The translations under genes and the position numbers were made by a program. The notes under the pieces were generated by a model, which was not told the origin of the DNA, made no database searches, and was given only the letters and a program-made list of their open reading frames with translations. Shown here piece after piece: positions 1-64,000 of a stretch of 64,000 bases of DNA. The DNA is from Aestuariispira insulae. Its GTDB lineage: Bacteria > Pseudomonadota > Alphaproteobacteria > UBA8366 > Aestuariispiraceae. The stretch lies in assembly GCF_003385955.1 (NCBI RefSeq), contig NZ_QRDW01000004.1, positions 310,001 through 374,000 on the forward strand, written 5' to 3'. Each line of letters begins with the position of its first letter. The first letter of the stretch is position 1.

Positions 1-15
1 CAGCCGAACAAAAAG

Positions 16-41
16 AAAAGCGCACCCGGAAGTGCGCTTTT
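16..41. terminator. Rho-independent terminator 3' of cysteine synthase
   Basis: A perfect 10-bp inverted repeat (AAAAGCGCAC / GTGCGCTTTT) with a 6-base loop lies just past the stop of the minus-strand cysteine synthase gene. A-rich and T-rich ends on both sides make it usable in either direction. Confidence 0.8.
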
Positions 42-66
42 CCAAGATATTGCCGGCACAGCGAGG

Positions 67-1065
67 TCAAAGCCAGTCAGGTACGGGCAGCTCCTGGCTT
101 TTGAGAAATTCGGGGTTATAGAGCTTGGATTGATAGCGAGATCCGGAATCACACAGAACGGTGACGATGGTTTTCCCCGGCCCCATTTTTTTGGCAAGTT
201 TCATCGCGCCCAAAACATTGATAGCGGAAGAACCGCCCAGGCAAAGCCCTTCATGTTTCAAGAGATCAAACAAAACGGGCAGGGCTTCCTGGTCAGAGAT
301 CTGGAACGGTTCATCAAAATCCACGCCATCAAGATTGGCTGTAATGCGCCCCTGGCCAATGCCTTCCGTGATGGAACTGCCTTCAGATTTCAATTCGCCG
401 TTTTTATAGAAATTGTAGAGCGCTGCGCCCATCGGATCAGCCAGGCCAATCACGATATCCTTATTGTGTTCGCGCAGGGCCATAGCAACCCCTGCAAGGG
501 TTCCCCCGGTGCCAACCGCGCAAATAAACCCATCGACCTTACCCTGGGTCTGTTCCCAGATCTCAGGACCAGTTGTCTCGATATGTCCCTGGCGATTGGC
601 GATATTGTCGAATTGATTGGCCCAGATCGCACCATTGGGCTCGCTGGCCGCGATTTCCTCTGCCAAACGCCCGGAATATTTCACATAGTTGTTGGGATCC
701 TTGTAGGGAACAGCAGGCACTTCACGCAAATCGGCACCCGCCAGTCTGAGCATGTCCTTCTTTTCCTGAGACTGCGTTTCCGGAATGACGATCACCGTCC
801 GATAGCCGCGGGCATTACCAACAAGCGCAAGGCCGATACCGGTGTTGCCCGCCGTTCCCTCAACAATAACACCGCCCGGCCGCAGCAATCCCTTTTGCTC
901 AGCATCCAGAATGATGGCCTTAGCCGCCCGGTCCTTGACCGAACCGCCGGGATTCATGAATTCCGCCTTACCCAAAATGGTGCAGCCGGTCAGTTCGGAT
1001 GGGCCGCGCAGTTTGATCAGGGGCGTATTGCCAACGGCATCCACGAAATCCGCTCTAAATTCCAT
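67..1065 (-). CDS. cysK: Cysteine synthase (O-acetylserine sulfhydrylase type)
   Basis: A 332-residue cytosolic PLP enzyme of fold type II that should make L-cysteine from O-acetylserine and sulfide. The N-terminal VGNTPLIKL motif is followed by PGGSVKDR (residues 39–46), where Lys44 is the expected Schiff-base lysine. The substrate loop reads TAGNTG (71–76) instead of the commoner TSGNTG, and a glycine-rich phosphate-binding GTGGT motif lies further on. Length is normal. It follows the Nudix gene on the same strand by 31 bases, so the two are probably co-transcribed and end at the hairpin at 16–41. A cystathionine beta-synthase-like or O-phosphoserine-using enzyme cannot be excluded from motifs alone. 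Confidence 0.92.
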   Translation of the reverse strand: MEFRADFVDAVGNTPLIKLRGPSELTGCTILGKAEFMNPGGSVKDRAAKAIILDAEQKGLLRPGGVIVEGTAGNTGIGLALVGNARGYRTVIVIPETQSQEKKDMLRLAGADLREVPAVPYKDPNNYVKYSGRLAEEIAASEPNGAIWANQFDNIANRQGHIETTGPEIWEQTQGKVDGFICAVGTGGTLAGVAMALREHNKDIVIGLADPMGAALYNFYKNGELKSEGSSITEGIGQGRITANLDGVDFDEPFQISDQEALPVLFDLLKHEGLCLGGSSAINVLGAMKLAKKMGPGKTIVTVLCDSGSRYQSKLYNPEFLKSQELPVPDWL

Positions 1066-1096
1066 TTCTTTAGTGTCCTTTAAATGAATCTACATT

Positions 1097-1726
1097 CTAT
1101 TTAAGTCCTAGCCAGCGTGAACGCAAGTCCTGCCTTTTGAATGACAGCCAAAAGAGTGCTGTCACCAGCGACATATTCACCAGTTTTCCTTGGATTGCAG
1201 CCTCGAGCGCCTGATCAAAAGCCAGTGTGAAAGCTCTGATATCCTCGCCTTCATCATCCAGTCCATGATGTCCGGAAATAGTTCTCGCGTCGCAACGGGC
1301 GATAAAAAGAACATTTTCTTCTGAACAACCGCCGGCGCTGGGCATGAAGTTGCCGGCTTCCACCAGATCCGATATTTCACATCCGGCTTCTTCAAACGCT
1401 TCACGCTTGGCCACATCTTCAGGGCTTTCACCTTTCTCAATGATTCCTGCGATCGTCTCAACCAGCCAACAATCCTCCCGCCCGCTGGCATAGGCACCGG
1501 GTCGGAACTGTTCAATCAGGACAACTTCATCACGAACCGGATCATAAGGAAGGCAGACGACCGCGTGACCTCGTTCAAAAATCTCCCGCTTGATGGGATC
1601 CGAAAAGGAACCATCATATTTGCGATGGCGGAGGGTATATTCATCGACTTGGAAATAGCCTTTAAAGCGGGTTTCCCGGGCGATCAGCTCCACATCGCCA
1701 CGGGTAAACCTTGTTGGGTTCGTCAT
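1097..1726 (-). CDS. Nudix hydrolase, ADP-ribose pyrophosphatase-like
   Basis: A 209-residue Nudix protein. A perfect Nudix box (G-x5-E-x7-REUxEExGU) spans residues 94–116 and supplies the catalytic metal-binding glutamates. The preceding stretch with EQFRPG (72–77) and the N-terminal beta domain resemble the NudF/ADP-ribose pyrophosphatase group, which hydrolyses ADP-ribose to AMP and ribose 5-phosphate. It starts with ATG and precedes cysteine synthase by 31 bases in the same direction. Substrate assignment is by family resemblance only; other nucleoside-diphosphate sugars are possible. Confidence 0.88.
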   Translation of the reverse strand: MTNPTRFTRGDVELIARETRFKGYFQVDEYTLRHRKYDGSFSDPIKREIFERGHAVVCLPYDPVRDEVVLIEQFRPGAYASGREDCWLVETIAGIIEKGESPEDVAKREAFEEAGCEISDLVEAGNFMPSAGGCSEENVLFIARCDARTISGHHGLDDEGEDIRAFTLAFDQALEAAIQGKLVNMSLVTALFWLSFKRQDLRSRWLGLK

Positions 1727-1803
1727 TTTGTTTTTTCCCGAATTGAGGTCGTTAATCCCTTTGCTGCGGCCATTAGGTCAGAAAGCAGGCACGAGTAAAA
1801 CCC

Positions 1804-1837
1804 GTAAAAGAAATGCCCGGCACAATTGGCCGGGCAT
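1804..1837 (-). terminator. Probable terminator after the desaturase gene
   Basis: An 8-bp inverted repeat (ATGCCCGG / CCGGGCAT, 1813–1820 and 1830–1837) sits 15 bases past the desaturase stop. Read on the minus strand it is followed by TTTCTTTT, a usable but imperfect T tract. Confidence 0.65.
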
Positions 1838-1851
1838 CCTCAGTCTTGAGT

Positions 1852-2766
1852 TCAGATTCTCGCAAAGGGATATTTCGGGATATCTTTAGCTTTCCAGAAA
1901 TGACGCCGGAAAACCTCGCTATAGGATCTGTAAAAATAACCGCCGTTATGCATCAAAATCGCTTCGCGATTGGCACGATAAAAAGCGGGAATCCGGTACC
2001 AGGGCAGGCCGGGGTGATCATGATGCACCACATGCAGGTTGTTGTTCAAAAACAGGAAGCGTGTGAAGAAGCCTCCTTCGACAATAGCCGTCCTGTGGCC
2101 TGGTTCTGCGGCAGGTCGATGTTCCAGGAACGACCGCAGCAATGCCAAAGACGTGCCCGGTAGCGCAAATGTCAGGATGTATTGCCAAAACGGTAACTGA
2201 CACACATTTTCAAGATACCAGGCGATAATAGCCACCAGTGCGCCATGAAACCCCCATGCCGGTAAATGCCTGAAATCTCCCTGTAACAGCATCCTTCCTT
2301 CCTGTGTCAATAACCCACCCATGGCCAGAAACGGCCCGACCAGAAAGCGTCCTAGCAGGGACTGATTGAAGATATATAGTCGCTTTTTCCAACGCGGATA
2401 GCGACACCATTCCGATGCATCCACATAAAAGCTTTCGGGGTCTTGACCGGGGCTGGTCAATTGGTCTGCGGCATGATGCCGGATATGACTTTCCCGGTAG
2501 ATGGAATAGGGGATCCAAAGACTTAACGGCGGCCAACCCAGCAAGGAATTCACAAAGGTCCATTTGGTAGGATGGCCGTGCAAGATTTCATGCTGAATAT
2601 GCATATGCCAGCAAATCAAGATCGCCCCCAGTGGCATCAGTTGCCACCAGCTCATTGAAGACGCATGGAACGTCAGCAGGAACCAACCACCATAAACGGC
2701 AATAATCACAAGCCAGGTCGGCCATTCATATGCACGATAAACTGCCCTGATCCGGTCCTGTGACAT
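1852..2766 (-). CDS. Membrane fatty acid desaturase family protein
   Basis: A 304-residue integral membrane di-iron enzyme. It has the three histidine clusters of the family: HEILHGH (59–65), HIRHH (94–98) and HVVHHDH (245–251), separated by hydrophobic segments. Such enzymes insert double bonds or hydroxyl groups into acyl chains or other lipids; the substrate is not readable here and a carotenoid hydroxylase-like role is a distant alternative. It is divergent from an XRE-family regulator across 184 AT-rich bases that hold a 20-bp palindrome close to this gene's start, so local regulation by that protein is plausible but unproven. Confidence 0.88.
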   Translation of the reverse strand: MSQDRIRAVYRAYEWPTWLVIIAVYGGWFLLTFHASSMSWWQLMPLGAILICWHMHIQHEILHGHPTKWTFVNSLLGWPPLSLWIPYSIYRESHIRHHAADQLTSPGQDPESFYVDASEWCRYPRWKKRLYIFNQSLLGRFLVGPFLAMGGLLTQEGRMLLQGDFRHLPAWGFHGALVAIIAWYLENVCQLPFWQYILTFALPGTSLALLRSFLEHRPAAEPGHRTAIVEGGFFTRFLFLNNNLHVVHHDHPGLPWYRIPAFYRANREAILMHNGGYFYRSYSEVFRRHFWKAKDIPKYPFARI

Positions 2767-2795
2767 CGCTAATTTTCATCCTCATGCTTATTTTT

Positions 2796-2815
2796 CCATC
2801 TAAACAATTAGATGG
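2796..2815. promoter_or_regulatory. 20-bp perfect palindrome in the desaturase/XRE intergenic region
   Basis: The arms CCATCTAA and TTAGATGG flank a 4-base centre, 30 bases upstream of the desaturase start. Position and symmetry fit an operator for a dimeric regulator, perhaps the divergent XRE protein; a leader-RNA hairpin is the alternative. Confidence 0.45.
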
Positions 2816-2950
2816 CTTCAAAACTTGCATGGAACAACGAGGGAGTTGTAATCTTTTATCACGCAACGATACAATTCATATGACTAGTTGATTTAATATT
2901 ATTATGTTGATTTTTATCACCACACTGAGATAGTTCGATCAGGAGAGAAT

Positions 2951-3805
2951 ATGCTGACGAGGGATAGACGCGAAACCGTCCGCCTGTTTCGTAACCGGCT
3001 GACAGAGGCCATGAAAGCAGCGGATATGAACAAATCTGCACTGGCGCGCGTATCAGGCATAGACCGGTCTACCCTGTCTCAGCTGCTGTCCACGGACAAC
3101 GAACGCCTTCCACGCGCTGAAACGGTTGCTTCGATGGCCAAATCCCTTCAAGTCAGCCTGGACTGGCTGCTAGGACTAAGCAACGAAGCCCGTCTTGGTG
3201 CCGCTATCCTAAAGGATTCTATCGAGATTTCACTGACATCGGATGTGCCGACAGACGAATGCCTCGCGGTTTGGCATAAGGAAGCTGTCGGATATAAAAT
3301 ACGCTATGTCCCGGCCGGTCTTCCGGATCTTGTAAAAACACAGGCGGTTTTACAGTTCGAATTTCAGTCCTTTGCCTCTAAATCACCAATCCAGGCCATT
3401 ACCGCCAGTGAAGACAAATTGGAATATTCCAGGCTTCCCGATGCAGACATGGAAATATGCACATCTTTCCAGATGCTTGAAACATTTGCCCGGGGCGAGG
3501 GGATTTGGGATGGGTTGGACCGGGAAGTGCGCCTTGAACAACTTGATCGCATCGCCACTGTCATGGATGAGCTCTATCCGAAATTGCGCTTGTTTCTCTA
3601 TAACGGCCTCACACATCATGCCGCACCCTATACGGTTTTCGGACCAAAACGCGCTGCGATCTACATGGGGCAGATGTATTTTGTCTTTAACACCAGAGAA
3701 CATATCCGAACACTGATTGACCATTTTGACGGCTTGGTGAAAGCCGCGACCATTCAGGCAAATGAGATTCCCGCCTTTATCGAAAAGCTAAAGCGGCAGA
3801 TATAA
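2951..3805 (+). CDS. XRE-family transcriptional regulator with unassigned C-terminal domain
   Basis: A 284-residue protein with an N-terminal Cro/C1-type helix-turn-helix (about residues 14–72, including NKSALARVSGIDRSTLSQLL). The remaining 210 residues form a mixed alpha/beta region I do not recognise; it is too long for a simple phage-type repressor and could be a ligand- or lipid-sensing domain. It starts with ATG after AGGAGAG. It is divergent from the desaturase gene, which is its best candidate target together with itself. There is no signal peptide or membrane segment. Confidence 0.85.
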   Translation: MLTRDRRETVRLFRNRLTEAMKAADMNKSALARVSGIDRSTLSQLLSTDNERLPRAETVASMAKSLQVSLDWLLGLSNEARLGAAILKDSIEISLTSDVPTDECLAVWHKEAVGYKIRYVPAGLPDLVKTQAVLQFEFQSFASKSPIQAITASEDKLEYSRLPDADMEICTSFQMLETFARGEGIWDGLDREVRLEQLDRIATVMDELYPKLRLFLYNGLTHHAAPYTVFGPKRAAIYMGQMYFVFNTREHIRTLIDHFDGLVKAATIQANEIPAFIEKLKRQI

Positions 3806-4254
3806 ACATTGAAGTGCTCACCGGACATTTTCGGCAAGCATCACAAAATTGTGTCACACTAAAAATAATTAGAAAAATCAATAACTCAAATCCACAAACC
3901 TGTTGCTGTGTGCGTGGTTGACATTGTTCAGTTTTCACTATTCGCGACAGGCCGTGGCGTTTTTCGAATAAAGCATGCCGGATTCCGGACAAAAAAGAAC
4001 CTCTTCCATTGACTATGAATATAAGGGACGTTCATACTTTGCAGGTGAACCGATTGGGAGGCCTGTTGAAATTGCAGGCAAAACTAATAACGAGCTAGAC
4101 AATCTGGCCAGCGTAGGCACCAAAACGGGCGTGAAACAGGACTTGCTAGGAAAATCTAAATTCAGCAGTTCTTCTCGGGAGAAAAGTTTCTCACGGGCTT
4201 GATCGCGTGCGCATGACGTGCCCTGCCACGGAGTGGCCAGGAGGGAGACGGCAT
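3806..4254. other. 449-base intergenic region upstream of the peptide ABC operon
   Basis: The first part is AT-rich and probably carries the promoter of the downstream ABC operon, although I could not settle on -35/-10 elements. A 75-codon open frame (3975–4202, plus) starts with ATG but has no good ribosome site, a serine/lysine-rich low-complexity end and no family resemblance; I do not call it a gene. No tRNA, repeat or clear hairpin is visible. Confidence 0.5.
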
Positions 4255-5985
4255 ATGCGAAGCAAGTACAGATTTATCGGGCGCGCAACCAGGGCGCTTG
4301 GTGGGGAAATCCACGAATATATACCTGAGATCGCGGAACAGCATCGCACCGGGCTTGTCGACCGGCGCGAATTTGTTCGCACGGCGGCGCTTCTGGGCAT
4401 GGCCGCACCCGCTGCTTACGGAATGTCGGGCCTTTTGACCGGCAACCGCTTCATCCCTGAAGCAATGGCTCAGGGTAAACCCGGCGGCACGCTTCGTATG
4501 GCTATGCCGGTTCAGGACATGACAGACCCGGCCACTTTCCCGTGGGTTGAAAAATCAAATATTGCCCGTTTCCTGGTCGAATATCTGACCGTCACAGGCA
4601 CCGACAATATTACCCGGCCCTATCTTGCAGAACGTTGGGAAGCCTCTGCCGACCTGAAGACCTGGACTTTTTATCTTCAGAAGGGCGTGAAATGGTCCAA
4701 CGGCGATGATTTCAACGCCGACGACGTTGTGGCGGCCGTAACCCGCTGGCTGGATCCGGCAACCGGGTCTTCGAACCTGGGCCTCTTCGATGCCATGGTT
4801 GAGCAGGTCGATTCCGGCAAAAAAGATGAAAACGGCAATGCGGTTATGACCAAACAAGGCATTGCCGGTGCCATTGAAAAGGTCGATGATCACGCGGTCC
4901 GGTTCAATCTGAAGTCAGCCGCCCTGGCCATGCCGGAAAACTTCTATAACTATCCGACTGCTATCACCCATCGCGGTTTCGGCAAAGATTATGAACCGGA
5001 TCTCTCCAAAAACCCGATCGGCACCCATGCCTTTGAACTGGCTGAATTCCGAATCGGTGAAAAAGCGGTGCTGCGTAAAAACCGAGACTGGTGGAAAGGT
5101 AATTTCTACCTTGATGAAATCCATTATATCGATCTGGGCGAGGATCTGAACGCTGCCGTAGGTGCAATCGCGTCGGATCAGGTCGACATGATCTATCAGT
5201 TGGGCGTCACCCAGTTGGACATCATTGAGCGGTTGCCGAATGTGGATATCCATGAAGCTGTCACCGCCCAGACCGGTGTGTTGCGCATGCAGGTGGATCA
5301 AAAACCGTTTGATGACATCCGGGTCCGCAAAGCCGTTCAGGCCTGTATGGATCGCCAGGCACTTCTGGACATTGCCTATCGTGGCCGCGGTACGGCGGCG
5401 GAAGACCATCATGTGGCACCACTGCATCCGGAATATTTCCAACTTCCGGCGCTCAAGCGCGATCCGGAAAAAGCCAAGGCCTTGCTGGCTGAGGCCGGCT
5501 ATGCAGACGGCATCGAGCTCACTATTGACGTTGGTGATACCAATGGTCCTTGGGAAACAGCTGTATGCGAAGCTTTCAAAACCCAATGTGAGCCTGGTGG
5601 GATTCGTCTCAACATCAACAAAATGCCGTCCAACCAATATTGGGAGGTCTGGGACAAAACCCCATTCGGCCTTACCACCTGGACCCACAGGGCGCTCGGC
5701 ACCATGGTGCTTTCTCTGGGCTATCGTTCCGGCGTGCCGTGGAACGAAACCCATTTTGCCAGTGCTGAATTCGACGCCGCGCTCAGCGAGGCAGAAGGGA
5801 CCCTGGACGTGGCGGAACGCACCAAGAAAATGGAAAAACCGCAACAGATATTGCAGGATGCCGCCGTCATCCCGCAGCCGTTCTGGCGATCCATCTTCAA
5901 GGCCGCGAATAAACGGGTCAAAAACTTCAAGACCCACCCGACCTTCTATCATCAGTTCGAGAATGTTTATCTCGACGATGCCTGA
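4255..5985 (+). CDS. Peptide/nickel-type ABC transporter substrate-binding protein (family 5), Tat-type signal
   Basis: A periplasmic binding protein of the DppA/OppA family, 576 residues from the chosen start. ATG 4255 is preferred over upstream GTG 4207 because GGAGGGAG lies 8 bases before it. The N-terminus has a twin-arginine motif (DRREFV, 36–41) followed by a hydrophobic stretch and a possible cleavage site near AMAQ (about 70–73), preceded by an unusually long 35-residue n-region. The mature part has the family's start, GGTLRMA, and the ABC-binding lobe sequence around VKWSNGDDFNADDVVAAVTR. Two permease genes and a fused ATPase follow. Substrate could be di- or oligopeptides, opines or glycosides. 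Confidence 0.92.
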   Translation: MRSKYRFIGRATRALGGEIHEYIPEIAEQHRTGLVDRREFVRTAALLGMAAPAAYGMSGLLTGNRFIPEAMAQGKPGGTLRMAMPVQDMTDPATFPWVEKSNIARFLVEYLTVTGTDNITRPYLAERWEASADLKTWTFYLQKGVKWSNGDDFNADDVVAAVTRWLDPATGSSNLGLFDAMVEQVDSGKKDENGNAVMTKQGIAGAIEKVDDHAVRFNLKSAALAMPENFYNYPTAITHRGFGKDYEPDLSKNPIGTHAFELAEFRIGEKAVLRKNRDWWKGNFYLDEIHYIDLGEDLNAAVGAIASDQVDMIYQLGVTQLDIIERLPNVDIHEAVTAQTGVLRMQVDQKPFDDIRVRKAVQACMDRQALLDIAYRGRGTAAEDHHVAPLHPEYFQLPALKRDPEKAKALLAEAGYADGIELTIDVGDTNGPWETAVCEAFKTQCEPGGIRLNINKMPSNQYWEVWDKTPFGLTTWTHRALGTMVLSLGYRSGVPWNETHFASAEFDAALSEAEGTLDVAERTKKMEKPQQILQDAAVIPQPFWRSIFKAANKRVKNFKTHPTFYHQFENVYLDDA

Positions 5986-5996
5986 TTTGAAGAAGA

Positions 5997-6020
5997 GGGG
6001 GCTGCCGAACGGCGGCCCCC
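5997..6020 (+). terminator. Intercistronic GC-rich hairpin between binding protein and permease genes
   Basis: An 11-bp stem (5997–6007 with 6010–6020, one G·U pair, 2-base apical gap) lies 12 bases past the binding-protein stop. No T run follows, so it is more likely a 3'-end stabiliser or partial attenuator than a full terminator. This arrangement usually keeps binding-protein mRNA more abundant than permease mRNA. Confidence 0.6.
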
Positions 6021-6150
6021 GACTTCTCACTCTTTGGGAAGTCTCAGATCCAGAAACTGTTCATAAAAACAGTCGGGTCTTGGTGCAGTTCAATGGAACT
6101 TAATGCATTTGCCGGATAATCCTTCCGGGCTCTGATCAGGGTGACATTTC

Positions 6151-7083
6151 ATGGGTATTTTACTTTTAAAGCGACTGGGCATGATGCTGCTTGTTATGCT
6201 TGTTGTTGCATTTCTTCTATTTCTGGCAAATGAAGGCGATCCTTATTCGATCGCACGCGGTGTGCTCGGCCCTTACGCCCAGCAGGAACAATTGACTATC
6301 TGGTTGCAGGAGCATGGCTATGACAAGCCTATCCTCGTGCGCTTCCTCGAATGGCTGGGCAGGGTTGTAACCGGTGATCTCGGTGTCTCGGTTCAGTATA
6401 AGCGCCCTGTTGCGGAGATATTCTGGAGCCGTCTTGGCAATACCGGCATCCTGGCAGCCGCCACATTTGCAATCATGGTGCCCATGGCGCTAATCCTCGG
6501 TGTGCTGGCCGGCATGAAAGAAGGCTCCTTCCTGGACCGGTTCATTTCCGTCCTCTCGATCGGCACAACCTCTGTTCCGGAATATGCCAGCGCTGTTCTG
6601 CTCTCCGTTATTTTTGTCTACAGCCTGGATCTGCTGCCGGGGTCATCTGCCATGTCCAATGGTTTTGACATCATGCAGCTGATCCTGCCGACCATGGTTC
6701 TGGTGCTCTACGGTTTTGGCTATATCGCCCGTATGACACGTGCCTCCATGGCCGAAGTGATGACGACCCATTACATTCGGACCGCAATCCTCAAAGGCAT
6801 CCCCTATAAGCGCGTCATCGTGAAACATGCGCTGCGCAACGCCTTGATTGCGCCCTTTACCGTCATCATGCTGCAGCTCAACTGGTTGCTTTCGGGCGTG
6901 GTGGTCACCGAATATGCCTTTGGTTACAAAGGCTTTGGCGCATTACTGCTGGATGCGGCATTGCGTAAGGATATCTTCGTGATCGAAGCCTGCGGCCTGG
7001 CCGCGGTCTTCGTGGCCGTTCTCTCACAAACCATCGGGGATATCGGCTATACGCTGCTGAACCCCCGGATCCGGTTCAATTAA
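6151..7083 (+). CDS. Peptide-type ABC transporter permease (DppB-like)
   Basis: A 310-residue inner-membrane protein with about six hydrophobic segments, beginning with a hydrophobic helix directly after the N-terminus (LLKRLGMMLLVMLVVAFLLF). The cytoplasmic coupling loop GIPYKRVIVKHALRNALI matches the EAA region that contacts the ATPase. Length and N-terminal arrangement fit the DppB/OppB half of the importer. It follows the binding-protein gene after 165 bases containing a hairpin and precedes the DppC-like partner by 8 bases, so it is within one operon. Confidence 0.92.
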   Translation: MGILLLKRLGMMLLVMLVVAFLLFLANEGDPYSIARGVLGPYAQQEQLTIWLQEHGYDKPILVRFLEWLGRVVTGDLGVSVQYKRPVAEIFWSRLGNTGILAAATFAIMVPMALILGVLAGMKEGSFLDRFISVLSIGTTSVPEYASAVLLSVIFVYSLDLLPGSSAMSNGFDIMQLILPTMVLVLYGFGYIARMTRASMAEVMTTHYIRTAILKGIPYKRVIVKHALRNALIAPFTVIMLQLNWLLSGVVVTEYAFGYKGFGALLLDAALRKDIFVIEACGLAAVFVAVLSQTIGDIGYTLLNPRIRFN

Positions 7084-7091
7084 GGGGACGG

Positions 7092-7991
7092 GTGATTATG
7101 ACCGATACCACCAACAACGACTATGTCGCCAAACCGACCCCGATGATCATTCAGATCCTGAGAGGGATCGCTTTGCTAAGGGAAAGCCCTGTGGGTTTGC
7201 TGGGAGGCAGCATTGTCGCCTTCTTCTTCCTACTGGCCATTCTGGCCCCGATTGTGGCTCCTTATGATCCGAACCTCCCGATCCTGCCATTTGCCCTGCC
7301 GGGCACGGAAGGACCCAATGGGGAATATTTCCTGTTGGGAACTGACCATCTTGGGCGCGACATTCTTTCGCGCGTCGTCTGGGGCGGGCAACGGGTTTTG
7401 TTCTATGCGACACTGGCGACCATATCGGCCTATATCGTCGGTATCATCATGGGCCTGCTGGCCGGTTACTACCGTGGCTGGGTGGATGAACTGATCTCTT
7501 TCGTGGCCAATGTCATCCTCTCTTTCCCCGTTATGGTGCTCTATGTCCTGATCATCACCCAGATCGGGGCGTCTGGGGCCAACATTGTTTTTGCCGTGGT
7601 CTTTGCCAGTTCACCCGGCATCATGCGTATCGTGCGTGGCCTGACACTAGACCTTAGAACCAGGGATTATGTGGCCGCCGCCCAAACCAGAGGTGAAAGC
7701 GGCCTCTGGATCATGCTCGTGGAAATTCTGCCCAATGCCAGGGGGCCTTTGATTGTCGATGCCTGCCTGCGCATGGGCTATACCACCATCACCATTGGGG
7801 CGCTTGGCTTCCTGGGCCTGGGGTTGCCACCTCCGGACCCGGATTGGGGTGGCATGATTACCCAAACCCGGTCTTTCGCCGGGGCGGGCTTTGCCCATAT
7901 GACCCTTGTCCCGGCACTGGCGGTGTCCCTGCTTGTGCTCGGGTTCAATCTGCTGGCCGATGGCCTGCGTGAAGTCTCAATCCGCGATTAA
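7092..7991 (+). CDS. Peptide-type ABC transporter permease (DppC-like)
   Basis: A 299-residue inner-membrane permease, the second half of the translocation pore. The conserved periplasmic-side motif LLGTDHLGRDILSRVVWG and the coupling-loop region around RTRDYVAAAQTRG are typical of DppC/OppC. The start is either GTG 7092 or ATG 7098. The gene is 8 bases after the DppB-like gene and 13 bases before the ATPase start at 8005. Confidence 0.92.
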   Translation: MIMTDTTNNDYVAKPTPMIIQILRGIALLRESPVGLLGGSIVAFFFLLAILAPIVAPYDPNLPILPFALPGTEGPNGEYFLLGTDHLGRDILSRVVWGGQRVLFYATLATISAYIVGIIMGLLAGYYRGWVDELISFVANVILSFPVMVLYVLIITQIGASGANIVFAVVFASSPGIMRIVRGLTLDLRTRDYVAAAQTRGESGLWIMLVEILPNARGPLIVDACLRMGYTTITIGALGFLGLGLPPPDPDWGGMITQTRSFAGAGFAHMTLVPALAVSLLVLGFNLLADGLREVSIRD

Positions 7992-8004
7992 GGGAGGCCT
8001 GACC

Positions 8005-10113
8005 ATGAATAATTCAGAAAATACCGGCCAGGAACCGATCCTTGATATTGAAGGTTTGTGCATTTCCTATTTCACCCGCGCCGGGGAAATCCCGGCCGTG
8101 GTGGATTTCAACCTGACTCTCAAGCCAGGGGAAAGCATCGGCATCGTCGGCGAATCCGGCTGTGGCAAATCCACAGTCGCCATGGCAATCATGCAATATA
8201 TGGGTTCCAATGGCGGCATTGTCGGCGGCTCGATCAAGTTCAAGGGCCGGGACATGAATGAGATGAGCCAAGAGGAATTGCGCCAGTTGCGCGGCTCTGA
8301 CATTGCGATGATCTATCAAGAGCCGATGGCTGCGCTCAACCCGTCCATGACCATTGGCGAACAGCTGATGGAAGTGCCCCTGTATCACGAGACAAACTGC
8401 ACCCGGGAAGAAGCCTTCCGCCGGTCCGCGGAAATGCTCGAAAAGGTGAAGCTTCCAGACGCTTCCCGGGTTATGAATGCTTATCCGCATCAAATCTCCG
8501 GTGGCCAGCAGCAGCGAGTGGTTATCGCCATGGCGCTGCTCTCCAACCCATCCCTGCTACTGCTGGATGAGCCGACCACGGCGCTGGATGTGACCGTCGA
8601 GGCTGGGATCGTGAAGCTCATCAAAGAGATCAGCGAGGAATTTGGCACGTCCATGATCTATATCTCCCATAATATGGGGCTGATCCTGGAAACCTGCGAC
8701 CGGGTTTGTGTGATGTATTCCGGACAGGCGGTTGAAATCGGCACTGTCAATGAAGTGTTCGATATCATGCGCCACCCTTACACACGCGGGCTGTTTAATT
8801 CTATCCCGCTGCCGACCGCTGATAAGAATGCATCCCCCCTGATCCCGATCCGCGGGCAGCTGCCGCTGCCGCACCAGCGACCACAGGGCTGTTATTTCGG
8901 GCCGCGATGTGACCATTTCAAATCCGGACAATGCGATGTGATGGCCGGAATCCCTTGGGATACGGTGGATGATCAGTCAGGCCATGCGGTACGCTGTGCC
9001 CGCTGGCAGGAGATTGACTGGGCACATTATAATCCTGAGATTCCCCCCCAGGATGAAGTGGAACCGGGTGAAGTGGTGCTCTCGGTCAATGACCTGCAGA
9101 AATATTATGAAGTAAAGAGCAGCGGCCTTTGGGCCATGCTGACCGGGAAGAAATCCCGCTGGGTCAAAGCCAATGAGACGCTGACCTTCAACGCCAGGAA
9201 GCGGGAAACCGTCGCCATCGTCGGTGAGTCCGGTTGCGGCAAATCAACCTTTGCCAAGGTTTTGATGGGGCTGGAGCAAGCCACAGGCGGTGACATCAGT
9301 TATGGCAATGTGGATATTGCCAACCTGCCAGTGCAAAAACGATCGCCGCAGCAAATCGGCAGCCTGCAGATGGTGTTTCAAAATCCCAACGACACTTTGA
9401 ACCCAAGCCATACCGTGGGAGGCCAGATCGGTCGGGTCTTGCGCAAATTCGGCGTTGCGAAAAACGCGCAGGAGGTTAAGCAAAAAGTTGATGAACTGCT
9501 TGATATGGTCAAGCTACCCCGGGATTTTGCCCATAGGCGCCCACGCCAATTGTCCGGTGGCCAGAAACAAAGGATCGGCATTGCCCGCGCATTTGCCGGG
9601 AACCCGCCACTGGTGATTGCCGATGAGCCGGTATCCGCCCTTGATGTGTCTGTCCAGGCCGCCGTAACCGGTCTGCTGATGGATATCCAGAGAGAGCATG
9701 ACACCACTTTGCTCTTCATCAGCCATGACTTGTCGGTGGTGCGCTACCTATCGGATCGGGTTGTGGTGATGTATCTCGGACAAATCATGGAGCAGGGAAC
9801 GGTGGAAGAGGTTTATGCACCTCCTTACCACCCCTATACAGAAGCCTTGCTTTCGGCCGTGCCGATTGCCGACACCAGCATTGATAAGAAAGAAATCGTG
9901 TTGGAGGGCAATATTCCCAGCCCACTGAACCCGCCCAAGGGTTGCCCGTTTTCCACCCGCTGCCCGCGCTATCTAGGCGAAAAATGCGATTCCGCGATGC
10001 CAAAGGCACAAGATGCCGGCAATGGCCATATGATTGCCTGCCATATCCCGATGGAGCAATTGCGTGAGGTCGAGCCCGTGATCGTGGTCAAGCCAAAGAA
10101 AGAAGTGGCCTGA
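8005..10113 (+). CDS. Fused double-ATPase subunit of peptide ABC transporter (DppD–DppF type)
   Basis: A 702-residue cytoplasmic protein with two complete ABC modules. Walker A motifs GESGCGKST occur at residues 49–57 and about 406–414; the signature sequences are SGGQQQR and SGGQKQR, and each half has its own Walker B (LLLLDEPTTALD and VIADEPVSALD). Both halves end in the oligopeptide-type C-terminal extension with clustered cysteines (GCYFGPRC and GCPFSTRC), which in this family may hold an iron-sulfur cluster. ATG 8005 has GGGAGG upstream and is preferred over an in-frame start at 7906 inside the permease gene. The fusion replaces the usual separate DppD and DppF, and a terminator follows. 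Confidence 0.93.
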   Translation: MNNSENTGQEPILDIEGLCISYFTRAGEIPAVVDFNLTLKPGESIGIVGESGCGKSTVAMAIMQYMGSNGGIVGGSIKFKGRDMNEMSQEELRQLRGSDIAMIYQEPMAALNPSMTIGEQLMEVPLYHETNCTREEAFRRSAEMLEKVKLPDASRVMNAYPHQISGGQQQRVVIAMALLSNPSLLLLDEPTTALDVTVEAGIVKLIKEISEEFGTSMIYISHNMGLILETCDRVCVMYSGQAVEIGTVNEVFDIMRHPYTRGLFNSIPLPTADKNASPLIPIRGQLPLPHQRPQGCYFGPRCDHFKSGQCDVMAGIPWDTVDDQSGHAVRCARWQEIDWAHYNPEIPPQDEVEPGEVVLSVNDLQKYYEVKSSGLWAMLTGKKSRWVKANETLTFNARKRETVAIVGESGCGKSTFAKVLMGLEQATGGDISYGNVDIANLPVQKRSPQQIGSLQMVFQNPNDTLNPSHTVGGQIGRVLRKFGVAKNAQEVKQKVDELLDMVKLPRDFAHRRPRQLSGGQKQRIGIARAFAGNPPLVIADEPVSALDVSVQAAVTGLLMDIQREHDTTLLFISHDLSVVRYLSDRVVVMYLGQIMEQGTVEEVYAPPYHPYTEALLSAVPIADTSIDKKEIVLEGNIPSPLNPPKGCPFSTRCPRYLGEKCDSAMPKAQDAGNGHMIACHIPMEQLREVEPVIVVKPKKEVA

Positions 10114-10135
10114 CCACAACCTTCTCTAATAAGAT

Positions 10136-10170
10136 AAAAAACCCCGGTGGGAACATCCACCGGGGTTTTT
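10136..10170. terminator. Terminator after the peptide ABC operon
   Basis: A perfect 14-bp inverted repeat (10137–10150 with 10157–10170) with a 6-base loop and A/T runs at both ends. It ends the ABC operon and also stops the converging methyltransferase gene. Confidence 0.9.
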
Positions 10171-10190
10171 CCTTGGAAGTTTCGAATGGC

Positions 10191-10979
10191 TCAGCCGAAC
10201 ATCATCAGTTTCTGGCGCAATTTATCCAGTTCCGTGAAAACGGCAAAATAGGTGACTCCCAATCCTGAATCGTCTTCCAGAAAATGGGCACCCATTCGCC
10301 GCATAAAGCGCGGCAGGCTTTTATCCTCAAGAGATAACCCATCCTTGAGAGGTGCTTCCTTCTTGAACTGCAGCAATATCCGGCCGTTATCATTCAAGCA
10401 GTTTTCCGAAAGGTCACGCAGGAAGAAAATCCATTCTTCTTCGTTCCAGCAACGCTCTTCCTCACTGTTGATGTGGAAGGCAATGTTCTGAGCCGACACC
10501 AAATCAAACTGACCAAGATTGGGCAGGGGGGTATTGGGTGCAATCTCAGCCTCTTTGCGTTCAACATTCAGGAACTCAGACATTTCCGAGAAAAAGGGAT
10601 CTTCCCGATCCAGACCAACAGCTTCATGCCCGGCAAATTTTGCCAGCGCCAGAAAATGCCCCGGGCCACTGCCAAGATCCAGGATCCGGCAGGGTTCTGC
10701 GGATTGAAGGCCTAAGGAATGCAAAATACGGTATTTATTTACAAACCAGGAAACCATCATGAAAAAACGGTCCGGCTCATCAGAATCCATAAAAGTCGGC
10801 TCGGAAAGCTTTTCCGGCTGAACTGTCAGGTAGGTGTTTTCCAGTTCTTGCAATTTCTGCCAATCGGCATCCCGGGCAAAAGAATCGAAAAAGCCAGCGA
10901 GCAGCTCGTATTCGCCGCCAATTTTCTCACGTATTTCACGTGCGGAATCAATAAAGGAACTGGAAGTGTTCACGCTCAT
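10191..10979 (-). CDS. Class I SAM-dependent methyltransferase, substrate unknown
   Basis: A 262-residue protein from ATG 10979 (a TTG two codons upstream is the alternative). The SAM-binding motif I (LDLGSGPGH) is at about residues 100–108, followed by an acidic end of beta-2 (VGLDRED) and a motif IV-like FDLVSAQNIAFHIN. An N-terminal helical region of about 90 residues precedes the fold. No membrane segment is visible. Neighbours do not reveal its substrate: it converges on the ABC operon and lies downstream of two cyclic-nucleotide-binding protein genes on the same strand. Confidence 0.8.
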   Translation of the reverse strand: MSVNTSSSFIDSAREIREKIGGEYELLAGFFDSFARDADWQKLQELENTYLTVQPEKLSEPTFMDSDEPDRFFMMVSWFVNKYRILHSLGLQSAEPCRILDLGSGPGHFLALAKFAGHEAVGLDREDPFFSEMSEFLNVERKEAEIAPNTPLPNLGQFDLVSAQNIAFHINSEEERCWNEEEWIFFLRDLSENCLNDNGRILLQFKKEAPLKDGLSLEDKSLPRFMRRMGAHFLEDDSGLGVTYFAVFTELDKLRQKLMMFG

Positions 10980-11145
10980 CTTCAAACCGACTTTTTCACA
11001 TATAACATTGCAGGCGTATCTACTTTCAAAATTTATGCCGAAAAGCCAGTCTCTTACAAGTTTCCTTTGGCCTCTTCATAAACTCCGCCGTCTTTTCTAT
11101 CAAAGAAAGGTACGGAACTTTGCCGAGACTAACCCGATTCGCTTG

Positions 11146-11559
11146 CTATTCAGCTGTTTCCGCCAAATCCTTGGCAAGGGCATTCATCTTTTCCTTGGGC
11201 ATTTTCTTCATCTGCATCACATTGCACATGTTACCCTGCAGAATTCGGAAGAGCGCCGCAATAAAGGGATCCTCATTTTGCAGTTGCGCTTCAAGGGGCT
11301 GCCTCGCGATTTTCAGGCATTTGGAATCCTTTGTGACCCGTGCCGTGTGAATACGCATCGCATCCATGGAAACCAAGGCGGTTTCCCCAAAAACCTGGCC
11401 CGCGGCGACCGTTCTTGACACTGTGCCATCTTCACCGATCAGATCCACTTTACCTTCCTTCAGGAGATAAGTGTGTTCCGCTTTATCCCCCCGGCGATAG
11501 ATAACAACGCCATTTTCAAATGTCTCTTCCGAGGTTATCCGGCTTGTTTCTTCTACCAT
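11146..11559 (-). CDS. Stand-alone cyclic-nucleotide-binding domain protein (second of pair)
   Basis: A 137-residue protein that is essentially one CNB (CAP_ED) beta-barrel plus a C-terminal helix. The phosphate-binding-cassette region reads FGETALVSMDAMRIHTA, keeping the Glu and an Arg but diverging from the canonical PR-A-T form, so nucleotide binding is less certain than in its neighbour. There is no DNA-binding helix-turn-helix, kinase or channel part. It lies 61 bases downstream of a second CNB gene on the same strand, suggesting one operon. Role unknown. Confidence 0.8.
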   Translation of the reverse strand: MVEETSRITSEETFENGVVIYRRGDKAEHTYLLKEGKVDLIGEDGTVSRTVAAGQVFGETALVSMDAMRIHTARVTKDSKCLKIARQPLEAQLQNEDPFIAALFRILQGNMCNVMQMKKMPKEKMNALAKDLAETAE

Positions 11560-11620
11560 GTCATCTTCTGCCTTGGTTCATTTGGATGTCTGATGGATTG
11601 CGTACTTTCGGACCGTTTTC

Positions 11621-12076
11621 TCAGTGTGCCGTAACGTCGCCGTCATCCTCTTCGCCAGCTGATTGCGGAACATCCGGAAATTTTGCAGCCTGGGCAACCG
11701 CTTCCAGGTCAATAACTTCCAGGTCGACTTTTTCCGAAATGTTCCGAAGCATGCGGATCATCACGACCAGCATCATGCGAATCACCGGGTTGGTTTTCTT
11801 CAGCTTGGCTTTGACAACACTTTCAGGAATGACAATGAGAACCGACGCTTCTTCCGCCACCGCAGTGGCCATACGCGGGGAATTGTCCAGCAGTGCCATT
11901 TCGCCAAACACGCCACCGGGTTCGACGAAGCCCAAGGTTCCTTTTTCACCACCGGCCAAGGCTTTGACAATCCGGATCCGGCCGGACTGAACCACAAAGG
12001 CTTGCGATCCGTTATCACCCTCATGAAAAATGATATCGCCCGGAAAAAACGATCTTCTGTTCAGTACCTTGGTCAT
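11621..12076 (-). CDS. Stand-alone cyclic-nucleotide-binding domain protein (first of pair)
   Basis: A 151-residue protein with a CNB fold: FFPGDIIFHEGD at about residues 10–21 and a canonical phosphate-binding cassette FGEMALLDNSPRMATA, whose Glu and Arg contact ribose and phosphate of cAMP or cGMP in the family. A C-terminal helical stretch and an acidic tail (GEEDDGD) follow. No effector domain is present, so it may act by partner binding. It is the first gene of a two-gene set with the shorter CNB protein downstream. Confidence 0.83.
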   Translation of the reverse strand: MTKVLNRRSFFPGDIIFHEGDNGSQAFVVQSGRIRIVKALAGGEKGTLGFVEPGGVFGEMALLDNSPRMATAVAEEASVLIVIPESVVKAKLKKTNPVIRMMLVVMIRMLRNISEKVDLEVIDLEAVAQAAKFPDVPQSAGEEDDGDVTAH

Positions 12077-12442
12077 GCCGCCAATCCATCAAGCATCAGA
12101 ACAGGAACCTGTTCCGCAACGTTCACTCACTATGTCTCAAGGAGAGCTTTAGCAGGATTCACGATAAAATCGAAAAGTTAAATTTTCGAAAAAACATCCT
12201 CTCCGGTCCCAGCTGGCGATGAAGGAGAGATAGAAAAACGCTGTTGAAACACGGGATTAGAAAGAGGCTGGAAAAGCGCAACTCGCAACGCCGCCTCCTA
12301 AAGAGACGGTTAATGACGAACGGATACTGTTCGGCAAAAAAGTCTGATAAATGCGATTGGTTACAAGAACACGTCATGAAAAGCACATCTGAGAACAGAC
12401 GAAGCCCGTTTCCTGAAGTAACCGGGACACCTTAATTGAGAA
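12077..12442. other. 366-base region between the CNB genes and the small membrane protein gene
   Basis: Probably contains the promoter of the minus-strand CNB pair. The only notable open frame (12244–12435, plus) is arginine- and lysine-rich and lacks a ribosome site. A bulged hairpin (12427–12450) overlaps the stop of the minus-strand small gene but has no T run. I see nothing else. Confidence 0.5.
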
Positions 12443-12601
12443 TTAGGTGTTGCGCACAATCTGACGATAAATAAAGGCGGTACCAAACACAAAAAGAAGA
12501 ATGCCAACCCAGGAAAGGGTGCCGTCTACGGCGCGACTGGAAATAAACAGCCCCAGCAATGCCACAACTGCCATGCATACACCGGTGATCCAAATACCCA
12601 T
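12443..12601 (-). CDS. Small two-helix membrane protein divergent from the cco operon
   Basis: A 52-residue protein from ATG 12601 with two predicted membrane helices (about residues 3–17 and 28–44) separated by SSRAVDGTLSW and ending in a basic tail (YRQIVRNT). The ATG is preferred because AGGA sits 9 bases before it; an in-frame GTG at 12649 would run through a leader hairpin. A good sigma-70-like promoter (12678–12706) points at the gene. I do not recognise the family; its position next to cbb3 oxidase genes suggests, but does not show, a respiratory or membrane role. Confidence 0.65.
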   Translation of the reverse strand: MGIWITGVCMAVVALLGLFISSRAVDGTLSWVGILLFVFGTAFIYRQIVRNT

Positions 12602-12622
12602 TTTAAGAATTCCTATCGCAGC

Positions 12623-12647
12623 GACAGTAGCTTGTTTTTCTACTGTC
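12623..12647 (-). promoter_or_regulatory. Inverted repeat in the leader of the small membrane protein gene
   Basis: GACAGTAG and CTACTGTC form a perfect 8-bp inverted repeat with a 9-base T-rich loop, between the predicted transcription start (about 12671) and the ATG at 12601. It may be an RNA hairpin or an operator. Confidence 0.5.
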
Positions 12648-12677
12648 ACGGTTTTCGTGTTACTGTTCTGAGCGCGC

Positions 12678-12706
12678 TATATACGACTTTGCAGCCCAGA
12701 GATCAA
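12678..12706 (-). promoter_or_regulatory. Sigma-70-like promoter of the small membrane protein gene
   Basis: Read on the minus strand: TTGATC, a 17-base spacer, then TATATA. The predicted start is near 12671, giving a leader of about 70 bases to ATG 12601. Confidence 0.6.
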
Positions 12707-12843
12707 TCGGCTCCAAATTGTCACTTGAACGATAAGTCTAATCAGATATACAGCGCATGCCGGTTTGTAATCTGAATTTGTTGCTGTTTCCAGCTTAGGA
12801 AATGATGAGAAACCCATTTTTTCCGTCGAGTTAGTGCGACAGT

Positions 12844-12857
12844 TTGACTTACATCAA
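12844..12857 (+). promoter_or_regulatory. FNR/FixK box upstream of ccoN
   Basis: TTGACTTACATCAA matches the anaerobox TTGAC/T-N4-ATCAA except for none of the ten conserved positions changing. Its centre is 41.5 bases from the start predicted by the -10 element at 12880–12885, the classical class II activator position. Activation of the cbb3 operon under low oxygen follows from knowledge of this site. Confidence 0.88.
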
Positions 12858-12879
12858 TTTACACTTCCGTGCGTAAGAG

Positions 12880-12885
12880 TATTAA
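12880..12885 (+). promoter_or_regulatory. -10 element of the ccoNOQP promoter
   Basis: TATTAA, 22 bases downstream of the FNR/FixK box, predicts transcription from about 12892 and a 5' leader of roughly 70 bases. No -35 element is visible apart from the activator box, as expected for a class II promoter. Confidence 0.65.
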
Positions 12886-12962
12886 CAGGACGATTAGTTA
12901 GAAGAACTTCGCTTGAGGGGACTTATCAGCGAAGTACCAATGGGAAACCTGGAGGAACTACC

Positions 12963-14447
12963 ATGACCCAGGCAGTCGTTGCCGAGACCAACACTGCACC
13001 AGCTGGGCAAGCCGTCACCTACGAATTGGGTGCTGTGCGCTTATTTGCGATCGCGACAGTATTTTGGGGAGTTGTCGCGTTCCTGGCTGGTGTTTATATC
13101 GCTTTCCAACTTGCCTTTCCGGTATTGAACTTTGACCTGGAATGGATTTCCTTCGGTCGCCTGCGTCCGCTGCATACCAGCGCGGCGATTTTTGCGTTTG
13201 GGGGCAATGCGCTCTTCGCAACATCGCTATTCGTAGTTCAGCGAACCTGTAAGGCACCGCTTTGGGGCGGTCGTGAAACCGCTTATTTCCTGTTTTGGGG
13301 ATATCAGCTGTTCATTGTCATGGCCGCGATCGGTTATGTCACCGGCGTAACCCAGGGCAAGGAATATGCAGAGCCTGAATGGTATGTGGATCTCTGGTTG
13401 ACCGTTGTCTGGGTTGTTTACCTGATCACTTTCCTGGGCACGATCATGCGCCGCAAGGAACCGCATATCTACGTGGCGAACTGGTTCTACCTGGCGTTCA
13501 TCGTCACCGTCGCCATGCTGCATGTGGTCAATAACCTGACCGTGCCGGTTTCCTTCTTTGGTGCAAAATCCTACACCTATTTCTCAGGTGTGCAGGACGC
13601 CCTGACCCAGTGGTGGTATGGTCATAACGCCGTTGGTTTCTTCCTGACGGCTGGCTTCCTGGGCATGATGTATTACGTCATCCCGAAACAGGCCAATCGT
13701 CCGGTTTATTCCTACCGCCTGTCCATCATCCATTTCTGGTCCCTGATCTTCCTTTATATCTGGGCCGGCCCGCATCACCTGCATTATACGGCTCTGCCCG
13801 AATGGGCCCAAACGCTGGGTATGGTATTCTCCGTGATGCTGTGGATGCCGTCCTGGGGGGGCATGATCAACGGCCTGATGACCCTGTCCGGGGCTTGGGA
13901 CAAGCTGCGCACCGACCCGGTCCTGCGCTTTATGGTGACGGCGGTAGCCTTCTACGGCATGAGCACTTTCGAAGGACCGCTGATGGCGATCCGTGCGGTT
14001 AACGCACTCAGCCATTACACCGACTGGACCATTGGTCATGTGCATTCCGGCGCATTGGGTTGGGTTGCCCTGATCTCAATGGGTGCCATGTATCACTTGA
14101 TCCCGGTTCTCTGGAACCGCGAACGGCTCTATTCCATTCGCCTGGTGTCCATCCATTTCTGGATCGCGACCATCGGTATCCTGCTTTACATCTCTTCCAT
14201 GTGGGTCTCCGGTATCCTGCAAGGTCTGATGTGGCGTGCCTATGACAGCCTCGGCTTCCTGGAATACAGCTTCGTTGAGACCGTAGAAGCTATGCATCCG
14301 TTTTACGTGATCCGCGCCATCGGTGGTGTCTTCTTCCTGACCGGCGCCCTGATCATGGCCTATAACGTCTTCCGCACGATCAAAGGTGATCTGCGCGACG
14401 AAAAACCCTATGAAATGCAGCCGGCTTATGCCGGTGCGGCAGAATAA
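12963..14447 (+). CDS. ccoN: cbb3-type cytochrome c oxidase subunit I
   Basis: The catalytic heme-copper subunit, 494 residues with about twelve membrane helices, which reduces oxygen to water with high affinity at a low-spin heme b/high-spin heme b–CuB centre. The region [17 protein letters not shown] carries the CuB-ligating histidine pair; the preceding helix contains [11 protein letters not shown] with another CuB-type histidine, and [13 protein letters not shown] has the conserved N-terminal heme histidine. ATG 12963 follows GGAGGAAC; the longer open frame upstream runs across the promoter and is rejected. It leads the ccoNOQP operon. Confidence 0.96.
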
Positions 14448-14461
14448 GGGGGATCTGACAG

Positions 14462-15193
14462 ATGATGTATATCCGTCATAAACTTGTTGAAGTGAACGTC
14501 GCCCTGATGACCGTGCTCGTCCTGATCACGGTCTCCATCGGTGGCATTGTCGAAATCATGCCACTCTTCACGATCGAAAGCACGATTGAGGAAGTAGACG
14601 GGGTTCGCCCCTACAGCCCGCTGGAATTGGCGGGCCGGAACATCTACATCCGTGAAGGCTGCTACAACTGTCACAGTCAGCAGATCCGTCCGTTCCGTGA
14701 CGAGGTGGAACGTTATGGCCATTACAGCCTTGCGGCTGAATCCAAATTTGATCATCCGTTCCAGTGGGGGTCCAAACGGACCGGTCCCGATCTGGCCCGA
14801 GTCGGTGGAAAATACTCCAATGACTGGCAGGTCGCCCATTTGATCGATCCGCGTGCCGTGGTACCCGAATCCATCATGCCGGGCTACCCGTTCCTGGCAG
14901 AACGGGAGTTGAAGATGGATGATGTCGCTGACCATTTGAGAACCCTGCAGTTGATCAATAGCGAGTCCTATACCGACGAGCAGATCGAATTTGCACTGGC
15001 CGACCTGAAGGCACAGGCAGATCCGGATGGCGACCATGAAGCTGTTCAGGCCCGTTATCCGAAAGCTGTCGTTGGTGACTTTGACGGCAACCCGGACAAG
15101 CTGACTGAGATGGATGCATTGGTTGCCTATCTCCAGATGCTGGGAACCCTGGTCGACTTCACGCAATACAAGCCCGAAGACCTTGTCCAGTAA
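14462..15193 (+). CDS. ccoO: cbb3-type cytochrome c oxidase subunit II (monoheme cytochrome c)
   Basis: A 243-residue membrane-anchored monoheme cytochrome c. One N-terminal membrane helix (about residues 12–35) is followed by a periplasmic domain with heme motif CYNCH (67–71). The distal axial methionine is probably in the SIMPGYPFL segment. It passes electrons from CcoP to CcoN. It begins with two ATG codons 14 bases after ccoN behind GGGGGA, as expected for a translationally linked operon. Confidence 0.96.
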   Translation: MMYIRHKLVEVNVALMTVLVLITVSIGGIVEIMPLFTIESTIEEVDGVRPYSPLELAGRNIYIREGCYNCHSQQIRPFRDEVERYGHYSLAAESKFDHPFQWGSKRTGPDLARVGGKYSNDWQVAHLIDPRAVVPESIMPGYPFLAERELKMDDVADHLRTLQLINSESYTDEQIEFALADLKAQADPDGDHEAVQARYPKAVVGDFDGNPDKLTEMDALVAYLQMLGTLVDFTQYKPEDLVQ

Positions 15194-15204
15194 GGGGGAT
15201 AACC

Positions 15205-15378
15205 ATGGAAACCATCGTTACCTTCGCAAATGACATTTGGAACCTTTGGCTGATGATCGTCTTCTTTGGCATCGTGTTCTGGGCCCTGCGGCCAACCCGC
15301 AAGGCTCAGAACGAGATGGCTCATAATGCCGCCATCCCGCTGAATGATGATGATTTGAAGCCTGGCAAGGGAGCCTGA
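15205..15378 (+). CDS. ccoQ: cbb3-type oxidase small subunit CcoQ
   Basis: A 57-residue protein with one membrane helix (about residues 12–29, rich in Trp, Phe and Ile), a basic segment RPTRK and an acidic tail. Size, topology and position between ccoO and ccoP identify CcoQ, which stabilises the association of CcoP with the oxidase core in studied species. AGGGGGA precedes ATG 15205 and the next gene starts 4 bases after the stop. Confidence 0.9.
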   Translation: METIVTFANDIWNLWLMIVFFGIVFWALRPTRKAQNEMAHNAAIPLNDDDLKPGKGA

Positions 15379-15382
15379 AGAA

Positions 15383-16258
15383 ATGGCTGAAGATAAAAAA
15401 ATAGATCCCATTGCCGGTGTCGAAACGACCGGGCATTCCTGGGACGGGATCCAGGAACTTGATAACCCGATGCCGCGCTGGTGGCTGTGGGTTTTCTACG
15501 CGACCATCGCATTTTCGGTGGTCTATATGGTGATGTATCCTTCTGTTCCTCTCGGTAAGACCTATTTCAAGGGAACCGAGAATTACGAACAGCGGGTCGA
15601 TGTTGCCAATGACATCGCAGCCGCCAAGGCTGCGAATTCCGAGATCCTGGGTAAAATTGCCGCAGCCGACCTGGAGACCATCCTGGCCGACAAAGACCTG
15701 CGCGATTTCAGCCGGGCAGGGGGCAAGGCCGTCTTCTTGGATAACTGTGCGGGCTGTCATGGTTCTGGTGCCACCGGTGGCCCGGGTTACCCGAATCTCG
15801 CGGATGATGATTGGATCTGGGGTGGCGACTTAGCCGCTATCAACGAGACCATCAATCATGGCATTCGCTGGGATCTTGATGATGATACCCGTTTGTCCGA
15901 GATGCCGAATTTCGGCGCTGACGAAATTCTCGAAAGCAGCGATATCAATAATGTCTCGGAATATGTCCTGTCGCTTTCCGGTCAGGAGCATGATGCTACC
16001 GCTGCGACAAATGGTGCCGTTGTGTTCGAAGAACAATGCGTGGCATGTCACGGCGAAGGTGGTGTCGGCGATCAAGGTGTCGGCGCTCCGGCCCTGGCGG
16101 ATGCGATCTGGCTGCACGGCGATGGCTCTAAAGAGTTCCTGACCAAGCAGTTAACCAATGCCCGTCATGGCCAGATGCCGGCATGGGATGACCGTCTCGA
16201 TGAGACGACCATCAAGATGCTGACCATCTATGTCCACACCCTCGGGGGTGGCCAGTAG
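15383..16258 (+). CDS. ccoP: cbb3-type cytochrome c oxidase subunit III (diheme cytochrome c)
   Basis: A 291-residue diheme cytochrome c, the electron-entry subunit. One membrane helix (about 33–52) anchors it, and two cytochrome c domains follow with heme motifs CAGCH (122–126) and CVACH (219–223). Probable axial methionines lie in SEMPNF and GQMPAW. The N-terminal motif around TTGHSWDGIQELDNPMPRWW is characteristic of CcoP. It is the last structural gene of the operon, and assembly genes follow after 26 bases. Confidence 0.96.
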   Translation: MAEDKKIDPIAGVETTGHSWDGIQELDNPMPRWWLWVFYATIAFSVVYMVMYPSVPLGKTYFKGTENYEQRVDVANDIAAAKAANSEILGKIAAADLETILADKDLRDFSRAGGKAVFLDNCAGCHGSGATGGPGYPNLADDDWIWGGDLAAINETINHGIRWDLDDDTRLSEMPNFGADEILESSDINNVSEYVLSLSGQEHDATAATNGAVVFEEQCVACHGEGGVGDQGVGAPALADAIWLHGDGSKEFLTKQLTNARHGQMPAWDDRLDETTIKMLTIYVHTLGGGQ

Positions 16259-16284
16259 GGTCAACAACGATTGGGAACCTAGTA

Positions 16285-17811
16285 ATGGGTCAGGCAAATA
16301 CATTGCCAACGGAAAAGGGCCGCTCGAATGCGGGCGGCCCTTCCAAGAATGGTCAGAAAAAATCAGAGAAAGACATCAACGACAACAACCCGCCGGCGCT
16401 GTATGAAAAACGTCGACGCTGGCACCCGAAAAGGGTTTGGGGCCGTTTCCGACAGATGAAATGGGCCGTGCTGATCGCACTGCTGGGCATCTATTATATT
16501 GCCCCCTGGATCCGCTGGGATCGTGGCGCAGACGCCGCCAACCAGGCCATTCTGGTCGATTTCACCGAAGGCCGCATCTATTTCTTCGCTTTGGAATTCT
16601 GGCAACAGGAATTTTATTATATCACCGGGATATTGATCCTCGCCGCCCTCGGCCTGTTTCTGGCCACGGCGCTTCTGGGGCGTGTCTGGTGCGGCTTTGC
16701 CTGCCCGCAGACCGTCTGGACGGATTTCTTCATCTGGGTTGAGCGTTTCATCGAGGGCGACCGCGCGGCGCGTATCCGCTTGGACGCCGCCCCTTGGAGC
16801 ACTTCCAAGATTGCGAAACGCACACTTAAACATATCATCTGGCTTTTGATTGCTCTGGTCACAGGCGGCGCTTGGATTGCCTATTTTGTCGATGCCCCAA
16901 CCTTGGTATCTGACATTGCCAACTTCACTGTCAGCGGCAACACCCTGTTTTTCGTAGGTCTTTTTACTGCGACCACATATCTACTTGCCGGTTTTGCCCG
17001 TGAGCAGGTCTGCACCTATATGTGTCCCTGGCCGCGCATCCAGGCATCCATGACCGATGAGGATTCGCTGCTTGTCACCTATGAAGTCCCACGCGGTGAA
17101 CCCCGGGCCAAACCTTCACGTGACGGCAATTATGATGACCGTGGCCACTGCATCGACTGTAACAACTGTGTGGTTGTCTGCCCGACCGGCATTGATATCC
17201 GCGACGGCAACCAATTGGAATGTATCGGCTGCGGTTTATGCATTGATGCCTGTGACAATGTCATGGACAAAATCGGCTTGCCGCGCGGTCTTATTTCCTA
17301 TGATTCCGTCAACCGCATGAACGCGCGCCAGCATAATGAGAAGCCAAAACATAAGATATTCCGGCCGCGCACTGTGATCTATGCCGTCTTGATGGTGGCA
17401 GTGGCTGCCATCATGGGATATGTGCTGAGCACGCGGGCCCATCTGGATGTTAACATCCTGCGGGATCGCAATCCGATGTTCGTGCTGATGAAGGATGGTT
17501 CCATCCAGAACGGCTATACCTTCAAGATCCTCAATAAGACCAGGGAGCATCGGGAATATGTTCTGACCCTCGATGGCCTTGTTGGGGCAGGCATGAAAAT
17601 CGCCGGCGATAATGCGGAAACCGATACTCTGATGTTAACTTCAGAGCCGGATAGCGTTCGAAGCTATAAATTGTATGTAAGCGCACCTAAGTCAGTCTTA
17701 AACGGACGAGAATCCACAAAAGTGTTGTTCACGCTGACCGAGACAGGTGCTCGTGAAAACCAGGAAACCGCGCAATATGAGTCGGTTTTCGTCGGACCGA
17801 AAAAGCGCTGA
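16285..17811 (+). CDS. ccoG: cbb3 oxidase accessory iron-sulfur protein CcoG (FixG/RdxA)
   Basis: A 508-residue polytopic membrane protein with two ferredoxin-type 4Fe-4S motifs (CIDCNNCVVVCP from residue 289 and CIGCGLCIDACD about 30 residues later) and further paired cysteines in membrane-proximal segments (GFACPQ and CTYMCPWPR). The C-terminal immunoglobulin-like periplasmic domain is also typical. In related systems CcoG reduces Cu(II) for delivery to the oxidase. It starts the ccoGHIS assembly cluster 26 bases after ccoP. Confidence 0.95.
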   Translation: MGQANTLPTEKGRSNAGGPSKNGQKKSEKDINDNNPPALYEKRRRWHPKRVWGRFRQMKWAVLIALLGIYYIAPWIRWDRGADAANQAILVDFTEGRIYFFALEFWQQEFYYITGILILAALGLFLATALLGRVWCGFACPQTVWTDFFIWVERFIEGDRAARIRLDAAPWSTSKIAKRTLKHIIWLLIALVTGGAWIAYFVDAPTLVSDIANFTVSGNTLFFVGLFTATTYLLAGFAREQVCTYMCPWPRIQASMTDEDSLLVTYEVPRGEPRAKPSRDGNYDDRGHCIDCNNCVVVCPTGIDIRDGNQLECIGCGLCIDACDNVMDKIGLPRGLISYDSVNRMNARQHNEKPKHKIFRPRTVIYAVLMVAVAAIMGYVLSTRAHLDVNILRDRNPMFVLMKDGSIQNGYTFKILNKTREHREYVLTLDGLVGAGMKIAGDNAETDTLMLTSEPDSVRSYKLYVSAPKSVLNGRESTKVLFTLTETGARENQETAQYESVFVGPKKR

Positions 17812-17832
17812 ACCTGGTCGTAAACCGAGAAA

Positions 17833-18345
17833 GTGATGGTAATGGCAATGACACAGTCTCCTAATAAACGCAGCATCATCCCCTATTATTTTGTTGCCTT
17901 TTTCCTGGTAGTGCTCATTGCCAACATCATCATGATCTATATTGCCTTAAGCAGTTGGACCGGCCTGGAAACTAAAAACCATTATGTGAAGGGACTTCAA
18001 TATAACGAAGCCCTTCATGCCCAGGCCAAGCAGGATGCTCTTGGCTGGACATCCCAGGCCAGCCTTGAAGTGATTTCAGGCTTAAGCGGAAAACTGATTG
18101 TCCAGATGGGGCAAGCGGATGGCGAACCGCTGACCCATGCCTCAGTTTTGGTAAAGATCATCCGTCCAACGCATCACGGATTTGACCAGGATCTTAAACT
18201 GGTTGAAACCACCCCCGGCCAATATGAAGGGCAGGTGACCCTGCCTCTGTCTGGGAACTGGGATCTGAAACAGATTGTTGTCCGCGGGGAGGACAGTTTC
18301 CAGAAAATGGATCGGATTTTCGTGGAAGAAAAGGCGGACCAGTAA
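17833..18345 (+). CDS. ccoH: cbb3 oxidase assembly protein CcoH (FixH)
   Basis: A membrane protein of up to 170 residues with one N-terminal helix (about residues 18–40, PYYFVAFFLVVLIANII) and a periplasmic beta-rich FixH domain. Four start codons (GTG 17833, ATG 17836, 17842 and 17848) lie close together and none has a strong ribosome site, so the exact N-terminus is open. It sits 21 bases after ccoG, and the ccoI start follows its stop by 1 base, as in the standard ccoGHIS order. Confidence 0.93.
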   Translation: MMVMAMTQSPNKRSIIPYYFVAFFLVVLIANIIMIYIALSSWTGLETKNHYVKGLQYNEALHAQAKQDALGWTSQASLEVISGLSGKLIVQMGQADGEPLTHASVLVKIIRPTHHGFDQDLKLVETTPGQYEGQVTLPLSGNWDLKQIVVRGEDSFQKMDRIFVEEKADQ

Positions 18346-18346
18346 G

Positions 18347-20620
18347 ATGACTCTGCTGACTGGCGGAAATTGTTGTCCTGTTGTCACGGTCGTTGATTCC
18401 GACGGCCAGGCACGCGAGCGAGCGCTCTATTCCGGCGACCTGTCGCTCTTTGTCCGACAAGGGGACGATCCCGTCAGCGAAATCCGTTTCCTGATTGACG
18501 GCATCCATTGCGGGGGCTGTATCCAGACCATTGAACGAGGTCTTCTTGATCTGGAAGGGGTTGATTTTGCACGCGTGAACCTCTCCACCAGCCGCTTGAC
18601 TGTCAAATGGCAAACAGGGTCTCTTGATCCTTTCCGACTGATTGAACGGCTGGCGGAACTGGGGTACCACGCCGTGCCCTATGATCCGGACCAATTGGAC
18701 CGTGGCCGCGACAGCCGGGAAAAAGGATTATTGCGGGCCATGGCCGTTTCCGGTTTTGCCGCTGCCAACGTCATGCTGCTTTCCGTCGCGGTCTGGGCGG
18801 GCCAGTTTTCAGATATGGGTCCCCATACCAGATCGCTGATGCATTGGCTGTCCGCCCTTGTTGCCATTCCGGCCATCATCTACGCAGGCCGGCCATTTTT
18901 TGACTCGGCATTATCTGTCCTGCGCCATGGCCGGACCAACATGGATGTGCCGATCTCACTGGGGGTCTTGCTGGCCACAGGGATGAGTTTGTCGGAAACC
19001 ATGCGCGGGGCCGAGCATACCTACTTCGATTCCGCGATTACATTGCTGTTTTTTCTGCTGATCGGCCGGTATCTCGATGTCAGAACCCGCGGCAAGGCCA
19101 AGGAAACGGCGGAATATCTTCTTTCACTGAATGCCACAACCATCACCATATTGAACGAAGACGGCCGGACAGAAGATGTACAACCGTCCCAAGTTCGTGC
19201 GGGCATGACTGTATTGGTCGCCAACGGGCAGCGTATCCCGGTCGACGGCACGTTGATGGAAGGCATCTCTGAAGTCGATACAAGTGTTATCACAGGCGAA
19301 TCCGTGCCCCAATCGGCCCGTGAAGGCGACAAGCTTTATGCGGGTACTCTTAATCTCGGCGCCCCGATGACGGTGCATGTGGATGCTGTTGGTGAGGGAA
19401 CCCTGCTGGCGGAGATCTGCCGATTGATGGAATCCGCCGAACAGCGCAAGGGGCTCTATGTCAGCGTAGCTGACAGGATTTCGCGCGCATACGCGCCGAT
19501 TGTCCATGCGCTTGCCGCCATCACATTCTTAGGATGGATGGCTTTTGGCACGATCGGCTGGCAGGAATCCCTGATGGTGGCGATCGCTGTGTTGATCATC
19601 ACCTGTCCCTGTGCGCTCGGCCTGGCGGTGCCTGTGGTGCAGGTTGTTGCCAGCAGTCGTCTCATGAAACAGGGGATATTGCTTAAATCCGGCTCCGCTC
19701 TAGAGCGACTGAACACGGTTAATACCATTGTGTTTGATAAAACCGGAACCCTGACCCTTTCCCAATTATCTCTGATTGCAGGGGAGGGGCATGCTCCTGC
19801 AGATCTGGCACTGGCGGCCTCCGCAGCGGCCAACAGTTCCCATCCCTTGGCCCGGTCCCTCACTGCTGCTGCCGACGGCGGTAATCACTCCAGGTTGACA
19901 GGTGTCCGCGAAGTCCCTGGTTGCGGATTGGAATGGGAAAATGCTCATGGCAAGTTGATGAGACTGGGGTCGCGGCGCTGGCTTGGGATCGAGGAAGATG
20001 ACAACAGCATCGGTGCCGAACTTTGGATGCAGTATCCCGATGGCCACCAGGTTTCCTTCCATTTCGAGGATGGTGCAAAGCTTGATGCCAAAGAAGAGAT
20101 ACTCCAGCTCCGCTCTTTGGGTTATGAAGTTCATCTTCTGTCCGGCGACCGTGAGGCAACGGTCCGCCATCTTGCCCGGCAGCTTGGGATTGATCACTGG
20201 AAAGCCGCTTGCAGCCCCGGCGATAAAGTCGCTATGTTGGAAAACCTAGCCCGTCGAGGTCGGATAACGGCCATGGTGGGGGACGGCATAAATGATGCGC
20301 CGGCACTGGCTTCGGCCCATGTTTCCCTATCACCCACATCCGCAGCAGATGTTAGCCAAAACACGGCCGATATCGTGTTTCAGGGAGACCTGCTGCATCC
20401 GGTCAGGGAATCCCTGTTGACCGCGAAAAGGGCCACCAGCCTGGTCCAGCAGAATTTTGCCTTGGCCTTCCTTTACAATATCCTGACAGTTCCCTTGGCG
20501 GTTGCCGGATTTGTTACCCCGTTGATCGCGGCGATCGCCATGTCATCCTCGTCCATTCTTGTTGTCGCCAACGCGCTTAGGTTAGGCGGTTTCAACCGTT
20601 TGCCAAGCAATCGGAATTAG
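18347..20620 (+). CDS. ccoI: Copper-translocating P-type ATPase for cbb3 oxidase (CcoI/FixI)
   Basis: A 757-residue P1B-type ATPase. The N-terminal heavy-metal domain carries CGGC (55–58) and an extra cysteine pair at residues 9–10. The transmembrane metal site is CPC (420–422), the phosphorylated aspartate is D464 in DKTGT, and GDGINDAPAL lies near the C-terminus. It exports copper to the periplasm for CuB insertion. ATG 18347, 1 base after the ccoH stop, is preferred over an in-frame start at 18275 inside ccoH; the two genes are probably translationally coupled. Confidence 0.95.
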   Translation: MTLLTGGNCCPVVTVVDSDGQARERALYSGDLSLFVRQGDDPVSEIRFLIDGIHCGGCIQTIERGLLDLEGVDFARVNLSTSRLTVKWQTGSLDPFRLIERLAELGYHAVPYDPDQLDRGRDSREKGLLRAMAVSGFAAANVMLLSVAVWAGQFSDMGPHTRSLMHWLSALVAIPAIIYAGRPFFDSALSVLRHGRTNMDVPISLGVLLATGMSLSETMRGAEHTYFDSAITLLFFLLIGRYLDVRTRGKAKETAEYLLSLNATTITILNEDGRTEDVQPSQVRAGMTVLVANGQRIPVDGTLMEGISEVDTSVITGESVPQSAREGDKLYAGTLNLGAPMTVHVDAVGEGTLLAEICRLMESAEQRKGLYVSVADRISRAYAPIVHALAAITFLGWMAFGTIGWQESLMVAIAVLIITCPCALGLAVPVVQVVASSRLMKQGILLKSGSALERLNTVNTIVFDKTGTLTLSQLSLIAGEGHAPADLALAASAAANSSHPLARSLTAAADGGNHSRLTGVREVPGCGLEWENAHGKLMRLGSRRWLGIEEDDNSIGAELWMQYPDGHQVSFHFEDGAKLDAKEEILQLRSLGYEVHLLSGDREATVRHLARQLGIDHWKAACSPGDKVAMLENLARRGRITAMVGDGINDAPALASAHVSLSPTSAADVSQNTADIVFQGDLLHPVRESLLTAKRATSLVQQNFALAFLYNILTVPLAVAGFVTPLIAAIAMSSSSILVVANALRLGGFNRLPSNRN

Positions 20621-20625
20621 TCGCG

Positions 20626-20838
20626 ATGGACGGGCTGCTTATACTCATACCGATTGCTCTGGGCTTGGGGTTGGTCGGACTGGTCGCCTTTCTCTGGTCC
20701 GTCCGTTCCGGACAGTTTGAAGATCTTGAGGGTGCAGCCCATCGTGTTTTGTTTGATGATGACCAGGGCAAGGCAAAGGCACCAAAGAAAGAAGGTGTCA
20801 GCCATCTGCCGAACAAGAGCAGTCAAAAAGAAAAATAG
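20626..20838 (+). CDS. ccoS: cbb3-type oxidase assembly protein CcoS
   Basis: A 70-residue protein with one N-terminal membrane helix (about 4–26) followed by WSVRSGQFEDLEGAAHRVL, a segment highly characteristic of CcoS, and a basic lysine-rich tail. CcoS is required for cofactor insertion into the oxidase in studied species. It starts 5 bases after ccoI and is the last cco gene; its stop abuts the stop of the converging cheZ gene. Confidence 0.93.
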   Translation: MDGLLILIPIALGLGLVGLVAFLWSVRSGQFEDLEGAAHRVLFDDDQGKAKAPKKEGVSHLPNKSSQKEK

Positions 20839-21597
20839 TCAGTCGAACAATTTGTCGATTTCGTCCTGGGTGATTCCCTGGCCCTCCATTTGCGGACCAG
20901 CCAGCAGATCCGCATCCGGATCGTCCTCCATCGCGCCGCCGGTAGGCACCGGCAGGTCGGCGAAGGCCTGCAGTCCCCAGATATCGATCATGGCTCGGAT
21001 ACGCTCTTCGACAAAATGCATGGTCTTAACAACCTTATTGATCCGCTGGCCGGTGATATCCTGGAAGTTACAAGCCTCCATGATGGTCGTCAGCTGGGAA
21101 GCGATTTTGTCCGAGAGGGTGATGATATCCTCATCCTCATGGGCGAGGGCGGCAATTTGAGTGATTTCTTTTTCAATTGTCTCGGTCGCTTCCAGGATTT
21201 GGTTGGTGGCGCCCTCTGTCGCCATCACAATCGCATCCAATTCGCCGCTGGCATCCTGCAAACGATCATCCTCAGCATCCGGGTGGCGGATCTGGGCAAG
21301 CTCGGTTTTTGTCCGGGCAATCGTGCGGACCATTTGCGCCAATTCGATCCGAAGGTCCCGGTCCAGATCTGCATCCGCCTCTGGCAAGCCATTGCCAGAA
21401 CCGGCCATAGTGGCACCACCATTACGCATTTCGGCAATGTCTGCTCTCAATGCTCTGATTTCATTCATGAGATCCACTGGCGAGAAACCATCAGCTGATT
21501 CCATTCCTGCAGCAAATTGCAGCCCCGGATCGACAACACCTTCCGCCTGCATCCGCTTTTCAATGGAATAGACCTTACGCGGCTCGTGCGATGACAT
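20839..21597 (-). CDS. cheZ: Chemotaxis protein phosphatase CheZ
   Basis: A 252-residue mostly helical cytosolic protein. The segment ACNFQDITGQRINKVV matches the CheZ active-site helix, where the Asp and Gln dephosphorylate CheY-P, and the C-terminal ITQDEIDKLFD resembles the CheY-docking tail. A central acidic linker (DDDPDADLL) joins them. ATG 21597 with GAGGGAGA upstream is preferred over TTG 21615. It is alone here, with no other chemotaxis gene nearby, and converges tail to tail with ccoS. It implies a motile organism. Confidence 0.88.
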   Translation of the reverse strand: MSSHEPRKVYSIEKRMQAEGVVDPGLQFAAGMESADGFSPVDLMNEIRALRADIAEMRNGGATMAGSGNGLPEADADLDRDLRIELAQMVRTIARTKTELAQIRHPDAEDDRLQDASGELDAIVMATEGATNQILEATETIEKEITQIAALAHEDEDIITLSDKIASQLTTIMEACNFQDITGQRINKVVKTMHFVEERIRAMIDIWGLQAFADLPVPTGGAMEDDPDADLLAGPQMEGQGITQDEIDKLFD

Positions 21598-21761
21598 GCC
21601 AAATCTCCCTCTCAAGGCCCGGTCAACACGGCATCGATCCGGCAGAAACTAATAGCCGACATTCGATGGTTAACAAGTGTAGGTAAAAAACCTGTTTGGT
21701 TTCAAGTCATCAAATAGTTACAGATGCATTCAGTGCAAAAAGGGCAGGGTATAAATGAAAG

Positions 21762-21795
21762 AAAAAGGCCACTTCAAAACTGAAGTGGCCTTTTT
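21762..21795 (-). terminator. Terminator of tRNA-Asn
   Basis: A perfect 15-bp inverted repeat (21762–21776 with 21781–21795) with a 4-base loop ends in a T5 tract. It lies 5 bases past the tRNA 3' end on the minus strand. Confidence 0.9.
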
Positions 21796-21800
21796 AAAAC

Positions 21801-21876
21801 TGGCTCCGGCGACAGGACTCGAACCTGTGACCCAGCGATTAACAGTCGCTTGCTCTACCAACTGAGCTACACCGGA
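21801..21876 (-). tRNA. tRNA-Asn (GTT)
   Basis: A 76-base tRNA with encoded CCA. The 7-bp acceptor stem begins TCCGGTG, the T loop is GGTTCGAGTCC and the anticodon loop CTGTTAA places GTT at the anticodon, reading Asn codons. A promoter (21927–21955) and a terminator (21762–21795) bracket it, so it is a single-gene unit. Confidence 0.97.
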
Positions 21877-22229
21877 TTAATCTGTTTTGCCGTTGTGGAA
21901 ACTGTGTTTCCCCGTCGGCGAGGCGGTATATAGCAATAGGATTTGGCTTTGCCAATACGTCATTTTCATAAAAATTACAAAAAAGTGCATCCTCACCCAA
22001 AAACCCTTAATTTCTGCGACTTTGGAAGCGAAAAAAATCTTCCTGACTTTTGCTGGGTGACAAATCCCTACGATTTCGTCTTTAATCCTTTTCGCCAAAA
22101 GGGTGAATCATTTCCTTTCGCCTGCAATATCAGTCATATGGGTTGGTTCCACCTTCCGTTATCATATAAACTTAATCAATCCGGCTTACCAAACTTCGTA
22201 AGCCCATCCATCCGGCTGGCACAGGCAAT
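21877..22229. other. Intergenic region between tRNA-Asn and the DUF115 gene
   Basis: The region holds the minus-strand tRNA promoter and, presumably, a plus-strand promoter for the DUF115 gene that I could not place. It is A/T-rich with stop codons in all frames, and open frames in it are short with no coding character. Confidence 0.5.
21927..21955 (-). promoter_or_regulatory. Sigma-70-like promoter of tRNA-Asn
   Basis: Read on the minus strand: TTGGCA, a 17-base spacer, TATATA. Predicted start near 21920, leaving a 5' leader of about 44 bases before the tRNA. Confidence 0.75.
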
Positions 22230-24524
22230 ATGACGCAAGACACCCGTACCCCAATCTCTGAAGGCATGACGCTTTTTTCATCCAATTTGCGGGCATTGAG
22301 CCCCCATATCAGACCGGGATTGATGGAGCGGCTGGAAAAGGAGCCACCGCTAAATGTTAAAGCGGTCCGGCTTTCAAATGGCCGCCACAATATGACGGTG
22401 GAAGGCAATGCCGTATATGTGCCAGATGCGGAAACCTTCGCCGAGGAACAATTGCAGGCCTATGGTGAATCACCAATGCGCCTCAGCTATTCCTTGGCGG
22501 GTTTGAAATCCTTGGATACCAGTGGCCCGGATGATGATAATGATGAATTCTCTCTATCGATCATCAAACATCTGCAAAAGAAAATCCAAGCGCCGCTCTC
22601 TGATGAGCCAGCCCCAGACGCCATCGCGGGATATGGCCTGAGCCTTGGTCTCGGCCTGGGCCTTCATCTGCAAGGGCTCGTAACATCGCACAATTTCCGA
22701 GACCTGATCATTTTCGACCCCTGTCTGGATACATTGCGATGTTCAATGCATGTGATTGATTGGGTTCCCATCGTCGAAACGCTTGAAGCGCGGGGAGGAC
22801 GGATCAAATTCCTATTTGAAATGGACCCTGATTTGGCTGCAAAAGCGATCATGGCTTTCATGCGCGAGGAAAACTTCGGTTTGATTGATGGAAGTTACAT
22901 CTTCCGCCACTATCCGTTGCCGGTTATTCAGCAGACAATGCGACACCTTTCCAATCTGAAATCCGATCTCATCATCTACAACGGCTGGCTGGAAGATGAG
23001 ATGATCCATTTTAAAAATGGCATGCGCAATTTCCTGTATCGGGACCTGCGTCTGCTCGACCATCCGCTCAGCACTGAAAAGAACTGCCCGGCTTTCATCA
23101 TTGGCAGTGGGCCTTCATTGTCTCAGGATATCGAAACCATCAAAAATTTGCGGGAAAAGGCCGTTATCTTCAGTTGCGGCTCTTCCATCCGAATTCTTCT
23201 GTCCCACGGTATCAAACCTGATTTTCACTGCGAATTGGAAAATGTGTTTTCAACGGTCCCCGTCATTGCAGAGGTCGCGGGGAAGTTTGATCTTTCAGGC
23301 ATCACGCTGATTGCATCAACAACGGTGCATCCCGCTGTCTTTAACTTCTTTGAAGATCATGTGGTGTTTTTCCGGGAAGGTGGCGGCGCTGTACGCTGGA
23401 TGCAACAGGATCGAAGCCAGCTTTCCCATGCCTCTCCCTCTTGCACAAATGCCGGTGCCCGCGTCGCCATCCAAATGGGCTTTGCCAACCTGTATCTTTT
23501 CGGAATTGATCTCGGCAGCACCAATCCTGCAAAGCATCATGCCGAGGGTTCCATTTACACCAGTTTAGCCGATGCCAGCGAACGTGATCGCGTCAAGGAT
23601 ATGAAGCTGGCGATCGAAAACTACCCGCTCACATGTGAAGGAAATTTCAGAGAATTGGTGCATACCAGCCCCTTGATGACCTTCATGAAAAACAGCCTTG
23701 AATTACTGGCGCTCACCATGCCCGAAGTCACCATAATCAATTGCAGTGACGGTGCAGCGATTGCGGGTACCAAACCTTTGAGATCGGCGAAAATCATCCT
23801 TTCAGAAGAAGCCGATCATCTGGAATCCAAAGACCGATTATTAAAAAGCCTGGAGCAAATCGGGAAAGGCAGCTTCATCAGTGTGGACTATCTCCAGAAA
23901 CTGGAAGATTCCCTCGTTGAGTGGAATCGCCGTTTTCATGCGATTTGCCTATCGGACGACTGCCGGGATTTCCTCGAGTTTCATGATTCCATCCGCGAAT
24001 TATGTGATTTGACATTACCGACAGGCGATATCGATCAGTTTGACCGGGCGACCCGGATTCTTATGAGCGGCACATTGTTAAAGATCCTGCATTTTGTACG
24101 TTTCCATGACTTGAGAATGAGCGATGAACATCGCAAACGTTTTTATGAAGATGTCCGGGAAACTCTATTCGCGTCGCTGCCGGAACTGGAAGCGCGGCAA
24201 ATTGAGATTATTCGTCATTTTAGAAATCGTCTATTCCGCCGCTCAGCGAACGAATCGCAGGATCTGGATCTGATGGACCAGCATTTCCTATCCGAACTTT
24301 GCGACGAGGCGGGGTTTACCAACGATACAAAATTGCTGGACAAAATCACCCGAACAGCGCTTGAACAGGCCCAACTGCCCCCCAAACTCATTCATTCGAT
24401 CCAATCAGCTTTTTACTATCAGGGAAGATCTGAGGACCTTGAGCGAATCTGTTCAAGTGAAGATGCGGAATCTTCTGACATGGCAAAACAGTTGATCGCC
24501 CGACCGTTCAAACCTGCTCTTTAG
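22230..24524 (+). CDS. DUF115 / motility accessory factor-like protein (putative flagellin glycosyltransferase)
   Basis: A 764-residue cytosolic protein. Its centre (about residues 285–460) carries the DUF115 fold: AFIIGSGPSLSQDIETI with a glycine-rich nucleotide-sugar-type loop, the FSCGSSIRILLSHGIKPDF segment and NLYLFGIDLGST. Maf proteins with this core attach nonulosonic acids to flagellin in several flagellated bacteria. The flanking N- and C-terminal parts are helical and not assigned. No flagellin or sugar-synthesis genes are nearby, so the flagellar role is inferred from family and from cheZ 600 bases away. Codon use resembles its neighbours. Confidence 0.8.
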   Translation: MTQDTRTPISEGMTLFSSNLRALSPHIRPGLMERLEKEPPLNVKAVRLSNGRHNMTVEGNAVYVPDAETFAEEQLQAYGESPMRLSYSLAGLKSLDTSGPDDDNDEFSLSIIKHLQKKIQAPLSDEPAPDAIAGYGLSLGLGLGLHLQGLVTSHNFRDLIIFDPCLDTLRCSMHVIDWVPIVETLEARGGRIKFLFEMDPDLAAKAIMAFMREENFGLIDGSYIFRHYPLPVIQQTMRHLSNLKSDLIIYNGWLEDEMIHFKNGMRNFLYRDLRLLDHPLSTEKNCPAFIIGSGPSLSQDIETIKNLREKAVIFSCGSSIRILLSHGIKPDFHCELENVFSTVPVIAEVAGKFDLSGITLIASTTVHPAVFNFFEDHVVFFREGGGAVRWMQQDRSQLSHASPSCTNAGARVAIQMGFANLYLFGIDLGSTNPAKHHAEGSIYTSLADASERDRVKDMKLAIENYPLTCEGNFRELVHTSPLMTFMKNSLELLALTMPEVTIINCSDGAAIAGTKPLRSAKIILSEEADHLESKDRLLKSLEQIGKGSFISVDYLQKLEDSLVEWNRRFHAICLSDDCRDFLEFHDSIRELCDLTLPTGDIDQFDRATRILMSGTLLKILHFVRFHDLRMSDEHRKRFYEDVRETLFASLPELEARQIEIIRHFRNRLFRRSANESQDLDLMDQHFLSELCDEAGFTNDTKLLDKITRTALEQAQLPPKLIHSIQSAFYYQGRSEDLERICSSEDAESSDMAKQLIARPFKPAL

Positions 24525-24688
24525 TTTTGGCCCCAGAAAAAATCACCTAAGTCCTCGATAGAGGAAAACAGGTTAAACAGCCCAATTCCTTAATAAACTG
24601 CAAGTAAACCTGAAATATCAACAATGAAGGCCCCAAAAACGCCTTCACGCATTTAATTCCGGTATCCTATTGAGATTTTAAGGAAATT

Positions 24689-24763
24689 TGGAGGCGCGAC
24701 CCGGAATCGAACCGGGGTCCCGGGATTTGCAATCCCGTGCATAAGCCACTCTGCCATCGCGCC
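24689..24763 (-). tRNA. tRNA-Cys (GCA)
   Basis: A 75-base tRNA with encoded CCA. The acceptor stem GGCGCGA/TCGCGCC is perfect, the discriminator base is U as expected for tRNA-Cys, and the anticodon loop TTGCAAA gives GCA. The T arm is GGTTCGATTCC. It lies between the DUF115 gene and the PIMT-like gene, opposite to both. Confidence 0.97.
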
Positions 24764-24823
24764 CCCGATCATCATGCCTGAAACCAGAAGGCCCAAGCAT
24801 GGCATGTCCGTCGGGACGACGCT

Positions 24824-24852
24824 GATATACGCATCCCCGAGGGACGGGTCAA
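24824..24852 (-). promoter_or_regulatory. Sigma-70-like promoter of tRNA-Cys
   Basis: Read on the minus strand: TTGACC, a 17-base spacer, TATATC. Predicted start near 24817, about 54 bases before the tRNA. A GC-rich stretch follows the -10, like a stringent-response discriminator. Confidence 0.75.
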
Positions 24853-24984
24853 GCGCAACATTTCAGTTACAAAAAACTTTTCTCTCTAAACCCGCCAACA
24901 GATTGCAATAGCGTGGATTGCAACCTATAACTCTGTGAACTTTATTTTTATTGTATTTCCAAAGTCTCAGGAGAAGTCAGGGTC

Positions 24985-25638
24985 ATGGATTTTGCCGTAG
25001 CCCGTCGGAACATGGTCGAGTGCCAGTTGCGCACAAACAAAGTCACCGACGAACGCCTGTTGTCCGCCGTGAGTGAACTGCCGCGCGAAGCATTCGTGCC
25101 CAGCTCCAAGAATTCGCTGGCCTATATTGATGAGGATCTTGAAGTATCCAAGGGTCGATACTTAATGGAACCCATGGCCATGGCACGTCTCATCCAGGCG
25201 GTTCAGATCAGCGAAAACGATTCTGTTTTGGTGATAGGTGCCGCCACTGGATACATGTCTGCGGTAGCCGGCAAATTGGGTGGGCCTGTTTTTGCCTTGG
25301 AAAGCCAGGAAGACCTCGCCGCAGACGCTTCGCGTGCGTTAACCGACCTTGCTCTCGACAATGTCGTTGTTGTTGACGGCGTCCTGAATGCCGGTTGTCC
25401 GGCACATGCGCCATTTGATGTGATCCTGTTTCAAGGTGCTGTGGAAGAAATACCGACCGCCATTCTGGATCAGCTAAATGAAGGCGGCCGCATGGGGGCT
25501 GTTATCGGCACAGAGGGATCCGTTGGGCGGGCCTCGCTTTTCTGGAAACAAAATGGTGTGGTTTCTGACCGCGTCTTGTTCGACGCCAACATCAAGAACC
25601 TTCCCGGTTTCGAAAAGCCGAAGGGTTTTGAATTTTAG
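24985..25638 (+). CDS. Divergent protein-L-isoaspartate methyltransferase family protein
   Basis: A 217-residue class I methyltransferase of the PIMT family. The N-terminus (ARRNMVECQLRTNKVTDERLL) and motif I (VLVIGAATGYMS, about residues 82–93) fit the family. However, the family's hallmark GQTISQP substrate loop is replaced by GRYLMEP, so isoaspartate repair activity is doubtful. A canonical pcm gene is present at 47277. This type usually sits directly upstream of a TolC-like gene in alphaproteobacteria, as here, so it may serve a different substrate. AGGAG precedes the ATG. Confidence 0.82.
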   Translation: MDFAVARRNMVECQLRTNKVTDERLLSAVSELPREAFVPSSKNSLAYIDEDLEVSKGRYLMEPMAMARLIQAVQISENDSVLVIGAATGYMSAVAGKLGGPVFALESQEDLAADASRALTDLALDNVVVVDGVLNAGCPAHAPFDVILFQGAVEEIPTAILDQLNEGGRMGAVIGTEGSVGRASLFWKQNGVVSDRVLFDANIKNLPGFEKPKGFEF

Positions 25639-25731
25639 AGACTATTTTTTGGGCATTCAGGAAGCGTTCAGCTCTGTGCCCCGGTGATGGATGTCATCGA
25701 AAACCGCAACAAAGGAATTAGGGGGTAGGGT

Positions 25732-27135
25732 ATGAGAAAAGTAACAGTGGCTGCTTTTGGCGTGTTTCTGATGGGAGGGGGGGTGTCAGCCCTTAGTCTC
25801 CCGAGTCAGGCCCAGACGCTCCAGGAAGCCCTCGCTGCCGCCTATCTCAACAATCCGACGCTGCAAGCCGGCCGGGCTTCCTTGAGAGCCACGGATGAAT
25901 CCCTTCCCCAAGCCAAGGATGGTTGGCGCCCCAGCATTTCACTGACCGGGACACAAGGCCGCAGCAACCAGAAAATCCATTCAACCGGCTCTTCTTCCGA
26001 CAATGACCGGACTTTCTGGTCTGCCGAGCTGTCCGTGACCCAAAACCTTTACGAAGGCGGTGGCACCGAAGCAGATATCGAAGCCGCGGAGGCAAATATT
26101 TTGTCCGCAAGGGCCAGCCTGCATTCCACGGAACAGTCCATTTTGCTTCAGGCGGCAACAGCCTATTTGGATGTTGTGCGTGATCAAGCTGTTTTGGAAC
26201 TCAATATCCAGAATGAAGCACGCCTTGAAAAACAGCTGGAAGCCACCCGGGACCGTTTTGAAGTGGGTGAAGTCACAAGAACAGACGTAGCTCAGGCGGA
26301 ATCCCGTGTTTCCCGTGCCCGTGCCGATCGCATTGATGCCAAAGGCAATCTCGAGACAAGCAAAGCGGTTTACGAGCAAATTATCGGCGAACAGCCGAAC
26401 AGCATCTCTGCACCGGTGATCCAACTTGAGTTACCGGTCAACCGAGATGATGCCATTGCACTGGCCCAGCAAAAAAACCCTTCCGTGGTCGCAGCGGAAT
26501 TTGATCATAAGGCATCGGTCAGTACTATTCGGGGTGAGTATGCGGATCTGTTGCCATCGCTGGACCTGTCTGGATCCCTCAGCCGCAGCCGAAATACATC
26601 TCTTGATGACCGGACCACCGACGATGCAACCGTAACCGCAACCCTGACTGTGCCACTGTATCAGCAAGGGGCAGCCCATAGCGAGGTTCGCGAAGCCAAG
26701 CAGTCTGCAGCACAGGCCGCCCGTGAGATTGACGAGGCACGTCGCAGTTCAATCGAAAGCGCTGCGAGCGGCTGGGAAACATTCCAATCCAGCCTGGCTC
26801 AGATCGCAGCATTTGAAGATGAAGTTCGTGCCACCACGATTGCCCTGGAAGGTGTTGAGCAGGAAGCTGCTGTCGGCTCCCGTACGGTCCTCGATGTTCT
26901 GGATGCGGAACAGGAGCTACTGGATGCACGCGTCAGCCTTGTCCAAAGCAAGCGCGATGAATTGGTCGCCCGTTTCGAGTTGTTATCCGCCGTCGGTGGA
27001 TTGACGGCACGCGACCTTGACCTGCCGGTCAGCCTTTATGACGAGAAAAAATATTATAACGACGTAAAGGACCAGCTGTGGGGAATCGGTGAGGAAACCG
27101 AGGGTGAGGGACCGCTTTCACCGGTCTTCCGATAA
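25732..27135 (+). CDS. TolC-family outer membrane efflux protein
   Basis: A 467-residue exported protein with a Sec signal peptide (residues 1 to about 27, ending near SQAQ). The mature protein starts TLQEALAAAYLNNPTLQAGRA and contains two repeated halves of long alternating-helix sequence, the TolC trimer plan; LEGVEQEAAVGSRTVLDVLDAEQELLDARV is the second-repeat hallmark. It should form the outer-membrane channel for type I secretion or multidrug export. No inner-membrane partner is adjacent. It follows the PIMT-like gene by 93 bases and precedes popZ. Confidence 0.93.
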   Translation: MRKVTVAAFGVFLMGGGVSALSLPSQAQTLQEALAAAYLNNPTLQAGRASLRATDESLPQAKDGWRPSISLTGTQGRSNQKIHSTGSSSDNDRTFWSAELSVTQNLYEGGGTEADIEAAEANILSARASLHSTEQSILLQAATAYLDVVRDQAVLELNIQNEARLEKQLEATRDRFEVGEVTRTDVAQAESRVSRARADRIDAKGNLETSKAVYEQIIGEQPNSISAPVIQLELPVNRDDAIALAQQKNPSVVAAEFDHKASVSTIRGEYADLLPSLDLSGSLSRSRNTSLDDRTTDDATVTATLTVPLYQQGAAHSEVREAKQSAAQAAREIDEARRSSIESAASGWETFQSSLAQIAAFEDEVRATTIALEGVEQEAAVGSRTVLDVLDAEQELLDARVSLVQSKRDELVARFELLSAVGGLTARDLDLPVSLYDEKKYYNDVKDQLWGIGEETEGEGPLSPVFR

Positions 27136-27282
27136 GAAGATTTTCCGTTTTGCGCTAAAAAAATGTGACAGCTGGCGAATCACGATAGCATAATTGCCAT
27201 ATTACTGTCTTTTCACCCGTAAAAGGCAGAAACTGTTGGGAAATATGCCAAAAGGCCAAGGTCAATAGAGGCTGTTTAAGAA

Positions 27283-27957
27283 ATGAGTGACGCCGAAGAA
27301 GAACCGTCGATGGAAGAAATCCTTGCCTCTATCCGGAAAATTATTTCGGAAGATGGAGATGAGGATTCTGACGAAGAACCGGCGGCAGAAGCAGAACCGG
27401 CGCCAGAACCGGAACCCGAGCCTGAGCCGGAACCCGAGCCTGAGCCGGAACCCGAGCCTGAGCCGGAACCCGAGCCTGAACCGGAACCCGAGCCTGAACC
27501 GGAACCCGAGCCTGAACCGGAACCCGAGCCTGAACCGGAACCCGAGCCTGAGCCGGAACCCGAGCCTGAGCCGCTCGAACTCACTGACGAGCTCGAAGAT
27601 GATGCGCTTGAGTTGACGGAAGAGTATGTCGAGCCCGAACCGGAGCCTGAACCTTTTGTGGAACAGGCACCTGTCTATGCGCCCGCACCTCCGGTTCCGA
27701 CAGAGCCTCCTGCAGAGGAGAACCGGATCGTTTCCCAGGCGACAGATGCTCTTGGCACGGCTTCTTTTGCCTACCTGGAGAAATCCATTCGCATGGGCCA
27801 GGTGGGAGACACACTGGAAGACATCGTCAAAGGCCTGCTGCGCCCGATGCTTCAATCCTGGCTGGATGAAAATCTACCTCAATTGGTGGAGCGATTGGTC
27901 CAGCGCGAAATTGAAATGATGGCTGGCGGTGCACGAAAGCGTCAGGACGAGGAATAA
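27283..27957 (+). CDS. popZ: Polar organising protein PopZ (DUF2497)
   Basis: A 224-residue protein with the three-part PopZ plan: a short N-terminal helix ([18 protein letters not shown], about 7–24) that binds client proteins, a disordered acidic proline-rich centre, and a C-terminal helical oligomerisation region (about 160–215, including [21 protein letters not shown]). PopZ forms the pole matrix that anchors ParB–parS and cell-cycle regulators in Caulobacter. The centre here holds an 18-bp tandem repeat giving a long Pro-Glu run. It lies upstream of valS, a common alphaproteobacterial order. Confidence 0.9.
27411..27572 (+). repeat. 18-bp coding minisatellite in popZ, nine copies
   Basis: Nine head-to-tail copies of GGAACCCGAGCCTGAGCC encode uninterrupted Glu-Pro dipeptides. 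The copies differ only at one Glu codon: GAG in copies 1–3, GAA in 4–7, GAG in 8–9, a block pattern that points to slippage or segmental duplication. Confidence 0.95.
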
Positions 27958-28088
27958 TCCCGCCTATACAAGGAAAAGATTGAAAAGCGCTCTTGGCCAA
28001 ACCGGTCAAGAGCGTTAGTAATCGTTTCTTGAGTTGCGGCCTTATTTGGCCGTTGAAGATATAGATATAACAGAATTAGAGGGTCCAG

Positions 28089-30743
28089 ATGCTGGACAAG
28101 ACATACGAGCCTGCTTCCGTTGAAGGCAGGCATTATGCGCGTTGGGAAAAAGACGGTTCATTCAAGCGCGGGCAAAAACCCGGTGCGGATGCCTATACCA
28201 TTGTGATACCGCCTCCCAATGTGACCGGCAGTCTGCATATGGGCCATGCTCTCAACAACACCCTCCAGGATATCCTGATCCGTCACAAACGCATGCTTGG
28301 TTTGGACGTACTCTGGCAACCCGGCATGGATCATGCTGGCATCGCGACCCAGATGGTTGTCGAGCGCCAGTTGGATGCGCAAGGGATCAAGCGCCGGGAT
28401 CTCGGCCGCGAAAAATTCCTGGAAAAGGTCTGGGAATGGAAAGCCGAATCCGGCGGCACTATTACCGGCCAGTTGAAGCGTCTCGGCGCCAGCTGTGATT
28501 GGAGCCGTGAGCGTTTCACCATGGATGAGGGGCTTTCAGAAGCCGTTCTCAAGGTTTTTGTCGAGCTCTACAAGCAGGGTCTGGTCTATCGCGATAAACG
28601 CCTGGTGAACTGGGACCCGAAGCTGGTCACCGCCATTTCCGATCTGGAAGTCGACCAGAAAGAAACCCAGGGCAAGATGTGGCATTTCCGCTATCCGGTG
28701 GAAGGCGAAGAAGGCGCGTATCTGACCGTTGCCACCACCCGCCCCGAAACAATGCTGGGGGATACTGGTGTTGCAGTTCATCCCGAAGATGAGCGCTACA
28801 AGCATTTGATTGGCAAACATTGCGTGCATCCACTGACCGGCATCCGTTTGAAAATCGTCGGCGATGATTATGCCGATCCCGAACAGGGCACCGGTGCGGT
28901 TAAGATGACCCCAGCCCATGACTTCAATGATTTTGAAGTCGGCAAGCGCCACGATCTGGAGATGATCAACATCTTCACCCCGACCGCACAGATCAATGAC
29001 GAAGCGCCCGAAAAATACCGTGGCATGGACCGGTTCGAAGCCCGCGATGCGGTGATTGCGGATATGGATGCCCTGGGCCTTTTCGAAAAAGCCGAAGATC
29101 ATGTTCATATGGTCCCCTATGGCGACCGCGGCGGCGTTCCGATCGAACCCTATCTCACCGACCAATGGTATGTGGACGCCAAAACCCTGGCCAAACCCGC
29201 CATTGAAGCGGTTGATTCCGGCAAGACCAAATTCGTGCCGGAACAATGGACCAAGACCTATTACGAGTGGATGCACAACATCCAGCCATGGTGCGTTTCC
29301 CGCCAGCTCTGGTGGGGCCATCAGATCCCGGCCTGGTACGGCCCGGATGGGGAAGTCTTTGTCGAAACCTCCGAGGAAGAGGCTCTAGCCGCCGCCAAGG
29401 CCCATTACGGTAAGGATGTTGAATTGACCCGGGACGAAGATGTCCTGGATACCTGGTTCTCCTCTGCGCTGTGGCCATTTTCAACGCTTGGCTGGCCGAA
29501 CGAAACGCCGGATTTGGTCAAGCATCACTACCCGACTGATGTCCTGGTCACCGGCTTTGACATCATCTTCTTCTGGGTTGCACGGATGATGATGATGGGT
29601 ATGCATTTCATGAAGACAGAGCCGTTCCATACGGTTTATGTCCATGCCCTGGTGCGCGATGAAAAAGGCGCGAAAATGTCCAAATCCAAGGGCAATGTCA
29701 TCAACCCGCTGGATCTGATCGACCAATATGGCGCTGATGCGCTGCGTTTCACGCTGACCTCCATGGCGGCGCCCGGCCGTGACATCAAGCTCGCCACCAG
29801 CCGGGTCGAAGGCTATCGAAACTTCACCACCAAGCTTTGGAACGCAGCACGTTTCTGCGAGATGAATGACTGCCTTCCGGGGCGTGAATTCGATCCAAAA
29901 TCAGCTAAGGAAACCCTGAACCGCTGGATCATTGGCGAAGTGGCCAAGACCCGCAGCACCATTGATGAAGCGCTTGCCAGTTATCGCTTTAACGATGCTG
30001 CCAACGCGATCTATCAGTTCGTCTGGGGCACTTTCTGTGACTGGTATGTGGAATTCTCCAAGCCACTGCTGAATGGCGAAGATGAGGCTGCCAAGGCTGA
30101 AACAAAAGCCTGTGCGGGCTGGATCCTTGAGCAAATCCTGCATCTGATGCATCCCTTCACGCCGTTCATCACCGAGGAATTGTGGGAAAAACTGGGCAAG
30201 GGTGCTGATCAGCCGCTGATCACCTCATCCTGGCCTGATCTTGGCGAAGACCTAATTGATCAGGCCGCCGCGGAAGAGATGGACTGGGTTGTGCGCTTCA
30301 TCACCTCTGTCCGCTCTGTCCGCTCGGAAATGAACATCCCGCCAGCCTCCAAGATGCCATCGTTCCTCAATGACGCAGATGATAAAGCCAAAGGCTGGCT
30401 GCAGGCCCATTGGGACTTGATCAGCCGTATGGCCCGCCTGGAAAGTTATGTGTTGGATGGCGAGGCTCCGAAAGGCTCTGTCGAGATCCTGCATGGCGGC
30501 GCGCAAATTGTTCTGCCCCTTGCTGGTGTAATCGATCTGGAACAGGAAAAAGCGCGTCTGGAAAAGGCGATTAAGAAAGCAGACGGCGAGATCACCAAGA
30601 TCGATAAAAAACTCTCCAACCAGGGATTCCTGGCCAAGGCGCCGGAAGAAGTTGTTGAAGAGAATAAAGCGCGCCTGACCGAAGAACAGGATGCCCGCGC
30701 AAAGCTGCAGGCTTCCCTGGATCGCATTCTGGCAGCCATGTGA
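28089..30743 (+). CDS. valS: Valyl-tRNA synthetase
   Basis: An 884-residue class Ia aminoacyl-tRNA synthetase. The HIGH-type motif is HMGH (50–53, in PPNVTGSLHMGHALN) and KMSKS is at 529–533. The editing domain between them begins near TTRPETMLGDTGVAVHP. The C-terminus is the valine-specific coiled coil (about 810–880, rich in Glu, Lys and Ala: DLEQEKARLEKAIKKADGEI). Length is slightly below that of the enterobacterial enzyme. It follows popZ by 131 bases and ends at a strong terminator. I saw no T-box-like leader. Confidence 0.97.
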   Translation: MLDKTYEPASVEGRHYARWEKDGSFKRGQKPGADAYTIVIPPPNVTGSLHMGHALNNTLQDILIRHKRMLGLDVLWQPGMDHAGIATQMVVERQLDAQGIKRRDLGREKFLEKVWEWKAESGGTITGQLKRLGASCDWSRERFTMDEGLSEAVLKVFVELYKQGLVYRDKRLVNWDPKLVTAISDLEVDQKETQGKMWHFRYPVEGEEGAYLTVATTRPETMLGDTGVAVHPEDERYKHLIGKHCVHPLTGIRLKIVGDDYADPEQGTGAVKMTPAHDFNDFEVGKRHDLEMINIFTPTAQINDEAPEKYRGMDRFEARDAVIADMDALGLFEKAEDHVHMVPYGDRGGVPIEPYLTDQWYVDAKTLAKPAIEAVDSGKTKFVPEQWTKTYYEWMHNIQPWCVSRQLWWGHQIPAWYGPDGEVFVETSEEEALAAAKAHYGKDVELTRDEDVLDTWFSSALWPFSTLGWPNETPDLVKHHYPTDVLVTGFDIIFFWVARMMMMGMHFMKTEPFHTVYVHALVRDEKGAKMSKSKGNVINPLDLIDQYGADALRFTLTSMAAPGRDIKLATSRVEGYRNFTTKLWNAARFCEMNDCLPGREFDPKSAKETLNRWIIGEVAKTRSTIDEALASYRFNDAANAIYQFVWGTFCDWYVEFSKPLLNGEDEAAKAETKACAGWILEQILHLMHPFTPFITEELWEKLGKGADQPLITSSWPDLGEDLIDQAAAEEMDWVVRFITSVRSVRSEMNIPPASKMPSFLNDADDKAKGWLQAHWDLISRMARLESYVLDGEAPKGSVEILHGGAQIVLPLAGVIDLEQEKARLEKAIKKADGEITKIDKKLSNQGFLAKAPEEVVEENKARLTEEQDARAKLQASLDRILAAM

Positions 30744-30772
30744 ACGGCTATCGATCAACTAAATTGTTCTTT

Positions 30773-30804
30773 AAAAGGCTCCGGTGCTGGCACCGGGGCC
30801 TTTT
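30773..30804 (+). terminator. Terminator after valS
   Basis: A 14-bp stem with one G·U pair (30773–30786 with 30791–30804) and a CTGG loop is followed by T5, 29 bases past the valS stop. Confidence 0.88.
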
Positions 30805-30862
30805 TCTTGTCTAACCTCTACGAATCGGATCAATTCCTGATCAGTCTTTAAGGGATTAGATC

Positions 30863-31441
30863 ATGGCCAAACTGTATTTCTATTTTTCAACCATGAATGC
30901 GGGTAAAAGCACGATCCTGTTGCAATCCAGCTATAACTATCAGGAACGGGGCATGAATACGCTGCTCTTCACCGCCGCCCTGGATGACCGGTATGGCGTG
31001 GGCCAGATCACATCCCGGATCGGCCTTGAAGCAGAAGCGTTGATTTTCACCGATGGTGATGATCTCTTGGAACAAGTTAGGGAACAGCATGCCAAAACAG
31101 AGCTTTCCTGTGTCCTGGTGGATGAGTCTCAGTTTCTGACCAGGGACCAGGTATTCCAGCTTTCCGACGTGGCGGACCGGTTGGGAATCCCGGTAATCTG
31201 CTATGGTTTAAGAACCGACTTTCAAGGAAATTTATTCCCTGGATCCAACGCCTTGCTCGCCATTGCTGATGAGATGAAAGAGGTCAAGACCATTTGTCAT
31301 TGCGGCCGTAAAGCCACCATGGTTGTACGCATGGATGAAGAAGGCAATCCGGTCAAGGATGGCGACCAGGTCGCTATCGGCGGCAATGACCGTTATGTCT
31401 CAATGTGCCGGATCCATTGGAAAGACACGCTCGGCCTGTAA
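30863..31441 (+). CDS. tdk: Thymidine kinase (type II)
   Basis: A 192-residue cytosolic enzyme that phosphorylates thymidine to dTMP in salvage. Near the N-terminus MNAGKST is the Walker A loop, VDESQF is the Walker B/substrate site, and two cysteine pairs (CHC and the C-terminal CRIHW region) form the structural zinc site. The size matches bacterial TK1-type enzymes. It stands between the valS terminator and ilvD. Confidence 0.95.
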
Positions 31442-31468
31442 CCAGCATTCATTAATTCACAATCATTT

Positions 31469-31497
31469 TTGACAGGTAATATAAAGTCCTGTGATAC
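31469..31497 (+). promoter_or_regulatory. Possible promoter of ilvD
   Basis: A perfect -35 hexamer TTGACA (31469–31474) is followed 17–18 bases later by a poor -10 match (TGATAC or GATACC). It would start transcription near 31503, about 90 bases before ilvD. Confidence 0.35.
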
Positions 31498-31595
31498 CCT
31501 CACACGTGCACGATTAGGACTTTCCAGAGACCCGTCGCGCAGTTATTTTTGCCGCCAGACAGTATATCAGGATCAAAAGACTTAAGGACATCATC

Positions 31596-33446
31596 ATGCC
31601 CGATTATCGCTCGCGCACTTCCACCCACGGCCGGAACATGGCTGGCGCCCGTGCGCTCTGGCGCGCCACAGGCATGGGTTCCGAGGATTTCGGCAAGCCG
31701 ATCATCGCGGTTGTCAACAGTTTCACCCAGTTCGTGCCCGGTCATGTGCATCTCAAGGATCTGGGCCAGATGGTCGCGGCCGAGATTGAAAAGGCCGGCG
31801 GTGTCGCCAAGGAATTCAACACCATTGCCGTTGATGACGGTATCGCCATGGGCCATGACGGCATGCTCTACAGCCTTCCGTCCCGCGATCTGATCGCGGA
31901 TTCCGTTGAATATATGGTCAATGCCCATTGCGCTGACGCCATGGTCTGCATCTCAAACTGTGACAAAATCACGCCGGGCATGTTGATGGCCTCCATGCGC
32001 CTCAATATCCCGACCATTTTTGTCTCTGGCGGCCCCATGGAAGCCGGCAAGGTGCAGTTAAAGGACGGCGAGCGCATGGTCGATCTGGTTGACGCCATGG
32101 TCGAAGCCGCCAACCCGGAACGCAGTGATGAGGAAGTGGACGAATTCGAACGATCCGCCTGTCCGACCTGCGGTAGTTGTTCCGGCATGTTCACCGCCAA
32201 CTCCATGAACTGCCTTGCAGAGGCGCTTGGTGTGGCCCTGCCGGGCAACGGCTCTGTTTTGGCCACCCATGCTTTCCGCAAGCAGCTTTTTGAACGGGCT
32301 GGTCAGTCTATTGTCGGTTTAGCACGCCGCTATTATGAGGAAGAGGACGAAAGCGTTCTCCCGCGTGGCATCGCAACCTTTGAGGCATTCGAAAACGCCA
32401 TGACGCTCGATATCGCCATGGGCGGCTCAACCAACACCGTGCTCCATCTCCTGGCCATTGCGCGGGAAGCCGAGGTCGATTTCAACATGTCCCACATGGA
32501 CAAGCTGTCCCGGCGCGTGCCTCAGACCTGTAAGGTCGCGCCATCCGTTCAGGATGTCCATATGGAGGATGTGCACCGGGCAGGGGGCATCATGGGGATT
32601 CTGGGGTCATTGGACCGGATGGGCCTGATCCATCGCGACACCTCAACCGTCCATGAGAAAACCATCGGTGAAGCCATTGATAAATGGGATATTGCCCGTG
32701 ATGTCAGTGAAGAGGTCAAAGAATTTTACCGCGCCGCACCGGGCGGCGTGCGCACCACCCAGGCCTTCAGCCAGAACCGCATGTATAAGGAACTGGATGC
32801 GGACCGTACCAACGGTGTCATCCGCGAAGGCGACGATGTGTTCAGCGAAGAGGGCGGCCTGGCGGTTCTCTTTGGCAATATCGCTAAAGATGGCTGTATC
32901 GTGAAGACAGCCGGCGTTGATGAGAGCATTTTGAAATTTAAGGGCAGCGCCCGGATTTTCGAATCCCAGGATGCGGCGGTCGCCGGCATTCTGGCGGGTG
33001 AAGTGGTTGAAGGCGATGTGGTCATCATCCGCTATGAAGGTCCCAAAGGCGGACCTGGCATGCAGGAAATGCTCTACCCGACCAGCTATTTGAAGTCCAT
33101 GGGCCTGGGTAAGGCCTGTGCCTTGCTCACCGACGGCCGCTTTTCCGGCGGCACCTCTGGCCTTTCCATCGGCCATGCCTCTCCTGAAGCAGCTGAAGGC
33201 GGTGCCATTGGTCTGGTCGAACCCGGTGACGCTATTGAAATCGACATCCCGAACCGAACCATCAATGTCCTGGTTTCCGATGATGAGCTGGCCATGCGTC
33301 GCTCCGCCATGGAGGCCCGCGGTAAAGATGCCTGGAAACCGGTCAAACCTCGGACGCGGAAAGTCTCCCGGGCGCTCAAAGCCTATGCGGCCTTCGCCAC
33401 CTCTGCGGATAAGGGCGCAGTAAGGGATCTGGGCGAATTTGAATAA
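31596..33446 (+). CDS. ilvD: Dihydroxy-acid dehydratase
   Basis: A 616-residue iron-sulfur enzyme that converts 2,3-dihydroxy acids to 2-keto acids in isoleucine and valine synthesis. The cluster and metal ligands lie in [12 protein letters not shown] (about residue 110) and [16 protein letters not shown] (about residue 190). The C-terminal domain has [24 protein letters not shown], which carries the conserved catalytic serine and substrate-binding residues. Length fits the IlvD rather than the Edd branch. It is monocistronic by layout, with a terminator at 33499–33534. Confidence 0.97.
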
Positions 33447-33498
33447 GGCCCCCTACGCCCTGCCGCCAATCAGCCGGGCGTGTCGCAAACAATAGGTC

Positions 33499-33534
33499 AA
33501 AAGGCCGCTTCCCACGTATTGGGGGCGGCCTTTT
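33499..33534 (+). terminator. Terminator after ilvD
   Basis: AAAAGGCCGC (33499–33508) pairs with GCGGCCTTTT (33525–33534); the intervening CCC/GGG can extend the stem. It lies about 50 bases past the ilvD stop and ends in a T tract. Confidence 0.85.
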
Positions 33535-33583
33535 CCTTTAGAATATTCCTTCAATAATAAAGAAACAGGGAAGGGTCCTGAAC

Positions 33584-35062
33584 ATGGCACGCATCGCCGT
33601 TGGCGGTTTCCAGCATGAAACCAATACTTTTGCACCGGTCAAAGCCAGCTTTGACAAGTTTGAGCGCGCGGATGGATGGCCGGCCCTTTGCCGGGGCGAT
33701 GGCCTGTTTGATGGTGTTGAAGGTGTGCATATTCCGCTGACAGGTGCCATCGATGCCCTGCGTGACGCCTGCCATGAACTTGTGCCCTTGCTCTGGTGCT
33801 CCGCAACCCCCAGCGCCCATGTGACCAAGGACGCCTTTGAACGCATCTCTGAGATGTTCCTGGAAGATATCAGGACCGCAGGTCCCTTGGACGGCATTTA
33901 TCTTGATCTGCATGGCGCCATGGTGACCGAGCATCTGGAAGATGGCGAAGGTGAGTTATTACGCCGGATTCGTGATTTGGTCGGCGCTGACCTCCCCATC
34001 GCAGTCAGCCTTGACCTTCATGCCAATGTCACACCGCAAATGATTGATTTTGCCACAATAATGGACATCTTCAGAACCTATCCCCATGTGGATATGGGGG
34101 CGACTGGGGCACGCACGGCCAGGCATCTGAACAAAATCCTATGCAATGGGGTAAAACCATTCAAAGCATTCCGGCAGGCTGATTTTCTGATCGCGCTGAC
34201 CCACGGCTGCACCTATATGGAACCAGCCAAGCGTCTGTATGAAGTCACCTTGCCCGAGATTTTATCCGACAATCGGTCTCTCATGGCGCTGTCATTTGCC
34301 GCCGGCTTCCATTTGGCGGATATTCACGATGCGGGACCATCGGTCGTTGCCTATGCCGGCAGTCAGGAGGCGGCTGATAAGGCCGCCGATGCCATGCTGG
34401 CGGCAGTCAATGCAAAAGAACCGGCTTTCGGCGGCAAGATCTACGAGGCGGCAGATGGCGTGCGTGAAGCGAAGAAGTTGTCGGCCAACAGCAGTCGCCC
34501 CGTCATCATCGCCGATACTCAGGACAATCCCGGCGGCGGCGGTCCTGGCGACACCACCGGCATGTTGCGTGCCATGGTGGCGGGAAACGCCAATGGTGCG
34601 GTTGTGGCCATGATCATCGACCCTTCATCGGCAGATCAGGCCCATGAAGCGGGCGAGGGGGCAAGCGTTACCCTTGATATCGGCGGCAAAGAATTTCCCG
34701 AAGACAGCCCTTATCGCTGTGAATGCACGGTTCTAAAACTGGGAGACGGCAAATTCACCGGCACCGGCCCCATGTGGGGCGGTGCAAAATTTCAGCTTGG
34801 CAAAATGGCATTGGTGGAAACAAACGGAATTAAGGTCATTATCGCTTCAAAAGCCATGCAGGCAGGCGACACCTCCATGTTGCGCCATCTGGGCCTGGAA
34901 CCGGCCGAGCAACCGATCATCGCCCTGAAAAGTTCCGTGCATTTCCGGGCGGATTTCCAGCCCCTGGCGGAAGAGGTGCTGGTCGGCGCTGCCCCGGGAC
35001 CGGTTTATGCCGACCCCGGAAAGCTGGATTTTAAACGATTGCGCAGCGGCGTTCGCCGATAA
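33584..35062 (+). CDS. M81-family metallopeptidase (MlrC-like)
   Basis: A 492-residue protein of the M81/MlrC family. Putative zinc-ligand segments are GGFQHETNTF (about 6–15), DLHGAMV and LDLHAN near residues 110–150. The C-terminal MlrC domain begins near DTQDNPGGGGPGDTTG. The founding member cleaves linearised microcystin, but most family members are of unknown function and often occur with peptide uptake genes; none is adjacent here. No signal peptide is visible. ATG 33584 follows CAGGGAAGGG. Confidence 0.88.
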   Translation: MARIAVGGFQHETNTFAPVKASFDKFERADGWPALCRGDGLFDGVEGVHIPLTGAIDALRDACHELVPLLWCSATPSAHVTKDAFERISEMFLEDIRTAGPLDGIYLDLHGAMVTEHLEDGEGELLRRIRDLVGADLPIAVSLDLHANVTPQMIDFATIMDIFRTYPHVDMGATGARTARHLNKILCNGVKPFKAFRQADFLIALTHGCTYMEPAKRLYEVTLPEILSDNRSLMALSFAAGFHLADIHDAGPSVVAYAGSQEAADKAADAMLAAVNAKEPAFGGKIYEAADGVREAKKLSANSSRPVIIADTQDNPGGGGPGDTTGMLRAMVAGNANGAVVAMIIDPSSADQAHEAGEGASVTLDIGGKEFPEDSPYRCECTVLKLGDGKFTGTGPMWGGAKFQLGKMALVETNGIKVIIASKAMQAGDTSMLRHLGLEPAEQPIIALKSSVHFRADFQPLAEEVLVGAAPGPVYADPGKLDFKRLRSGVRR

Positions 35063-35075
35063 AATTTGTAAGAAA

Positions 35076-35106
35076 AAGGAAAGGCGGCCCGTCAGGCCGC
35101 CTCTTT
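35076..35106. terminator. Bidirectional terminator between the M81 gene and xth
   Basis: AGGCGGCC and GGCCGCCT (35082–35089, 35095–35102) form a hairpin that overlaps the xth stop codon. Minus-strand transcripts then read TTCCTTTTTC; plus-strand transcripts read CTTTT. It therefore serves both converging genes. Confidence 0.78.
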
Positions 35107-35892
35107 TGCAGACTCGTGATCCTGGATCTCCAGGATCACCGGCGTGTGGTCCGAGGCTTTTTCCTTGGCCCTGGGGGCCTTGTCGATTTCGCAGCTCACT
35201 AGACGGTCTGCCGCCTGGGCAGAGAGCAGGAAATGATCAATCCGAAGCCCTTCATCCTTCTGCCAGCGACCCTTTACATAGTCCCAGTAAGAGAACTGCC
35301 CTTCCGTATGGGGATGCAGGGCGCGCCAGGCTTCGGTCAGGCCAAGATTCAGCAAGGTCCGGAATCTCGCCCGGCTTTCCGGTTTGCATAGCGCGTCATT
35401 GGACCAGCGGTCGGGATCATAAACATCCCGGTCATCCGGACAGATATTATAGTCCCCGCCCAGAACGATCGGCATTTCCATCGGCAACAGGCTTGATTTC
35501 ACATGGGCCGCCAGACGATCCATCCACCCAAGCTTATAGGGATATTTCTCGGTATCGACCGGATTGCCATTTGGCAGATAGATGGAGGCCACCCGAACGC
35601 CTTCAATGGTCGCCTCGATGTATCGAGCCTGTTCATCATTGCTATCGCCCGGAAGGCCGCGGCGAATATCTTCAATCGGCTTTTTGGAAAGAATGGCCAC
35701 ACCATTATAGGTTTTTTGACCATGTGTCGCGATTTCATAGCCTAGGCTACTGATCTCTAAAGCCGGAAACTGCTCGTCCACGCATTTCAGTTCCTGCAGC
35801 AAAACTACATCAGGCGCGGATTCTTCAAGCCATTCCAGCAGGCGCGGCAGGCGCGCCTTGACCGAGTTCACGTTGAATGTGGCAATGCGCAT
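35092..35892 (-). CDS. xth: Exodeoxyribonuclease III (AP endonuclease)
   Basis: A 266-residue endonuclease/exonuclease/phosphatase-fold enzyme for base-excision repair. Landmarks are FNVNSVKARLPRLLEWL near the N-terminus, LLQELKC with the metal-binding Glu, GDYNICPDDRDVYDP with catalytic Asp/Asn, and the C-terminal DHTPVIL with catalytic Asp-His. ATG 35892 is preferred over an in-frame start six codons upstream because family proteins begin MRIATFNVNS and AGGCGG lies before it. It is 50 bases after erpA on the same strand. Confidence 0.95.
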   Translation of the reverse strand: MRIATFNVNSVKARLPRLLEWLEESAPDVVLLQELKCVDEQFPALEISSLGYEIATHGQKTYNGVAILSKKPIEDIRRGLPGDSNDEQARYIEATIEGVRVASIYLPNGNPVDTEKYPYKLGWMDRLAAHVKSSLLPMEMPIVLGGDYNICPDDRDVYDPDRWSNDALCKPESRARFRTLLNLGLTEAWRALHPHTEGQFSYWDYVKGRWQKDEGLRIDHFLLSAQAADRLVSCEIDKAPRAKEKASDHTPVILEIQDHESAKEAA

Positions 35893-35942
35893 GGAATACC
35901 GCCTGTTCACTTAAATTTTTTAATTTGGATATGCCCGGAAAA

Positions 35943-36326
35943 TCAGGCGGAGAAAGAGGTTCCACAGCCGCAGGAAGAAGTCGCGTTCGGGTTCTTGATC
36001 TCAAAATAAGCCCCCATCAGGTCATCAACGAAATGAACCTCCGACCCGGCAAGGAGATCCATCGAGACCTCATCGGTTACGACGGTGACACCATCTCGCT
36101 CAAACACAAGATCGTCAGATGTCACGGTGTCATCAAAGGAAAAGCCATATTGATAGCCGGAACAGCCCCCCCCCGAGACAGTGATACGCAGTTTCAGGTT
36201 CGGATCATTTTCCAGTTCAATCAGTTTCGCCAGCCGCTTGGCCGCCGAATCGGAAATGGACAACACACGATCCGCTTGATCTGTCGCTATGGCAAAAGGG
36301 TCCGACACGCCTAAAAACTCCGGCAT
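35943..36326 (-). CDS. erpA: Iron-sulfur cluster insertion protein ErpA (A-type carrier)
   Basis: A 127-residue HesB/IscA-family protein. The three conserved cysteines are in SGGGCSGYQYGF and the C-terminal SCGCGTSF. ErpA hands 4Fe-4S clusters to apo-enzymes. An N-terminal extension of about 16 residues precedes the core, so a start further in is possible. It is divergent from dgt and upstream of xth, a common alphaproteobacterial arrangement. Plain IscA is the alternative, but no isc or suf genes are nearby. Confidence 0.9.
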   Translation of the reverse strand: MPEFLGVSDPFAIATDQADRVLSISDSAAKRLAKLIELENDPNLKLRITVSGGGCSGYQYGFSFDDTVTSDDLVFERDGVTVVTDEVSMDLLAGSEVHFVDDLMGAYFEIKNPNATSSCGCGTSFSA

Positions 36327-36444
36327 TCGTTGTGAGGCTTCTCAATTGTCATCTTATCTAAGCACAAATAGTGTTTTGTCAATGGGTCCAAGGGCTGAAC
36401 GCGGTTGCGTTTTTGCCCGCTCACCGTTAACTCTCAGGATTGAT

Positions 36445-37620
36445 ATGAGCATGAATCTCGCACCATATGCCACACGGTGGCAGGACAGCCGGGGCCGCCT
36501 CCATGATGAGGCCCCCTCACGCTATCGTACGCCGTTTCAGCGTGACCGCGATCGGATCATTCATTCATCCGCCTTCCGGCGCCTGATCAACAAAACCCAG
36601 GTATTTATTTCTCCGGAAGGAGATCACATCCGGACACGCCTGACCCATTCCCTGGAGGTCGCCCAGGTCGCGCGTGCCATCGCCCGGACCTTGGGGACGG
36701 ATGAAGACCTAGCCGAAACCGTGGCGCTGGCTCATGATCTGGGCCACACGCCCTTTGGCCATACTGGCGAAGATGCGCTGGATGAGATGATGGCGCCTTA
36801 TGGCGGTTTTGATCATAACGACCAGGCTTTGCGCGTGCTGGTGCATCTTGAGCGCCGCTATATCGATTTCGACGGTCTAAATCTGACCTGGGAAACATTG
36901 GAAGGGGTCGTGAAACATAACGGCCCGATGGTCACCCCGGAGAGCGGCCCGGACCGCTTGCCAACCACCATTCGTCATTACAATGAAAACCAGGACCTCC
37001 GCCTGGATGAATATGCAAGCCTGGAGGCACAGGTTGCGGCCATCGCGGATGATATCGCCTATAACCATCATGACATGGATGACGGGCTGCGCGCCTGTCT
37101 GTTTACAGTGGAAGAAGTTTGTGACCAGGTGCCCCATGTCGGCGCAGTCTTTCAAAAACTGCGCACGGACCATCCCAATGTTGAGGAATCGGTACTAACG
37201 GCAGTGGCCGTCCGGCAGTTGATTGGCGAGATGGTGGATGATGTGGTCGAAGAGACAAAAAACCGCCTGAAACACATTGCGGCAGAGCGCCCGGAAGATA
37301 TTCGCACAGCGGATCAACAGATGGTTGCTTTCACCGATACAATGAGAGAGAAAGAACGCCAGCTGAAGGCCTTTCTGTTTAAGCATATGTATCGTGCACC
37401 CAGCGTGAATGCGGAACGGAAACGGGCTTACCAGATCGTCTGCGGCATGTTCCGGCATTATTTGAAATATCCGGACAAGATGCCGGCCGAATGGCAGGCA
37501 AATAATCAGGCGCTGGTCAGGCGCGATTTCGGACGGGACACAGCCAGGGCCGTTGCGGACTATATCGCCGGCATGACTGACCGGTTCGCAATGGCCGAGG
37601 CCGTAAAACTGAATGTATAG
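36445..37620 (+). CDS. dgt: Deoxyguanosinetriphosphate triphosphohydrolase-like protein
   Basis: A 391-residue HD-domain enzyme expected to split dGTP or other dNTPs into deoxynucleoside and triphosphate. [10 protein letters not shown] carries the first metal His and [15 protein letters not shown] the HD pair; [22 protein letters not shown] is the family N-terminus. ATG 36445 follows AGGA by 5 bases and is preferred to the in-frame start at 36289, which would overlap the divergent erpA gene. Its stop lies next to argS, likely in the same operon. Substrate preference cannot be read here. Confidence 0.92.
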
Positions 37621-37630
37621 AGCAAATATT

Positions 37631-39382
37631 ATGAATATTTTTAACAAGATAAGCAGCGAATTGGAACAAGTTCTTTCAGGACTTGCCGCCGATGGCACCG
37701 TGCCGGATGGCCTTGATATCAGCCGGGTGACTGTAGAGCCGCCGCGCGACCCATCCCACGGCGACATGGCAACCAACGCCGCCATGGTCCTGTCTAAACC
37801 GGCAGGCATGAAGCCGCGTGACCTGGCCGAAGCGATCGTTGCCAAACTTGTTGAATCGGATCTGATTGCCTCTGCAGAGATTGCGGGCCCGGGCTTCATC
37901 AACCTGCGGCTGGACCGCCAGGCGTGGATCGGCTGTCTTGCCAGTATTCATGCGATGGGAACCGCCTATGGCAACTCCGAGATTGGCGGCGGAGATGCGG
38001 TCAATGTAGAATATGTTTCCGCAAACCCGACCGGGCCACTTCATATCGGCCATGCCCGCGGGGCCGTTGTCGGCGATGTCCTGGCAGGATTGCTGGCCAA
38101 AGCCGGCTACAATGTTACCAAAGAATATTATGTGAACGATTCCGGTGCCCAGGTCGATGTGCTCGCGCGTTCCGCCTATCTGCGCTACCGCGAGGCCCAT
38201 GGCGAAGCAATCGAGATCCCCGAAGGCCTGTATCCGGGCCAGTATCTAATTCCCGTTGGCCAGGCGCTGAAAGCGGAACATGGTGACAGTCTGCTCGGTC
38301 AGGATGAGACAAGCTGGCTGCCCACGGTCAAGCTTTTTGCCATCAACGCCATGATGGATTTGATTCGGGAGGATCTCTCAGAGCTTGGCATCCAGCATGA
38401 TGTCTTTACCTCAGAGCGGGCCCTGGTTGAGGCTGGCCGTGTGGAAGAAGCTTTCGCGACCCTTGAAAACAAGGGCCTTATCTATACCGGCGTGCTGGAG
38501 CCGCCCAAAGGCAAGAAACCGGAAGATTGGGAACCGCGACCGCAAACATTGTTCAAATCCTCCGAATTTGGTGATGACGTGGACCGGCCGTTGAAGAAAT
38601 CCGACGGCAGTTGGACCTATTTTGCCCCCGATATCGCCAACCATTTTGATAAATACCAGCGTGGTTTCAAAACCCAGATCGACATTTTCGGCGCCGATCA
38701 CAGCGGTTATGTCAAACGCATGAAAGCGGCGACGACCGCTATTTCAGGTGGCGAAGCCGAGCTGGATATCAAGCTTTGCCAGTTGGTTCGCCTGATGGAC
38801 AAAGGTGAGCCGATCAAGATGTCCAAGCGGGCGGGGACCTTTGTCACCCTGCGCGACCTGATCGACGAGGTCGGCAAGGATGTGGTGCGTTTCTTCCTGC
38901 TGACCCGGAAAAGCGACGCCCAGCTGGATTTCGACCTGACCCTGGTCAAGGAACAGTCCCGCGACAATCCGGTCTTTTATGTTCAATATGCCCATGCACG
39001 CTGCCATTCGGTTTTCCGCCAGGCGAAGGAAGCTTTCCCGGGCGAAAGCTTTGATGCAGCCTGCCTTGAAAATGCCGATTTCTCCCTGTTGACTGGGGAC
39101 CACGAGATTGATCTGATCAAATCCATGGCGGAATGGCCGCGCCTGATCGAAGCAGCTGCCCAGGCGCATGAACCGCATCGGGTGGCTTTCTACCTGCAGG
39201 ACCTGGCAGCGACCTTCCATGCCGCCTGGCATAAAGGATCTGCCGATGCGACTTTGCGTTTTGTCGCGCCGGGCAATCTGGAGCTGACCAAGGCTCGCCT
39301 GGCCCTCGTGGACGCCGCGCGACTGGTTATTGCGTCAGGTTTCGAAGTGTTTGGGGTGGAAGCAGTTACCGAGCTGCACTGA
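37631..39382 (+). CDS. argS: Arginyl-tRNA synthetase
   Basis: A 583-residue class I synthetase. The HIGH motif is in [20 protein letters not shown] and the KMSKS counterpart is KMSKRAG. The N-terminal Arg-specific additional domain (about residues 1–110) and the C-terminal DALR anticodon-binding domain are complete. ATG 37631 (MNIFNKI) matches the family N-terminus; ATG 37613, overlapping the dgt stop, is the alternative. Neither has a strong ribosome site, so coupling to dgt translation is possible. A SPOR protein gene follows after 25 bases. Confidence 0.96.
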
Positions 39383-39407
39383 GTGATAGAAACAGGGAGT
39401 CTATTGA

Positions 39408-40331
39408 ATGTCCAAGGAGCTGGACGAGCTGGATCGTGAATTGTCTGGGCTGGAGCGGCAACAGCTGTCCAGTGCCTCTAAAGGGGGCATGAAGGTTCTC
39501 CCGATCGCCGTAGCACTGGTGGCGCTGACCAGTTTCGGCGGCGTTATCTGGTATGCTTATAACCAGGGCGTGCGCAGCGGCAGTGAAGAGGCAGCCCCCT
39601 TGCTGACCCCGGAAGGGGCGGCGAAGGTACAGCCGCAAGATCCGGGTGGACTGCAGATCCCGCATCAGGACAAGCTGGTTTATAACCAAGTTGAACCTAA
39701 TCAGGACGACACCAAAATCGAACGGCTTTTGCCGCCGCCCGAACAGCCCAAGCGCCCACCAGAGCCAGTGGTTACGGAACCGGCAACCCCTCCGATCCCA
39801 AGCATCACCGAACCGGCCGAGGACACACTGCCGCAAACCCGGATGGGGGCAGACGGCAAGCCGCGCCCACCGGAACCGCAAACTCCCGACGAACCGCGCC
39901 TGCCTTCACCGGATCTCGCTGCGCCTGAGAGTCCGCCTGTGATTGAAAAAATCGTAGAGACGCCAAAGGTTGAGAAAGCCCCGGAACCCGCACCAAAGCA
40001 GGAACCGGAAAAAACCGCATCGGCTAACCCGGCAGAACCCGCGCCTGCACCCGTCACCCCCAAACCGGTAAGCGGCAAAGACTGGCGTATCCAGATCAGC
40101 GCGGTGAAATCGGCCGAAGCCGCACAGTCGGAATGGAAACGCCAGCAAGGCAAAAACAATGATCTGCTTGGAAAGTTAAGTCTGCAGGTGCAGGAGATCG
40201 AGATTAAGGGCAAAGGCACCTTTTTCCGCGTGCGGGGCGGTCCTCTCGATAGTCAGGAATCTGCCCAGAAACTCTGTAACGATCTAAAGAAACGCAAAGT
40301 GAGCTGCATCATTGTCAAACCCGGCGCCTAG
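39408..40331 (+). CDS. SPOR-domain membrane protein
   Basis: A 307-residue single-pass protein. A short cytoplasmic N-terminus precedes a membrane helix (about 26–46), a long Pro/Glu-rich periplasmic linker (about 60–220) and a C-terminal SPOR domain (about 222–307; WRIQISAVKSAEAAQSEWKR to KRKVSCIIVKP). SPOR domains bind denuded glycan strands at division sites. It lies between argS and nagZ, a conserved alphaproteobacterial position, and overlaps nagZ by 20 bases. Confidence 0.9.
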   Translation: MSKELDELDRELSGLERQQLSSASKGGMKVLPIAVALVALTSFGGVIWYAYNQGVRSGSEEAAPLLTPEGAAKVQPQDPGGLQIPHQDKLVYNQVEPNQDDTKIERLLPPPEQPKRPPEPVVTEPATPPIPSITEPAEDTLPQTRMGADGKPRPPEPQTPDEPRLPSPDLAAPESPPVIEKIVETPKVEKAPEPAPKQEPEKTASANPAEPAPAPVTPKPVSGKDWRIQISAVKSAEAAQSEWKRQQGKNNDLLGKLSLQVQEIEIKGKGTFFRVRGGPLDSQESAQKLCNDLKKRKVSCIIVKPGA

Positions 40332-41337
40332 GCAAGCTGTCCTGTTCGGCTGTGCCGGGCATCGACTGACCGAACAGGAAAAGGCTTTTTTCCAGGATTT
40401 CCGCCCTCTTGGCTTTATCCTGTTTGCCCGCAATGTGGATAATCCGGATCAGCTGCGCGCCCTGACGGATGAAATGCGCGCCAGCATTGATGATCCTACA
40501 GCACCGATTTTGGTGGATCAAGAAGGTGGACGTGTTCGCCGATTGAAGCCGCCACATTGGTATGACGCCCCAAACATGAGGCAGTTTGGGGATTTGTTTG
40601 CGGAAAATCCCAGGGCCGCTGCCGAAGCATTGCATATTAATATTACCCTTTTGTCCGCGGATCTTCACGGGGTCGGCATTAATGTGAATTGCGCACCGGT
40701 TCTTGATGTGCCGATCCCCGGCAGCAATGATGCCGTTTTGGGCAATCGGGCCTTTTCCGACGATCCTTTCCTTGTGGCAGGTCTTGGCCGGGTAGCGGTT
40801 GATGCCTATTTGGAAAACGGTATCCTGCCGGTCATCAAGCATCTGCCGGGCCATGGCAGGGCGATGTGTGACAGCCACCACGAACTGCCCGTAGTCACTG
40901 AACCACTGGATATACTGCGCGAAAACGATTTTCTGCCTTTCCGTGCAATGAGTGATTGCCCGCTCGGCATGACCGCACATATCGTTTATCCCCATATTGA
41001 TCCTGATCAGCCGGCAACACGGTCGAACCAGGTGATTCGGGAAATCATCCGGGATGAACTCGGATTTGACGGCCTTCTGATCAGTGACGACTTGTCCATG
41101 AATGCCTTGACGGGATCGCTACGTGAACGCGCGGAATGTGCGTTGAATGCCGGATGCGATTTGGCTCTGCACTGCAACGGTGATTGGGAAGAGATGCAGG
41201 CGGTTGCCCAAGGTAGCAGGTTGATGAGCAATGACGCCTGGGAAAAATGGCAAGCCGCACAGAGCTCTTTGAAACCGGCCCCGGCAATTGATCGGGACGC
41301 CCTTTTTAACCGCCTCCAACAACTCTTGAACCAATAA
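40312..41337 (+). CDS. nagZ: Beta-N-acetylhexosaminidase (family GH3)
   Basis: A 341-residue cytosolic GH3 enzyme that removes N-acetylglucosamine from anhydromuropeptides in cell-wall recycling. The hallmark KHLPGHGRAMCDSHHELP carries the catalytic His of the Asp/His dyad, DQEGGRVRRL is the substrate-binding segment, and LISDDLSMNAL has the nucleophile Asp. The start is TTG 40312 inside the upstream SPOR gene, 20 bases before its stop; this implies translational coupling. The SPOR neighbour and the function both concern peptidoglycan. Confidence 0.94.
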   Translation: MSNPAPRQAVLFGCAGHRLTEQEKAFFQDFRPLGFILFARNVDNPDQLRALTDEMRASIDDPTAPILVDQEGGRVRRLKPPHWYDAPNMRQFGDLFAENPRAAAEALHINITLLSADLHGVGINVNCAPVLDVPIPGSNDAVLGNRAFSDDPFLVAGLGRVAVDAYLENGILPVIKHLPGHGRAMCDSHHELPVVTEPLDILRENDFLPFRAMSDCPLGMTAHIVYPHIDPDQPATRSNQVIREIIRDELGFDGLLISDDLSMNALTGSLRERAECALNAGCDLALHCNGDWEEMQAVAQGSRLMSNDAWEKWQAAQSSLKPAPAIDRDALFNRLQQLLNQ

Positions 41338-41411
41338 GCCGGTAGCCAAGGGGACTGCGCTGCCGGTAGAATACCCGTTGGGATAAATAGGCATCGGGGA
41401 GACGCACCCGC

Positions 41412-42278
41412 ATGGATTCTGACGACAGTTTCGAAGAAGATGATGTTGCGTCTTTGCAAACCAACGATTCTCTTCTGTTGAGCCTTGATGGCTTTGATGG
41501 CCCCATCGACCTGTTGCTTTCCCTGGCTCGCGACCAGAAGGTGGATCTTCACAAGATTTCAATTCTTGCGCTGGCTGACCAATATCTGGATTACATTCAC
41601 CGCGCCCGGGTTCTCCGATTAGAGATTGCCGCGGATTATTTGGTGATGGCGGCCTGGTTGGCCTATTTAAAGTCACGCCTACTAATACCAGCACAACCCA
41701 CTGACGAAGAAGAAGAAAATCCGGCTGAACTTGCTGCCAGACTTGCCTTCCAGCTGCAACGACTGGAGGCAATGCAGAAATCTTCGCAAAAGCTCATGGA
41801 GCGGTTCCAACTGGGTCAGGATTTCTTCCGGCGCGGCGAACCGGAAACGACCCGGGTTGAAAAACAATCCGTTTTTGAGCTTTCACTTTATGAATTACTG
41901 CGGGCCTACGGGCATATTCAGGACAAAAAAACCGCAAGTCTTTTGCGCATCATGCCAACCGAGCTTTATTCCATGGATGATGCGATCGAACGGTTGCGCG
42001 GCTTGGTCGGTCAAGTACCAAATTGGCAGACCTTGCAGGATTTCCTGCCAGAGGATCTGAAAAACCCGCTGGTGATTCGGTCCGCCATGGCCGCTCATTT
42101 TGCAGCCTCATTGGAATTGGTGCGAGAGGGGCTGCTTGAAATACGGCAAAATGGCATGTTTGAACCTATCTTCCTTCGCCCGTCGGAAGGCGACGAAACC
42201 GTCGCTACACAGGGCGAGGAGGGGGAAGACCCCCAGCTTCAGGCTGACAATGACAATAATAACGTTGGTAGCGATTAA
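41412..42278 (+). CDS. scpA: Segregation and condensation protein A
   Basis: A 288-residue kleisin subunit that links SMC heads for chromosome condensation. The N-terminal FDGPIDLLLSLARDQKVDLHKISILALADQYLDYI is diagnostic, followed by SRLLIP and a C-terminal winged helix around residues 195–260. An acidic low-complexity tail (EEGEDPQLQADNDNNN) ends the protein. GGGGAGAC precedes the ATG. The scpB start overlaps its stop by one base, so the two are translationally coupled. Confidence 0.95.
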   Translation: MDSDDSFEEDDVASLQTNDSLLLSLDGFDGPIDLLLSLARDQKVDLHKISILALADQYLDYIHRARVLRLEIAADYLVMAAWLAYLKSRLLIPAQPTDEEEENPAELAARLAFQLQRLEAMQKSSQKLMERFQLGQDFFRRGEPETTRVEKQSVFELSLYELLRAYGHIQDKKTASLLRIMPTELYSMDDAIERLRGLVGQVPNWQTLQDFLPEDLKNPLVIRSAMAAHFAASLELVREGLLEIRQNGMFEPIFLRPSEGDETVATQGEEGEDPQLQADNDNNNVGSD

Positions 42279-42952
42279 TGTCCCTTGACCATTTCAACAG
42301 GCTTAGGCTGCTCGAGGCCATTCTTTTTGCCGCATCCGAACCGGCATCGGAAGAAGCATTAGCAGAACGCATGCCCGAGGATTCTGACATACCCGGTCTA
42401 CTTCGGGAATTGGAAGAGCTTTATTCCAACAGGGGGGTTAACCTTCGACATATCGGCAATGGCTGGGCCTTCCGAACCGCACAGGATCTTTCTCCCTTTA
42501 TGTCGATCGCAAAGGAAGTGCCCCGCAAGCTGAGCCGGGCTGCGATAGAAACCCTCGCTATCATTGCCTATCACCAACCGGTGACCAGGGCGGAGATTGA
42601 GGATATTCGCGGTGTGGCGCTCAGCAAAGGGACACTGGATATTCTGCTTGAGGCAGAATGGATAAAACCAAAGGGCCGCCGCCAGACACCGGGTCGTCCG
42701 GTTACATGGGGCACGACAGAGCGGTTTCTGGATCATTTCGGACTGGAAAACCTTCGTGCGCTGCCAGGAATCGAAGAATTACAGGCCGCCGGCCTTTTGG
42801 AAAAACGGCCCGGCCTCGGCACGATTGCCATGCAGCAGAGCGAGAGCGAGTTTGAAGAAGAGGGCGATGACGACGGACAGGACAGTCTGTTTGACTTGGA
42901 CGACGATTATGAAGCCGTGGAAAAGGGGGAGAATATCGCTCTGGATGATTAA
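42278..42952 (+). CDS. scpB: Segregation and condensation protein B
   Basis: A 224-residue partner of ScpA with two winged-helix domains. RLLEAILFAASEPASEEALAERMPE opens the first; ETLAIIAYHQPVTRAEIEDIRGV is the highly conserved core of the second, and GRPVTWGTTERFLDHFGL follows. The C-terminal 40 residues are acidic and probably disordered. It shares the overlap TAATG with scpA. In most alphaproteobacteria tatA follows; here an ABC ATPase gene intervenes. Confidence 0.95.
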   Translation: MSLDHFNRLRLLEAILFAASEPASEEALAERMPEDSDIPGLLRELEELYSNRGVNLRHIGNGWAFRTAQDLSPFMSIAKEVPRKLSRAAIETLAIIAYHQPVTRAEIEDIRGVALSKGTLDILLEAEWIKPKGRRQTPGRPVTWGTTERFLDHFGLENLRALPGIEELQAAGLLEKRPGLGTIAMQQSESEFEEEGDDDGQDSLFDLDDDYEAVEKGENIALDD

Positions 42953-43037
42953 TGCACGACATTGACCCAGGTTAACGATATCTCAATTTCATCTGATGTA
43001 TCTTGCGGATGAAATTTAGTCGCAATATAAGAGCTTC

Positions 43038-44111
43038 ATGACACAGCAATCCCCAATGCCGGCGCTGGAATTCAGAGATGTAGAACATTTCTATGGCGCA
43101 ACACCGGCCATCAAGAAAATCTCCTTGGCCATCAATCCTGGCGAAGTCGTCTGTCTGCTCGGCCCGTCGGGTTGCGGCAAGACAACGGCATTACGGCTTG
43201 CCGCCGGCTTGGAAGAACCGGAAAGAGGGACCGTCTGGATCAAGGGGAACAAAGTGGCGGGCGAGGGGGCCATGATCGCCCCTGAACATCGCAATGTGGG
43301 TCTTGTTTTCCAAGACTACGCTCTTTTCCCCCATCTTAAGATAGGGGAAAATATCGCCTTTGGTATCCGTGACCTGAGTAACGGTGCAAGAGAAGAGCGA
43401 ATTTCCTCTGTCCTGGAACAGGTCGGCATGCAGGACTATGCCGAGGCCTATCCCCATATGCTCTCTGGTGGTCAACAACAACGGGTTGCCTTGGCGCGCG
43501 CCCTGGCCAGTGACCCGACCCTCATCCTGATGGATGAACCGTTTTCCGGCCTGGACGCGCGTCTGCGCGATGCGGTGCGCGACAGGACGCTGCATGTGCT
43601 CAAAAAAACCGGCACAGCCACATTGATGGTTACCCATGATGCCGAAGAAGCCATGTATATGGCTGACCGTATCGTGGTGATGAGAGACGGTTTGATTATG
43701 CAGACCGGCACACCGGAGGAATTGTATAACGCACCGAACTCAGCCTTTGTCGCCGAATTTTTCGGGGAAGTGAACCGCATAGAAAAGACAGTTCAAAACG
43801 GTCGGATCGACACTCCGGTTGGGCAGTTTGATGCCAACGGCTTTGCGGAAGGAAGCGACGTTGAAGTCATCATCCGCCCCGAAGCTTTCCGGCTTCAGGA
43901 AACAAACGGTGTCAGCCCAGGGCCAGGCCAGGCAAAGATACTGGCTTCCAAATTGCTGGGCCGATCAAGCCTTATCCATATGTGCAGCTGTGAAACTACA
44001 GGCGAGGAATGGCATATCCATGCCCGTGTTGCCGGGCGGTATCTTCCGCCTGAAGGGGCTTTTGTCTCACTCGAATTAGACAAGTCACAGGCCTTTGTGT
44101 TTCCACGCTGA
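43038..44111 (+). CDS. ABC transporter ATP-binding protein, ferric/spermidine type (FbpC/PotA-like), orphan
   Basis: A 357-residue ATPase. Walker A is GPSGCGKTT (about 39–47), the signature is LSGGQQQRVALARALA and Walker B is LILMDEPFSGLD. The C-terminal part (about 240–357) is a TOBE-type domain that in relatives senses substrate or regulatory partners. The FbpC-like motif HRNVGLVFQDYALFPHLKIGEN favours ferric iron or similar. No permease or binding protein is adjacent, so it either serves a transporter encoded elsewhere or has another role. It sits between scpB and tatA. Confidence 0.9.
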   Translation: MTQQSPMPALEFRDVEHFYGATPAIKKISLAINPGEVVCLLGPSGCGKTTALRLAAGLEEPERGTVWIKGNKVAGEGAMIAPEHRNVGLVFQDYALFPHLKIGENIAFGIRDLSNGAREERISSVLEQVGMQDYAEAYPHMLSGGQQQRVALARALASDPTLILMDEPFSGLDARLRDAVRDRTLHVLKKTGTATLMVTHDAEEAMYMADRIVVMRDGLIMQTGTPEELYNAPNSAFVAEFFGEVNRIEKTVQNGRIDTPVGQFDANGFAEGSDVEVIIRPEAFRLQETNGVSPGPGQAKILASKLLGRSSLIHMCSCETTGEEWHIHARVAGRYLPPEGAFVSLELDKSQAFVFPR

Positions 44112-44262
44112 TACTGTCGACAGGAATAAACTGTCTTGGAACTGTAACCTTTGCGTCACGCCATTTTCCGCGAATTTGGATTGCGGGACCGGGCAGCATC
44201 TGCAATGATCCTCGAAACGGGCCGTTTGGCCGCATTTTGAGATTCTGAACAGGAAGAGAAGT

Positions 44263-44499
44263 ATGGGTACTTTCAGTATTTGGCATTGGTTGATCGTTCT
44301 GGCTGTTGTCCTGATCCTTTTCGGTGGAAAAGGCAAAATCTCCAGCCTGATGGGTGACATCGGCAAAGGCATGAAATCCTTCAAAAAGAATATCAAGGAC
44401 GAAGCAGCAGCCGACAGTGCTGATGAGAATAAGCAGATCGCAGCCGAATCCTCCGCTGATGCTTCCGTTGACAGCAAAGACAAAGCTGCCAATTCCTGA
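44263..44499 (+). CDS. tatA: Sec-independent protein translocase TatA
   Basis: A 78-residue pore-forming subunit. A short N-terminal membrane helix (about 6–20, ending FGGKGK) and an amphipathic helix ([19 protein letters not shown]) are the TatA hallmarks, followed by a charged tail. GGAAGAGAAG precedes the ATG. It begins the tatABC operon that exports folded proteins with twin-arginine signals, such as the binding protein encoded at 4255. Confidence 0.94.
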
Positions 44500-44546
44500 T
44501 TTTCACCTTACGTATTGTGTTTGCATAGGAATAAGGCTGCTGCCCC

Positions 44547-44981
44547 ATGTTTGACATTGGCTGGCCTGAGCTGTTGGTGATTGCGGTGCTGACCATCATA
44601 GTGGTCGGCCCCAAGGAATTGCCGCGCGTTTTGCGTACCGTCACGGGTATCATCCGAAAAATCCGCATGGTTGCGGGCGATTTCCAGAATAGTATCGAGG
44701 ATATCGCGCGCGAAGCGGACATGGAGGATATCAAAAAAGAGCTGGAGAAAGCCGGCTCCCGTGACTACAGCAAAGAAATGGAAGACTATCTTGATCCGAC
44801 CGGCGATATGAGCAAATCGGTCAAGGAGTTGGAAGGTGATATGAACAGTTGGAAGGAAAAGGCCCAACCGGCTCCCTCCAACAGCATCACCCCGCCGGTT
44901 GGAGATGGGGCCGCGCAAGGCGCGGACGCCAATACCACCCCCGAACCGAACGGCGATCAAAAACAGGCTAAGACTTCATGA
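44547..44981 (+). CDS. tatB: Sec-independent protein translocase TatB
   Basis: A 144-residue receptor-complex subunit. It starts MFDIGWPELLVIAVLTIIVVGPKELP with the Glu in the membrane helix typical of TatB, followed by a longer amphipathic helix than TatA and a proline-rich charged tail. It overlaps tatC by four bases (ATGA). Confidence 0.94.
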   Translation: MFDIGWPELLVIAVLTIIVVGPKELPRVLRTVTGIIRKIRMVAGDFQNSIEDIAREADMEDIKKELEKAGSRDYSKEMEDYLDPTGDMSKSVKELEGDMNSWKEKAQPAPSNSITPPVGDGAAQGADANTTPEPNGDQKQAKTS

Positions 44982-45808
44982 CAACGGTTGATGATAGCAA
45001 AGCGCCGTTGATGGAACATCTCGTCGAGCTGCGCAAGCGGCTGATGATCTCCGTCGCGTTTCTCTTGATTTCATTCTTTGTGATGTTTCCGTTTGCGGGA
45101 CATATTTTTGACTTCCTCGTCCAGCCGCTGAACCAGGTCTGGTCGGGCCAGGAAGGACGGCGGATCATCTATACTGCGCTCCATGAAAAATTCTTTGTGG
45201 ATGTGAAGATCGCGTTCTTTGCGGGTTTCATGCTTTCATTCCCGATCATCGCCGGACAGATCTATATGTTTATGGCTCCGGGTCTCTATAAACATGAGAA
45301 ATCGGCTTTCTTACCGTTCCTGATCGCAACACCGGCGCTGTTCCTGCTGGGGGCTTCCTTCGTTTATTACGTTGTGATCCCGGTTGCCTGGTCATTCTTT
45401 GCAGGCTTCGAGCAGATCGGCAATGCCGGCACTTTGGATGTCCAGCTAGAGCCTAAGGCCAACGAATATCTCACTTTGATCATGCGGTTGATCTTTGCCT
45501 TTGGCATTTGCTTCGAGTTGCCTGTGGTTCTCTCACTGCTGGCACGGGTCGGCATGGTAACGCCCGAGGGCCTTCGGAAGAAACGCCGCTATGCCATTCT
45601 CATCGCCTTTGTTGCAGCGGCTGTGCTGACACCGCCGGATCCGCTGAGCCAGATCGGCCTCGCTATTCCGATCATCTTGCTCTACGAGATTTCGATCATT
45701 TGCGCTGTTCTCATCAAAAAACAGCAGCGGGAGAGGGATATCGCGCTCGGCCTTGATCCGGAAGATGAGGAAGTGGATGACGAGGAAATCGTCGAAGACA
45801 AAAAATAG
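44978..45808 (+). CDS. tatC: Sec-independent protein translocase TatC
   Basis: A 276-residue six-helix membrane protein that recognises the twin-arginine motif. The N-terminal APLMEHLVELRKRLMIS contains the conserved signal-contacting Glu residues, and LYKHEKSAFLPF in the first cytoplasmic loop is the second recognition site. The tail is strongly acidic (DPEDEEVDDEEIVEDKK), which is usual in this group. It ends tatABC; a terminator follows. Confidence 0.96.
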   Translation: MTTVDDSKAPLMEHLVELRKRLMISVAFLLISFFVMFPFAGHIFDFLVQPLNQVWSGQEGRRIIYTALHEKFFVDVKIAFFAGFMLSFPIIAGQIYMFMAPGLYKHEKSAFLPFLIATPALFLLGASFVYYVVIPVAWSFFAGFEQIGNAGTLDVQLEPKANEYLTLIMRLIFAFGICFELPVVLSLLARVGMVTPEGLRKKRRYAILIAFVAAAVLTPPDPLSQIGLAIPIILLYEISIICAVLIKKQQRERDIALGLDPEDEEVDDEEIVEDKK

Positions 45809-45827
45809 TCGAATAAGCACTCTTTTC

Positions 45828-45855
45828 AAACGGGCCCATTCGGGCCCGTTTTTAT
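45828..45855 (+). terminator. Terminator after tatC
   Basis: A perfect 10-bp inverted repeat AAACGGGCCC/GGGCCCGTTT with loop ATTC, followed by a T-rich tract, 19 bases past tatC. Confidence 0.9.
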
Positions 45856-45959
45856 TTTGGCCACGGCATCAGGACGGTTTACCTGCCCGTCAGCATTTCC
45901 TATAACGCACGGATAGTATTTGAGGTTTAATCCTAACAAACCGGAACCGAGTTAGAAAA

Positions 45960-47246
45960 ATGCATGACGTGAAATTTGTTCGCGAGAATCCAGAAGCTTT
46001 TGATGCGGCCATGAAAACCCGGGGGCTTGCCCCACAGGCCCAGTCCATCATCGAACTGGATGAAAAGCGCCGATCCCTGCAGACCGAAATGCAGGAGATG
46101 CAGGCGCGCCGCAACAGCGCGTCAAAGGAAGTCGGTGAAGCAAAACGCAATAAGGATGACGCCCGCGCGGAAGCCTTGATGGCCGAAGTCCAGGGTCTGA
46201 AATCCGGTCTTGCCGAAGCCGAGCAGAAAGAGAAAGAAACCGCCGCTGAACTAACCGGCATATTGGAAAGCCTGCCCAACCTGCCGTTGGAGGGCGTGCC
46301 GGTCGGAGCCGATGAAGAGGATAATGTCGAGATCCGGAAAGTCGGCGATCCAAAAAGTTTTTCTTTCGAGCCCAAACAGCATTTCGATCTTGGTGAAAAT
46401 CTTGGGCTGATGGATTTTGAAGCAGCCGCCAGATTGTCCGGTGCCCGCTTCGTGGTATTGAAAGGGGCGCTGGCCCGCCTGGAACGGGCCCTGGCCAACT
46501 TCATGCTTGATCTGCATACCGGCGAACATGGCCTATCAGAGACGATCACACCGGCTTTGGTGCGCAGTGAAGCGCTCTATGGCACAGGCCAGCTGCCGAA
46601 ATTCAAGGAAGACCAGTTCCATACCGATGATGATTACTGGTTGATCCCCACAGCGGAAGTGACCTTGACCAACCTGGCCCGGGAAGAAATCCTCAAAGAG
46701 GACGAGTTGCCCAAGCGCTATACCGCCTGGACACAGTGTTTCCGGTCGGAAGCGGGCTCTGCCGGTAAAGATACCCGTGGCATGATCCGTCAGCATCAGT
46801 TCTCCAAGGTGGAAATGGTTTCCATTGTCCATCCGGACAAGTCGGAAGAAGAGCTGGAACGCATGACTGCCTGTGCGGAAGAGGTGTTGAAACGCCTGGG
46901 CCTGGCCTATCGCGTCATTGTTCTTTGCACCGGGGATATGGGCTTTGGCGCCCGCAAAACCTACGATATCGAGGTTTGGCTACCGGGCCAGGACACCTAT
47001 CGTGAGATTTCCAGCTGCTCCAACTGCGGGGAATTCCAGGCACGCCGCATGAAGGCGCGCTTCCGTCCCAATGGCGAAAAAGGGACGCGATTCGTCCATA
47101 CGCTGAATGGATCCGGCCTGGCTGTCGGACGCACGATGGTGGCAGTTCTGGAAAACTACCAGAATGAAGACGGCAGCATCACGGTGCCGGATGTACTGCG
47201 TCCTTACATGGGTGGACTGGAGCGTATCGAAGCGCCTCAGTCCTAA
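45960..47246 (+). CDS. serS: Seryl-tRNA synthetase
   Basis: A 428-residue class II synthetase. Residues 30–105 form the N-terminal tRNA-binding coiled coil (Glu/Lys/Ala-rich), motif 2 is in [28 protein letters not shown], and motif 3 is in [20 protein letters not shown]. It normally precedes surE and pcm in alphaproteobacteria; here pcm follows after only 30 bases and surE is absent. Confidence 0.97.
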
Positions 47247-47276
47247 CGCAGGGCCCAATACAAGGTAACATGCGGC

Positions 47277-47921
47277 ATGACCGGTCTTGAGGAAGATAAA
47301 GCGCGGCTGATCCTGGAACTCCGTCAAAATGGCATTACGGATGATTCTTTCCTGCGTTTGATGGAAAGCATTCCAAGAGAGCTTTTTGTTCCGGAAGCCT
47401 TCCGGGATCATTCCTATGAAAACTCCGCATTGCCCATTGACCTTGGCCAGACCATTAGCCAGCCCCTGATCGTCGCCATGATGACCCTGGCACTGGATGT
47501 TGATAAGCGCACCAAGGTGCTCGAGATCGGGACGGGTTCCGGTTACCAAACCGTGATCCTGTCCCATCTTTGCCGCCGGGTTTATAGCATTGAGCGGCAC
47601 CGGGGCCTTTCCAAAGGGGCGGAAAAGCTGTTTGCCCAGTTGAACCGCCATAATATCACCACCAAGATCGGTGATGGCGGCATGGGCTGGCCGGAACAGG
47701 CACCTTTTTCGCGAATCATTGTGACCGCAGCAGCGGCCGATATCCCCCCGGTCCTGGTTGACCAGCTATCCGTCGGCGGCATTATGGTTGTTCCCGTGGG
47801 GGAACATCGGGATCACCAGGATCTTTTGAAAGTGAGAAAAACCGAAGCGGGCATTGATGTTGAGGATCTTGGACCGGTCCGCTTTGTACCGCTTTTGCCA
47901 GGTCGCCCGGAAGCCGGTTGA
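47277..47921 (+). CDS. pcm: Protein-L-isoaspartate O-methyltransferase
   Basis: A 214-residue repair methyltransferase that methylates isoaspartyl residues in damaged proteins. The canonical family loop GQTISQP (about 61–67) and motif I VLEIGTGSGYQT are both intact, unlike the paralogue at 24985. The C-terminus (FVPLLPGR) is typical. The start of the following M23 peptidase open frame overlaps its stop, though the likely real start of that gene is 45 bases downstream. Confidence 0.95.
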   Translation: MTGLEEDKARLILELRQNGITDDSFLRLMESIPRELFVPEAFRDHSYENSALPIDLGQTISQPLIVAMMTLALDVDKRTKVLEIGTGSGYQTVILSHLCRRVYSIERHRGLSKGAEKLFAQLNRHNITTKIGDGGMGWPEQAPFSRIIVTAAAADIPPVLVDQLSVGGIMVVPVGEHRDHQDLLKVRKTEAGIDVEDLGPVRFVPLLPGRPEAG

Positions 47922-47965
47922 AAATTGCCGTTGTTCCGACATTTTGGCATCGCTACATTTCAATC

Positions 47966-49039
47966 ATGAACCGCCATCTTCGCCACATATCGAAACTCTT
48001 CCTCCTCATGCTGCTTCTTCAGCTCGGGGCCTGCGGCCTATTGGGAAGAGAGGCGAAAGTCGTCCTCTATGACCCGAAAAACAAACAGGAATCCACGTCG
48101 TCATCAAGCGGCAAATATACGCCGGCACCTGTGCGGGTTTCTGCATCCGGCACCCATATCGTTCAAAAAGGACAGAGCCTTTATTCCATTTCACGTGCCT
48201 ACGGCACACCGCTGCGGACCGTCATCGCCGCCAATGGATTGAATCCGCCCTACAAACTGGCAATCGGCCAGAAATTGCGAATCCCCAAGGCCAGGACCTA
48301 CAAAGTACGTCGCGGGGACACGGTCTATGGCATCTCCCGCCAATTTGACGTCGCGATGAATGAACTGGTTCGCGTGAACGGCCTAATCAAACCCTACACC
48401 ATCAATGTCGGCCAGGTTCTGACCTTGCCCGGGGAGTTGGGTGAAGCGCGATCTAAGAAAATCATCTCGAAAGCCCCCGCAGCAAAACCCAAGGCAGCCA
48501 ACAAAACCAATACCTCGTCCAAAAAGGCTGCGCCTCCAAAACAGCCCTTGAAGACAACATTCACCAAAAAGGGATATCCCAAGCCAGCGGTCCGCCCGGC
48601 ACAGCCCTACCGACGTGTAGCAAAGCGACCGACCCCGATCTCGCAGCCGCCAAAGAGAACCTCATCCAAATTCCTCTGGCCGGTTCGAGGCCGAGTGATT
48701 TCCAGTTTTGGCCCCAAAGGCAAAGGGCTTCAGAATGATGGACTCAATATAGCGGCTCCGCGTGGCACACCGGTCAAAGCATCGGAGAATGGCGTTGTGG
48801 CCTATAGCGGCAGTGAGTTGCATGCCTATGGCAACTTGATCCTGATCAAACATTCAGATGGCTACATGACCGCCTATGCCCATACCGGTGATATTCTGGT
48901 AAAGCGGGGAGATCGTGTCCGGCGCGGCCAGACGATCGCGCGAGTCGGCAGCTCTGGTAATGTTGACAGGCCGCAGCTCCATTTTCAGGTCCGCCGCGGC
49001 AAGAAAATACTGAACCCGCGGCCTTACCTGGAAGGATGA
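47966..49039 (+). CDS. Lipoprotein with LysM and M23 peptidase domains (NlpD/EnvC-like)
   Basis: A 357-residue lipoprotein. The signal peptide ends in the lipobox LGAC at about residues 20–23, so the Cys becomes lipidated. Two LysM modules follow (about 55–100 and 105–150; HIVQKGQSLYSISRAYGTPL and YKVRRGDTVYGISRQF), then a Lys/Pro-rich linker and a C-terminal LytM/M23 domain (about 230–357). The degenerate active site GPKGKGLQNDGLNIAAP lacks the usual HxGxD, so it likely activates amidases instead of cutting. ATG 47966 gives the signal peptide; TTG 47918 is rejected. Confidence 0.9.
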   Translation: MNRHLRHISKLFLLMLLLQLGACGLLGREAKVVLYDPKNKQESTSSSSGKYTPAPVRVSASGTHIVQKGQSLYSISRAYGTPLRTVIAANGLNPPYKLAIGQKLRIPKARTYKVRRGDTVYGISRQFDVAMNELVRVNGLIKPYTINVGQVLTLPGELGEARSKKIISKAPAAKPKAANKTNTSSKKAAPPKQPLKTTFTKKGYPKPAVRPAQPYRRVAKRPTPISQPPKRTSSKFLWPVRGRVISSFGPKGKGLQNDGLNIAAPRGTPVKASENGVVAYSGSELHAYGNLILIKHSDGYMTAYAHTGDILVKRGDRVRRGQTIARVGSSGNVDRPQLHFQVRRGKKILNPRPYLEG

Positions 49040-49051
49040 ACGGGCAGTTCT

Positions 49052-49909
49052 CTAATCCAGTTTACGTCCCAACTCACCGGCAAGATCCTGGATGAACTGC
49101 CAGGCGACACGTCCCGAACGCGACCCTCTGGTCACGGCCCATTCCACAGCCTTTGCACGCCATTGGGTTTCCGGAATCTCCAGGTCAAAGGCAGCGATAT
49201 AGCCGGCGATCATATCGAAATAGGTATCCTGATCACAGTTGTGGAAACCGAGCCAGAGACCAAACCGGTCGGACAGAGAAACATTTTCTTCAACTGCTTC
49301 GGATGCGTGAATGGCCGTTGAACGCTCGTTTTCAATCATATCGCGGGGCATCAGATGCCGCCGGTTGGAGGTGGCATAGAAAATCACATTGTCCGGCCGC
49401 CCCTCGACACCGCCCTCCAAAACCGCTTTCAGAGATTTATAGCTGTCATCCTGACCGTCAAACGAGAGATCATCGCAAAACAGAATCCATCGACGATCTG
49501 AAGATCGCAGCAACGTCAATAGATTAGGCAGGGTAGGGATGTCTTCACGATGGATCTCCACAAGGCCAAGCGGTTTTTCCGCACCATCATTCACACAAGC
49601 GTGCGCCGCTTTAACAAGAGAGCTTTTCCCGCCGCCGCGCGCGCCCCACAGCAGCGCATTGTTGGCTGGCAGCCCCTTGGCGAACCGTTGGGTATTTTCC
49701 AGCAACAGTTCTTTTTGCGAATCAATCCCTTTCAATAAACCAATCTCCACCCGATTCACCTTTTGAACCGGTTCAAGATGTTCCGGAGATGCATGCCAGA
49801 TGAACGCGTTGGACGCCCAGATATCAACAGCCGGGATCGCCTTCGGTGCGATCCTCTCCAGAGCATCTGCAATACGGGTGAGCACGGGCAGGAGTTCTGA
49901 TTTTGCCAT
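49052..49909 (-). CDS. AAA-type ATPase of the DUF815 family
   Basis: A 285-residue cytosolic P-loop protein. Walker A is GARGGGKSS (about 88–96), ILFCDDLSFDG is Walker B, and YATSNRRHLMPRDM carries the sensor-1 Asn. The C-terminal small helical domain is present. The family is widespread and uncharacterised. It is on the opposite strand to its neighbours, converging 12 bases from the M23 lipoprotein stop and divergent from yajC; this neighbourhood is conserved in alphaproteobacteria as far as I know. Confidence 0.87.
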   Translation of the reverse strand: MAKSELLPVLTRIADALERIAPKAIPAVDIWASNAFIWHASPEHLEPVQKVNRVEIGLLKGIDSQKELLLENTQRFAKGLPANNALLWGARGGGKSSLVKAAHACVNDGAEKPLGLVEIHREDIPTLPNLLTLLRSSDRRWILFCDDLSFDGQDDSYKSLKAVLEGGVEGRPDNVIFYATSNRRHLMPRDMIENERSTAIHASEAVEENVSLSDRFGLWLGFHNCDQDTYFDMIAGYIAAFDLEIPETQWRAKAVEWAVTRGSRSGRVAWQFIQDLAGELGRKLD

Positions 49910-50151
49910 GAAAGGGCCTCTTCAAACCGACGGATTTCCAAAATTTGGTTGCGGACCCTAACACAGGCGGTCAAAACAGCAAGCCTGAGCCGCGCAAAGC
50001 GTTGCATAATCCGGCTTGCACGCTATAGTCCGGCGACATTGTCTGGCCACCGGGATGTATCGACAATGGCCTTGGGGGATGAAATACAGCCACCGGCCAT
50101 TATTTATACGTTTCGGTGTTCCCGGTAACACATCAATTCAAGGAGTATCCC

Positions 50152-50553
50152 ATGTTAATTTCTGAAGCTATGGCCCAGCAGGCTGGTGCTGCCGGTGGTG
50201 GCGATCTGCTCACCTCTTTCCTGCCGCTGATCGCTATTTTCGCTATCTTTTACTTCCTGCTGATCCGCCCGCAGCAGAAAAAACAAAAGGAACATCAGGC
50301 CAAGATCGCTGCCGTGCGCCGCGGCGACAAAATCATCACTGGCGGCGGCTTTTACGGCACTGTCACCAAAGTTATCTCTGATACCGAAGTTCAGGTTGAG
50401 CTGGCGGAAAATGTCAAAGTGAAAGTGGCCACCCAGACCATCATGGATGTCCTGAGCAAAACCGAGCCGGCCAATGATGCCGCGAAACCGGCTGAAGAGA
50501 AGAAATCCGGCTTGGGCGCTCTGTTTGGTGCTAAGAAAAAAGAAGACAAGTAA
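50152..50553 (+). CDS. yajC: Preprotein translocase subunit YajC
   Basis: A 133-residue single-pass membrane protein. A membrane helix (about 19–37, LIAIFAIFYFLLIRPQQKKQKE) is followed by the cytoplasmic KIAAVRRGDKIITGGGFYGTV region diagnostic of YajC. ATG 50152 has AAGGAG upstream and replaces the longer open frame from 50116. It accompanies SecD and SecF in the Sec accessory complex and precedes secD by 50 bases. Confidence 0.95.
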   Translation: MLISEAMAQQAGAAGGGDLLTSFLPLIAIFAIFYFLLIRPQQKKQKEHQAKIAAVRRGDKIITGGGFYGTVTKVISDTEVQVELAENVKVKVATQTIMDVLSKTEPANDAAKPAEEKKSGLGALFGAKKKEDK

Positions 50554-50603
50554 GGCCGGTATAACTGGTAAAAAATGCTTGTAACACTGCAGGATAGAGG
50601 TCG

Positions 50604-52184
50604 ATGCTGAATTTCCCGTTATGGAAAAAACTGTTTGTAGGTGCTGTTTGCCTGCTCGGTGTGGTTTACGCCGCACCAAACTTCCTTCCCGAAGGAACAT
50701 TGGGGCAGGGGACCAGTGGTCTTCCCGGCAAACAGATCAATCTCGGCCTTGACCTGCAAGGCGGCGCCCATCTTCTCTACAAGGTCGATGTGGAAGGCTA
50801 TATCCAGAAGCAACTGGAATCCGCCGTTGACGAAGCGCGCCAGATTTTGCGGAAATCCCGCATGCCCTATCAGGGGCTTGGCATCTCCGGGGAAGGCATC
50901 TCCGTGACGATGAAAAAGCCGGAACAGGCATCGGAAGCCCGCACATTGTTGAGTGATATCGATCGCCGTTTGCAAATCACCACCGGTGAAACGGGCCTGG
51001 TTACTATGGTTCTTACCGATCAGGATCGGAAAGCCGCCATTGACGAGGCCATTGAGACCTCAATTGAAGTCATTCGCCAAAGGATCGATCCCGAAGGCAC
51101 CAAAGAGCCTGTCATCCAGCGCCAGGGTGAAGACCGGATTTTGGTTCAAGTTCCTGGTGCGGAAGATACCGAGCAGGTGAAAATCTGGATCGGCACCACA
51201 GCCCAGATGAATTTCCGCATGATCGATGCCAAGAATTCGTTGAGCGAAGCCATGAATGGCCGCGTGCCCCCGGGCAGTGAATTATTGGAGTCATATGAGC
51301 GCCGAGAAGACGGGTCGCCGGTTCAATCCTATCTGGTGGAAAAACGGATCCGGGTCGAAGGTGATCACCTGACCAATGCCCAGGCCAGTTTCGACCAGAA
51401 TAACAGGCCTGCCGTCAGCTTTCAGTTCGATGCCGCAGGAGGCGCCAAATTTGCCAAAGTCACCGCGGACAATGTCGGTCTGCCGTTTGCTGTTGTCCTG
51501 GATAACCGAGTTATTACCGCTCCCGTGATCCGAAGCGCCATTCCCGGCGGCAGTGGCATCATCACCGGCAATTTTACACTTCAGGAAACCCAGAATCTTT
51601 CTTTGTTGCTGAGATCCGGTGCATTGCCGGCGGATATGACCGTACTTGAGGAAAGATCCGTTGGTCCGGGCTTGGGTCAAGATTCCGTAGAGGCCGGTCA
51701 ATGGGCCAGCATTATCGGTTTGATCCTGGTCCTGGTCTATATGGTTATGTCTTATGGCTTGTTTGGCCTGCTGGCCAATTGCGCCCTAATCTTCAACGTT
51801 GCCTTGATCATTGCGATCCTGTCCGGTTTGCAGGCGACCCTCACTTTGCCGGGTATTGCCGGCATCGTTCTCACCATCGGCATGGCCGTTGATGCCAACG
51901 TGCTGATCTTTGAACGTATCCGCGAGGAGATGCGCAATGGCCGCACATCGGCCAATGCCATCGAAGCCGGTTACAGCCGGGCTTTGACCACCATTATCGA
52001 TTCAAACCTGACAACCCTGATCGCAGCAGTCCTGCTGTTTACCTTCGGGTCTGGCCCGATCAAAGGCTTTGCCGTCACGCTTTCCGTGGGAATTGTCACC
52101 TCCATGTTCACCGCGATCATGGTGACCCGTTTCTTTGTGGTCACCTGGTATATGCGCAAACGCCCCAAGGCGTTGCCGATTTAA
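50604..52184 (+). CDS. secD: Protein translocase subunit SecD
   Basis: A 526-residue RND-type protein that uses proton motive force to pull proteins across the membrane. The D1 motif LGLDLQGGAHLLY is near residues 50–62, a large periplasmic head follows, and five further helices include GLILVLVYMVMSYG and GMAVDANVLIFERIREE. GAGG precedes the ATG. secF follows after 19 bases. Confidence 0.96.
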   Translation: MLNFPLWKKLFVGAVCLLGVVYAAPNFLPEGTLGQGTSGLPGKQINLGLDLQGGAHLLYKVDVEGYIQKQLESAVDEARQILRKSRMPYQGLGISGEGISVTMKKPEQASEARTLLSDIDRRLQITTGETGLVTMVLTDQDRKAAIDEAIETSIEVIRQRIDPEGTKEPVIQRQGEDRILVQVPGAEDTEQVKIWIGTTAQMNFRMIDAKNSLSEAMNGRVPPGSELLESYERREDGSPVQSYLVEKRIRVEGDHLTNAQASFDQNNRPAVSFQFDAAGGAKFAKVTADNVGLPFAVVLDNRVITAPVIRSAIPGGSGIITGNFTLQETQNLSLLLRSGALPADMTVLEERSVGPGLGQDSVEAGQWASIIGLILVLVYMVMSYGLFGLLANCALIFNVALIIAILSGLQATLTLPGIAGIVLTIGMAVDANVLIFERIREEMRNGRTSANAIEAGYSRALTTIIDSNLTTLIAAVLLFTFGSGPIKGFAVTLSVGIVTSMFTAIMVTRFFVVTWYMRKRPKALPI

Positions 52185-52203
52185 TCGGGAAGGAATTTGA
52201 ATT

Positions 52204-53142
52204 ATGAAACTTCTGAAACTCATTCCCGATACGCCGAAGATCGATTTCACTGGCAAACGCGTCATTGCCTTTGCGTTTTCGGTTCTTCTGGTACTGGGCT
52301 CGCTCGGATTGTTTTTTGGCAAAGGGCTTAATCTCGGAATCGATTTCCTTGGCGGAATCCAGATCGAAATCCAAACCGAAGGCCCTGCCGATATTAGTGC
52401 CATCCGCTCTACTGTCGGTGGCCTGGACCTTGGTGATGTCTCTATCCAGGAATTTGGCGAAACCGATAATGTTCTGATCCGGATCCAAGAGCAGGCAGGC
52501 GGAGAGGAAAGTGTCCAAGCGGCAATTGAGAAAGTGAAAGCCGCACTTGGTGACACAGTCAAAGAATACCGCAGAACGGAATCGGTCGGCCCGACCGTTG
52601 GTGCGGAACTTCAGGAAGCGGCCCTTTGGGCGGTTGTATCTGCCGTCGGAGCAATCCTGATCTACATCTGGTTCCGGTTTGAGTGGCAATTCGGCGTAGC
52701 CGCCGTGATCGCGCTGACCCATGATGTGATCACCACAATCGGTCTGTTTTCCCTTCTGCAGTTGGATTTCAACTTGGCAACCATCGCAGCTCTGCTAACC
52801 ATTGCCGGTTATTCCATCAACGATACCGTGGTTGTGTTCGACCGGGTCCGGGAGAATATGCGGAAATACAAGAAGATGGAGCTTGCAGAGCTGTTCAACC
52901 TTTCCGTCAACCAAACGCTTTCCCGTACCTTGATAACCAGTGTCACGACCATGTTGGCATTGGTGGCACTGGGTGTATTTGGTGGTGAAGTCCTTCGTGG
53001 TTTCTCAATCGCCCTGATCTGGGGTGTTTTGATCGGAACCTATTCCTCTATCGCGCTCGCTGTTCCGGTTCTGCTTTATATGAACCCGGACCGCGGAGAG
53101 GAAGAAGATAGCGAAACCAACGGTGCGGAGGCCCAAGCCTAA
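52204..53142 (+). CDS. secF: Protein translocase subunit SecF
   Basis: A 312-residue partner of SecD with six helices. NLGIDFLGGIQIEI is the D1-type motif, and the TM4–TM5 segment IAGYSINDTVVVFDRVRENM is the SecF signature. The acidic tail (GEEEDSETNGAEAQA) is disordered. The next gene starts 3 bases after its stop, so transcription clearly continues. Confidence 0.96.
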   Translation: MKLLKLIPDTPKIDFTGKRVIAFAFSVLLVLGSLGLFFGKGLNLGIDFLGGIQIEIQTEGPADISAIRSTVGGLDLGDVSIQEFGETDNVLIRIQEQAGGEESVQAAIEKVKAALGDTVKEYRRTESVGPTVGAELQEAALWAVVSAVGAILIYIWFRFEWQFGVAAVIALTHDVITTIGLFSLLQLDFNLATIAALLTIAGYSINDTVVVFDRVRENMRKYKKMELAELFNLSVNQTLSRTLITSVTTMLALVALGVFGGEVLRGFSIALIWGVLIGTYSSIALAVPVLLYMNPDRGEEEDSETNGAEAQA

Positions 53143-53145
53143 ATC

Positions 53146-53535
53146 ATGGATATCACACCTTCCATCCCGGGCAACAAGACCGTTGTCAATTCCTACGGCC
53201 CCGGCCGGTTCAAGGTTTCCCACCAGGACTATGACGACACCTCTCTGGCCTTACTGCCCGAAAGCGTGCAGACCTGGGATGTGAAGGATATCCAAGATCT
53301 GACGGTCGAGAGCCTGTCCATCTTCACCAAACTGGACGAACCTATCGAGGTTTTATTGATTGGCTGTGGTGAGCGGATGCAGCTCATTCCGAGTGCAATC
53401 AAACAGGCAATGCGTGAAAACGGCATTGCCATCGAACCGATGGAAACCGGCGCGGCCTGCCGGACCTTCAACATCCTCATGTCTGAAGGACGGCGGGCAG
53501 GGGCCGCAGTTATCGCGCTTCCCAATCAGACCTGA
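53146..53535 (+). CDS. Mth938/DUF498 domain protein (NDUFAF3-like)
   Basis: A 129-residue single-domain protein of the Mth938 family: VNSYGPGRFKVS near the N-terminus, VLLIGCGERMQLIP in the middle and MRENGIAIEPMETGAACRTFNILMSEGR near the end. The human relative NDUFAF3 is a complex I assembly factor, and bacterial genes of this type are linked to secDF, as here. Biochemical function is unknown. It starts 3 bases after secF. Confidence 0.88.
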   Translation: MDITPSIPGNKTVVNSYGPGRFKVSHQDYDDTSLALLPESVQTWDVKDIQDLTVESLSIFTKLDEPIEVLLIGCGERMQLIPSAIKQAMRENGIAIEPMETGAACRTFNILMSEGRRAGAAVIALPNQT

Positions 53536-53549
53536 CGGACAACAAGGCA

Positions 53550-54464
53550 ATGATGCCGGACCAATGCGATCTTGATTTCTGCGCCTCAATAACAAGACGG
53601 GGCGGGTCCAATCTTTGGCTGGTCAGCCGCGCACTTCCAAAGGCTAAGCGCAGTTTATTTGCCGCAACATATGCCTCTATGCGGTTCATCGACGATTATG
53701 TTGACGATGAATATCAATTGCTTTGTGAGCATGAGCGGATTTCAAAGCAGGCCGAGGCCCTATCAGTTCTCGAAAGTTGGAAGGCACAAGCCCGCCAAGC
53801 GATCACTGGTTCTGCATCGGATTTGGACCCGCACCATGCGATAGCACCCGTTTTCAGGGCCATGGCCGCGACAGTCGGTAATAGTGACCTGGGGGAGAGG
53901 CCCTGGTTGGCCCTCTCTGCGGCGATGCATAGCGACATTCAAAACAGTCCACTGGAAACCTGGGATGATTTCTATGGCTATGCGGAAGGCGCAACAGTCG
54001 CTCCAACCGCAGTCTATCTCTATATTCTCTTGTGCAAAAACGAGGGATCGGAATATCAGCTCGATTTGGAATCAGATCTATTCGACCTCGCCAGGGAAAT
54101 GGCGATCTTCTGCTATCTTGTGCATATCATCCGGGATTTATGCAAAGATGCGGCAGGCGGCGGCCGTCTGTTGACCGTCCCGCGCGAACTGCTTTCCGAT
54201 ATAAAGCAATCAGACGGGCCAATGCTGGAAAAAGCTTGCCGAAGCCTGCTAGAGCGCGCTGACCATCACCGGTTAAAAATGGAGCAGGCGAAGGCAGATT
54301 CCCGTCAATTGATGAAGAGCCGCGAGAAGCTGGTTTTTGATGGTTTGCTCGGTATTTATCTCTCTATGCATAACCAGATGCGTGAGAACCCGTTGGCTTC
54401 TCTTCAATCGAACTCTGAAACACTTGAAGCACAGGCCCGCAAGGCATTGGGGCTCACCCCGTGA
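53550..54464 (+). CDS. Squalene/phytoene synthase family protein with intact Asp motifs
   Basis: A 304-residue all-helical protein of the trans-prenyl head-to-head synthase family. First Asp-rich motif: FIDDYVDDE (about residues 46–54); second: HIIRDLCKDAAGG near residue 195. These retain the Mg-diphosphate ligands needed for catalysis, so a real isoprenoid synthase is possible. No other hopanoid, carotenoid or squalene gene is adjacent. It is 14 bases after the Mth938-like gene and followed by a second, non-catalytic-looking member, so a complex I assembly link is the alternative. Confidence 0.83.
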   Translation: MMPDQCDLDFCASITRRGGSNLWLVSRALPKAKRSLFAATYASMRFIDDYVDDEYQLLCEHERISKQAEALSVLESWKAQARQAITGSASDLDPHHAIAPVFRAMAATVGNSDLGERPWLALSAAMHSDIQNSPLETWDDFYGYAEGATVAPTAVYLYILLCKNEGSEYQLDLESDLFDLAREMAIFCYLVHIIRDLCKDAAGGGRLLTVPRELLSDIKQSDGPMLEKACRSLLERADHHRLKMEQAKADSRQLMKSREKLVFDGLLGIYLSMHNQMRENPLASLQSNSETLEAQARKALGLTP

Positions 54465-54487
54465 CTTTCAAAAAATGAGTGGTATCC

Positions 54488-55336
54488 ATGCCTGAAAAGA
54501 ACTTGCTTACAGCTTGCGCGCAAATCGCGCGGGAAAAGGACAAGGATCGTTTCCTTGTTGCCTTAACCGCCCCGGCGTCAGCACAGGAATATCTGTTTGC
54601 CTTGATCGCTTTTAATCATGAAATCGCCAAGACGAGGGATTCAGTTTCGGAAACCATGCTGGGTCAAATTCGCCTGCAATGGTGGCGTGAGGCAATTGCG
54701 GAATGTTATGAAGGCAAGCCCCGCCGCCATGAGGTGGTCCAGCCGATGCATGAAGCTATCAGCACCTGCAAGCTCTCCCGACCGCTTTTGGAAGGTTTGA
54801 TTGACGCCCGCGAAAAAGATCTTTCCGACAGCGAACCGGCGGATATAGACGCGCTTATCCTCTACGCGCGCAATACGGGGGGGATTTTAAATGAGCTTTT
54901 TGCCGAAGCGCTTGGCTGTTCGGAAGAGGTCAGCAAAAGGGCCGCACGTCAAATCGGCACCGCCTGGGCGCTTGTTGGAACCATGCGCGCTTTGCCTTTT
55001 ACCCTTCGTCAAAAACAGATCCTGATACCAACGGATTTGCTGGAAAAATACGGGGTTGATCGTCAGGACCTTCTGGAGTTGAGAAATCCCGACACGCTCA
55101 AACCCGCTGTGCGTGAGATCTGCCAGGAGGCAACAGGCCTGATTCGTCAGGTACGCAAAGAACGCAGTAAAATCGAATCAAAGGCCTTACCCGCGCTTCA
55201 TCTTGCCAGCTTTGCGGAAAGCTATCTGGGCCAGTTGGAAAAAGCCGGTTATGATACCTATTCGCCGTTGCTTGCCCAGCCGTCCAGTCTGCGGAATCTT
55301 AAATTGATCGTTAGACATCTTCTGCGGCGCTTTTGA
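54488..55336 (+). CDS. Squalene/phytoene synthase-like protein without Asp motifs (NDUFAF6-like)
   Basis: A 282-residue protein with the same fold as its upstream neighbour but with the catalytic Asp-rich motifs replaced (FNHEIAKTRDSVSE and a corresponding gap later). RLQWWREAIAECYEGKPRRHEVV is a family landmark kept in the NDUFAF6 branch, whose human member helps assemble complex I. ATG 54488 is used; GTG 54479 is also possible. Together with the Mth938 protein it makes a probable assembly module downstream of SecDF. Activity is presumably structural, but this is inferred. Confidence 0.82.
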   Translation: MPEKNLLTACAQIAREKDKDRFLVALTAPASAQEYLFALIAFNHEIAKTRDSVSETMLGQIRLQWWREAIAECYEGKPRRHEVVQPMHEAISTCKLSRPLLEGLIDAREKDLSDSEPADIDALILYARNTGGILNELFAEALGCSEEVSKRAARQIGTAWALVGTMRALPFTLRQKQILIPTDLLEKYGVDRQDLLELRNPDTLKPAVREICQEATGLIRQVRKERSKIESKALPALHLASFAESYLGQLEKAGYDTYSPLLAQPSSLRNLKLIVRHLLRRF

Positions 55337-55362
55337 GGGTCAATCAATAGGGAAGGATGAAT

Positions 55363-56169
55363 ATGGGACAATCCCTGGCTATCCGCCAAAAACTGATGAT
55401 CTGTTTTTCTTTCCTCGCGCTGTCATTTTTCCTCATACCGCCGCCAGCGGCCTTTGGCGACAGCCTGCCGATCAAGGTTCTGGGGTATCATTTTCCCCCC
55501 TATTTAGATCAAAAAAACAACCAGGGCATTACCCATGATTTTCTTGAATTTCTGAATGAAAATCAGGAAAATTTTCAATTCAAACTTGAATTCACAACAT
55601 CCAAACGTCGTTATCGTGCGTTGGAACAACGACGCGGCGACATGTTCTTTTTCGAAATGCCTGAATGGGGATGGGAAGGCTCAGGTGTTGCCTATCAATC
55701 CACACGCCCAATCCTGCGTGGCGGTGAATATTACATCGCCTTGGCCAAGCCAGACCGCGATCAATCCTATTTCCTGCCCCTTCGGGAACGGAAAATTGCG
55801 GCGATCCTGGGCTTCCATTACGGTTTCGCCAATTTCAATGCCGACCAGAAATGGCTGAAGGCTCATTTCAATATAATCCTGAGCAACAGCCAGAAAAAGA
55901 ATCTCGACCTCTTGCGCAAGCATCGTGTGGAGGTCGCCGTGATGCCTATCTCATTCCTGGCGCATGAGCTGCGACAGCAACCGGAATTGCACGACCTCTT
56001 TCTCGTTTCCGAACAGCCTGATCAATTCTATCATTTGGGCACAATCATTCATCCGGACGCCCCCATAGCGACGGCCGAGATGGAAGCAATGCTTCAGCAG
56101 TTAAAAAAGTCTGGCCAATTGCAACGCTTCTTTGAGCGCTACAATCTCGGCAACCAGCTTATTTACTGA
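55363..56169 (+). CDS. Orphan periplasmic solute-binding protein, family 3-like
   Basis: A 268-residue exported protein. The signal peptide (about 1–31, ending AAFG) precedes a mature start [15 protein letters not shown] typical of amino-acid-type (family 3) binding proteins. ATG 55363 is preferred over 55357 because GGAAGG then lies 6 bases away. No permease or ATPase is adjacent, so it may be a sensor, scavenger or part of a transporter encoded elsewhere. Its 3' end overlaps the converging trmFO gene by seven bases. A similar orphan lies at 61211. Confidence 0.82.
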
Positions 56170-57518
56170 TCCAGTTTTTTCATCCATTCGGCCATGTCGA
56201 CCTTGGCCCGTTCAGTAATCGAGAGTTTACGATCGCGACCTTTGATCTTTCGCTTGCCTTCACGCGGCTGCGGCGGCGGGAAAAGACCGAAATTGACATT
56301 CATCGGTTGGAAGGTATCCGCCTCGGCCCCACCAGTCAGATGCCCCAGCAACGCGCCCAATGCGGTCGTCTGCGGTGGCGGGGTAAAACTTTGGCCGTGA
56401 TATTCAGCAGCGGCAAAACGTCCTGCCAGCAAACCAATAGTCGCGCTTTCGATATAGCCTTCAACACCGGTGATCTGTCCCGCAAAACGCAGGCGCGGAT
56501 CCGCTTTCAAGCGAAGTTGGTCATCCAGCAGGCGCGGGCTGTTCAGGAAGGTATTTCGGTGAATACCGCCAAGCCGGGCGAATTCAGCATTTTCCAATCC
56601 CGGAATGGTCCGGAACAATTCTACCTGTGCGCCATATTTCATCTTGGTCTGGAAGCCGACGATATTCCACAATGTGCCGAGTTTGTTATCCTGGCGCAGC
56701 TGGACGATGGCATAGGCTTTGACATCCGGCTGATGCGGATTGGTCAGGCCGACAGGTTTCAGGGGGCCATAGCGCAAGGTTTCACGACCACGCTCGGCCA
56801 TAACCTCGATCGGTAGGCAGCCTTCGAAATAGGGAGTGTCCTTTTCCCATTCCTTGAATTCGGTTTTTTCCGCCTCCAACAGGCCCGTGATGAAATTCTC
56901 ATACTGCTCTTTGGTCATCGGGCAGTTGATATAATCGGAGCCTTCGCCCTTATCATAACGCGACTGGAACCAGGCCTGGTCCATATTGATGCTGTCTCGA
57001 TGGACGATGGGGGCGATCGCATCAAAAAAAGACAATTCTTCTTCACCGCTGAGCTTGTGAATGGCGCGGCTGAGCGATTCAGAGGTGAGGGGGCCCGTTG
57101 CCACAATCACCGATTCCCAATCGGCGGGTGGAATGTCCGGGACTTCCCCCCGTTCAATCGTCACCATCGGATGGGCTTCCAAAGCCTTGGTAACAAGCCC
57201 GGAAAACTCATCACGGTCCACGGCTAGCGCGGCACCGGCCGGCACTGCCGCTTCATCCCCGCATTTCATAATGATCGATCCCATCTGCCGCATCTCGTGA
57301 TGGCAAAGGCCGACCGCATTATATTCATGATCATCTGAACGGAACGAATTGGAGCAAACCAGTTCAGCCAGCCCTTCGGTCGAATGGGCATCGGTTTTCA
57401 CCTCTGGCCGCATTTCATGCAGGATCACAGGCACATCGGCATTGGCCAGCTGCCATGTTGCCTCAGACCCGGCGAGGCCGCCGCCAATCACATGAACCGG
57501 TTGTTTGCTCATTGTCAT
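56163..57518 (-). CDS. trmFO: tRNA (uracil-54-C5)-methyltransferase, folate-dependent
   Basis: A 451-residue FAD enzyme that makes ribothymidine at tRNA position 54 using methylenetetrahydrofolate. The N-terminal FAD-binding motif is [16 protein letters not shown] (about 9–24). Conserved downstream blocks include [24 protein letters not shown] and [14 protein letters not shown]. The first ATG pair (57518 or 57512) is ambiguous. It converges with the orphan binding-protein gene and follows the SMR gene by 111 bases on the same strand. Confidence 0.95.
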
Positions 57519-57629
57519 TTTCCGCCTTGGATTTAGTTATTTTGCGCAGTCGCGCTTCTGGAAGAGGTGATTTAAGCCTCCCTGACCTTAAGTCAAGGAA
57601 AGCTTAGCATGAAAGCAGCCCTTAGCGGC

Positions 57630-57965
57630 TTAATGCCCGCCCATCTTCGAGAAATTGTTCAAAATCACCACGCCGGCCACAATCAAGCCGATGCCGATGG
57701 CACCATTCAGATCCGCCTTTTCACCGAGGAAAATCACGCCGATCAAAGCGATCAGCACGATCCCAACTCCGGCCCAGACCGCATAGGCAAAACCAATGCT
57801 CATGCTTTTCAGGCTAAGCGACAGTAGATAAAAGGCCAGGCAATATCCGACAACGGTAATAACAGACGGCACCAGCTTGGTGAAACCATCCGTGAATTTC
57901 AGGGCAGTGGTTCCCGCCACCTCACTCAGGATGGCGAAAATCAAAAACAAAGTCGCCTTGGGCAT
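57630..57965 (-). CDS. Small multidrug resistance (SMR) family transporter
   Basis: A 111-residue four-helix inner-membrane protein. Glu15 in helix 1 (LSEVAGTTALK) corresponds to the essential proton/substrate-binding Glu of EmrE, and the YAVWAGVGI motif of helix 3 is intact. ATG 57965 gives the usual family length; the open frame to 58004 adds a non-conserved extension. Substrate (quaternary cations, guanidinium or polyamine) cannot be told. It lies downstream of uvrA past a strong hairpin. Confidence 0.9.
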   Translation of the reverse strand: MPKATLFLIFAILSEVAGTTALKFTDGFTKLVPSVITVVGYCLAFYLLSLSLKSMSIGFAYAVWAGVGIVLIALIGVIFLGEKADLNGAIGIGLIVAGVVILNNFSKMGGH

Positions 57966-57992
57966 TATCTTCACCAATATGTAAACAGAACT

Positions 57993-58021
57993 GCACGCTG
58001 CCACCGAAAGTGACAGCGTGC
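57993..58021 (-). terminator. Hairpin, possible uvrA terminator
   Basis: GCACGCTG and CAGCGTGC pair perfectly across a 13-base loop that can add three more pairs, 43 bases past the uvrA stop. The T tract after it is weak (AGTTCTGTTT), so termination may be partial. Confidence 0.55.
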
Positions 58022-58063
58022 AATCGAAATCAAATCCAGCCCGACCCGGAAGGATGCGGTTAC

Positions 58064-60904
58064 CTATTCAGCCGCCTGCCGTCCCAGATAGGGAAGCAGA
58101 TAGTGCCCGGTATGGCTCCGCGCTTCTTCACAGACTGTTTCCGGTGTGCCCATGGCAACAATCTCACCACCTTTGTCCCCGCCATCCGGTCCGATATCGA
58201 TAATCCAGTCCGCCGTCTTGATCACTTCCAAATTATGTTCGATCACCACAACCGTGTTACCGGTATCCACCAGGGCTTGCAGCACCTCAAGCAGCTTGCG
58301 CACATCTTCAAAATGCAAACCAGTGGTTGGCTCATCAAGGATATAAAGGGTGCGCCCCGTTGCTTTTCGGCTCAATTCCTTGGCCAGTTTAACACGCTGG
58401 GCCTCGCCGCCGGAAAGCGTGGTCGCCTGCTGACCAACCTTGATATAGCCAAGCCCCACACGCTGCAGGGTGATCATCTTATCCCGGATCGAGGGCACCG
58501 CCTTGAAAAACTCCGCAGCCTCATCAACCGTCATTTCCAAGACATCGGAAATGGATTTTTCGCGATATTGCACATCCAGGGTTTCCCGGTTGTAGCGTTT
58601 GCCTTTGCATTGATCACATTGCACATAGACATCGGGGAGGAAATGCATCTCGATCTTGATCACCCCGTCACCCTGACAGGCTTCACAGCGACCGCCTTTG
58701 ACGTTGAAACTGAACCGTCCCGGCGTGTAACCGCGTGCCTTGGCTTCGGGCAGTCCGGAGAACCATTCACGGATCGGGGTAAAGGCACCGGTATAAGTGG
58801 CCGGGTTGGATCTTGGCGTCCGGCCGATCGGCGATTGGTCGATATCAATCACTTTATCCAGGAACTGCACACCCGTGATCCGGTCATGGTCGCCCGGATG
58901 TTCACGGGCTTTCATCAATGAACGGTTCAAGGCCTTCCAAAGGGTTTCGATCACCAGAGATGATTTTCCACTACCGGAAACGCCGGTCACACAAGTGAAA
59001 GTGCCCAACGGGATTCTGGCCGTCACATTCTTCAAGTTATTTTCCCGCGCGCCTTCCAGCACCAGTTTCTGTCGCGCATGGCCCTTGCGGCGTTTGGACG
59101 GCACAGCGATCTGCTTCATGCCCGTTATATATTGCGCGGTCAGGCTGTTCGGGTTTGAAAAGACTTTGTCCGGCGTTCCGCAGGCGACGACCTCGCCACC
59201 ATGGACGCCGGCCCCAGGGCCCATATCAATCAGGTAATCCGCCGTGCGGATGGCATCCTCATCATGCTCGACCACAATCACGGTGTTGCCGAGATCCCGC
59301 AGATGCTTGAGCGTTTCCAGAAGCCGGTCGTTATCCCGCTGATGCAGTCCGATGGAAGGCTCATCCAGCACATAAAGAACACCTGTCAGGCCGGAGCCAA
59401 TCTGGCTTGCCAGCCGGATCCGCTGGCTTTCCCCACCGGACAAGGTACCGGAATTGCGGGAAAGGCTGAGATATTCAAGACCAACATTATTCAGGAAACC
59501 AAGCCGTTCATTGATCTCCTTGAGAACACGGGTGGCAATTTCCAGATCTTTCTGGCCAAGTTTGTCTGAAAGCGCGTTGAACCAGTCGCCAGCCTGGCGG
59601 ATCGACATCTGCGCAATCTCGCCCACATGACAGCTGTCGATCTTGACCGCCAGTGCCTCGGGTTTAAGCCGATGCCCATCACAACGGCCGCAGGGATGGA
59701 CCGCCTGATATTTGCCAAGTTCCTCACGCGCCCAATTGCTGTCGGTTTCCCGGAACCGCCGCTCCATATTCGGGACTATTCCTTCAAAAGCCTTGGTGGT
59801 TTTGTAGGAACGCAAACCATCGTCATAGGCAAAGGTGATTTCATCCTTGCCCGAACCATAAAGAACAGCCTTTTGAACTTTCTCAGGCAGATCTTCGAAC
59901 GGGGTCTGAATGGAGTTCCCATAATGCTCCGCGATCGCCTTCAGGGTCTGTTTATAATAGGGGGAGGAGGAGTTTGCCCAGGGCGCGATCGCCCCCTGTT
60001 GCAAGGATTTGGACCGGTCCGGCACGACCAGTTCCTCATCAAAATACATCTCTGTTCCAAGGCCATCACAGGCCGGACAGGCACCGAAAGGGTTGTTGAA
60101 GGAGAACAGCCGGGGTTCGATCTCCTCAATGGTGAAGCCGCTCACCGGACAGGCAAAACTGGCCGAGAAAACAGATTGTTCACCGGATGTTGCATCCTCG
60201 GCAAAGAGCAGACCATCCGATAGCTCCAGCGCTGTTTCGATACTATCCGCGAGCCTGGTTTCAAGCCCCTCACGGACCACGACCCGATCTACAACCACAT
60301 CGATATTATGCTTGAGCTTTTTATCAAGGGCAGGGACTTCTTCAATCAGGTGGAACTGACCATCAACTTTAACTCGCTGGAAACCTTTTTTCTGTAACTC
60401 ACTGAATTCTTTGCGATATTCCCCCTTTCGACCACGCACTATCGGCGCCAGCAAATAGAGTTTCGTGCCGTCGCCCATGGCCATGATCCGATCAACCATC
60501 TGGCTTACCGTCTGACTTTCGATGGGCAACCCGGTCGCTGGGGAATAGGGAACACCGATACGCGCCCACAAGAGCCGCATATAGTCGTATATCTCCGTGA
60601 CGGTGCCGACTGTGGAACGCGGGTTTTTTGAGGTGGTTTTCTGCTCTATCGAAATCGCCGGACTGAGGCCTTCAATCTGGTCCACGTCCGGTTTCTGCAT
60701 CATTTCCAGGAATTGACGCGCATAGGCAGAGAGAGATTCGACATAGCGGCGCTGGCCGTCGGCATAAATGGTATCAAAGGCGAGGGAGGACTTACCGGAA
60801 CCGGAAAGGCCTGTGATCACAACCAATTGGTCGCGGGGGATATCAACATCCACATTCTTAAGATTATGCTCTCTGGCACCGCGTACTGTGATCGTCGGAT
60901 TCAT
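58064..60904 (-). CDS. uvrA: Excinuclease ABC subunit A
   Basis: A 946-residue DNA-damage sensor of nucleotide excision repair. Two ABC ATPase modules have Walker A motifs GLSGSGKSS (about 32–40) and GVSGSGKSS (second half), with signatures [16 protein letters not shown] and [16 protein letters not shown]. Zinc modules are [10 protein letters not shown]…CPACDGLG and [14 protein letters not shown]…CDQCKGKRY. An SOS operator is expected, but I did not see the alphaproteobacterial GTTC-N7-GTTC box in the 300 bases upstream. Confidence 0.97.
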
Positions 60905-61210
60905 TCTCTTCTACCTGTCTTCTCTGAACAGGTCCTACGATTATTCCGACCGTCCAGTTCCATTGATTGCCTGCCTGATTGACGTCAGCGAGCGGAAAGT
61001 GTCAAGCACCCGACATCTTCCGGCCAGCCGAGACTATATAGGGATTTCCCGCCATCACCACCACCCCTACAGCATTGTGATCATTCGGGTTGACGCCCCA
61101 GGCAATGTTGCCGTGATGTTCTTACATATTTGAAGACTGCTGACAACGTTATGTCAGCACATCATATATGTTTCGTCGTCCGGGCCGGAACCGAATGCCG
61201 TTCAAGATTG
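60905..61210. other. 306-base region between uvrA and the second orphan binding protein
   Basis: Upstream of minus-strand uvrA and downstream of a minus-strand binding-protein gene. An imperfect CCTGT…ACAGG inverted repeat occurs at about 60910–60930 with spacing wrong for a LexA box. No gene, tRNA or clear terminator is visible. Confidence 0.5.
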
Positions 61211-61966
61211 TTAATCCAGACCAAAGAATTTTTTCTGATGAAAGATCTCTGACCAAAATCTGTCGGCCAATTCCCTGTTTTTCTTATAAAATACACGATT
61301 GAACACAACGTAATCGTTTCGGGTCCAAACGGGCAGATTCGACTTTCGGAGATTGCGCAAGTTGAGTATGTCCACTTGCGAGTCGGTCGGCAGCTCCAGA
61401 TTGATAAATGAGCCTATTTGTCGGCTTTCCAGCAGTTGCAGGCCGTCCCGCGGTGCATCAACAAAAACAAACCGATCTATTCCTTTTTTGCGCAAAGCAT
61501 TCTCTATCCCATATCCGCGGATGACGGAGATCAAAATGTTACGCCGGGTGTAGTAGTGTTTTCCAATCCGGGAACTGTTGGGGAAAATCGTATATTCGTA
61601 GTAGGACTTTCGGGAGATTCGATAACGTTCATCCGGATCGCCGGACCCGCCGGGATAGACACCAAATCGTTCCCGCTGTTTCAGATAGGGCGAAGAGAGT
61701 AGGGCATCAATGTCACCTCTGCGAAACCATCGCAGGCATTGTATCCACGGCATGCGACGAAAAGAAATGTCTATGCCTTCGCTTTCAGCGATGATTTTCA
61801 CCAGCGATATATACAGTCCCGGATTCCGTCTTGGTACTTCCGCTCCCTCTCCAAAATAATAGGGCGGCTGAGCAATCGATTCATAACAGAATGTTATTTT
61901 TCCCTGACCAAGGGATGGCAGGGGAAAGAAGCTGAACAGCACAAAGATCGTGATCCAATTTTTGAT
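61211..61966 (-). CDS. Orphan periplasmic solute-binding protein, family 3-like, probable AUC start
   Basis: A family 3-type exported binding protein, 251 residues from 61966. The signal peptide is complete only if translation starts at an ATC codon (61966): M/I-K-N-W-I-T followed by a hydrophobic stretch ending SLGQG. AGGAG lies exactly 7 bases before this ATC, and a stop codon in frame (TAA, three codons before it) excludes any upstream start. The first standard start is GTG 61942, which removes the positively charged n-region. The mature part begins ITFCYESIAQPPYYFG. No transporter partners are adjacent. Confidence 0.72.
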   Translation of the reverse strand: MKNWITIFVLFSFFPLPSLGQGKITFCYESIAQPPYYFGEGAEVPRRNPGLYISLVKIIAESEGIDISFRRMPWIQCLRWFRRGDIDALLSSPYLKQRERFGVYPGGSGDPDERYRISRKSYYEYTIFPNSSRIGKHYYTRRNILISVIRGYGIENALRKKGIDRFVFVDAPRDGLQLLESRQIGSFINLELPTDSQVDILNLRNLRKSNLPVWTRNDYVVFNRVFYKKNRELADRFWSEIFHQKKFFGLD

Positions 61967-62310
61967 CGCTTAACTCCTGTGGCAATCGGCGGTATCGGCC
62001 CAGTCATTTCCAAGTATCCATCCAGAATGTTGACGAACACTTAATCTCCAAAAGGGCTGCAGGCACCCGCTCACCCACCACTGCGCAAAGGAATTACAAG
62101 ATCACACCGGAAACAGGAATGTTATTCCCGTTTCCGCATAAGATAGCTCAGCAAATTTCCTAATATGTTTTAAGCTTGAAATATTTTTCCGGCTCGCCCA
62201 GACTGTCTTGGCGTCGCATAAGACACAACTGCTGGCAAACACAGGGAGGACCAGCTATAAGCGACGCTTGGGAATAATAAAAACTAGCAACTGAAGCGAG
62301 GGCGAGGGCT
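61967..62310. other. 344-base divergent intergenic region before the liv-type operon
   Basis: Contains the ribosome site of the minus-strand binding protein (61974–61978) and presumably divergent promoters for it and for livG. I could not identify confident hexamers, hairpins or open frames of note. Confidence 0.5.
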
Positions 62311-63093
62311 TTGATTTCAATCCAATCCCTGTCGAAATCCTTCGGGGGTGTCAAAGCTGTGAATGGATGCAGCTTTGATATTGAACAAGGAACGATAACG
62401 GGCCTGATCGGTCCGAACGGTGCCGGCAAGACCACACTGTTCAACATGATCGCGGGAGCATTCGCCCCGACATCCGGCAAAATTATCTATCAGGGCCAGG
62501 ATGTAACGGGGCTTCGGGCAGATCAGCTGTTTCACAAGGGGATCGTCAGGACATTCCAGATTCCCCATGAATTTGAACGCATGACTGCGCTTGAGAATCT
62601 AATGATGGTGCCGCCGGGCCAGAATGGGGAAAACCTGTTCCGGACCTGGTTCAGCTGGGCGGGCGTGCGCAATCAGGAACGGGAGGTTCGCAAAAAGGGC
62701 GAAGAAGTTCTTGAATTTCTGCAATTGACCCACATCCGGGATGAACTGGCCGGCAACCTCTCCGGAGGCCAGAAAAAGCTGTTGGAGCTGGGCCGCACCA
62801 TGATGACAGAAGCCAAAGTCGTCCTGTTGGATGAACCGGGAGCCGGCGTGAACAGGACGCTTCTGGCCAAGCTTGCGGAGATGATAAAACAGCTTCGCGA
62901 TGAACGCGGTTATACCTTCGCCCTGATCGAACATGACATGGACCTGATCGCACATCTTTGCGATCCGGTTGTCTGCATGGCCCAGGGCGCGGTTCTCTGT
63001 CAGGGCGATTTTGAGAGCGTCCGTTCCAATGAAGAAGTGCTGGAAGCCTATCTTGGCTCTTCGGCCCATCAGGAGACGGAGGGCAAAGCCTGA
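62311..63093 (+). CDS. livG: Branched-chain amino-acid-type ABC ATPase (LivG)
   Basis: A 260-residue ATPase. Walker A is GPNGAGKT (about 34–41), the signature LSGGQKKLLELGRTMM and Walker B VVLLDEPGAGVN. The C-terminal AYLG motif is typical of LivG. It begins with TTG after GAGGGC; the next gene starts inside its stop (TGATG overlap). Substrates of this family include branched-chain amino acids, amides, urea and aromatic acids, and the binding protein that would tell is outside the window. Confidence 0.92.
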   Translation: MISIQSLSKSFGGVKAVNGCSFDIEQGTITGLIGPNGAGKTTLFNMIAGAFAPTSGKIIYQGQDVTGLRADQLFHKGIVRTFQIPHEFERMTALENLMMVPPGQNGENLFRTWFSWAGVRNQEREVRKKGEEVLEFLQLTHIRDELAGNLSGGQKKLLELGRTMMTEAKVVLLDEPGAGVNRTLLAKLAEMIKQLRDERGYTFALIEHDMDLIAHLCDPVVCMAQGAVLCQGDFESVRSNEEVLEAYLGSSAHQETEGKA

Positions 63094-63803
63094 TGAGTGA
63101 CGTGTTGCTGACAATAGAGAATGTCACTGGCGGTTATGGCGAAGCAGACATTCTTTTCGACCTCAATATGAAGGTGCATGACGGCGAAGTCGTTGTTATT
63201 GTTGGTCCGAACGGGGCTGGAAAGTCGACAGCGATGAAGTCCGTTTTTGGTCTTTTGAAGATCCGGGGCGGCACCATTACCTATGACGGCCACGACATTA
63301 CCCATGATACTTCCGACGCCATTGTGCGCCGCGGTATCTGTTATGTGCCACAAACCAACAACGTCTTCCCCACATTGACCGTGCACGAAAACCTAGAAAT
63401 GGGTGCCTTCGTCCGCAAGGATGATATCTCCGATTCCCTGGATCGGATTTATGAGTTTTTCCCGCCCTTGAAGGAGAAGCGCAAATTACCGGCCGGCACG
63501 CTTTCCGGCGGACAGCGCCAGATGGTGGCCATGGGCAAGGCATTGATGCTGGACCCGAAGCTTCTGCTGCTGGATGAGCCGACGGCGGGTCTGAGTCCAA
63601 AATACATGGATCAGATTTTCTCGATCGTGAAACAGATCAACGAGCTTGGGATCGGGATCCTCATGGTGGAGCAGAACGCCAAACAGGCACTTGGCCTGGC
63701 GGACCGGGGCTATGTCCTGGCCAGCGGCAAAAACCGTTATGAAGATACCGGGGCAAACCTTTTGGCGAACCGTGAGGTCGCCGAAATGTTCCTTGGCGGT
63801 TAA
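63093..63803 (+). CDS. livF: Branched-chain amino-acid-type ABC ATPase (LivF)
   Basis: A 236-residue ATPase. Walker A is GPNGAGKST, the signature LSGGQRQMVAMGKAL and Walker B LLLLDEPTAGLSP. NVTGGYGEADILFDLNM at the N-terminus is the usual LivF opening. It overlaps livG by one base and is followed 15 bases later by the permease gene. It would form the heterodimeric motor with LivG. Confidence 0.93.
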   Translation: MSDVLLTIENVTGGYGEADILFDLNMKVHDGEVVVIVGPNGAGKSTAMKSVFGLLKIRGGTITYDGHDITHDTSDAIVRRGICYVPQTNNVFPTLTVHENLEMGAFVRKDDISDSLDRIYEFFPPLKEKRKLPAGTLSGGQRQMVAMGKALMLDPKLLLLDEPTAGLSPKYMDQIFSIVKQINELGIGILMVEQNAKQALGLADRGYVLASGKNRYEDTGANLLANREVAEMFLGG

Positions 63804-63818
63804 GGGTAGGGGAGATCC

Positions 63819-64000
63819 ATGGAAATATTACAACTCGTCCTCTACGGCACCATCCTGGGCAGCATTCTTGCGCTCGGCGCCGTCGGGGTGTCTCTGACAT
63901 TCGGCATCCTCCGGTTTGCCAATTTCAGTCACGGAGACCTGATGACCATCGGGGCCTATGTGGTCTTTGTGGTTTTCACGGTCATGAAACTGCCGCTTTG
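63819..64000 (+). CDS. livH: Branched-chain amino-acid-type ABC permease (LivH), 5' part
   Basis: The first 60 codons of a membrane permease, cut by the window end. The sequence LVLYGTILGSILALGAVGVS is the first helix and LRFANFSHGDLMTIGAYV is the diagnostic LivH segment after it. GGGGAGA precedes ATG 63819. Order ATPase–ATPase–permease implies that livM and the binding protein lie downstream. Confidence 0.9.
   Translation, partial: MEILQLVLYGTILGSILALGAVGVSLTFGILRFANFSHGDLMTIGAYVVFVVFTVMKLPL

Follow-up and report, generated by a model that had tools for sequence, protein, structure and literature searches.

Among described systems, the closest to the start codon considered here is that of infC, the gene of initiation factor IF3, which is autoregulated from an AUU, AUC or AUA (AUH) start standing behind a strong Shine-Dalgarno (SD) sequence. 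Starts at AUC, AUU and AUA are stated in general terms to occur in rare instances (PMC9094748, available text). In Streptomyces, infC begins at ATC and the stress-regulator gene sigR at a GTC that is repressed by IF3 (PMC5472188, available text). For Staphylococcus aureus, the accessible part of one report describes AUA and AUU starts giving about 10% of the expression obtained with AUG, with ccpN reaching up to 30% in rich medium, and an AUA start of citZ that occurs in strains of one lineage (PMC13009471). A lacZ fusion of Bacillus subtilis with its start mutated to AUC showed much lower yet measurable expression (PMC10303841, available text). As far as the accessible text of a survey of 36 genome triplets goes, two of 61,358 ancestral AUG starts had changed to CUG and one to AUU, with none listed as changed to AUC (PMC5622118); switches from AUG to an AUH-type start between close genomes are extremely rare. 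The available portion of PMC11497404 contains nothing on AUC or AUU, and in the start-codon literature searched, as far as it was listed and accessible, infC was the sole bacterial gene with a naturally occurring AUC start.

The present study concerns a 64,000-nucleotide stretch of the Aestuariispira insulae genome (contig NZ_QRDW01000004.1, positions 310,001 to 374,000; hereafter the window), in which the gene (61211-61966, minus strand) of a predicted secreted, SBP_bac_3-like periplasmic binding protein of type II appears to start at ATC. Comparable in this respect is Escherichia coli pcnB, a non-infC gene with an inefficient non-standard AUU start, which limits a dosage-sensitive enzyme, unlike the gene of the window. 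With infC the locus shares an AUH codon behind a strong SD. With S. aureus citZ it shares the start class, an apparent restriction to a lineage and the ordinary nature of the gene, citZ expression being lowered by its AUA; the citZ, cvfC1 and ccpN starts (AUU/AUA) were mapped by ribosome profiling and reporters, whereas that of the window is read from the sequence, and the cvfC1 and ccpN starts are conserved, unlike the window's AUC (PMC13009471, available text). The sigR GTC is likewise a non-standard start outside infC, but it serves a stress regulator, whereas the window's gene encodes a binding protein without evidence of regulation (PMC5472188, available text); by analogy, IF3-dependent repression of the window's AUC would be expected. 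The start would be a further case of the known AUU/AUC/AUA starts, with no new mechanism.

Anatomy of the start region

On the minus strand, AGGAG (61978-61974) is followed by the 7-nt spacer TTAAGCG and then by the ATC at 61966-61964. The codons directly 5' of the ATC are TAA-GCG, so that an in-frame stop (61972-61970) closes the frame two codons upstream. From the ATC the codons read ATC AAA AAT TGG ATC ACG ATC TTT GTG, the last being GTG 61942 (61942-61940), which is residue 9 and the first ATG, GTG or TTG in frame; the second standard codon, also a GTG, lies 47 codons further on, within the domain. The 251 codons from the ATC to the stop at 61213-61211 contain no internal stop or frameshift and would give a product of 251 aa. 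The initial annotation had given the same arrangement, AGGAG 7 bases before the ATC and an in-frame TAA upstream, and its coordinates are correct in the minus-strand reading. A run of five A (61963-61959) directly follows the ATC, and an overlapping open reading frame (62040-61894, minus strand) enters the start region in a different frame.

AGGAG at 7 nt is a good SD at proper spacing, an arrangement with a chance level of about 1% per codon. Across 355 gene frames sampled from 464 kb of this genome (400 kb of contig C1 plus the window), 1.2% of the non-standard codons (243 of 19,683) and 6 of 633 ATC codons had an SD of at least 5 bases standing 5-9 nt ahead. Since the ten-codon lead contains three ATCs, the combination of SD and ATC would be met by chance in about 3% of cases, and the SD evidence for ATC 61966 is moderate. 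As sufficient proof the combination was rejected, given that AGGAG and ATC also precede an apparently ordinary ATG start, judged by eye, elsewhere (L054:10317).

The initial annotation had dismissed GTG 61942 both for its lack of a ribosome-binding site at a sensible distance and for the loss of charged residues. The former argument was abandoned as proof: an SD of 4 bases or more at 4-12 nt is missing from 39 of 77 starts classed as unambiguous by script, and GTG 61942 is therefore not excluded by the lack of one. The latter argument stands, in that a start at this GTG would cost the signal peptide its basic n-region and half its hydrophobic core; its position within the core of the predicted signal peptide is the main case against it.

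The start region at the ATC has a mean unpaired value of 0.285 and is more paired than 90% of 60 SD-ATG starts of the genome (10th percentile 0.34), the corresponding values being 0.31 for random in-gene sites and 0.43 for the surroundings of GTG 61942; its fold is no more stable than that of shuffled sequence (z 0.72). A promoter scan returned two sites against 2.0 expected by chance, and a promoter is therefore without support. At least four A in the six bases after the start are found here and at 6 of the 60 SD-ATG starts, which renders the A-rich bases after the ATC uninformative.

Start codons in homologous frames

The homologs compared are distant relatives only, at about 20-31% identity. 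Of 34 frames listed, one (L012, E 1.2e-12) was dropped by the E limit of 1e-12, leaving 33 that include the window's own. A standard start codon (ATG, GTG or TTG) lies at most 25 codons before the signal-peptide core in 32 of these, the window's gene being the exception, and in 31/33 a Lys or Arg stands between the standard codon and the core. Because a 25-codon criterion can be satisfied by chance in long frames, a 12-codon limit with a chance level was added: under it ATG occurred in 25/33 frames against 7.2 expected from codon frequencies, and any standard start in 30/33 against 16.7 expected. The frames lacking one were the window's gene, L028 and L041, the ATGs of the latter two lying 14-15 and 19 codons before the core, respectively. 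The window's gene thus has no standard start codon where the protein requires one, and none of the other homologs among the 33 frames needs a non-standard start.

With a standard start preceding the core in 32 of the 33 frames, ATC 61966 is very probably the start position. In the closest homolog (31% identity, genome G001), L005:1501 aligns with query residue 5, so that ATC 61966 falls on the ATG of that gene (L005:1489). The starts of the four other rows of the five-frame alignment A1 were chosen by the analyst, and its first column is therefore not independent evidence. The initial proposal of ATC 61966 as the best start position is borne out by SD, signal peptide and homology together. It had also named relatives with ATG at this place as a sign of base error or of a decayed start; such relatives exist, at the distance of about 20-31% identity to which the comparison extends. 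Conservation of the AUC among relatives was not found, which is not a strict requirement, as the case of citZ illustrates, and the start change looks confined to the lineage of the window on the frames compared.

AUH starts of infC in the same order

Across the family and order of the window's genome, 31 infC loci were examined, of which three (L089, L092 and L094) were unreadable; nine further matches without a locus were left out. The start was ATA in 26 of the 28 readable loci and ATC, at the same place, in the remaining two (L072 and L075). In the window's own genome (L064), homology and SD place the infC start at an ATA behind AAGGAGG, and the first 50 codons of the frame contain no ATG, GTG or TTG. 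One locus (L080) carries an additional ATG in frame, 11 codons ahead of the ATA; in five (L072, L074, L076, L085 and L093) an ATG or GTG follows the ATA or ATC by 4-8 codons. The infC SD in the order (L064, L065-L094) is of the GAGGA/GAGGAT type.

Because ATA/ATC is conserved in infC, AUH-class starts, AUC included, very probably function in this order, as judged from the sequences compared. Whereas infC keeps its codon class across the order, the window's AUC is found in a single gene of a single genome and has no connection with the function of IF3. The conserved AUA/AUC start of infC would escape gene finders restricted to ATG, GTG and TTG. To our knowledge, the common gene finders propose these three codons only, so that a gene with an AUH start would be assigned an internal GTG as its start or be taken for truncated.

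The encoded protein

By model and profile, the product is a divergent, presumably exported type II periplasmic binding protein. Its match to PF00497 (SBP_bac_3) scores 16.6 bits, below the curated cut-off of 26.4, and it is accordingly left outside that Pfam family. A profile of five homologs (A1) matches amino-acid binding proteins of the PDB (AncQR, E 2.6e-6). The AlphaFold model has a mean pLDDT of 76.9, and a Foldseek search with it retrieved sensor domains as well as periplasmic binding proteins of type II, the best match being 3h7m (E 6.3e-13), with TM scores by query length of 0.41-0.65 among the 50 matches listed, many of which are amino-acid binding proteins. Model and profile A1 both place the protein in the two-lobed type II periplasmic fold.

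A likely Sec signal peptide, MKNWITIFVLFSFFPLPSLGQGK..., is encoded at 61966-61898 (minus strand), with Met assumed at the ATC and the extent taken by eye. It is complete only from ATC 61966, with Lys2 and a hydrophobic core from about residue 5. The model has a helix at residues 2-12, fitting a signal peptide with Lys2, and its first domain strand from residue 23.

Within the class, 18 of 385 genomes carry a relative at E <= 1e-15. NCBIfam returned no family for the protein, and plasmid records gave 12 distant matches, all below 60% identity (best 28.7% among the 10 matches listed). A protein search of genome contigs, which may omit the window's own genome or very near ones, found no relative. 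A scan of the window's genome with RF00177 returned no 16S gene.

Composition, divergence and genomic context

The binding-protein gene departs from its genome in composition: GC1 is 0.506 where the genome averages 0.622 (sd 0.041), GC3 is 0.518 where it averages 0.633 (sd 0.052), and a GC3 as low as this was found in 2.0% of 355 sampled frames. The frame is the best-scoring of the six at its site by codon usage, and a gene finder based on codon usage rejected it (score 7.9, threshold 15). Among 22 family members, defined as frames with E below 1e-30, its leave-one-out profile score of 149.4 bits is the lowest, next to 149.6 for L007, and 6 of its 21 conserved positions are changed, compared with 0 to 8 in the other members. 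In A1, its C-terminus stops 6-12 alignment columns before those of the four remaining rows.

The interval between uvrA and livG (60905-62310) is variable. It holds the binding-protein gene in the window and different genes in two other genomes: an EndoU-domain protein (PF14436, 57.8 bits) with an apparent signal peptide by eye in G001, and a histidine kinase with a molybdopterin-oxidoreductase-domain protein in Hwanghaeella grinnelliae (G003; livG at position 1,576,818), the nearest named relative, which NCBI assigns to the family Aestuariispiraceae. As this position is not conserved, the binding-protein gene looks acquired or moved in the lineage. Its composition and profile score point to relaxed constraint or to a foreign origin. 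Taken together, the odd composition, low profile score, short C-terminus, non-conserved position and structured start make decay or low expression quite possible.

Interpretation of the AUC start

The reading we favour, at a probability of roughly one half, is that the start of an otherwise intact gene changed to AUC in this lineage and that initiation there is weak and limited by IF3. The ancestral start would have been a standard codon; after its change the initiator tRNA would still pair with AUC through the first two bases, with AGGAG assisting, and the binding protein would be produced at a reduced, IF3-limited level and exported. Support comes from the codon itself, the SD at its 7-nt distance, the stop upstream, the signal peptide that is complete only from the ATC, the starts of the homologs, the intact frame and modelled fold, and the ATA start of infC in the same genome; against it stand the rarity of AUG to AUC switches, the paired start region, the signs of relaxed constraint and the lack of a promoter above chance. 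If the AUC works, the locus offers a clean case of an ordinary gene surviving a change of start codon and a warning that annotation can lose exported proteins; if it does not, an ordinary step of gene loss is seen.

That second outcome, a start-loss pseudogene in the making, is on balance unlikely yet deserves to be taken seriously. The gene would be dispensable and lineage-specific, its product too scarce to matter and its intact frame a relic, for which the deviating GC1 and GC3, the rejection by the codon-usage gene finder, the lowest profile score of the family with its changed conserved positions and early C-terminal end, the replacement by other genes in G001 and G003 and the structured start region all speak. 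Foreign origin accounts equally well for the composition, however, and 251 codons have remained without stop or frameshift, with SD, signal-peptide sequence and modelled fold intact. An error of one base in sequencing or assembly, the organism having a standard start codon at 61966, appears improbable. The ATC is one base away from a standard start, homologs have standard starts and the record is an assembly of 49 contigs; on the other side, the genome is 99.4% complete with 0.21% contamination, the adjacent uvrA, livG-type and livF-type frames are open over their full length, and consensus errors are rare in modern short-read assemblies. It was kept as a rival, the comparison extending to relatives at about 20-31% identity.

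A selected, working AUC that makes synthesis of the exported binding protein depend on growth state or on the amount of IF3, an infC-type start having been recruited in this lineage, seems slightly more doubtful than such an error. The initial annotation had called starts of the AUC/AUU class usually regulatory; this found no support here, since the AUC is not conserved and no homolog found needs a non-standard start, and the argument from rarity to regulation was rejected on the same lack of conservation. No sign of selection for low expression of the gene was found. Given the odd composition and the non-conserved site, regulation is no likelier than a lineage-specific start mutation that leads to weak expression or decay, and a regulatory role of the AUC is possible but unsupported.

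The two readings that move the start away from 61966 fare worse. Initiation further upstream in a different frame, at ATG 62007 or GTG 62040, with the frames joined by frameshifting or by a miscount in the A-run, is very improbable: the overlapping open reading frame does enter the start region and the five A could allow slippage or miscounting, but the n-region would then reach some 15 residues or more and exceed that of the closest homologs (L005, L006 and L016), AGGAG at its 7-nt spacing would be purposeless, and by eye no clear SD precedes ATG 62007. Hardest of all to credit is GTG 61942 as the true start, which would leave the protein 243 aa long and its hydrophobic N-terminus very short. 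This codon is the first standard start of the frame, lies in less structured surroundings than the ATC and lacks an SD as about half of the starts classed as unambiguous do; against this weigh the loss of basic n-region and half-core, and the other 32 homologous frames, all of which start before the core with a standard codon.

Other features of the interval

A palindrome, TGACATAACGTTGTCA, lies at 61141-61156 between the binding-protein gene and uvrA, and TGACATAACGCTGTCA is found upstream of uvrA in G001. The pattern built from these two sites has one match in the window against 0.03 expected, one mismatch being allowed, and the palindrome is possibly a candidate operator of uvrA. Ahead of the livG-type operon, TTTTAAGCTTGAAA at 62168-62181 has a counterpart, TTTTAAGCTTAAAA, at a like place in G001; the pattern derived from this pair occurs once in the window, with 0.08 matches expected, and may mark a candidate operator of the transporter operon. 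The livG-type ATPase gene itself (62311-63093) apparently begins with TTG 62311, which by eye is preceded by GAGGG at a distance of about 8 nt, and its homolog in H. grinnelliae is likewise listed from a TTG (L124:3519).
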